Of a stretch of DNA of 28,168 nucleotides, positions 1 to 28,168 are shown piece by piece. The notes beneath the pieces were generated by a model that did not search any database, had not been told where the DNA came from, and saw only the letters and a list, made by a program, of their open reading frames with translations. The stretch's first letter is position 1, and each line of letters begins with the position of its first letter. Both the position numbers and the translations under genes were made by a program. Location of the stretch: positions 1 through 28,168 of the IMG/VR virus record IMGVR_UViG_3300017917_003582. One strand, 5' to 3'. The stretch comes from a virus.

Positions 1-900
1 ATCTTTAGTAAGCAACCCTTTTGTTTCAGCTAGATCAACTAAACCTGAATGGGGATTCATTCCTGTAGTATATGGAATTTTAATCTGTACACTTTCAAAA
101 GGCTTAGCATATCTTGTTTTCATCACTTTACATGCTGAACGAATTCCTCTTACTTCACTTACTTTGTTGCCATCTTCATCTTCTTTTAGTTTTAGTTTAC
201 GCATAGCTACAACAATACTACTTGCGTAAATAAAACCTTGACCACCACTAATCTTATCATCAGGATCAAAAAGGTCTTGACTTGCATAAGTATGATTTGT
301 TGCTACAAGGCCTACATTATGACTGCCAAACATATTTACACAATTACGAACTAAGGCAGTTAACGCTTTGGGTTTACGACCCATATCACCTTTCATATCA
401 CCTGCTTCGAACTGATTAACGTCTGTAGGAGTGAGCAACATACCAAGGCTATCAATAATAAAAAGTACCTTAGGTCTGTCTTCAACATTCATTGCCTTAT
501 AATTTTTAATAAACTCACTAATTGTTTTAGCAACATCATCAATCATTGCCATGTTTAATTTTAGTAGTTTTTCTTCACTTGTATCAACGCCTAGACTATG
601 TAACCAATTTTCATCAAGCGCATTTTCACTGTCAATAAGAACGACATATATTTCTTGTTGTTGTGCATGTCTAACCAAGTTTCCTGAACAGATATATGAT
701 TTACCTGATCCTGACTCTCCGGCAAAGACAGTAACTTTACCAAGAGGTACGCCTTTATTAAAATCACCACTAATGAGATAATTGAGAGCATAATTTCCTG
801 TACTAATCCAATCTGTTGGATCATTAAAACCAATGCTTAATCCCTCGATAGATTTAGTTATATCCTTTCTAAATTTACTAATGTCAAATGGTTTAGCCAT
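1..900 (-). CDS. uvsX: UvsX-like RecA-family recombinase, C-terminus cut by window edge
   Basis: This is the phage RecA/UvsX strand-exchange protein, which forms filaments on single-stranded DNA for recombination-dependent replication and repair. The ATG is at 898-900 and 300 codons are visible without a stop, so the C-terminus lies beyond base 1; T4 UvsX has about 390 residues. The Walker A loop GESGSGKS is at residues 61-68. A Walker B-like strand, FIIDSLGMLL, and the following LVATNHTY and ISGGQGF segments match the UvsX/RecA core in order. T4 UvsX has a less canonical P-loop, so this copy is more RecA-like there. The gene follows a 64-residue protein with one base between stop and start. 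gp32, its usual partner, lies 1.4 kb upstream in the same direction. The family call is firm. Confidence 0.93.
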   Translation of the reverse strand, partial: MAKPFDISKFRKDITKSIEGLSIGFNDPTDWISTGNYALNYLISGDFNKGVPLGKVTVFAGESGSGKSYICSGNLVRHAQQQEIYVVLIDSENALDENWLHSLGVDTSEEKLLKLNMAMIDDVAKTISEFIKNYKAMNVEDRPKVLFIIDSLGMLLTPTDVNQFEAGDMKGDMGRKPKALTALVRNCVNMFGSHNVGLVATNHTYASQDLFDPDDKISGGQGFIYASSIVVAMRKLKLKEDEDGNKVSEVRGIRSACKVMKTRYAKPFESVQIKIPYTTGMNPHSGLVDLAETKGLLTKD

Positions 901-901
901 A

Positions 902-1096
902 TTAATTGTCTAACTCCATACTGTTATATTCTTTTATTAAACTAATTAAATCTTCTTCAGTATTACATAAAATTTTACAACTTTTGTAATCACTTGATTT
1001 ATCACGGCCACTTACTTCTAGCATATAACCATTGTCATATCTATAAATTGATACTGATTCGTTAACTTTTACAAGTTTGTTTAGTTTTTTAGACAT
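902..1096 (-). CDS. small phage protein of unknown function
   Basis: A 64-residue acidic to neutral protein starting MSKKLNKLVKVNESVSIYRY. I do not recognise a family. It is short, has no membrane segment, and two cysteines (SCKILC) in the middle. An AGGAAA-type ribosome-binding site lies just upstream of the ATG at 1094-1096. It sits between the BPSL0761-like gene and uvsX with tight spacing on both sides, so it is likely co-transcribed with them. Reading frame, ribosome-binding site and packing support a real gene; nothing supports a function. Confidence 0.7.
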   Translation of the reverse strand: MSKKLNKLVKVNESVSIYRYDNGYMLEVSGRDKSSDYKSCKILCNTEEDLISLIKEYNSMELDN

Positions 1097-1107
1097 AAAT
1101 TTTCCTA

Positions 1108-1347
1108 TTATTTGTGTAATCCGTTCATACTAGCAACTTTATCAGAAAAAGAAATCTTGTCAAGAATATCAGGACATTGATCTGCAATTTTTTCTAGTTC
1201 ATATTCACTAGGATAATGTCTTAATGCTCCGCGTGCCTTGTCTCGTACCATACTAGGCACACGGGGAGTTTTGCCAGGATCACATAATTCTTCTAATAAT
1301 TTTCTACCTTGCTTTAAGGCACGATATCTTTCATCAGGTAATGTCAT
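1108..1347 (-). CDS. BPSL0761-like small conserved protein
   Basis: A 79-residue protein with the pattern MTLPDERYRALKQ near the start and a central ARGALRHYPSEYEL segment. The combination PDER..A..Q...LL.EL....P.VP..VR..AR..LRHYP matches, from memory, the BPSL0761 family of small proteins found in proteobacteria (notably beta-proteobacteria) and phages; its function is not known. The start is supported by an AGGAG ribosome-binding site seven bases upstream. It follows gp32 after a strong hairpin. Presence of this family hints at a proteobacterial host, but only weakly because phages carry it widely. Confidence 0.75.
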   Translation of the reverse strand: MTLPDERYRALKQGRKLLEELCDPGKTPRVPSMVRDKARGALRHYPSEYELEKIADQCPDILDKISFSDKVASMNGLHK

Positions 1348-1362
1348 TTGTTTCTCCTAAAT

Positions 1363-1386
1363 ATTGAGAGGGAATTCCCCCTCAAT
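1363..1386 (-). terminator. hairpin after the gp32 gene
   Basis: An inverted repeat with arms ATTGAGAGGG and CCCCCTCAAT around an AATT loop gives a ten-pair stem with one mismatch. It lies immediately after the gp32 stop codon and before the next ribosome-binding site. There is only a short T-run (ATTT) after it on the minus strand, so it may be a partial terminator or an RNA-stabilising hairpin rather than a strong intrinsic terminator. Confidence 0.5.
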
Positions 1387-1388
1387 CC

Positions 1389-2378
1389 CTACACAGTTTT
1401 GTTTTGCCTTGCGCGGATCATTTGAAGTATGTCCTGCGCTTTATCACTACTTGTAGTTTTAGGAACGGTTACTGGTTGTGAAGCTGTTTCTGGTTCGTCG
1501 TCTTCAGGTACATCAACTACTGGCTTATTTGAAGCAACTTGTGTTGTACTTGTAGACTGACTTGTCGAACCGTTTCCAGATGGTGCATCAAGACCATAAG
1601 GACGATAATAATTTCCCCAACGTTCATTATCATAAGGTTGTCCATCTACACTTGCCTCAAACATTTCTTTAATGATTCGTAATTCTGCTTCATTTGGTTT
1701 CTTAGGAAGAAACTCAGCCAAATTAAATAATCCATGTGCTTGGATAGCCTGATGTTCTGCTTCTGTCAATACAGATTCTTTTCTTGACCAATTACTTGTT
1801 GAATAATCAGCATAGCCACCTTTACTTGTTTTTTTAATATTAAAATCAAGCCCACGTACATAATCAGTAGGTAGTTCTTCCATTTCAGGATCCATAATAC
1901 TTGACTTAATGATTGAAAAAATTTGCGGACTAATGATAAATCTGCGTATTGGATTGTTGGGTGCTTTATCATCACCAATTGGATTTTGACGAACGAATCC
2001 TTGAAACAAATAACTACGTTTTTTCCAATATTTATTTGCTAAATCTTTAAGTGTTTGGTCTTTATACCACGGACGAACTTCTGCTAAAACTGGACAATTA
2101 TCCCCATACATTTCTACGCAAGGTACTTGTACAACAATTTGTTTTATGTTTGAATCACCCTTGACTCCATTGAATGGGAGTTTGATGATTTGACGTTCTA
2201 CCCAAAAGAAAGTATTTGATTGATTGGCATCTGGTAAAAATCTTACTGTTGCAGTAGTACCTTCTTCTGCATTCCAATGTGGATAAATTGAATTATCTGC
2301 TGTAGTACCTGATGTATTTTTTTGTTGCTGATTTTCTTGCTGTGCAATTCTTGCTCTAATTTCTGCGAGGCTCGCCAT
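1389..2378 (-). CDS. 32: gp32-like single-stranded DNA-binding protein
   Basis: This 329-residue protein matches the T4 gp32 layout: a short N-terminal segment (MASLAEIRAR, residues 1-10) of the kind used for cooperative binding, an OB-fold core beginning at TATVRFLPD (42-50), and a low-complexity tail with an acidic patch (VPEDDEPE). It coats single-stranded DNA during replication, recombination and repair. In the T4 zinc site, C-x3-H-x5-C-x2-C, the corresponding stretch here is C87, Y91, C95, L98, so two of four ligands appear lost. The tail ends in a basic QMIRARQ stretch after the acidic patch, unlike T4. AAGGAG precedes the ATG. A sigma-70-like promoter (2460-2488) and a late-type element (2493-2499) lie upstream, echoing the multiple promoters of T4 gene 32. 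Confidence 0.88.
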   Translation of the reverse strand: MASLAEIRARIAQQENQQQKNTSGTTADNSIYPHWNAEEGTTATVRFLPDANQSNTFFWVERQIIKLPFNGVKGDSNIKQIVVQVPCVEMYGDNCPVLAEVRPWYKDQTLKDLANKYWKKRSYLFQGFVRQNPIGDDKAPNNPIRRFIISPQIFSIIKSSIMDPEMEELPTDYVRGLDFNIKKTSKGGYADYSTSNWSRKESVLTEAEHQAIQAHGLFNLAEFLPKKPNEAELRIIKEMFEASVDGQPYDNERWGNYYRPYGLDAPSGNGSTSQSTSTTQVASNKPVVDVPEDDEPETASQPVTVPKTTSSDKAQDILQMIRARQNKTV

Positions 2379-2456
2379 TTTATTTTCTCCTTATAAAAAT
2401 TGAGATGGTCTCATTAAATTACTATTCGCCACACACCTCTATGTGACTAACATAAC

Positions 2457-2475
2457 GTAAGTATTACATACTTAC
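2457..2475. promoter_or_regulatory. perfect palindrome overlapping the gp32 promoter
   Basis: GTAAGTAT, spacer TAC, ATACTTAC: eight-base arms that are exact reverse complements. It covers the -10 box and the spacer end of the promoter at 2460-2488, which is where a repressor operator would sit. No regulator gene is obvious nearby; a role is inferred from position only. Confidence 0.5.
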
Positions 2476-2488
2476 TGCGCTATGTCAA
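2460..2488 (-). promoter_or_regulatory. sigma-70-like promoter for gp32
   Basis: On the minus strand: perfect -35 TTGACA (2483-2488), 17-base spacer, then AATACT (2460-2465) preceded by TG. The -10 matches TATAAT at four of six positions. The predicted transcript starts near 2453, about 75 bases before the gp32 ATG. Confidence 0.65.
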
Positions 2489-2492
2489 ATTA

Positions 2493-2499
2493 TATTTAT
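2493..2499 (-). promoter_or_regulatory. candidate T4-type late promoter element upstream of gp32
   Basis: ATAAATA on the minus strand, seven of the eight bases of the T4 late consensus TATAAATA. It is 115 bases from the gp32 ATG, so the leader would be long; the motif is short and AT-rich and could be chance. Confidence 0.3.
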
Positions 2500-2511
2500 C
2501 CCGAATATGGT

Positions 2512-2536
2512 AAACCGCACTTTTTTTGTGCGGTTT
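2512..2536 (-). terminator. bidirectional-looking hairpin after the modular protein gene
   Basis: AAACCGCAC, a seven-base T loop, GTGCGGTTT: a perfect nine-pair GC-rich stem. It lies ten bases beyond the stop codon at 2546 and upstream of the gp32 promoter, so it separates two transcription units. On the minus strand it ends in GTTT, a short T-tail; on the plus strand the tail is five Ts. Confidence 0.75.
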
Positions 2537-2545
2537 TTGGGAGAA

Positions 2546-5083
2546 TTACTTTCTTATAATTCTTAGTATAGCATCGAGGTCTTCTTGACCCTCTTTCACA
2601 TCTTTCTGTTGTGCCTTATCTATAGACTTGTTCAATGTCTTTAGAGCATCTTTGGCTGCGTCTTTTGCTTTGACTGGTGTAGCCTTACCACCTTTAGCAT
2701 ATGGATTACCTGAACTCTCACCGCCTCTATCACTTGATGGTTGTGACTTATCCATTTCATTTAACTCCAATGATTCATTAGCACCTACTAATTTACCGAT
2801 GTTATTGTTTTTAACTTTTTCAGTTGGGCCCAATTGTCCTACACGCTTTTGGTTAGCATCAAGGTCTTCCGCCACACCTTGCTCAAAAGATTTGAATACA
2901 GCACTAGCAACATCTTTAATCTGTTTCGGTGATAGTTTTCTACCCAACTGTTCTTGGGCCTGTTGATAGATATCTTTAATGTTTGGGTTTTGGAAATTAT
3001 TTTCATAATCCCAGTAGGTAAACGATATTTTGTTTCCGTCAACATTCAATGTAAACACCTGTTGATCTAAATCACTGTCTTGATCAACAATAGAAATGCC
3101 TTCCGCCACACCTTGCTGATTTATTTTTTTGAATACTATATTTGCTACGCGGTTATAAATTGTTTCTGGAATATTATATTTGGCAAAATAACGATCTAAC
3201 GCACGATATACTGTACTGTCATGAACCATGCCACGCAATTTTTCTAGATTTTTTCCAGTTGTCAACTTGGTAGCAATATCCATTGCCTGTGCGTCTAAAT
3301 CAGCACTTTCCGCCACACCTTCTCTTAACATGCTAATTAATTCAACAGCCGACTTACCTTTTAATTCATCTTGTGACAAACTAGGATTTTTTTGTAATAA
3401 ATGCTTGATGGTATTAGCTTTCATTTTTTCATCAAATGACATATCCTGTCCACTAACTTTATCTATTTGATCATCAGATGGCAGTTTACCACCTAAACTA
3501 TGCATATCGTCTACAGATTCGTCAGCTTTTTTTTTGGTATCGTCTGTAGGAGCTTTATGTTTTAGAGGAGGGTCTTCTATGTCTCTTTTACGATTGTAGT
3601 CGGCTAGGTCTCTGAGTCTTTCCAAATATTCCTCATACCTATCTGGATCATCTAACCTATCATTCCAACCTTCTTCCATACCTTCTTCATCTAACTTATC
3701 ATATTTGGCACGAATACTTGCCATCTTTTCTTTGCTAGCACCATCACGACCTGCTTTACGCAATGCGTCCATGCCAGCTTTCCCATACTTCTTATTACCA
3801 AGATATGCCTGTAGTCCGCTTTCTTCAACTTCTTGGCCTTTTTGTCCGACCATTGCTTGGCTACTACGATGTTGTTGACTACGCTCTACATCACCTAATG
3901 TTACTGGTTTCTCACCTGCTGCTTTACGCATAAACGCAGGCTTTTTAATTTTATCACGGGCAGTTTGTCCTGCTTTTACAGCATCATCATCTTCTTCTAA
4001 ATCAAATGCTTTTAGGTTTGACTTTTCAGTATTTTGATTATGTTTTAATGTCATAGCACCAGGTGCTTCTGTTAAATTATCAGCCCATTCAGCTAATTCA
4101 TCTACCTCTTTCATTTCACTAACATTTTTTCTAAGTTTGTTTAAGATTGGAAGCACACTTTCTATCCTAGGATCCATAGTTTCCTGAACAAATAATTCAT
4201 TAATTGTATTATAATCGCCTTCATCTTCCATCAATGTTGGTGTCCAACTTTCAAAATATGTATTATAGCCCTTATGACCACGTAATTTACCTAATGTTTC
4301 TCGTAATTTAATGTAATGGTCTACCCCAGTATTGACTAATTCTTGTGCTGATTCATTAAATTGATGGTTTTTTGTAGCACGAACAAATCCTGCCATTTTA
4401 CTATATTCTTCACACAAAGACTTCATATGATTCCAACGTTCATCGTTTGGGACACCTCCTTCTGCTAAATGTCTAGCATATACCTGTGCTATTCCTGGAC
4501 GTAATGTTGGAGCAAGAATTCTTTCCCCTTGGGTATTTTCTAGAAAAATTTTAGCAACATTTCTATAACGTTGTTCTCCTTCTTGTATTTGTCTAGTATG
4601 TTGGAGTATAATTTTAACAGTAGGTACAGCATCACTATAGCTTGCTTGTTTACCCATTGAATAATATCCTTCTGCTATTTGCTCTTTCTTTTTCATATAT
4701 GTCCTTTGTGCCATATCGCTTGTTAAATTATCTTTGTTATCTAGTTTAAAGTGTTTTACTCCATTAGAATAACTCCATTGTCTTAAAAACTTTAAAAATC
4801 CAAAAAAGCTGTCGTCCATTTCTGAACTATCAGAACCAACCTTATTTTTCATTACATCTTCATCATAATATACTGTAAGATTGTTCCCATCTAAGCCTAT
4901 ATAACAATTATCATCTTCACCATTACCATTATTAAACGTAAACTTAATTACATCACCTTCTTCTGGTTCTACAGTTTTATTAATATTTTTAATGTCGCTG
5001 TCTTTAGGAACAGGATCATAACCCCTTGATAATAAAAGGTTATATATTTTTCTTCGCAGGTTTTCGTTTCGTTTAATTGGCAT
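2546..5083 (-). CDS. large modular phage protein with QGVAE linkers, function unknown
   Basis: About 845 residues. I chose the ATG at 5081-5083 (MPIKRNENLRRK); the frame can be extended nine codons to a TTG inside the terminase gene, but that start has no support. The protein is highly charged and mostly predicted helical, with no membrane segment and no recognised enzyme motif. In its C-terminal third, modules of about 70-78 residues are joined by GVAE (EGVAES, QQGVAEG, EQGVAED), encoded by an identical 13-base word three times. A stretch near the C-terminus (GQLGPTEKV...IGKLVGANES) looks, from memory, like a stereotyped module seen in many uncultured aquatic phage proteins. It follows terminase and precedes gp32. 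A packaged or head-associated protein is possible: V-A-E resembles the I/L-x-E sites cut by T4-type prohead protease. That is inference. Confidence 0.8.
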   Translation of the reverse strand: MPIKRNENLRRKIYNLLLSRGYDPVPKDSDIKNINKTVEPEEGDVIKFTFNNGNGEDDNCYIGLDGNNLTVYYDEDVMKNKVGSDSSEMDDSFFGFLKFLRQWSYSNGVKHFKLDNKDNLTSDMAQRTYMKKKEQIAEGYYSMGKQASYSDAVPTVKIILQHTRQIQEGEQRYRNVAKIFLENTQGERILAPTLRPGIAQVYARHLAEGGVPNDERWNHMKSLCEEYSKMAGFVRATKNHQFNESAQELVNTGVDHYIKLRETLGKLRGHKGYNTYFESWTPTLMEDEGDYNTINELFVQETMDPRIESVLPILNKLRKNVSEMKEVDELAEWADNLTEAPGAMTLKHNQNTEKSNLKAFDLEEDDDAVKAGQTARDKIKKPAFMRKAAGEKPVTLGDVERSQQHRSSQAMVGQKGQEVEESGLQAYLGNKKYGKAGMDALRKAGRDGASKEKMASIRAKYDKLDEEGMEEGWNDRLDDPDRYEEYLERLRDLADYNRKRDIEDPPLKHKAPTDDTKKKADESVDDMHSLGGKLPSDDQIDKVSGQDMSFDEKMKANTIKHLLQKNPSLSQDELKGKSAVELISMLREGVAESADLDAQAMDIATKLTTGKNLEKLRGMVHDSTVYRALDRYFAKYNIPETIYNRVANIVFKKINQQGVAEGISIVDQDSDLDQQVFTLNVDGNKISFTYWDYENNFQNPNIKDIYQQAQEQLGRKLSPKQIKDVASAVFKSFEQGVAEDLDANQKRVGQLGPTEKVKNNNIGKLVGANESLELNEMDKSQPSSDRGGESSGNPYAKGGKATPVKAKDAAKDALKTLNKSIDKAQQKDVKEGQEDLDAILRIIRK
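2868..2880 (-). repeat. GVAE-encoding 13-base repeat, copy 1
   Basis: The plus-strand word TCCGCCACACCTT, in frame as K/Q-GVAE; identical to copies at 3102 and 3309. It joins the module ending SFEQ to the one beginning DLDANQK. Confidence 0.75.
3102..3114 (-). repeat. GVAE-encoding 13-base repeat, copy 2
   Basis: Identical TCCGCCACACCTT, 234 bases from copy 1, again in the same reading frame, preceded by KINQQ and followed by GISIVDQ. Copies 1 and 2 also share the next bases GCT, giving QQGVAE or EQGVAE. Confidence 0.75.
3309..3321 (-). repeat. GVAE-encoding 13-base repeat, copy 3
   Basis: Identical TCCGCCACACCTT, 207 bases from copy 2, same frame, read as SMLREGVAESADLDA. Identity over 13 bases in otherwise diverged flanks suggests spread of the linker as DNA or strong constraint. 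Confidence 0.75.
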
Positions 5084-5090
5084 GATGTAT

Positions 5091-6647
5091 TTATCTTGTA
5101 AGCACAGCAAAGAAGGGTAATGGTTCTATTAATTGCTCATGGTCACGTATTTGTTCTTCTAAATTATAATGAAAATCACTTAAAGTTTGTAGCATTCTTG
5201 TAACTAGTAGTGAACTCATAACTAAATCATCAGTTTCACCTATTTTAGCTTCATAACTATCACCTTTTGCTACAAATGTTTTTAATTCACTTATTAAACT
5301 TTTACTATATAATTTCATTTTTTTAGTTTCAATAAGTGTTTTAAATTTTGCACAGGCTGCTAGTTTAACTTTATGAGTTGTATTAAAACCTTTACGTTTT
5401 TTACCTGGCTCACTTAAAAATATACCTGCTATATTACTTTCTCCGTATTCTGCGAGTGATACAAGTGCAGCTTCTCCAATGGAATTGTTTTCTATGCTAT
5501 AGTAAATGTTATTTGGCTCATTAGTGCATTCAGCAATATACTTATTAATTTGTGCTAACAATTTAACTTGATTTGGAATATCAGTTTTATTATGTTTCCA
5601 TTCTCCTACTTGTGTTGTACTATTAGCTTCATAAATTTGAATTGCAGAGGGATCACTTCCTGTACCAAGACTTGGATCCAATGCTACTATATAAATATTA
5701 CCTTTTTCAGGTTTTTTATACCAACGCACTTGACCTATACGACTTACTGGTTCTATACCTTCTAATTCAATTAATATACTAGGAGCAATAAGAGTTTCAT
5801 CTGCAATAATAAATTCGCATTCAATTTCCCTGCGAAAACGATCTAATCCTAGTTGAGCTTTCATATCATTTGCCCACGCATCATCACGTCCAGGTTGTTC
5901 GCTATAGTGCGATTTGAAAGCCTTAAAGCCATTAATTCCTAAATCAGTTTCGTTACCATATGCATCTTGACACTTATTTGCTTGTTTCCAAATTAATGCA
6001 AATTGATCTTCATCACTATTTGGAGTACTGGTAATAATGGCTTTACCTCCAGTTGACAATGTTGGTGTTATACTAGTCCAAAATTGTTCAGCTATCGTTG
6101 GTCGTACAAATGCAAATTCATCTAAGTATAATAAAGAAATACTCATACCACGACCTGTGTTTTCAGTGGTTGTTTGACTTACTATACGACTACCATTTTC
6201 AAACTCTAAACTACCTTTGTTATACGTAACAACACCTGCTTTAATATGCATTGGACATGCTTCATAAGCATATCTAATACGTTGCATAATTTCTTGTGCA
6301 CCTGCATATTTGTGTGCTGCAATCAAAACAGTGCTATCAGGCACAAACATCGCATACCAAAGTAAGTATCCAGCTGCACTTGTACTTTTACCACTTTGAC
6401 GAGGCATAAGTGCAACACTAAAACGATAATTATGATAAATGTCTATTAATCGTTTTTGATAACTATAAGGATGATATGCTAAACTACCTTTAGTAGGATG
6501 TTGTATATAAAAAAAATTATCCATAAAATGTAAATAACCATTATTTTGATCACAACATTTTATGAAATCATCGAGATCCTTTTGTGTTTTAAAAATTGTT
6601 TTTACATAAGGATCTTTTACTAGGGTAGAACTTCCTGATTTATTCAT
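5091..6647 (-). CDS. 17: terminase large subunit (gp17-like)
   Basis: The packaging motor ATPase and headful nuclease, 518 residues (T4 gp17 has 610). Walker A is MPRQSGKST at 81-89, the T4-type R-Q-x-G-K form. Walker B with the catalytic acid is LLYLDE at 172-177. The C-terminal RNase H-like nuclease shows its three acidic positions: D324 in VALDPSLGTG, E386 in YYSIENNS, and D473/D474 in ETDDLVMSSL. The ATG is at 6645-6647; no clear ribosome-binding site precedes it, so translation may depend on the upstream gene. Upstream is a beta-repeat structural protein, and downstream is the modular protein rather than the tail sheath gene that follows gp17 in T4. All key residues are present, so the protein should be functional. 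Confidence 0.95.
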   Translation of the reverse strand: MNKSGSSTLVKDPYVKTIFKTQKDLDDFIKCCDQNNGYLHFMDNFFYIQHPTKGSLAYHPYSYQKRLIDIYHNYRFSVALMPRQSGKSTSAAGYLLWYAMFVPDSTVLIAAHKYAGAQEIMQRIRYAYEACPMHIKAGVVTYNKGSLEFENGSRIVSQTTTENTGRGMSISLLYLDEFAFVRPTIAEQFWTSITPTLSTGGKAIITSTPNSDEDQFALIWKQANKCQDAYGNETDLGINGFKAFKSHYSEQPGRDDAWANDMKAQLGLDRFRREIECEFIIADETLIAPSILIELEGIEPVSRIGQVRWYKKPEKGNIYIVALDPSLGTGSDPSAIQIYEANSTTQVGEWKHNKTDIPNQVKLLAQINKYIAECTNEPNNIYYSIENNSIGEAALVSLAEYGESNIAGIFLSEPGKKRKGFNTTHKVKLAACAKFKTLIETKKMKLYSKSLISELKTFVAKGDSYEAKIGETDDLVMSSLLVTRMLQTLSDFHYNLEEQIRDHEQLIEPLPFFAVLTR

Positions 6648-6666
6648 GAGAATTATTATACAACTA

Positions 6667-8253
6667 TTAGTTTATCTCCTGCCATGCTATGCTAGCGTAT
6701 ACATCTTGGTTAGTACCAGTAGTTGCGGCAGTTAAAACATATTCATACATAACATTAGTAAAGGGCTGTCTTTGTAGTTGAACTTCAAAACCAAACTGTT
6801 CCTGACTGGGGGCTGCCGCAGTTTGGTTACTTGACATAATAAAACCTTCAGAAACAATTTCGCCGCTACTTATAGCAGTAGGTGCTAAATTATATTCAAT
6901 GGGACTTGATGCTCCGATGCCAGTCCATGTTCCACCAGTAGTAACTGCCCTACTATAGACACGGTACTTAAATGTACTTTGTGCTACGGGTGCTATGGTA
7001 AAGAATGTAGGCAATACAATACTATCAGGGCAAGTGCTTAATAATCTTATGCTTAACAATGGCTTAAAACTAGTATCGTTGGGTAATCGTACAGGAGTAC
7101 CTAAATTATGTCCTATAGCCCTAGGTGTTCCTGATAATGAATAACCGCCTTCACTAATGACAGTGGCACATATTTGACGCATTGTACTACTACCACTAGT
7201 TGCTCCTGTATTTGTAATTTCATACCGAATGGGTAAACAAGCAGTGCTCATATAGGTTGTAGTATTACCCAATTGATTAGCATGTTCAAATGTATGACAA
7301 TTAATATATACTCCATTTACAATAAAACCCACTCTAACATTTCCTACCCCCAACCATTCAATATCACAGAAAAATATTTGTGTTCTATTTGGATATAGTG
7401 TAAGGCCACTAGGATTATTGGCTCCACCTGCACCATTCATCCTATCACCGTTCCAACTACTCTGTGGTATCCTATCTTCTACAACAATTCCAGAACTGTA
7501 ACTACGGATAACCATATTGTATGTAGTTCCGTCGGTTTCAAAAAAGATTCCATTTTGACTACTAAAATATCCTACTCTTTGACGTAAATTTGCTATTGGA
7601 GTATTCATACAGAAAGTAGCATAAATCAATAAACTTTTACCTGGTTGATAAGGAAATACTTTATATGATTCAGAAATAACACTACTTCCGCTACTTGTGC
7701 TGACCGCCATTGAAAATGTGCTTTCATTTGAATTATAGGTATAAGTTCCTCCAACAGCAGTGTTTACAGCGAATTGATTATGGTTATAATAACGACTTTG
7801 TGTATCAAAAAGTGTTACAGGGTTACTTACACGTAATCTTCCAAATGCATCTAATGAATCTGTACCTAATGTTACTTCGGCTGAACCTGTTATACTAACA
7901 TTTCCTTCTACCATCCATGGATCAGTACCTTGTTGTACAGTTACATTTCCACCTGTAATATTTGCTTCAACATTTCCTTCTACGATCCAAGGGCTTGTTC
8001 CTTGTAGTACAGTTATATTTCCTGCATCAATATTGATGTTACCACTAACAGGCATGGTTGGACCACTAACATCAATATTACCTAAAGCATCAACCGTAAC
8101 ATTACTTACAATAACATTACCTGATATTGTTACGTTTCCACCAACAATACTTGAACGTACATGAACTTGCCCTGTTACTTCATCCAATTCTAGGGCTTGC
8201 GTAATATTACGCAAATACCATGGGCTTACATTTGCTGGGTTAGGTACAGCCAT
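6667..8253 (-). CDS. phage structural protein with N-terminal beta-repeats
   Basis: A 528-residue protein starting MAVPNPANVSPWYLRN. Residues about 35-125 consist of short Val/Asn/Gly repeats (SGNVIVSNVTV, GNINIDAGNITV), including a duplicated unit GN-x-TV-x-QGT-x-PW-x-VEGNV. Such repeats build beta-helices or beta-solenoids in fibres and capsid decorations. The rest is Ser/Thr/Gly-rich with beta-sandwich character and no enzyme motif. A virion surface or fibre role is likely; I recognise the style from aquatic phage structural proteins but not a named family. AAAGGAAC precedes the ATG, and a late-type promoter element lies 21 bases upstream, as expected for a virion gene. It is followed closely by terminase. 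Confidence 0.8.
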   Translation of the reverse strand: MAVPNPANVSPWYLRNITQALELDEVTGQVHVRSSIVGGNVTISGNVIVSNVTVDALGNIDVSGPTMPVSGNINIDAGNITVLQGTSPWIVEGNVEANITGGNVTVQQGTDPWMVEGNVSITGSAEVTLGTDSLDAFGRLRVSNPVTLFDTQSRYYNHNQFAVNTAVGGTYTYNSNESTFSMAVSTSSGSSVISESYKVFPYQPGKSLLIYATFCMNTPIANLRQRVGYFSSQNGIFFETDGTTYNMVIRSYSSGIVVEDRIPQSSWNGDRMNGAGGANNPSGLTLYPNRTQIFFCDIEWLGVGNVRVGFIVNGVYINCHTFEHANQLGNTTTYMSTACLPIRYEITNTGATSGSSTMRQICATVISEGGYSLSGTPRAIGHNLGTPVRLPNDTSFKPLLSIRLLSTCPDSIVLPTFFTIAPVAQSTFKYRVYSRAVTTGGTWTGIGASSPIEYNLAPTAISSGEIVSEGFIMSSNQTAAAPSQEQFGFEVQLQRQPFTNVMYEYVLTAATTGTNQDVYASIAWQEIN

Positions 8254-8274
8254 AAAAAGTTCCTTTATATGTAC

Positions 8275-8281
8275 TATTTAT
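8275..8281 (-). promoter_or_regulatory. T4-type late promoter element for the structural gene
   Basis: CATAAATA on the minus strand, one mismatch from TATAAATA. It ends 21 bases before the ATG at 8253, the same distance as the CTAAATA element before 11632. Confidence 0.55.
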
Positions 8282-8296
8282 GACTTCATTTATTTT

Positions 8297-8998
8297 TTAC
8301 TTTATATCAAGGGGCCGTTGTTTTGTTAACATTACAATATAAAAATGTTCTTCTGCTGTATATGGCTCATCTGTTTGTGGATTTTTACCATTAATATTAA
8401 ACTTAAAACTGTTAAAAAAATCAATATTGAACCCTGTTCTCAAAAATAATGCTATCCATTGATTTTGACCTAATATACTATAATGATTCAAATTAAATTC
8501 ATGTTTTCTATCACAATCTGGGGCAGGAACTTCAATATAAATTTTACCAAATTGTTTTAATATTCTATTATATTCCATTAATGTAATTATAGGATAGGGA
8601 CTATGTTCTAATGAATGTCTGCAAAATAAAAAATCTACGCTTTCATCGTGATAGCCTTCGCTTTGTGGGAAAAAACTCATATCATATTTTTTAATGGTAT
8701 GACCCTTATCTTCACATATTTTTATATCTTGTAGACTTAAACCAGTGCCAGTTAAATTTGTGTACCCTCTAGCCTTCATTTCGTCTAAAAAGTAACCTGG
8801 ACCAGCGCCAACATCAATTATTCGTGTGTCCTTTGGTAAATTTAATGGATCAATATATTTTTTAACTACTTCTTCAGTCAATACTTTATGCATTTGACTG
8901 TCTAATTCATCATAAATGTGTGAATTATATAACCATTCATTGTAAAATTTTAATTTTACCATGTCTAGTGTAGAATTAATATCAATTACTTGTGGCAT
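8297..8998 (-). CDS. class I SAM-dependent methyltransferase
   Basis: A 233-residue methyltransferase of the Methyltransf_11/23 type. Motif I is IDVGAGPGYF at about 61-70. A later segment, CRHSLEHSPYP, and RILKQFGKIYIEVPAP match motifs IV-VI of small-molecule and glycan methyltransferases. No DNA-methylase DPPY or target-recognition region is seen. The substrate is not visible; sugar or lipid O-methylation fits the glycan genes 4 kb upstream, but this is inference. The ATG is preceded by AAAGGAAA. It stands between the small packaged-type proteins and the beta-repeat structural gene. Confidence 0.85.
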   Translation of the reverse strand: MPQVIDINSTLDMVKLKFYNEWLYNSHIYDELDSQMHKVLTEEVVKKYIDPLNLPKDTRIIDVGAGPGYFLDEMKARGYTNLTGTGLSLQDIKICEDKGHTIKKYDMSFFPQSEGYHDESVDFLFCRHSLEHSPYPIITLMEYNRILKQFGKIYIEVPAPDCDRKHEFNLNHYSILGQNQWIALFLRTGFNIDFFNSFKFNINGKNPQTDEPYTAEEHFYIVMLTKQRPLDIK

Positions 8999-9046
8999 AA
9001 ACTTTCCTTTAATTAATATTACTTATATTAAAAGAATGTTATAAAA

Positions 9047-9442
9047 TTATTTTATACCTTTGAAAGATGTAACTGGGCTATGTGTGTTTACATAATCCGG
9101 TTCGTGGCTTCGATTGTTTGTTATTTGTTTTACTTGACCTGCTCCAATCATTTTAGCAGCACTATTTATAATATCCATTTCAACGTCAGTGTATGTAGCT
9201 AATAAAGGATCTCCAGCGAATGCACCTGCAGGTTCTGTCAAATGATCTGGTGCACCTGCCATTGCTATACCAAACCTCCATTGAGTATATGGACTGCCAC
9301 CTTGTTTGGTTTGACTAATGTCGGGCATACTTATTGCCCCTTTTATGGCACCACGCTGTGATTTGGTTAGCTTGTTTGGATTAGCAGGTACGTCTTCTGC
9401 TGCTCCATATTTTGCCTCAAATATAAATTCACTAGCTCTCAT
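9047..9442 (-). CDS. small protein with capsid-targeting-like N-terminus (paralogue 1)
   Basis: 131 residues from the ATG at 9440-9442; an extension to a GTG at 9451 is possible but is less likely. It begins MRASEFIFEAKYG and ends SPVTSFKGIK. The start resembles the T4 capsid-targeting peptide MKTYQEFIAE, which directs internal proteins into the prohead and is cut after the Glu (I-x-E). The centre, YTQWRFGIAMA, aligns with YELYRFGVALA of the gene at 10704. It overlaps the Ntn-hydrolase stop by eleven bases. No enzyme motif is seen. A role as a packaged, injected protein is inferred from the N-terminal motif only. Confidence 0.75.
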   Translation of the reverse strand: MRASEFIFEAKYGAAEDVPANPNKLTKSQRGAIKGAISMPDISQTKQGGSPYTQWRFGIAMAGAPDHLTEPAGAFAGDPLLATYTDVEMDIINSAAKMIGAGQVKQITNNRSHEPDYVNTHSPVTSFKGIK

Positions 9443-10316
9443 TATGATCACTCATTTGCATTTTTTCAAAAGGTTTTGGTTTGTTTGTTTTTTGCCATAA
9501 CTCTCTATTATTTAGTATTTCAACCCATACATTAGTATTAGGCTTATTAAGTTTCCAAAAATCAAATTGAAGATTACTACTTACTGGTCTACAATATAAT
9601 GTTTTTTCTTTTGGTACACAAAGTTGTTGTGAGGTTGTACGAAATTGATCTTTACCTGTACTAAATCTCATGATGTTTAATTGAGGATGTTTTATAAAAA
9701 TTTTACACATTCCATCAACCAAATCTTCAGGACTTTGTGCTAATTGTACAACTTTTTCTGCTTGTTTAAGTCTTGACTCACTACTTAATCTATCCGCAAC
9801 CTCTTGTTTATTTTTGCTATTACGTTGAAAACTAGCCCACGGTAAATATATTCCATGATTAGTTCTAGCAACGGTATTATTTTTATTGATTTTTTTAATA
9901 AGAAACTTATATGGCTTTGTACCATCTTGATCACTTGCTTCAATAAGATAACAATTATCTTCATTAAAAACAATAGTACAACCTACAAGTTTTCTATGAA
10001 TCAAATGTTTTACAGCATCTAATGGATCCTTATGTAGTAATGCTTCTTCTATATACTTTCCATCTGGACTAGATTTTATTTTTCCGTTTTCAACATCAGC
10101 TTCATCATTTCCTATATCTAGGCTAGTATTTAAAATACTAACACCATGATTGTTTAGCCCTTCTTTATACCCAGTTATTTGATCGTGCATCATCATACGT
10201 TGTATACCATCAACTTCATCTTCAATAAAGTCAAGAGTAGGTATATATTTTCTATCACGGTTTTTAGCGCCTGCCCAACCTATACTTGGAAAATATTTAG
10301 CAAGTATAATACACAT
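9432..10316 (-). CDS. Ntn-hydrolase-type protein (C45/choloylglycine hydrolase-like)
   Basis: A 294-residue protein starting MCIILAKYFPSIGWAGAKNRDR. Met followed by Cys, then an N-R-D motif, is the signature of N-terminal nucleophile hydrolases: Met removal exposes Cys2 as the catalytic nucleophile, and the Arg of NRD supports it. Further family features are NHGVSILNTSLD and TVARTNHGIYLPWA, where the T-N-H motif fits acyltransferase/penicillin-acylase-like members. The likely chemistry is amide-bond hydrolysis or acyl transfer; the substrate cannot be read from sequence. The ATG overlaps the previous stop as TAATG and the 3' end overlaps the next gene, placing this enzyme inside a row of internal-protein-like genes. 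Related proteins appear, from memory, in uncultured aquatic phages. Confidence 0.8.
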   Translation of the reverse strand: MCIILAKYFPSIGWAGAKNRDRKYIPTLDFIEDEVDGIQRMMMHDQITGYKEGLNNHGVSILNTSLDIGNDEADVENGKIKSSPDGKYIEEALLHKDPLDAVKHLIHRKLVGCTIVFNEDNCYLIEASDQDGTKPYKFLIKKINKNNTVARTNHGIYLPWASFQRNSKNKQEVADRLSSESRLKQAEKVVQLAQSPEDLVDGMCKIFIKHPQLNIMRFSTGKDQFRTTSQQLCVPKEKTLYCRPVSSNLQFDFWKLNKPNTNVWVEILNNRELWQKTNKPKPFEKMQMSDHNES

Positions 10317-10702
10317 TACTTTTTAAAACCTTTAAATCCTTTAATTGGACTATCCTTATGAACTTCGTCCATTTCCCATTTACCAGTTGTGAAAAATTCT
10401 TGTGGTTTCATACCTAATTTTTTCATAACTTTTTTAAGTTTTTCTCTGTCATGTTCTGTGTATGCCGAATAAACTGGTAAATTACCAAAAAAGCTTATAG
10501 CATCTGTTTTTTCTAGTTCATCGGGATCCATACCCACTAAACTAGCAATGCGATAAAAATCATAATAACGACCAATGTATAGATCACCTCTACCTGCTGG
10601 ACTTACTAATCCAGGATGTGCTGTTTTAAATTCACCATTAGGTTCTGCTCTGGACTTTCCTCTTAGGCCATTTGCCTCATTGATAAATTCTTTAGCCCTC
10701 AT
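10316..10702 (-). CDS. small protein with capsid-targeting-like N-terminus (paralogue 2)
   Basis: 128 residues, from MRAKEFINEANGLRG to SPIKGFKGFKK. The N-terminal motif matches its neighbours (MRA-x-EFI-x-E) and the C-terminal motif is the clearest copy of SPIK-x-FKGF. The centre, YYDFYRIASLVGMDPDE, aligns loosely with the YRFG segments of the other two. It is basic at the C-terminus. It lies directly after paralogue 3 with one base between, and its stop overlaps the Ntn-hydrolase start. Function unknown; a packaged internal protein is a reasonable hypothesis. Confidence 0.75.
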   Translation of the reverse strand: MRAKEFINEANGLRGKSRAEPNGEFKTAHPGLVSPAGRGDLYIGRYYDFYRIASLVGMDPDELEKTDAISFFGNLPVYSAYTEHDREKLKKVMKKLGMKPQEFFTTGKWEMDEVHKDSPIKGFKGFKK

Positions 10703-10703
10703 T

Positions 10704-11099
10704 CTAAAATCCTTTAAAAGGTTTAATAGGTGATTGTTTTAGTGTATCGTCAAACTCTTGACTGCCTGGAGTACTAACTGCTACTTTACCACTTTTATTA
10801 ACTTTTTTTAGTGCTTGATCTATAACACTACCTATATTTGGATCAAAACTACTTACAATTTGATTTTCACCCCAACTTGTTTCTGCTTTAAAATTTGGCT
10901 TAAATTTATCAATATTTTTTACATCACCCATATTACCACGGACATCAGCTAATGCAACACCAAAACGATATAGTTCGTAAAAATCTTGATTTTTTAATTC
11001 AGGTAATATATAGGTATAGGGTAATGATTTGGCAGCGACTTCAAGTCCATCATGCACATCACTTAATTTTTGTTCAGTGATAAATTCACTAGCTCTCAT
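10704..11099 (-). CDS. small protein with capsid-targeting-like N-terminus (paralogue 3)
   Basis: 131 residues, from MRASEFITEQKLSDV to SPIKPFKGF. The first nine residues are a near-exact relative of the T4 internal-protein signal, with I-T-E giving a predicted prohead-protease cut after Glu9. The central YELYRFGVALADVRG is shared with paralogue 1. Its ATG overlaps the stop of the fibre-like gene (ATGA), so it is translationally coupled to a virion gene and probably under the same late promoter at 11654. No enzyme motif was found. Confidence 0.75.
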   Translation of the reverse strand: MRASEFITEQKLSDVHDGLEVAAKSLPYTYILPELKNQDFYELYRFGVALADVRGNMGDVKNIDKFKPNFKAETSWGENQIVSSFDPNIGSVIDQALKKVNKSGKVAVSTPGSQEFDDTLKQSPIKPFKGF

Positions 11100-11632
11100 T
11101 CTGTCGTTATAAAATTGTTATCTTCTGTTGCTAAAAAGTCCCCTGAAGTACCTTCTAGACCCAATGGTGTACCCAAAGTAAATGTACCATCTGTAATTTG
11201 AGCAGATATAAAGTGATTAAGTGTAGCATTTACTAATGGACTTACCTTAAGTTGTACATTACCTGTTATTGAGTCATAGGCAACATCATAATTTGTAACA
11301 GGAGTATTAATAAAAATTGTACTGTGTCCTACCCACTGTACTAATGTTCCATTATTTCTTATGCTAGCATTAATCGTAATATTTTGACTATTTTGATTTG
11401 CTGGATTAGCTGAATTTATTTGAAAAGTTGCTTGTGTAAAATTATTAGCTGATACTTGAAAAATTACTTGATTAGGAGTATTATTAAAGGTTGTTGATTG
11501 ATAAGTAAAAAATCCACTGCTGTATAGTTGTGAGAAGTTATTATTTACTTTTGTAAAAGCAACACGTAGTGGATCACCTGATCCATCATTTGGAGCAGCA
11601 CCAATATTAATTACTTCAAAACTCGTGGCCAT
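11096..11632 (-). CDS. fibre/appendage-like structural protein
   Basis: 178 residues. The N-terminus carries the widespread phage signature INIGAAPNDGSGDPLR followed by AFTKVNNNFSQLY, which in many phages begins tail-fibre, baseplate-wedge or neck-attached appendage proteins. The rest is Asn/Thr/Ser-rich beta-type sequence. Which appendage cannot be decided. An AGGAAA site precedes the ATG, and a CTAAATA late-type element lies 21 bases upstream, consistent with late expression together with the three small genes downstream. Confidence 0.8.
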   Translation of the reverse strand: MATSFEVINIGAAPNDGSGDPLRVAFTKVNNNFSQLYSSGFFTYQSTTFNNTPNQVIFQVSANNFTQATFQINSANPANQNSQNITINASIRNNGTLVQWVGHSTIFINTPVTNYDVAYDSITGNVQLKVSPLVNATLNHFISAQITDGTFTLGTPLGLEGTSGDFLATEDNNFITTE

Positions 11633-11653
11633 AATTTTTCCTAACTTAACTAG

Positions 11654-11660
11654 TATTTAG
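11654..11660 (-). promoter_or_regulatory. T4-type late promoter element for the fibre-like gene
   Basis: GCTAAATA on the minus strand, a form known from late promoters of T4-like cyanophages. It ends 21 bases before the ATG at 11632, as for the element at 8275. Confidence 0.5.
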
Positions 11661-11668
11661 CTAAAAAA

Positions 11669-11929
11669 TTAATAAAAACCCATCCAATTTCTTTTAGGAG
11701 CTTCAATTTTTAATGTATCATTTTTACATTTTTCAGCTAAAGCTATAGCACCCACTTTAGCAGCGTTATCACCATTTTTTGCAATATCACTAATTGCAGC
11801 CCAACAGGCCGTTTGAACAACAGTATTATCTTTACTGAGGGATTTGGTTGTATCATAGTACATTTGATGATGATTTGTTGCACAACCACTAAAAACTAAA
11901 CATGCTAGACCAATTAATATCATTTTCAT
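11669..11929 (-). CDS. small lipoprotein
   Basis: 86 residues with a classic lipoprotein signal: MKMILIGLACLVFSGCATN, where the lipobox VFSGC predicts acylation of Cys16. The mature part is about 70 residues, with two further cysteines and an Ala-rich helix. GGGGAG precedes the ATG. It follows the o-spanin-like lipoprotein by nine bases, so it belongs to the lysis or envelope cassette. It may be a second lysis lipoprotein or a superinfection-exclusion lipoprotein; sequence does not decide. Confidence 0.75.
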   Translation of the reverse strand: MKMILIGLACLVFSGCATNHHQMYYDTTKSLSKDNTVVQTACWAAISDIAKNGDNAAKVGAIALAEKCKNDTLKIEAPKRNWMGFY

Positions 11930-11938
11930 AACACTCCC

Positions 11939-12223
11939 CTATTTTGTTTTTATATTATCCATAATTTCTTTTTGAGTATGATACCATTCATGCCAACCAT
12001 CTACTTTGGTAGAACAATCATAATATAATGTATAATTTTCAACGATAACCTTTAACATGTCAGTAATTGTTACTTTTTCTCCTTGAACTGTTTTTAAATC
12101 ATTACATTTTATCATAAGTTCAGGAACAGGATCAGGAAATTTAGGTACAATAGGTACAGATTGTTTAAAATATGCACAACTCGATAATATAAATGTAACC
12201 AATAAAAGTAAGATATTTTTCAT
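11939..12223 (-). CDS. o-spanin-like outer membrane lipoprotein
   Basis: 94 residues with signal peptide and lipobox ILSSC (Cys16), followed by a proline-rich stretch, VPIVPKFPDPVPELMIKC, typical of Rz1-type outer-membrane spanins. Two later cysteines could form a disulphide. The ATG overlaps the stop of the membrane coiled-coil gene upstream (ATGA), the usual arrangement of an i-spanin/o-spanin pair that fuses inner and outer membranes at lysis of Gram-negative hosts. Family assignment rests on architecture, not on a recognised domain. Confidence 0.65.
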   Translation of the reverse strand: MKNILLLLVTFILSSCAYFKQSVPIVPKFPDPVPELMIKCNDLKTVQGEKVTITDMLKVIVENYTLYYDCSTKVDGWHEWYHTQKEIMDNIKTK

Positions 12224-12711
12224 TTTTTCTCACCTTTATTAATTGTTGCTGCTTTATTATGTAATTCAATAATCTCTTGAGGTATAGGACAATTCTCAAT
12301 AAATTTTACAACTTCTTCTATTTTAACTCGTTCAGGTCCAGGAACTTCTTTTAATATTTCTTTAATAACTTCACGATCTTTATATCTATCTACATATTTT
12401 ATAATTGTGTCACCCTTTTCTTTGATGACTTCTTTTTGTCCTGTTAATTTAGCCTGTAAATCTGTGTTCTTTTTAGCACTTTCTGCTTCTGCTTTTGCAA
12501 CTTGTGCTTCTACTTCTTTTATTTTAACTTGCCAAATTGCTTCATTTGCCAGTCCACCTTCTAAATACGCACCAAAAACAAAAAACAAAAATGAAATAAC
12601 TTTTAAAGGCAGACTATATTTTTTAATAAAAGGTACAAAACCTAAAACAAAAGCTAAAACAAGACCAATAAAACCTATTCCAGTTATTACATGTATTACC
12701 CATTCAGGCAT
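12220..12711 (-). CDS. i-spanin-like inner membrane coiled-coil protein
   Basis: About 163 residues from MPEWVIHV. Two hydrophobic segments (about residues 4-28 and 36-52) are followed by a long Glu/Lys/Ala-rich helix (KIKEVEAQVAKAEAESAKKN and onward) with coiled-coil character. This fits the Rz-type i-spanin, although two membrane segments rather than one is less usual. An upstream ATG at 12729 exists, but a late-type promoter at 12735-12741 would start transcription at or after it, so the ATG at 12711 is preferred. No endolysin or holin gene is seen in the window next to it. It follows the DegT aminotransferase by about 50 bases. Confidence 0.65.
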   Translation of the reverse strand: MPEWVIHVITGIGFIGLVLAFVLGFVPFIKKYSLPLKVISFLFFVFGAYLEGGLANEAIWQVKIKEVEAQVAKAEAESAKKNTDLQAKLTGQKEVIKEKGDTIIKYVDRYKDREVIKEILKEVPGPERVKIEEVVKFIENCPIPQEIIELHNKAATINKGEKK

Positions 12712-12734
12712 GATAGTAAAGATCCACATGATAT

Positions 12735-12741
12735 TATTTAT
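12735..12741 (-). promoter_or_regulatory. T4-type late promoter element for the lysis cassette
   Basis: CATAAATA on the minus strand, 23 bases before the preferred i-spanin start at 12711. Late expression is expected for lysis genes. Confidence 0.5.
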
Positions 12742-12764
12742 GTTAAAATTGTTAAGTTAACGTT

Positions 12765-13808
12765 TTAATTAAAAAATTTAATTATTTTGTCTGTTATATA
12801 TTCGACTTCACTATCTGTAAGTTCAGGGTATATAGGTAAACTTAAAACACCTTTACTTAACATAAAACTTGTACTCATAAAATCAGGTTTGTTTTTTATT
12901 CTGTTAGTTATAGGCAACTCACTTAAAACTTTTTCATAATGAATTTTTACTTCAATTTCTTTACTCTCAAGGAATTTCCTAAGATCGTCACGTTTTTCAT
13001 AATAAATTACAAACTTTTGATCTGCATGGACTGGGTAGTCACTTGAAAGACACCTTATAGGCAGATTTTTGAATCTATCAATATAGAAGTATCTAATTTG
13101 TTTTCTTCTCCATTGCCAATCATCAATGTATTTCGTTTTTACTAATAGTTGAGCACAATCAACTTCGCTCATCCTACTATTAGAACCTATTTGAGTATGA
13201 TATAACCTTTTTCCGTTGTTTTTATAATCAACTATAAATTGATGTAAGTCATAATCATTCGTAACTAATGCACCACCATTACCTGGACCACTCAAATTTT
13301 TAGTAGGATCAAAACTTATTGCCATTCCTATACCAAAGTCTTGAGTATTAATTAACCAATGTTGTGCTCCGTCTATAATATCATTGCTTGTAGGTTTATG
13401 TATTGGAGCTCCATATAAACCTACTTGGCATACATAATTTTCATTTAGTTTATTTTTATTTATAATACCATTTTTATCTGTATCACATAGTATAACGTTA
13501 AACCCAGCCAACAAAAAAGCATTTAAAGTTGCAGGATATGTAAGATTGGGTATTTCTACGAAAGGATCAAAGATTTCATTTTTGCTACATTCTAATTTTA
13601 AGTATTGAGCAACAACTTCAAGTGCTTGTGTACAACTATGTAAAGTAGTTGCATATGTGGCTCCTGTTTTTAATGACAACCATAGTTCAAATTTTTTAGT
13701 AAATTCACCATCAAGGCATATACCTTCACGTAAAGCCCTGTCAGTAGCTTCAAGTAGTTCTTGTTTTAAATGGCTATATTGTTTTTTAAGACCAAAGAAA
13801 GAAATCAT
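12765..13808 (-). CDS. DegT/DnrJ/EryC1/StrS-type PLP aminotransferase
   Basis: 347 residues, close to the usual size (350-400) of nucleotide-sugar aminotransferases. N-terminal MISFFGLKKQY and LDGEFTKKFE match the family start. The PLP site is visible: DGAQHW with D146 and Q149, and the Schiff-base lysine K170 in SFDPTKNLSGPGNGGALV. These enzymes transaminate keto-sugars bound to nucleotides for aminosugar synthesis in O-antigens or antibiotics. The ATG overlaps the radical SAM stop (ATGA). A remnant of a second DegT start lies at 15054-15125. Substrate unknown; a role in surface-glycan modification fits the epimerase and PP-loop protein upstream. Confidence 0.9.
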   Translation of the reverse strand: MISFFGLKKQYSHLKQELLEATDRALREGICLDGEFTKKFELWLSLKTGATYATTLHSCTQALEVVAQYLKLECSKNEIFDPFVEIPNLTYPATLNAFLLAGFNVILCDTDKNGIINKNKLNENYVCQVGLYGAPIHKPTSNDIIDGAQHWLINTQDFGIGMAISFDPTKNLSGPGNGGALVTNDYDLHQFIVDYKNNGKRLYHTQIGSNSRMSEVDCAQLLVKTKYIDDWQWRRKQIRYFYIDRFKNLPIRCLSSDYPVHADQKFVIYYEKRDDLRKFLESKEIEVKIHYEKVLSELPITNRIKNKPDFMSTSFMLSKGVLSLPIYPELTDSEVEYITDKIIKFFN

Positions 13809-15016
13809 AAACTATTTAATAAAGTATACAATTCTAAATTTGAATCTTTTAAAAAATGTTGCCTGTTATTATCTAATATATTATTAAACTTTAGATAATT
13901 TTTTAATTGGTTTTCATTATATTCATTGGTTAGGCATATTTTTTTAAGACTATAAAGTTTATGTTTAAATTGTGTATTCTGAAATTTGCATTTTGATGAA
14001 AGCCAGTTTTCAATTCTTGTCCAACATTTAATTTTATAATATGTAGGTAAATATTTAATATTTAAATATTCAGGAAGTGTCAACATGATAGGATCGATAT
14101 TAACTATTGGTTTTTTAAGTTCATAATTTATTTTTTCAATGTAATCAAAAAGATCAATAATCTTATTCAGGTTACCTATTTGTATAACAGGGGTAACAAT
14201 TAATTTAAAGGTATCATTTTTAATAACCTGTTTAATATTACCATCTATTTTTTCCCAATTACTAGGATATCTTAAGTATTCCTGTATTTCTTTATATCCA
14301 TCTATACTTCCAAAGAAAATAACATTTGAAAAATTATTAAGTAATGAAAAAAATTCTGTATTTAAATTGGTTAAATTAGTATTAAATTTTACAACAACCT
14401 GTTTGCTTTTGCCTATATCAATAAGATATTTAAGAAATTTTTTATTATTTTCATTTAGGGTTGGTTCACCTCCTGTCAAATACAATAATTGAATATTTTC
14501 TACTTGTTCTAGTAGATTATTATTAAATGTATCAGTAAGATACCAATCATTTAAAGTTTGCGAGTTAGCAACATACCAAAATTTTTTTAGGTCGGCATTA
14601 TTAATATTATTTATTTCTTTAGCAATTTGACTGCTAGCAGTAGGATTGCAACTTCTACAACTTAGATTACAAAGATTTCCAAATCTTAAATCAAAATATT
14701 TTATTTTTATTTTTTCAAGTACAGTGGTTTTATTTTCGACAATAAAATTTTGATAAGATAATCTATGACTTATATTAGAGGTTTTTTCTTGTTCGTAACA
14801 ACGTGAGCAACCTTCAACTATCATACCTTGTAACATCTTTTCTCTAATAGTAACGAAGGCTTTGCTGTTATAAATTTCATCTAATTTATCATATCCTAAA
14901 TTAAATTTTGTACCATCTTCTTTAGTTATATAATCGGTGGATACGCAACAAGGTTTAACAGAACCGTCTGGATCAACACTGATATTAATCCACGGTAATG
15001 TGCAAAAAGTTTTCAT
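13805..15016 (-). CDS. radical SAM protein with twitch/SPASM-like N-terminus
   Basis: 403 residues. An N-terminal motif FCTLPWINI...GSVKPCC (C5, C23, C24) and CSRC (C70, C73) resemble auxiliary iron-sulphur cluster ligands of the twitch-type family. The core radical SAM motif C-x3-C-x2-C is CNLSCRSC at C116, C120, C123, followed by TGGEPTLN at about 181-188, the SAM-binding GGE motif. These proteins cleave SAM to a radical; the substrate here is unknown. Similar twitch radical SAM proteins occur, from memory, in marine phages near sugar genes. No good ribosome-binding site precedes the ATG. The coding region is noticeably AT-rich compared with gp32 or MoxR, which could reflect recent acquisition. 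Confidence 0.88.
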   Translation of the reverse strand: MKTFCTLPWINISVDPDGSVKPCCVSTDYITKEDGTKFNLGYDKLDEIYNSKAFVTIREKMLQGMIVEGCSRCYEQEKTSNISHRLSYQNFIVENKTTVLEKIKIKYFDLRFGNLCNLSCRSCNPTASSQIAKEINNINNADLKKFWYVANSQTLNDWYLTDTFNNNLLEQVENIQLLYLTGGEPTLNENNKKFLKYLIDIGKSKQVVVKFNTNLTNLNTEFFSLLNNFSNVIFFGSIDGYKEIQEYLRYPSNWEKIDGNIKQVIKNDTFKLIVTPVIQIGNLNKIIDLFDYIEKINYELKKPIVNIDPIMLTLPEYLNIKYLPTYYKIKCWTRIENWLSSKCKFQNTQFKHKLYSLKKICLTNEYNENQLKNYLKFNNILDNNRQHFLKDSNLELYTLLNSL

Positions 15017-15053
15017 ATTTTATTAAACTCAATATTAATTTAATTTAAACCAT

Positions 15054-15125
15054 TCATAATATAACAGTAATCCTTTTTGAATATTGATTACGATATTGCC
15101 TGTCTTAACCAAAAAAGGGTATCAT
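15054..15125 (-). pseudogene. remnant of a DegT aminotransferase 5' end
   Basis: Starting one base after the stop of the gene at 15127, the frame reads MIPFFG, stop, DRQYRNQYSKR. DegT enzymes of this type commonly begin MIPFFGLDRQY, and the intact copy at 13808 begins MISFFGLKKQY. A single change of TTA to TAA accounts for the stop; homology fades after about 14 codons. The position, immediately behind the PP-loop gene, is where a coupled DegT gene would start. The best reading is a scar left when the original DegT gene was replaced by the radical SAM plus DegT pair. Chance resemblance cannot be excluded over so short a stretch. Confidence 0.55.
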
Positions 15126-15126
15126 A

Positions 15127-16254
15127 TTAGGTAATATATTTGTTTATATTTTCACGTAATGTAATTTTACTAAAATTCTTTTTATAATTATCAAAAACGT
15201 TGCCTTCATTTTTATAATCTGATAATAGTTGTAGGAAGTCCGGTCTATTATATTTAATAATATTTTTTTGTATTATTACATTGAGTGCATTACTTAGTAT
15301 ATCGTCTAATGATAGTTGATTTACAATATCAGTAATTCTTATATCATAAAAAGGACTAAAATGATAATTGTTATCTATATGCCACATCTGGTAATCATAA
15401 TAAACACTTTCATTGCAATGGTCTAACAAATCTTGTTCATTTGTTAGTGTAGGTGCATTATTGATTTTTAATATAGGTCTTTGTAAGAAATGATAGAGGT
15501 AATCTTTACTAGTAGTAATTTCATGTAATTTTTTGCCTACATAGTTAGCAATAGCATGTCCTTGTGTAACTTCTCTAAGTTGTATTCTCTCTGAATAAAA
15601 TCCTGTGATATACCAGTTTTCTTTTGTATAACAACTGGTCAAGTTATAACTCCAAAACTTCTTACTACATAAGTCCATTAAGTCAGATTGATATTCTTGG
15701 TTTCTACCTAAACTCTTAAAAGAACTAGGAACGGGTAGATGGAAATCATAATCGTGCCCTAAACTGTCTACTAAACTCCATACCGTAAGAGTATCTATAC
15801 CTCCAGTGAATAAAACGTTTAGTTTATCTATTTTATTATATTTAAAAAAGTTTACAACATTTTCTCTTAGAACTTCGTTAATTTGTATTGAGGCTTCTTC
15901 TAATGTTATATTTGATTTTCTTTTTATTGATGCTGTGGAACAATTAACTAAATCTAACTTTGGTAAAGGCATATTGGTTTTAATACCTTTTTGGTTTGTA
16001 TATAAAGGAAAACCACGCAATAAAGGATGATATATATCTCCCCTTTCACTAACTATTGCATATTTACCATTTGCATTATAACCATCGATTATTTCTTTAA
16101 CATGATTAGATAAAATGCAATCGGTACTATATCCTTTATACCAATAATTTACATCATTGATTTTTTCACATTTCCAACCTTTATCCAAAAATAAATTTTC
16201 TGTAACTTTATCAACAGACTTAATAGGACATTCTTGACCAATATAAAAAAACAT
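15127..16254 (-). CDS. asparagine-synthetase-like PP-loop enzyme
   Basis: 375 residues from the ATG at 16252-16254, which overlaps the epimerase stop (TAATG) and has GGAGG eleven bases upstream; a TTG extension is less likely. The PP-loop ATP pyrophosphatase motif is LFTGGIDTLT (about residues 148-157), equal to S-G-G-x-D-S in asparagine synthetase. SPFYDIRITDIV near the C-terminus matches the F-P-F-x-D-x-R element of AsnB. The N-terminal 100 residues are shortened and lack the Cys2 nucleophile of glutamine amidotransferases, so it may use ammonia or another amine, as in amide-forming enzymes of sugar or peptide modification. Product unknown; neighbours suggest a glycan pathway. Confidence 0.8.
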   Translation of the reverse strand: MFFYIGQECPIKSVDKVTENLFLDKGWKCEKINDVNYWYKGYSTDCILSNHVKEIIDGYNANGKYAIVSERGDIYHPLLRGFPLYTNQKGIKTNMPLPKLDLVNCSTASIKRKSNITLEEASIQINEVLRENVVNFFKYNKIDKLNVLFTGGIDTLTVWSLVDSLGHDYDFHLPVPSSFKSLGRNQEYQSDLMDLCSKKFWSYNLTSCYTKENWYITGFYSERIQLREVTQGHAIANYVGKKLHEITTSKDYLYHFLQRPILKINNAPTLTNEQDLLDHCNESVYYDYQMWHIDNNYHFSPFYDIRITDIVNQLSLDDILSNALNVIIQKNIIKYNRPDFLQLLSDYKNEGNVFDNYKKNFSKITLRENINKYIT

Positions 16255-17222
16255 TAAGTTTTTAACCTCCAAAACTTACTTTTACATAGCCAATCGTAAT
16301 ACTTTACAAACCCTTCTTCTATATCTACCTTAGGATCATAATTAAAGTCACGACAGGCGCTATCTATATTTAGTGAGCCTCTGCTAGGAAAATTTAAATC
16401 ACGTTCTCTAATTTCTATATCACCTTTTCCTACTATATCAACAATCAATTCAGCAGCATGGTATAAGGTGTGACTAACACCCCTTGTAATATTATAAGTT
16501 TTGTTAAAGGTATAATCAGATAATGATGCACTTACTATTCCATTTGCAACATCATCAACATAAGTAAAATCTAATTCTTCATGAATACCATTAACATAAA
16601 GAATTTGATCATGCATAGCTTGCAAAAAAAATTTACTTAAAACTCTATCAGTTACGTCCAAAGGACCATAAACAGCACTTGGTCTTATAATTGTATAGTT
16701 AAAATTACCTTTTTTAGCGTAATCTTTTACCAACCATTCTCCTGCAAGTTTAAGTATCCCATATTGACCTTCGGGTTGACATACATAATCTTCATTTGTA
16801 TTGTTAATAAAATTTCCATAAACCATACTACTGCTTACATAAACAAACTTTTTTACATTGTTTGTTTTACTTAATTCTAATATATTAAGCAAACCTTGAC
16901 TCATCGTTCTTGATCCCCAAGTCGGGTGTTTATTTACAATTTTTTGTCTAGGAAAACTTGCCATATGTATAACTATATCAAATTTTTGACTTGTAAATAA
17001 CCACTCCATATTTTTCTGTTCACAAATATCAAATTTGTAACAAAAAGGAGTGGTTATTATCTTTTTACGTTCTTTTATCAAATAATCAACCTCATGTTTA
17101 GGAATGATTCCATAGTTTGTTTGCGAATCAACTAAGATTACTGTATGGCATAATTTTTCTAACTTACTTACAATATGGTGACCTATAAATCCTAAACCAC
17201 CTGTGACTAAAATTTTAGTCAT
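16254..17222 (-). CDS. NAD-dependent sugar epimerase/dehydratase
   Basis: 322 residues, extended short-chain dehydrogenase. The NAD-binding motif is GGLGFIG at 8-14. The catalytic set is SSSMVYG (Ser around 131) and Y154-x3-K158 in YGILKLAG. Length and motifs match GalE/RmlB-like enzymes acting on nucleotide-activated sugars. The second half (TIIRPSAVYGP, DFTYVDDVANGI) carries the usual substrate-domain landmarks. It overlaps both neighbours, so it is translated together with the small gene upstream and the PP-loop enzyme downstream. The exact reaction (epimerisation or dehydration) cannot be decided. Confidence 0.92.
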   Translation of the reverse strand: MTKILVTGGLGFIGHHIVSKLEKLCHTVILVDSQTNYGIIPKHEVDYLIKERKKIITTPFCYKFDICEQKNMEWLFTSQKFDIVIHMASFPRQKIVNKHPTWGSRTMSQGLLNILELSKTNNVKKFVYVSSSMVYGNFINNTNEDYVCQPEGQYGILKLAGEWLVKDYAKKGNFNYTIIRPSAVYGPLDVTDRVLSKFFLQAMHDQILYVNGIHEELDFTYVDDVANGIVSASLSDYTFNKTYNITRGVSHTLYHAAELIVDIVGKGDIEIRERDLNFPSRGSLNIDSACRDFNYDPKVDIEEGFVKYYDWLCKSKFWRLKT

Positions 17223-17463
17223 TTTTTAATTTCCAAAATGTATAATCCACTGGCTTAAATGTTGCGCTTATAATTACTTCATAGCCATAGGTATTTGGAT
17301 TAGTAACTAGACTCCATCTGGGTTGACCTATTGAATTTTTCATGACCCATTGCCCTACTTCACTTTTTTCCCATTTGTATAATGGTTCGGCTGCGTAAAG
17401 TTCAGGATCTTCTACATCACCCATACGAAATTTATGAACTACTACGCTAATATTATTACTCAC
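17215..17463 (-). CDS. small conserved phage protein of unknown function
   Basis: 82 residues with a GTG start overlapping the stop of the oxygenase gene (GTGA). It reads SVVVHKFRMGDVEDPELYAA, then PLYKWEKSEVGQWVM, and ends DYTFWKLKND. I recall near-identical small proteins in many uncultured aquatic phages, where FRMGDVEDP and the terminal YTFW stretch are conserved, but no function is known to me. It overlaps the epimerase start by eight bases. Confidence 0.8.
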   Translation of the reverse strand: MSNNISVVVHKFRMGDVEDPELYAAEPLYKWEKSEVGQWVMKNSIGQPRWSLVTNPNTYGYEVIISATFKPVDYTFWKLKND

Positions 17464-17999
17464 GCTAAATTGTCACACCAATCAAATACGATATGAATTC
17501 TGTTTTCACTTCCTGCATTAAGAGCTAAATGATAATCTTTTACTTTTACTAGATACGCATTGCCAACTTCCAAATGCCAAAGTTTACCATCCACTATCAT
17601 AAATGAGTCAGGATTTGTTATTAAGGGTATATGCACTCTCCATAGATCAAGATCATGATGAAATGAGTAAGTACTTTTAGGGAGCATCATTAGCATTCTT
17701 ACTCTTCCCTGATCACGTATACCTAAAGATTTTGCTATGCTTTGTAATACGTTTGTTCCTGATTGCCAATTTATAAAATCTTTTTCCCCAATTTTTTTAG
17801 GATTAGCTTGATTATATCTTAAATCACTCACTCCTTCAAAATCACCTGCCCAGCGTAAGCCTTGTTGTTTGACATTATTATTTAAGGCTAGGTCAATATA
17901 ATGTTGCAATGAAATCTTCAAACTAATCACATCTACAGGGCTTAACAGTCTAACAGATCCGATTAATTTTGGTTTATGAATCATTTCATCTCTGTTCAT
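17460..17999 (-). CDS. aspartyl/asparaginyl beta-hydroxylase-like 2OG-Fe(II) oxygenase
   Basis: 179 residues. The C-terminal half shows the iron and 2-oxoglutarate pattern of the Asp/Asn hydroxylase-like cupins: H114/H115-D116 in YSFHHDLDLWRVHIPL, then WHLEVGNAYLVKVKDYH with the distal His157, and R167 in ENRIHIVFDW for 2-oxoglutarate. It probably hydroxylates a protein side chain or small molecule using oxygen and 2-oxoglutarate. Such oxygenases are frequent in aquatic phages. The ATG overlaps the thymidylate synthase stop (ATGA). Substrate unknown. Confidence 0.8.
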   Translation of the reverse strand: MNRDEMIHKPKLIGSVRLLSPVDVISLKISLQHYIDLALNNNVKQQGLRWAGDFEGVSDLRYNQANPKKIGEKDFINWQSGTNVLQSIAKSLGIRDQGRVRMLMMLPKSTYSFHHDLDLWRVHIPLITNPDSFMIVDGKLWHLEVGNAYLVKVKDYHLALNAGSENRIHIVFDWCDNLA

Positions 18000-18844
18000 A
18001 CCGCCATTACACCTTTAATTGCTTCATGTGATTTATAATTTAATAAATGTATGTCATTCATTGTAAATTTGTCAATTTCTTTTACATCAGGGTTTAATAC
18101 AAGTGAGGGGCTGGATAAATGCTCTCTAGCTAATTGTATATTTGCTTGTTCTATATGATTTTTATATAAATGAACATCACCCATATTGATTATTAATTCT
18201 TTTGCACGATATCCACATACTTGAGCAATCATATGTGTAAACAATGCATAACTAGCAATATTAAAAGGTAGTCCTAAAAACGCATCAACACTACGTTGAT
18301 ACATTTGACAACTTAATTCATTATTATTGCTAACATAAAATTGTACCATCATATGACAAGGTGGTAATACCATTTCATCTAATTCACCTGGATTCCATGC
18401 CGTTAGTACATGCCTACGTCCATGTGGATTATTTTTTAAACTGTTAATTAAATCTTCTAATTGATCCACATAACCACCATTAAATGGTTTACGCCAACGT
18501 CTCCATTGCACGCCATATATCCTACCAACATCACCTTCAAATTTTGCTTTGGATTTCCAATACGGTGCTAAACTATTTGGAGTCCATATTGTTACATTAC
18601 CTTCTTTTGATCCATGAGTTATTTCTGCCAATCGTCTTTCATCTTTCGACCCCTCAATGAACCAAAGAAGTTCACCAACGACACTTTTCCAAGCAAGTTT
18701 TTTAGTGGTAATGGCAGGGAATCCTGTACGCAAATTAAAGCGAATAGTATGACCAAAAATACTAATGGTGCCAATACTAGTTCTATCATTTCTTTCTTCT
18801 CCGTTTTCTATAATGTTTGTTAATAAATCATGATATTGTTTCAT
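17996..18844 (-). CDS. thyA: thymidylate synthase
   Basis: 282 residues, slightly longer than E. coli ThyA (264). It methylates dUMP to dTMP using methylene-tetrahydrofolate. The catalytic cysteine is C163 in LPPCHMMVQF, the phosphate-binding arginine pair is in HGRRHVLTAW, and QRSVDAFLGLPFNIASYA is the conserved folate/dUMP region. The N-terminal RTSIGTISIFG is standard. ATGA overlaps with DHFR upstream and the oxygenase downstream. Pairing with DHFR recycles the dihydrofolate formed. All active residues are present. Confidence 0.97.
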   Translation of the reverse strand: MKQYHDLLTNIIENGEERNDRTSIGTISIFGHTIRFNLRTGFPAITTKKLAWKSVVGELLWFIEGSKDERRLAEITHGSKEGNVTIWTPNSLAPYWKSKAKFEGDVGRIYGVQWRRWRKPFNGGYVDQLEDLINSLKNNPHGRRHVLTAWNPGELDEMVLPPCHMMVQFYVSNNNELSCQMYQRSVDAFLGLPFNIASYALFTHMIAQVCGYRAKELIINMGDVHLYKNHIEQANIQLAREHLSSPSLVLNPDVKEIDKFTMNDIHLLNYKSHEAIKGVMAV

Positions 18845-19293
18845 CTACGCTTCCATATTTCATAACTGTGATCTCCGTGACCACTTCCTGATATTTGTAT
18901 AAAATCTTCTTTTAACTTGTTCAAATCAATATAAGTATCACAATTATACTCTGTTAATACTAAAGTTAAATGTATTTCGGAAATATTGTCCCAGACACTT
19001 TGTACTAATTTGTTCCCGCCTAATATCCAAACATCTTCAGCACCTTTTAATCTTCCTATGTTTGGTAAAACAATTGCATCATCCAACTCTTTTAAGGTAT
19101 TGCTAATTACAATGTTAATTCGTTTTTGTAGGGGTTTTTTAGGAAGACTTTCCCATGTATGTCTTCCCATTACAACCACTTTATTTTCTGTAAGTTTTTT
19201 AAATCTAGGCAAATCACCTTGTATTTTGTCCCAAGGTAATTTATTTTTATATCCTATTCCACCTTTTAGATCACAAGCTAAAATTAGTTTCAT
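18841..19293 (-). CDS. folA: dihydrofolate reductase
   Basis: 150 residues, close to bacterial DHFR (about 159). It reduces dihydrofolate to tetrahydrofolate with NADPH. Visible motifs: KGGIGYKNKLPW (substrate loop), LPRFKKLT, VVVMGRHTWESLP (NADPH binding) and VWILGGNKLV. It is coupled by ATGA to the gene upstream and to thymidylate synthase downstream, an arrangement that regenerates the cofactor used by ThyA, as in T4. Confidence 0.95.
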   Translation of the reverse strand: MKLILACDLKGGIGYKNKLPWDKIQGDLPRFKKLTENKVVVMGRHTWESLPKKPLQKRINIVISNTLKELDDAIVLPNIGRLKGAEDVWILGGNKLVQSVWDNISEIHLTLVLTEYNCDTYIDLNKLKEDFIQISGSGHGDHSYEIWKRR

Positions 19294-19595
19294 AGTTTAT
19301 TAAGTAATTTGTCTGTTTCTGGTTGAACAATTTCAGCAATACTTTGTACATTTAAAACAAACTCAACACTAACGATAAAATCATCAAGTTCATGTAACTT
19401 TTTACTAACTGCATCTTCAACTTGATCTGGTTCTAATCCTTGACTTAATAATCGTTCAATGTTTATTGTTTGTTGTTTTTTCCCTTCATACCCTTCTAAT
19501 TTAATAATTAATTTTTTAATAAACTCAATAGGTATTTTTTGTTTTTCAACGTCTTCTAAAATGTGTTCCCATTTTTGAATGAATTCAGGACTCAT
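19290..19595 (-). CDS. conserved phage protein of unknown function, helical
   Basis: 101 residues starting MSPEFIQKWEHILEDVEKQ. It is mostly charged helices, has no cysteine and no membrane segment, and ends IVQPETDKLLNKL. I recall similar proteins in uncultured T4-like phages directly before nucleotide-metabolism genes but no known role. The start overlaps the stop of the gene at 19595 (TAATG), and its stop overlaps the DHFR start (ATGA), so it is translated in a fixed ratio with both. Confidence 0.8.
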   Translation of the reverse strand: MSPEFIQKWEHILEDVEKQKIPIEFIKKLIIKLEGYEGKKQQTINIERLLSQGLEPDQVEDAVSKKLHELDDFIVSVEFVLNVQSIAEIVQPETDKLLNKL

Positions 19596-20275
19596 TATGC
19601 ATTAACTTTTGTTTTTCTTGTAGATGTTTTTTTTTGCTTAGTTTCTTGCACTGTTACAACTGGATCTATAGATGCGGCTTCCTTTAATAACCTATCTGCT
19701 TCTGCCATAAGCCCTCTAGCCTCTAAATTCATTTTTTCAGCCTGCATTCTTAAATTATTTGCAATTTGATTATCATTTAATGCACCATTTGTTGTTATAG
19801 GTGATTGTGTATTCTTCATTGCTTCTGGTAGATTTTTTCCTCCCATTCTTCTTACAACATCTTTGGGATCTTGTAAACCTAAACTTTTATCCATTTCTTC
19901 TAAACGTTTAGTGGCTGCTTCCCCTTGTTGCATTTCATCTAGGATTTTATTTAATTCGTCTAATTTTATTGATATATTAGGTTGAGGAGTCATTACGACT
20001 AACTCTGTACGTACCTTTTTTAACATACCTTCTGCATGTAATACCTGTAATAAAATTTTACCGTCTTTTGTATACGATCTATTTAATGCATCAGATAAAC
20101 TTTCACTACTTTGTCCTATATCACTTTCAATACATTGAATTAAAGGGTCATGAATATTTTGATTTAATAATTCAGTATAAACAACAAGAGCCATATGTGG
20201 CTCTCCTGGAACCTCACGAAAAACTACTGCTATTTTTCTATCTCCATGTTTTCCTACGTGTCTTAAAAACTTCAT
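19595..20275 (-). CDS. conserved phage protein of unknown function with coiled-coil tail
   Basis: 226 residues. The N-terminal half (MKFLRHVGKHGDRKIAVVFR, EVPGEPHMALVVY) looks like a small alpha/beta domain; the second half from LDELNKILDEMQQGE to RLLKEAA is heptad-like helix, ending in a basic tail (TKQKKTSTRKTK). I do not recognise a family name, though the N-terminal wording is familiar from uncultured phage proteins. AAGGAG lies nine bases upstream of the ATG. It is the first gene of the long coupled run that continues to 15127, so its promoter should control DHFR, ThyA and the sugar genes. Confidence 0.8.
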   Translation of the reverse strand: MKFLRHVGKHGDRKIAVVFREVPGEPHMALVVYTELLNQNIHDPLIQCIESDIGQSSESLSDALNRSYTKDGKILLQVLHAEGMLKKVRTELVVMTPQPNISIKLDELNKILDEMQQGEAATKRLEEMDKSLGLQDPKDVVRRMGGKNLPEAMKNTQSPITTNGALNDNQIANNLRMQAEKMNLEARGLMAEADRLLKEAASIDPVVTVQETKQKKTSTRKTKVNA

Positions 20276-20293
20276 CCTGTTCTCCTTGCTACG

Positions 20294-20300
20294 TATTTAA
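20294..20300 (-). promoter_or_regulatory. weak late-type promoter element upstream of 20275
   Basis: TTAAATA on the minus strand, two mismatches from TATAAATA, 18 bases before the ATG. The spacing resembles the better elements at 8275 and 11654 but the sequence match is poor. Confidence 0.25.
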
Positions 20301-20327
20301 TATGTAAAAAACTAAATAAAATTTTTG

Positions 20328-20591
20328 TCAAGACCAACGTAGTTCATATAATACTGCTTCAGCAGGATCTTCAAATGCAGGATATGAAGTAGTATCAAAT
20401 CTATAAGTGAAACTATCTTCAGTTTTATTTTTATAATATGTACAATAACGTCCTTTTAATTTTGTTACAATCCACTCTAATGACTTATTATCTAAAGGTG
20501 TGTTTGTTTCAACAAAATGTATAGGTTTAAACTCTAAAAACCTATTTTCTAAAATTTGTTCAATTTGTATTTTATATTCCAAATTGGACAC
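20328..20591 (-). CDS. small phage protein of unknown function
   Basis: 87 residues if it starts at the GTG at 20589-20591, which has AAGGA nine bases upstream and follows the previous stop by one base. An alternative ATG at 20645 would add 18 residues (MVRKFIVTTEHKRQ) but would overlap the previous gene by over 50 bases without a ribosome-binding site. The body reads YKIQIEQILENRFLEFKPI and ends EAVLYELRWS. No motif is recognised. Confidence 0.65.
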   Translation of the reverse strand: MSNLEYKIQIEQILENRFLEFKPIHFVETNTPLDNKSLEWIVTKLKGRYCTYYKNKTEDSFTYRFDTTSYPAFEDPAEAVLYELRWS

Positions 20592-20592
20592 T

Positions 20593-20964
20593 TTACACAA
20601 TCCTTGTCTTTTGTGTTCGGTAGTCACTATAAATTTTCTCACCATGTTCACGTATCCAATTCACAATAGGTTGTGGGTCATTACTAAATTGTTCTCTAAC
20701 CTCAGACACGGACATGCTAGTAGAAAAGGTATATATTTCATAACTACGATGATTGTTTACTCTTGCTCTTAATAAGATTTGTTGTAATGGTATAGGATTA
20801 GGTCTTTTAACTTCTAATTCTGAACCTTTTAATTTACTCCAAACAAGTTGTTTTTCATAACTTTCAACGATTCCCATGGCATGGTCAATATCAAATATCG
20901 ATTCTAATCCAAGCATATCATATACTACAAGGAATCTATTAAGTTTCTTTTTTCTTGAGGGCAT
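20593..20964 (-). CDS. phage protein of unknown function
   Basis: 123 residues from MPSRKKKLNRFLVVYDMLGL; longer starts fall well inside the upstream gene. The centre, LVWSKLKGSELEVKRPNPIP, followed by LLRARVNNHRSYEIYTF, has the wording of small conserved phage proteins but no known domain. It overlaps the upstream gene by 26 bases and is followed directly by the 87-residue protein, so these three small genes form one unit behind the VWA gene. Confidence 0.7.
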   Translation of the reverse strand: MPSRKKKLNRFLVVYDMLGLESIFDIDHAMGIVESYEKQLVWSKLKGSELEVKRPNPIPLQQILLRARVNNHRSYEIYTFSTSMSVSEVREQFSNDPQPIVNWIREHGEKIYSDYRTQKTRIV

Positions 20965-21193
20965 ACAGTATCTCAACTTTTTCAATTGCATCATCAAGTG
21001 TTATATCATTATCAGCCATATATACTGCTTCTTTTAAATTTAACCACCGTAAATTTAATTCTTGTTCTTTTTTCCATTGTGGATCTACACTATGTAAATG
21101 GCGAACGGTCTCGCCATTCTTTCTAGCATAGACCGTTTTACCCCCATCGGGGCTTTCATATATAATGATTTCTTCAGTGCTTTTTATGATCAT
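20939..21193 (-). CDS. small phage protein of unknown function
   Basis: 84 residues from the ATG at 21191-21193 (MIIKSTEEIIIYESPDGGKT). Longer versions of the frame run through the VWA gene and look like a hydrophobic shadow, so they are rejected. It overlaps the VWA stop by 20 bases. The start, IYESPDGGKTVYARK, is a beta-hairpin-like segment; the rest is helical and acidic. The frame carries a plausible protein but no recognised family. Confidence 0.7.
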   Translation of the reverse strand: MIIKSTEEIIIYESPDGGKTVYARKNGETVRHLHSVDPQWKKEQELNLRWLNLKEAVYMADNDITLDDAIEKVEILYALKKKET

Positions 21194-22448
21194 TATAAAT
21201 TGCAAAAGTACCAAAAGGGGGATTAGGATCAGGGTCACCATGAATAATCCAAGTTGTATCACAATAGTTAGGATCCCCCCAACTACCACATGGATACCCA
21301 TCAGTAAATACAATCAATCGTTTTGGTTCGATACACTCACGTTTTAGATATTCGAAGATAACATCAAAATTGGTTCCACCTCCACCTGCTGGTTGATAAT
21401 TTTCAATACTGTCTAAATTGTCTGATGTATAATCTGCTGGATTGTAAACGTCGGTATCAAAACAAAATACATGCACTTTGTATCCATCAAAAGCAGCCAT
21501 CATTCCTGCAATTTCGCTTAGAAAGGCTTGTCCTTGATCATTAGAAATTGAACCGCTCATGTCAAGGCTAACTACTACATCAATTTCTTCGCCTGGAGTC
21601 ATACCAGGCATTATTGCATCCATATGCCATCCACGTCGATTTGGTCGCATAAAACTAAAATCGGTACGAATGGCACTAGTCAAATTAGTCTGAATCAATT
21701 CACGCCAGGGCATTACAGGATTTGTAGTCTGCTTGATTAAGCGTTCTACACCTTTAGGAATAGTTCCTGCATCAGCACCTTGTGCAGCATTTAGAATAGC
21801 CTGTTTAACTTCTTGGCGCATACGCTCACGGTCCTCAGGACTCATCTTAGGACGCTTGCTTTTATTATTTCCTTCACCATCAGCTTCACCATCACCTTCA
21901 CCATCAAGGTGATCATCAATCATTTGATCTACTAAATCATCGATATTAATTTTTTGCACGTTTTGCATGAGGTCATCATAGATTTCCTCACTTGATTTAC
22001 CATCATATTTAACTTCGTACAAACATGGTACAGTGCGAATAAACTCGCCTACTTTGTGACGTTTTAAATCAGCATTTACAGCATAATCATTTGCAATATT
22101 AAAAATTTGTGGATCACGATTTCCACGACGACCAATATGGTCATACACTACATGCAGTACCTCATGCCCGACTAAGAATTCCACTTCCTTTGGCTTAAGC
22201 ATGTTGATAAACCGACTGTTGTAATAAAATTTAAGACCATCAGTTGCAGCCGTAGAACACCATTCATCAGCATTAATTAATTGCAGTCTAGTAGCAAGAT
22301 TACCAAAAAAACTATGGCGTAGCAATAAACCAATACGTGCAGTAATCAAACGTTCACGTGCCTGATGATCTACCTTACTGTCAGTAGGACCAATTAAATT
22401 TTCAAATTTAGCATTGCGTTTGCGCTTACGACCAATTACTTCACTCAT
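21174..22448 (-). CDS. DUF2201-type metallopeptidase-like and VWA domain protein
   Basis: 424 residues from the ATG at 22446-22448, with AAGGAG seven bases upstream. N-terminal domain: GHEVLHVVYDH (HExxH at 95-99) and FNIANDYAVN (119-124 region), the zinc-site pattern of DUF2201_N. A Glu/Asp/Gly-rich linker (EGDGEADGEG, about 184-193) follows. C-terminal VWA: MIDAS motif DMSGS at 296-300, threonine in GGGGTNF, and FTDG at 381-384. Such proteins pair with MoxR-type AAA+ ATPases, which remodel a target held by the VWA domain; in CobS/CobT the pair inserts metal. The MoxR gene is two small genes upstream. Its own promoter lies at 22472-22500. Target unknown. Confidence 0.88.
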   Translation of the reverse strand: MSEVIGRKRKRNAKFENLIGPTDSKVDHQARERLITARIGLLLRHSFFGNLATRLQLINADEWCSTAATDGLKFYYNSRFINMLKPKEVEFLVGHEVLHVVYDHIGRRGNRDPQIFNIANDYAVNADLKRHKVGEFIRTVPCLYEVKYDGKSSEEIYDDLMQNVQKINIDDLVDQMIDDHLDGEGDGEADGEGNNKSKRPKMSPEDRERMRQEVKQAILNAAQGADAGTIPKGVERLIKQTTNPVMPWRELIQTNLTSAIRTDFSFMRPNRRGWHMDAIMPGMTPGEEIDVVVSLDMSGSISNDQGQAFLSEIAGMMAAFDGYKVHVFCFDTDVYNPADYTSDNLDSIENYQPAGGGGTNFDVIFEYLKRECIEPKRLIVFTDGYPCGSWGDPNYCDTTWIIHGDPDPNPPFGTFAIYNDHKKH

Positions 22449-22471
22449 CAAACACTCCTTAAGATACCGTA

Positions 22472-22500
22472 ATTATAATACATAAAGGAATTAATGTAAA
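22472..22500 (-). promoter_or_regulatory. sigma-70 promoter for the VWA gene
   Basis: TTTACA (22495-22500), 17-base spacer, TATAAT (22472-22477) on the minus strand: five of six and six of six. It starts at the stop codon of the preceding gene and gives a leader of about 17 bases carrying the ribosome-binding site. Confidence 0.75.
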
Positions 22501-22724
22501 GTTTTTTTGCTGGGTTTTTCATCAATTTCTTTAAATGAACTTGTAATTTTTTCTAGTGTAACTTCATCTAAATCACTTAAATCCACTGGTTCGCTTTCCT
22601 CAAGCAAAGAACCATCTTCAAATTTTTTACGAATTTGATTTACAAGTTCATTCAATTCTTCCTGAGTTCCTTCAAATTCATCAAAGGAACGAGGATCAAA
22701 TATTAACTTAAGTTTGTTTTTCAT
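22491..22724 (-). CDS. small acidic protein in the MoxR/VWA unit
   Basis: 77 residues, MKNKLKLIFDPRSFDEFEGT, with an acidic helical body (LNELVNQIRKKFEDGSLLEE) and ending KKTLH. No cysteine or membrane segment. Its ATG overlaps the stop of the 51-residue gene (ATGA). No family is recognised. Position between the ATPase and the VWA protein suggests an accessory part of that complex, by context only. Confidence 0.75.
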   Translation of the reverse strand: MKNKLKLIFDPRSFDEFEGTQEELNELVNQIRKKFEDGSLLEESEPVDLSDLDEVTLEKITSSFKEIDEKPSKKTLH

Positions 22725-22876
22725 AAAGCTAACTTACGATAACCTTTGTCAAAATAAATCTGTGCGTATCCATAAGTAGGGATTTTATAAACATTTAATC
22801 CCTGTTCTTTTGTTAAACCTCTATCACGACAACTTTGTCCTAAAGAATAAAAGTATTTTTTACCTGATGGTCTCAT
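22721..22876 (-). CDS. 51-residue basic protein in the MoxR/VWA unit
   Basis: An overlooked small gene: MRPSGKKYFYSLGQSCRDRG to FDKGYRKLAL. Its ATG overlaps the MoxR stop (ATGA) and its stop overlaps the next start (ATGA), and it fills an otherwise empty 150-base gap exactly. It is basic and rich in Tyr and Gly. The double overlap is strong evidence for translation; function unknown. Confidence 0.75.
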   Translation of the reverse strand: MRPSGKKYFYSLGQSCRDRGLTKEQGLNVYKIPTYGYAQIYFDKGYRKLAL

Positions 22877-23976
22877 TGATTACCTGCCTCTACAATATAT
22901 TTACCATACTTCTTATGAAATTCATCAAAGTTTTTCAACTGACCAGGTTCAATGGGAAGCTTATAAGTTTTAAGTGCAATCTTAGCGCCCATTACAACTA
23001 ACTCAGTCTCAAAATTACTCATCATGTAACTAAAAAAATTATCAGCCATTTCATGAAATTTTTTGTTAGACACCTTTTGATTCTCTAACGCATCTTTCAA
23101 TTCATAGCACATTGAGATGGTCAGTGAGTACATGGCACTAACTTCTTTAACTTGCAATTCCTTTACTTTACCTGCCAAAATATCACTTGGTTCAGGCATA
23201 CGATTTGAAATTTTTCTGTGTGCCATAAACTTTACAGCAAGACCTTCACCAACTGCACCTGCGGTTAGATTAAATAGCGTATCGGAATCGCAATCTTCAT
23301 CCTTAAGCAAATCGCTAACGAAAACCCAACTACGTGGAGTAGCAAATGCGCGGCTTGCACTTTTGCTATCAAAGTCATAAAGATCCTGTTTGGCAAATGA
23401 CAAGTAACCAACAATATCTTTATGAATATTTTTGTTTACTGCCCAGTTTTGCCAACTAGCGAAATCTGCTCGCATTTCTAAATGCAAGAAACGATTTGCA
23501 AGGGGCATTGGCATGCGATAAGTAACACCTTTGTCACTGTCACGATTACCTGCTGCGACAAGTACAACATTGTCAGGTAGCACATATTTACCTACACGGC
23601 GATTTAATACTAACTGATAACCTGCTGCCTGTACTGCTGGAGGGGCACTATTCATCTCATCAAGGAATAAGACAATCAATGGATACTGACTTGCAAGTTC
23701 CTCATCGGGTAAATCAATAGGGGGAGCCCAATCCATTTTGCCTAGGTCTTTGTTAAAGAATGGAATACCTCGAATGTCAGTTGGTTCCATTTGTGCCATA
23801 CGCAAATCAATCATATGACCACCTAGTTCACTGGTAACTTCACTTACAACTTCACTCTTACCGATACCGGGAGGCCCCCACAAAAAGATTGGGCGCTTTG
23901 ATTTAAATGCTTGTAACATAGCCTTTCGAGCCTGGACACTAGTAATCGTAAGGTTGTCTGAAAGTTGTGCTGCCAT
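22873..23976 (-). CDS. MoxR-family AAA+ ATPase
   Basis: 367 residues. Walker A GPPGIGKS at 34-41, Walker B LIVLFLDE at 100-107, sensor 1 AAGN at 141-144 and the MoxR-type ANRF segment at 160-163. MoxR ATPases act as chaperones or metal-insertion motors with VWA-domain partners. T4-like cyanophages carry a CobS gene of the same broad superfamily, but the N-terminal wording here is plain MoxR. AGGAG precedes the ATG. The promoter upstream is a perfect sigma-70 consensus, so strong early expression is expected. It begins a unit of four overlapping or adjacent genes ending with the VWA protein. Confidence 0.92.
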   Translation of the reverse strand: MAAQLSDNLTITSVQARKAMLQAFKSKRPIFLWGPPGIGKSEVVSEVTSELGGHMIDLRMAQMEPTDIRGIPFFNKDLGKMDWAPPIDLPDEELASQYPLIVLFLDEMNSAPPAVQAAGYQLVLNRRVGKYVLPDNVVLVAAGNRDSDKGVTYRMPMPLANRFLHLEMRADFASWQNWAVNKNIHKDIVGYLSFAKQDLYDFDSKSASRAFATPRSWVFVSDLLKDEDCDSDTLFNLTAGAVGEGLAVKFMAHRKISNRMPEPSDILAGKVKELQVKEVSAMYSLTISMCYELKDALENQKVSNKKFHEMADNFFSYMMSNFETELVVMGAKIALKTYKLPIEPGQLKNFDEFHKKYGKYIVEAGNQ

Positions 23977-24006
23977 TACTTACTCCTGTTTTAAATTAGA
24001 AATACT

Positions 24007-24035
24007 ATTATAGTGTATAAGATAATTATTGTCAA
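24007..24035 (-). promoter_or_regulatory. perfect-consensus sigma-70 promoter for the MoxR unit
   Basis: TTGACA (24030-24035), 17-base spacer, TATAAT (24007-24012) on the minus strand. TTGACAATAA is shared with three other promoters in the next kilobase upstream. Confidence 0.9.
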
Positions 24036-24038
24036 ACA

Positions 24039-24299
24039 CTACATTGACCAATATGTTTCACTGGAAGGATCGCAACAATGAGGTGTGTTGCTGTTAATTT
24101 CAATTTCCTCACCAGTCATTAAATTTTTTACTTTTTTACGTGTTACTACACGGCGTTCGTAAGTATCAAAATCAGCATAAGTGTAATAAACATCTCCTGC
24201 ATTGCGATTTAAACAGGTTGCACTACGCTTTGCAGCAGACTTTAAATCAAAAGTCTTAAGAATTTTAGTGCTTGCTTTATGATAAACTACAAATTCCAT
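24039..24299 (-). CDS. conserved small phage protein of unknown function
   Basis: 86 residues: MEFVVYHKASTKILKTFDLK, then YYTYADFDTYERRVVTRKKV and a conserved-looking end, NTPHCCDPSSETYWSM. I recall the closing CCDPSSETYWSM motif from many uncultured phage proteins. The paired cysteines could bind metal, but only two are present. AAAAGGAG precedes the ATG and a perfect promoter lies upstream, so it is probably an early protein. Confidence 0.8.
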   Translation of the reverse strand: MEFVVYHKASTKILKTFDLKSAAKRSATCLNRNAGDVYYTYADFDTYERRVVTRKKVKNLMTGEEIEINSNTPHCCDPSSETYWSM

Positions 24300-24325
24300 G
24301 TCTGCTCCTTTTGATCATATACAGT

Positions 24326-24354
24326 ATTATATATCCAAAAGTATTTATTGTCAA
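24326..24354 (-). promoter_or_regulatory. perfect-consensus sigma-70 promoter for 24039-24299
   Basis: TTGACA (24349-24354), 17-base spacer, TATAAT (24326-24331) on the minus strand. It starts just after the stop of the 42-residue gene. Confidence 0.9.
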
Positions 24355-24361
24355 CCGTTAG

Positions 24362-24490
24362 TTACTGTCCATCACCAAGTAAAAAGGCTACCATATCACT
24401 CTCAAAAGCAACCATATTTAGGTCATCGAAGCCACATAGTAATAGTTCAAAAAAACTATCACTTAAATCGCCTGGATATAAATTAAACAC
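24362..24490 (-). CDS. 42-residue acidic phage protein
   Basis: A small gene with a GTG start at 24488-24490, directly after the upstream stop (TAATAGTG) and with AGGGAG five bases before. It reads MFNLYPGDLSDSFFELLLCG, then FDDLNMVAFESD and ends MVAFLLGDGQ. It is very acidic with a hydrophobic helix and has no recognised family. The tight junction on one side and a promoter on the other make the frame credible. Confidence 0.6.
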   Translation of the reverse strand: MFNLYPGDLSDSFFELLLCGFDDLNMVAFESDMVAFLLGDGQ

Positions 24491-24492
24491 TA

Positions 24493-24771
24493 TTACTCCC
24501 TAGGTTCCATTGCATAGTTAAACAGTATAAATTTGGCACGGTTCAAAGTTTGACGCACATCCTCAACTGTCATAAAATCATATGACCCGCCGTTGTCATG
24601 GGCTAGCATTTCTTGACAATCACTTATGAGACTAGCAGCCATCATAGCAGGACCGCTGAAACGAAAAGTAAGGCTTTGCTCTACAGCCTCACGCATTTGG
24701 TCTTCGGTGCAACCATACATACGGACTTCACGCTTTTGCTTTTCGGTCATGTTTGCATAAGTAACTGACAT
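24493..24771 (-). CDS. small phage protein of unknown function
   Basis: 92 residues from the ATG at 24769-24771 (MSVTYANMTEKQKREVRMYG); a TTG extension of nine codons is rejected because GGAG lies seven bases before this ATG. The protein is helical (EDQMREAVEQSLTFRFSGPA, then MAASLISDCQEML) with a conserved-looking VEDVRQTLNRAKFILFNYAM end. No domain recognised. It has its own promoter and is probably early. Confidence 0.75.
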   Translation of the reverse strand: MSVTYANMTEKQKREVRMYGCTEDQMREAVEQSLTFRFSGPAMMAASLISDCQEMLAHDNGGSYDFMTVEDVRQTLNRAKFILFNYAMEPRE

Positions 24772-24805
24772 TTGATTGCTCCGTTGTGTAACTGTCAATA
24801 ATGCT

Positions 24806-24834
24806 AGTATACTACCTTACCCATTTATTGTCAA
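24806..24834 (-). promoter_or_regulatory. sigma-70 promoter for 24493-24771
   Basis: TTGACA (24829-24834), 17-base spacer, TATACT (24806-24811) on the minus strand; the -35 overlaps the 3' end of the upstream gene. Confidence 0.85.
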
Positions 24835-25035
24835 CCTTTTTGCCTCTTTACTTATTTCAACACATACAGCAGGTTCAACATTACTACGGCGCACTTGCCA
24901 CTCTTTTTCAGCAGGGCTGCCCTCTCTCAGTATTTTCTTTAACCTAGCATTAGCACTCATTTTTTCAGCCCACATCTGTAAAAACATGTTACGTGCAGGA
25001 CTTACTTCAATAGTACTGATTCTTTCAACTTTCAT
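24817..25035 (-). CDS. small phage protein of unknown function
   Basis: 72 residues, MKVERISTIEVSPARNMFLQ, helical and basic in the middle (EKMSANARLKKILREGSPAE), ending AKRLTING. Two short beta-like segments flank the helix. No family recognised. GGAG precedes the ATG. Its 3' end contains the promoter of the next gene, as in the neighbours. Confidence 0.75.
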   Translation of the reverse strand: MKVERISTIEVSPARNMFLQMWAEKMSANARLKKILREGSPAEKEWQVRRSNVEPAVCVEISKEAKRLTING

Positions 25036-25056
25036 ATCTTCTCCAATAAAAACTAG

Positions 25057-25085
25057 AGTATAGAAAATATTGAAATTATTGTCAA
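25057..25085 (-). promoter_or_regulatory. sigma-70 promoter for 24817-25035
   Basis: TTGACA (25080-25085), 17-base spacer, TATACT (25057-25062) on the minus strand. The TGA inside TTGACA is the stop codon of the upstream gene. Confidence 0.85.
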
Positions 25086-25333
25086 TCCATTAACTTTGCC
25101 ATAAGTATAAGCTTTTGCAAATGGTCAATACTTTTTGCTATTTTAATACTAGGCTCCTCAAGCCTATATTGTTTTGTCTGATGCCTGCACTCAGTTTCTA
25201 ATTTCCCAAGTTCACTTACCATTTTTTCAATATTTTGCAACATTTTAAATAGGTCCATGTTGAAGCGAATAGTAGACAAATTTTTTCTAATTTGTTCACA
25301 TTCAGTTCTATAAGTTAGTGCTGACTTTACCAT
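25082..25333 (-). CDS. small coiled-coil phage protein
   Basis: 83 residues, nearly all helix with heptad-like Leu/Ile/Met spacing (MDLFKMLQNIEKMVSELGKL, later IKIAKSIDHLQKLILMAKLM). One cysteine in each half. No known family. There is no free ribosome-binding site: the only AGG lies in an inverted repeat that runs into the start codon. It follows AhpD by 26 bases. Confidence 0.75.
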   Translation of the reverse strand: MVKSALTYRTECEQIRKNLSTIRFNMDLFKMLQNIEKMVSELGKLETECRHQTKQYRLEEPSIKIAKSIDHLQKLILMAKLMD

Positions 25334-25349
25334 ACCTGATTATCAGGTA
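25333..25349 (-). promoter_or_regulatory. palindrome at the start codon of 25082-25333
   Basis: TACCTGAT, one central base, ATCAGGTA. On the mRNA it can fold as a six-pair stem UACCUG/CAGGUA with an AUAAU loop that takes in the AGG and the A of the AUG. It could be a translational or transcriptional operator; no protein partner is known. Confidence 0.45.
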
Positions 25350-25359
25350 GTTATATTCT

Positions 25360-25887
25360 TTACATTGCAATTTTATTAATACTAGCAATTACACTACTAA
25401 TCTTACCTATTGCCTGTAATTGTTGTACAGTTAAACCTTCTTTTTTTAATGTGTCATAATGATTTTTAACACAAAAATGACATTTACCAACAATACTTGC
25501 TGCTAACGCATACATCTCAAATTGTTTCTTTGTTACTCCACCATGATTTGCATATGCATTCATACGTAATCCAGGTGGCAATCCTTTTAGATCAGGATCG
25601 TTACACATCTCAACAAATGGATAGAATACATTATTAATACCCATTAATGCTGCTGCTGTTTTTGCTGCTTCACATTCTTTTGTCCCTGTTAAAACGCCCT
25701 TCATTTGAATATCAAATGCTAGGTCTCCATTATTTGCAGCAATTGCTGCTGCCAATGCACAAGCATGTGCATCGACCTCATCTAAACCACTACGATTCAT
25801 AACACTGTCAAGATTTAATCTGTTATCTTTGCAGTGATCAGGAATACTATTTTTAATCTGATCAACCCAATTAATTTGTTGTTGCAT
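25360..25887 (-). CDS. ahpD: AhpD-family alkylhydroperoxidase / thiol reductant
   Basis: 175 residues (M. tuberculosis AhpD has 177). The catalytic set is E124, C136, C139, H143 in GKCHFCVKNH, with the same spacing (12, 3, 4) as E118, C130, C133, H137 of mycobacterial AhpD. This protein reduces AhpC-type peroxiredoxin disulphides and has weak peroxidase activity. It is preceded by AAGGA and overlaps the TerC-family gene by 17 bases; the matching AhpC-type protein starts the same operon. Presence of both partners argues for a working peroxide-detoxification pair in the infected cell. AhpD in turn needs a host dihydrolipoamide or thioredoxin-like donor. Confidence 0.9.
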   Translation of the reverse strand: MQQQINWVDQIKNSIPDHCKDNRLNLDSVMNRSGLDEVDAHACALAAAIAANNGDLAFDIQMKGVLTGTKECEAAKTAAALMGINNVFYPFVEMCNDPDLKGLPPGLRMNAYANHGGVTKKQFEMYALAASIVGKCHFCVKNHYDTLKKEGLTVQQLQAIGKISSVIASINKIAM

Positions 25888-26542
25888 TCTTTTTTATCCT
25901 TGTCCTATAATATTGTTTACATGTTAATACAAAAGCCATAATAAATGGCAACCCTTTTTCAGACCAGTCGTGCAACGGATCAATATATGTATCAACAAAA
26001 GGTTCGCTAGTAATCATTTTAAATGCCACAGCATATAATACATAAGCACCGATGAAAACACTGTCTGGATACTTTTCTAATAACTTAGCTACCAGTGTGC
26101 TACCAAATAATATGATAGGTACACTAACTAATAATCCAAATATAATTAACCACCAATTGCCACCTGCTGCTCCAGCAATGGCAAGTGCATTGTCAAGCCC
26201 CATTACAGCATCAGCCATAACAATTGTACCCATTGCTCCCCAAAACGTTTCACTTGCTTTTACATCGGTATGGTCCTCATTACTACTTGTTAGTCTCCAT
26301 GCTATATAAATCAATAGTAAACCACCAACTAATCTAAGTCCAGGAATCATTAACAAATAAGTTAGTGCTGCCACACAAATAAATCTTACAGCAACAGCAC
26401 CAAACGTACCGTATATTAATGCTTTCCTACGCATCTCAGGATTTAAATTTCTACTAGCCATTGCAATTACTAATGCGTTCTCACCTCCAAGAACAACATC
26501 AATTAAAACAATTGCTAGTAATGCCCAAATAAATTCAATCAT
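25871..26542 (-). CDS. TerC/YjbE-family integral membrane protein
   Basis: 223 residues with about six to seven hydrophobic segments. The two family repeats are visible: IDVVLGGENALVIAMA (14-29) and MADAVMGLDNALAIAGAA (109-126), each with acidic residues in a membrane helix that likely bind a metal ion. TerC-family proteins are linked to manganese export, metallation of secreted enzymes and tellurite resistance. Placed between AhpC- and AhpD-type genes, a role in manganese balance during oxidative stress is plausible, by inference. The start overlaps the stop of the 44-residue membrane peptide, and the C-terminus is basic. Confidence 0.88.
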   Translation of the reverse strand: MIEFIWALLAIVLIDVVLGGENALVIAMASRNLNPEMRRKALIYGTFGAVAVRFICVAALTYLLMIPGLRLVGGLLLIYIAWRLTSSNEDHTDVKASETFWGAMGTIVMADAVMGLDNALAIAGAAGGNWWLIIFGLLVSVPIILFGSTLVAKLLEKYPDSVFIGAYVLYAVAFKMITSEPFVDTYIDPLHDWSEKGLPFIMAFVLTCKQYYRTRIKKNATTN

Positions 26543-26669
26543 CTTTCTTCTTATCTTTATTTGCTTTATCGTATAGGTAATTTCCTAACATAACTGCCAC
26601 TACGATTGAAATGAAAAATATTAAAAATTTCATTTCATAAACATCCCACAATGTTTCGTATTCAAACAT
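26535..26669 (-). CDS. 44-residue single-pass membrane peptide
   Basis: A small gene between peroxiredoxin and TerC. MFEYETLWDVYEMKF is followed by one membrane helix (FLIFFISIVVAVMLGNYLY) and a charged tail, DKANKDKKKDD. Its ATG overlaps the peroxiredoxin stop (TAATG) with GGAGGAG upstream, and its stop overlaps the TerC start by eight bases. The layout, one helix and a basic tail, fits a small membrane regulator or partner of the TerC protein; no family is known to me. Confidence 0.75.
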   Translation of the reverse strand: MFEYETLWDVYEMKFLIFFISIVVAVMLGNYLYDKANKDKKKDD

Positions 26670-27262
26670 TATAGTGTGTCTCCTCCAATTGGACGACTAC
26701 ATGGGCATAATTCACCAGTCTGTAATGCGTCTAAAATACGTAGTGTTTCATCTGGGTTACGACCAACATCTAAATTGTTTACTGTAACATGTTGAATAAC
26801 ATTATTTGGATCAATAATAAATGTTGCTCTTAATGCTGCTCCAGCTGGTTTATAAAAAATACCAAGTTGTTGAGCAAGGCCCTCATGTTGTACAGTATCA
26901 TATGTTGTTCTCTGGCTATTCCAACGCTCATCTGCTTCACGTGCCGTATCAGCAAACATCCAACTATTTGTTTTCTTCAAATCTTCATGTGCGTTACGCC
27001 ATGCTAACTTACAGAATTCATTATCTGTGCTACCAATCAATAATACAGCATCACGGTCTGCGAAGTCACGGTTTAATTTATCATATGCTACAATTTCTGT
27101 GGGGCATACGAAAGTAAAGTCTTTGGGATAGTATACAATAACTTTCCACTTCCCTTCAAAACTTTTTTCTGTAATTGTTTCAAAAGCATTGTCTGGGGTT
27201 AATGCTCCTGGTTTAACGCCTGTCATTGCGAAGGGTTCTAAAGTATGTCCAACTGTTTTCAT
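26669..27262 (-). CDS. ahpC: AhpC-type 2-Cys peroxiredoxin
   Basis: 197 residues. Peroxidatic Cys53 lies in PKDFTFVCPTEI, and C186/C188 in GELCPC are the resolving cysteines; the C-x-C form is that of mycobacterial AhpC (C174, C176), whose reductant is AhpD. The stretch VGRNPDETLRILDALQ also matches that subgroup. It reduces hydrogen peroxide and organic peroxides. An insertion of roughly 20 residues (AREADERWNSQRTTYDTVQH) lies between the two cysteine regions compared with M. tuberculosis AhpC as I recall it. AAGGAG precedes the ATG. It heads the operon that ends with AhpD. Confidence 0.93.
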   Translation of the reverse strand: MKTVGHTLEPFAMTGVKPGALTPDNAFETITEKSFEGKWKVIVYYPKDFTFVCPTEIVAYDKLNRDFADRDAVLLIGSTDNEFCKLAWRNAHEDLKKTNSWMFADTAREADERWNSQRTTYDTVQHEGLAQQLGIFYKPAGAALRATFIIDPNNVIQHVTVNNLDVGRNPDETLRILDALQTGELCPCSRPIGGDTL

Positions 27263-27314
27263 TTTTTCTCCTTGTGTGTAATAAGTATGTCTAGAACAAT
27301 ATCATGTTCGTTGA

Positions 27315-27321
27315 TATTTAG
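27315..27321 (-). promoter_or_regulatory. possible late-type element upstream of ahpC
   Basis: GCTAAATA on the minus strand, 52 bases before the ATG at 27262. A sigma-70-like pair (TTGCTA, 17 bases, TATTGT) overlaps the same region but matches only four of six at each box. Which, if either, drives the operon is uncertain. Confidence 0.25.
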
Positions 27322-27348
27322 CAAATACTATGGCATAAATTATAAACT

Positions 27349-27567
27349 TTAGTTATCTAAATTTTCACCGCAATGCGGACATCTTTTTGTATCTTTACGA
27401 TGTTGATGTAATACATCTTCCCACTCTTTAATTTCTTTTATTATTTTTTTAAGAGTTCTACGGCAGCGGATAGGTTTGTCTTTTTCTAATTCATCTTTAA
27501 GTCTTTTTCTTAATTGACCTACTCGTTGTTCAAACACACCTAAAAATCCACCCGCTGCGTCACCCAT
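27349..27567 (-). CDS. small helical protein with C-terminal zinc ribbon half
   Basis: 72 residues. MGDAAGGFLGVFEQRVGQL is followed by a very basic helix (RKRLKDELEKDKPIRCRRTL) and a C-terminal CPHCGENLDN. CPHCG is one knuckle of a zinc ribbon; the other pair is missing, so a dimer or the earlier cysteine may complete it. The ATG directly follows the stop of the glycosyltransferase gene with no spacer. DNA or RNA binding is possible; no family recognised. Confidence 0.7.
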   Translation of the reverse strand: MGDAAGGFLGVFEQRVGQLRKRLKDELEKDKPIRCRRTLKKIIKEIKEWEDVLHQHRKDTKRCPHCGENLDN

Positions 27568-28168
27568 TTATACCTCTATTAAATTATTTTTAAAAATTTC
27601 CCAAGCATTTTCCCAAGTATATTTTGTACTATGGCATTCTACATGATATCTATCTAATGTTAAGCATTCTGTTATAGCTTGTTTTAAATTATCTCTAAGA
27701 AATCCAGTAATCCCATGATCTACCACATCAATTGGGCCCTGACAAGGGTATGCTGCTACTGGGGTACCGCATGCCATAGCTTCAATCATTACTATTCCAA
27801 ATGTTTCCCAACGACTAGGAAATACAAATACATCAGCATTAGCAAAATATTTTGCTAAGTCAATACCTGTTTTATAGCCTACAAATTCTACATCACGGTA
27901 CTTACTTTCTAATTCCTTACGATAAGGACCATCTCCAACTAAAATTTTATTTGCGTGAAAATAATTTAAGTTACAAAACTCATCTAAATTCTTCTCTTTA
28001 CTTATACGGCTAACACAAACTAAATTTAATTTTTCATTAGTCTTATCTCGTAGTTTACTTGAAAAAATCGTTCTGTCAACCCCTCTAGTCCAAGAAACTA
28101 AGTTTTTTATACCCTTTTTATCAAGTTGTTCTACCATACTTTGTGTTGTTGTTAGAACTTTTCCAGTA
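27568..28168 (-). CDS. GT4-type glycosyltransferase, N-terminus beyond window
   Basis: The C-terminal 200 residues of a GT-B glycosyltransferase. The frame stays open to base 28168 (TGKVLTTTQSMVEQ), so the Met at 28137 is internal and the gene starts upstream. Family landmarks are LVCVSRISKEKNLDEF, ILVGDGPYRKELE, and the donor-binding segment VFVFPSRWETFGIVMIEAMA, whose E-x7-E motif contacts the nucleotide sugar. It transfers a sugar to a glycan, lipid or protein. In a phage, host surface or virion glycosylation are both possible. It may act with the sugar genes at 12765-17222. Confidence 0.9.
   Translation of the reverse strand, partial: TGKVLTTTQSMVEQLDKKGIKNLVSWTRGVDRTIFSSKLRDKTNEKLNLVCVSRISKEKNLDEFCNLNYFHANKILVGDGPYRKELESKYRDVEFVGYKTGIDLAKYFANADVFVFPSRWETFGIVMIEAMACGTPVAAYPCQGPIDVVDHGITGFLRDNLKQAITECLTLDRYHVECHSTKYTWENAWEIFKNNLIEV

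What the first reader, a model, noticed from the sequence alone, without database searches (positions are those of the whole stretch)
9047..11099. Three tandem paralogues with T4-like capsid-targeting N-termini and a shared C-terminal tag
Proteins at 9047, 10316 and 10704 start MRASEFIFE, MRAKEFINE and MRASEFITE and end SPVTSFKGIK, SPIKGFKGFKK and SPIKPFKGF. T4 internal proteins start MKTYQEFIAE, a signal for packaging into the prohead that is cut after I-x-E. The resemblance predicts that these proteins are packaged, trimmed after the Glu and injected with DNA. The C-terminal SPIK-x-FKGF tag, shared despite different cores, has no known role to me. A central YRFG-like segment suggests common ancestry.
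Basis: partly seen in the sequence, partly recalled or inferred. Interest (0 to 1): 0.75.

Follow-up and report, generated by a model that had tools for sequence, protein, structure and literature searches.

The report
Phage proteins tagged for head packaging
Three neighbouring proteins of an uncultured giant phage start with a short address label that large phages of this kind put on many unrelated proteins, very probably to load them into the virus head, where the label is cut off, so the label gives a list of proteins these phages may deliver into bacteria.

Summary
Three minus-strand paralogues (9047-9442, 10316-10702, 10704-11099) begin MRAxEFIxE and end in SPxxxFKG-type tails. They sit in a tightly coupled operon with a 294-aa protein predicted to have an Ntn-hydrolase fold. 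The window is a fragment of a T4-superfamily jumbo phage; 159 viral contigs encode the most conserved paralogue. The cores are homologous, so the tail is a family C-terminus and not a tag shared by different cores. The MRAxEFIxE start, however, is transferable. One DNA pattern for it finds at least 120 viral contigs (scan truncated), against 7 for a permuted control. It heads about 29 core groups, including kinase-like, acetyltransferase and wall-hydrolase proteins. Position 9 is Glu in 307 of 323 MRAxEF proteins, and half of the 16 exceptions carry a shifted [ILV]xE site (4% expected). All 11 examined contigs of at least 190 kb with the motif or the family encode a gp21-like prohead protease. 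In cultured phages MA9V-1 and MA9V-2, an EFLNE or AFINE stretch lies directly before the predicted catalytic Cys of the Ntn-hydrolase homologue. Packaging and trimming after Glu are therefore well supported by inference. Injection and the role of the mature proteins remain inferred. Nothing was shown by experiment.

The parts
10704..11099 (-). Paralogue A, 131 aa, MRASEFITE...SPIKPFKGF; its ATG overlaps the stop of the upstream gp9/10-like gene by 4 bases
11073..11099 (-). Predicted capsid-targeting sequence of A (MRASEFITE, cut predicted after the last Glu)
   Evidence: inference
10707..10733 (-). Conserved C-terminal tail of A (SPIKPFKGF)
10316..10702 (-). Paralogue B, 128 aa, MRAKEFINE...SPIKGFKGFKK
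10676..10702 (-). Predicted capsid-targeting sequence of B (MRAKEFINE)
   Evidence: inference
10319..10351 (-). Conserved C-terminal tail of B (SPIKGFKGFKK)
9432..10316 (-). 294-aa protein between B and C with predicted Ntn-hydrolase fold (choloylglycine hydrolase / acyl-CoA:isopenicillin N acyltransferase type); Met-Cys start, Cys2 invariant in 44 aligned homologues; start overlaps B's stop, end overlaps C's start
9047..9442 (-). Paralogue C, 131 aa, MRASEFIFE...SPVTSFKGIK; the most conserved copy (159 viral contigs)
9416..9442 (-). Predicted capsid-targeting sequence of C (MRASEFIFE)
   Evidence: inference
9050..9079 (-). Conserved C-terminal tail of C (SPVTSFKGIK)
11096..11632 (-). Gene directly upstream in the same operon, T4 gp9/10-like N-terminal domain (baseplate/fibre connector)
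6667..8253 (-). Context: virion structural protein (phrog_1645, head and packaging)
5091..6647 (-). Context: T4-type terminase large subunit, nearest to jumbo phages PA5oct, Phosso and Atu_ph07
2546..5110 (-). Context: homologue of PA5oct gp278 (virion structural protein detected by MS); contains three GVAE[G/S/D] sites

Best explanation
The three proteins are internal head proteins of a T4-superfamily jumbo phage. The first nine residues act as a transferable capsid-targeting sequence in two parts: MRAxEF docks the protein on the prohead core, and [I/L/V]-x-Glu is the cut site of the phage's gp21-like prohead protease. During head maturation the nonapeptide is removed after the Glu. The remaining protein, a small helical core with a basic-aromatic C-terminal tail (SPVxxFKGY), stays in the DNA-filled head and most likely enters the host with the DNA. 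Shown here: the sequence pattern, its spread over unrelated proteins, the constraint on the cut site, and co-occurrence with the protease. Inferred: packaging, cutting, ejection. The role of the mature proteins is a guess: strongly conserved, DNA-associated internal proteins or early effectors. The confidence given is for packaging plus cutting; for injection I would say about 0.55.
For: 143 proteins fall into 29 core groups, 78 of them in the window's family. Non-family carriers include GNAT acetyltransferases, GH19 and LysM-SLT wall hydrolases, Hydrolase_2 and a kinase-like protein (phrog_15752). Protein-level constraint: in 323 proteins picked only by MRAxEF, position 9 is Glu in 307, position 7 is I/V/L in 311, positions 4 and 8 are free, and synonymous codons vary. 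Displaced sites: of the 16 without Glu9, 8 have [ILV]xE with the Glu at 10-16, against 4.4% in body windows (p about 1e-7) and 8 of 307 in Glu9 proteins. Protease: a homologue of the PA5oct head maturation protease is in 11 of 11 contigs of at least 190 kb carrying the motif or family; three of these genomes were read in full and also match T4 gp21 and carry gp20-gp22-gp23 homologues beside it; one was classified as phrog_207 head maturation protease. The major head protein has [FY]LxE-like sites at the gp23 maturation position. Known parallel: T4 CTS with targeting residues 4 and 7, processing residues 8 and 10, and L/I-x-E cutting (PMC9026906). Independent cut-site clue: phages MA9V-1/2 have NEFLNE-C and NAFINE-C exactly before the Cys that aligns with Cys2 of the Ntn hydrolase, and MA9V-1 has an annotated prohead core protease.
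Against: No virion proteomics and no cultured relative of the three proteins. The window fragment holds no head module, so protease co-occurrence is shown only in relatives. PA5oct, which has the protease and much MS data, shows no MRAxEF start in the 140 kb examined. A looser motif [FY][ILV]xE is only about two-fold over expectation at N-termini at best, so only the strict form carries weight. The mature part matches no known internal protein or PDB fold. The displaced-site window was chosen after seeing the data and the 16 proteins are not fully independent.
Confidence: 0.78

Rival explanations
1. The nonapeptide targets the proteins to the head and is cut, but the mature proteins stay as fixed minor parts of the capsid or core and are never injected.
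For: Paralogue C is unusually conserved for an effector (53-85% identity over the 80 loci listed of 159) and the cassette sits among virion structural genes. One to four copies are kept clustered in every large relative.
Against: The same start is on catalytic proteins (acetyltransferases, kinase-like, wall hydrolases) that make more sense if delivered. T4 precedent: the packaged IPs and Alt act in the host (own knowledge; PMC9026906 for packaging).
Confidence: 0.3
2. The nonapeptide is an uncut docking helix for the scaffold or another head protein; the Glu is part of the binding face.
For: R2, A3, E5 and F6 are as conserved as E9. The AF2 model draws residues 3-13 as a helix, at low confidence.
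Against: Position 8 is free and position 7 takes I/V/L, the pattern of an (I/L)xE cut site. When Glu9 is lost, an [ILV]xE site often appears a few residues on. In MA9V-1/2 the same type of site sits where an Ntn hydrolase needs to be opened.
Confidence: 0.1
3. The conservation is at DNA or RNA level (translation start or late promoter element), the peptide being a by-product.
For: The motif is strictly at starts and the genes are tightly coupled.
Against: Third codon positions vary freely: Ala GCA/GCC/GCT/GCG, Glu GAA/GAG 204/119, Phe TTT/TTC 234/89, Ile three codons about equally.
Confidence: 0.02
4. The three proteins share start and tail only by local gene duplication, with no signal function.
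For: They are true paralogues.
Against: The start occurs on 28 further core groups without the family tail, while the rest of the family diverged to about 30% identity.
Confidence: 0.03

Closest known systems
T4 internal proteins IPII/IPIII and their capsid-targeting sequence (MKTYQEFIAE), cut by gp21
   Same: Short N-terminal start followed by EFIxE, the L/I-x-E site, several small proteins sharing it, gp21/gp23-type head module in relatives
   Different: MRAxEF consensus (9 not 10 residues), no similarity of the mature parts by Pfam or fold search, far higher conservation of one paralogue, conserved C-terminal tail, coupled Ntn-hydrolase gene, and use on many more protein types
phiKZ / SPN3US inner-body and ejection proteins processed by the prohead protease
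   Same: Jumbo-phage head proteins trimmed after a Glu of a short x-x-E motif (PMC9026906)
   Different: Those phages have diverged proteases, and phiKZ uses S/A-x-E sites; no common targeting nonapeptide is described in the text read here
Polyvalent proteins (Iyer et al. 2017, PMC5512222; abstract only)
   Same: Several carriers of the start are multidomain enzymes; one has a weak Kinase-PolyVal match
   Different: The window's three proteins are single small helical domains; polyvalent membership was not tested
Choloylglycine-type Ntn hydrolases (bile-salt hydrolase, penicillin V acylase, isopenicillin N acyltransferase)
   Same: Predicted fold of the 294-aa neighbour and its N-terminal Cys
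   Different: 16% identity or less; phage-borne, translationally coupled to head-targeted proteins; substrate unknown

Membership tests
T4-type capsid-targeting sequence (CTS) proteins | N-terminal propeptide of about 7-19 residues ending in an (I/L)xE site | tested here: met
   229 of 233 family members; I/V/L at 7, Glu at 9; V included, slightly wider than T4
T4-type capsid-targeting sequence (CTS) proteins | Targeting part works on unrelated cargo | tested here: inconclusive
   Same start on 29 core groups; sufficiency for packaging needs a fusion experiment
T4-type capsid-targeting sequence (CTS) proteins | gp21-type prohead protease in the same genome | tested here: met
   11 of 11 contigs of at least 190 kb; the 28-kb window itself holds no head module, and the Pfam scan of it had no working positive control
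T4-type capsid-targeting sequence (CTS) proteins | Found in the virion in trimmed form | not testable with these tools
   No proteome of any relative of the family
T4 internal protein families (IPI, IPII, IPIII) | Sequence or fold similarity of the mature protein | tested here: not met
   No Pfam match at E 1; no PDB fold match; not filed as a member
Ntn hydrolase (294-aa neighbour) | Ntn-hydrolase fold | tested here: met
   AF2 pLDDT 86; Foldseek to 2x1e E 5e-8, bile-salt hydrolases, penicillin V acylase; a predicted model, not a solved structure
Ntn hydrolase (294-aa neighbour) | N-terminal nucleophile (Cys) | tested here: met
   Cys2 invariant in 44 homologues; in MA9V-1/2 the aligned Cys follows EFLNE or AFINE
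Ntn hydrolase (294-aa neighbour) | Amide hydrolysis | not testable with these tools
   Needs an enzyme assay

The most novel reading that the evidence does not exclude
Uncultured T4-superfamily jumbo phages use a common, removable nonapeptide address (MRAxEF-[ILV]xE) to load a varied set of enzymes into the head for delivery on infection. Some cargo (wall hydrolases) carries a twin-arginine export signal directly behind the cut site, a double address: first the virion, then out of the host cytoplasm. In the Chryseobacterium phages the prohead protease also activates an Ntn hydrolase by exposing its catalytic Cys.
Probability: 0.45. Interest if true: 0.82.

Novelty: new variant of a known kind. 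Interest (0 to 1): 0.66.

Why it matters
If right, a nine-residue sequence predicts from raw metagenomes which giant-phage proteins travel inside the virion. That turns the open question 'what do jumbo phages inject?' into a list of testable proteins, gives a natural record of prohead-protease site specificity, and offers a new targeting peptide for loading proteins into T4-type heads.

Tried and rejected
1) 'Different cores with one C-terminal tag': rejected; cores form one homology component and the tail is not on other proteins. 2) DNA-level motif: rejected by codon variation. 3) PF03420 scan for the protease gave nothing, but its controls also rang nowhere, so it was discarded and replaced by the PA5oct protease as query. 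4) Profile A2 could not drive search for related loci; subgroup A3 was used instead. 5) Bacterial genomes: no relative of paralogue C; the start pattern has 33 hits in 257 Gb, many internal or with short ORFs. 6) Broad motif [FY][ILV]xE at N-termini: weak excess only. 7) Function of the mature fold: no PDB match; one uncharacterised uncultured-phage protein in BFVD, E 5.5e-5. 8) Tblastn of the family against 50,697 phage records: only Gordonia-phage matches at E 0.008 or worse over 40% of paralogue B, judged chance. 9) GVAE as a further cut site: three copies in one window protein, but near background in the jumbo genomes, so left open. 10) I suspected ADP-ribosyltransferase in the LYHATSIP proteins (L285:1654, L249:7946); no Pfam match, and no PHROG match for the one tested, so not claimed.

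Full report
WHAT THE WINDOW IS. The window is a 28,168-base IMG/VR virus record. Its terminase is closest to those of the jumbo phages PA5oct, Phosso, Atu_ph07, GAP32 and CBB. It also carries a gp32-like protein, a phrog_1645 virion structural protein and a gp9/10-like protein. It is a fragment and holds no capsid module.

THE OBSERVATION. The three ORFs, their starts and their tails are as described. They are read in the order gp9/10-like gene, A (10704-11099), B (10316-10702), a 294-aa gene (9432-10316), C (9047-9442), with starts and stops overlapping or one base apart, so translation is probably coupled. Nine closely related contigs keep the family, 159 viral contigs encode paralogue C, and large relatives carry one to four clustered copies. 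No relative of C was found in one genome each of 84,980 bacterial and archaeal species, and tblastn searches with four family members in the annotated phage collection gave nothing convincing.

FAMILY ANATOMY. 233 distinct members were collected. Columns R2, A3, E5, F6 and E9 are 98-99% fixed, column 7 is I/V/L, columns 4 and 8 are free. The core carries Y-x3-R-x3-A-x-A; the C-terminus carries S-x-E and SPVxxFKGY. With both termini cut away all members still join in one BLASTP component, so the 'different cores' are diverged homologues. The AF2 model of C is a small helical core with low-confidence ends (pLDDT about 60 and 54) and no PDB match.

THE START IS A TRANSFERABLE SIGNAL. The 143 proteins of at least 50 aa form 29 groups once the first ten residues are removed. 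Outside the window's family there are GNAT acetyltransferases, a GH19 chitinase-type and a LysM-SLT wall hydrolase, a ParB-like protein, a Hydrolase_2 wall hydrolase and a kinase-like protein. Within single genomes that also carry gp21- and gp23-like genes, non-homologous carriers coexist with the window's family (G011 with MRASDFITE; G012 with two MRAxEFITE proteins).

THE CUT SITE. Among 323 proteins selected only for MRAxEF, 307 have Glu at 9 and 311 have I/V/L at 7; synonymous codons vary. The 16 exceptions are telling: 8 have a new [ILV]xE ending at residues 10-16, against 4.4% in body windows and 2.6% in Glu9 proteins (binomial p about 1e-7; window chosen after inspection, sequences partly related). 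This separates a docking part (MRAxEF) from a cutting part ([ILV]xE), as mutagenesis did for T4 IPIII: targeting mainly at residues 4 and 7, processing at 8 and 10, gp21 motif L/I-x-E (PMC9026906).

THE PROTEASE. The PA5oct head maturation protease finds one homologue (51-58% identity) in all 11 contigs of at least 190 kb that carry the motif or family; about 5% of annotated phage records have one (2,475 of 50,697), though size and lineage confound this comparison. T4 gp21 itself matches these proteins at E 1e-13 to 1e-18, and gp20, gp22 and gp23 homologues lie beside them. The major head proteins carry KYLKE-N or similar where T4 gp23 is cut (position by alignment, cutting not shown). Smaller motif contigs without the protease are fragments.

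AN INDEPENDENT CLUE. The 294-aa neighbour is predicted to have the fold of choloylglycine-type Ntn hydrolases, with Cys2 invariant. Such enzymes need the Cys at the N-terminus (established knowledge). Its homologues in the cultured phages MA9V-1 and MA9V-2 begin MTSANNNEFLNE-C and MTSADNNAFINE-C, so an F-[IL]-N-E site ends exactly before that Cys, and MA9V-1 is annotated with a prohead core protease. Cutting after Glu would create the active enzyme. Other MA9V-1 proteins start MKTFTCFINE-A, MKNFFSFINE-A and MRDFFINE-A.

WHAT IS AND IS NOT SHOWN. Shown by computation: the family, its operon, spread of the start over unrelated proteins, constraint on the Glu site and co-occurrence with a gp21-like protease. 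Inferred: packaging, cutting, ejection. Unknown: what the mature proteins do. My guess is abundant DNA-associated internal proteins delivered with the genome; the basic-aromatic tail could bind DNA or the portal, but nothing tests this.

NOVELTY. The principle (CTS plus gp21) is known from T4, and its use for varied cargo has been proposed there (PMC9026906). I found no description of this consensus, this family, its coupling to an Ntn hydrolase, or the breadth of cargo in the library searched; subscription papers were not covered.

Noticed in passing
L188:2992-3612, L285:413-1297, and a third protein in L283 (- strand): Three proteins with an MRAxEFIAE or MRASEIIAE start have a twin-arginine (RRGFL-type) signal directly behind the predicted cut site; the first is a GH19 chitinase-type and the second a LysM-SLT wall hydrolase. 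Suggests a double address: head, then host export.
   Followed up: partly
L342:14965-15789 (MA9V-1) and L346:3965-4789 (MA9V-2): Ntn-hydrolase homologues whose predicted catalytic Cys is directly preceded by EFLNE or AFINE, as if activated by the prohead protease.
   Followed up: partly
L234:11838 (-), L241:7597 (-), L253:95 (+): Tiny proteins such as MRAQEFIKENASVGATSSGSVATVAMPVGGMIARN resemble the major head protein around and beyond its maturation site (KYLKENASSGSTGSGNIATLNRVILPVIRR) (by eye).
   Followed up: no
window 2546-5110: The virion-protein homologue has three GVAE[G/S/D] sites (0.1 expected in the window), also seen in G004 and L194 proteins, possibly further protease sites; near background in other jumbo genomes.
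   Followed up: partly
L018:2636-3265, L132:16770-17507, L148:7735-8343, L160:3508-4134: A protein in four jumbo genomes starts MKSLKxYLxES or similar, close to the T4 targeting sequence; the L148 copy weakly matches a PHROG virion structural protein.
   Followed up: no
window 25360-27262: TerC-family membrane protein (25871-26542), carboxymuconolactone-decarboxylase/AhpD-like protein (25360-25887) and, by eye, a peroxiredoxin (26669-27262) lie together in a phage contig, a possible oxidative-stress cluster.
   Followed up: no
window 12765-17222: Aminotransferase (phrog_3139), a radical-SAM-looking protein (13805-15016, by eye), and an epimerase-like protein (16254-17222, by eye): a possible sugar or peptide modification cluster near the cassette.
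   Followed up: no
L345:8502-12545 (MA9V-1): The prohead core protease domain is part of a 1,347-residue protein, unusually large for gp21.
   Followed up: no
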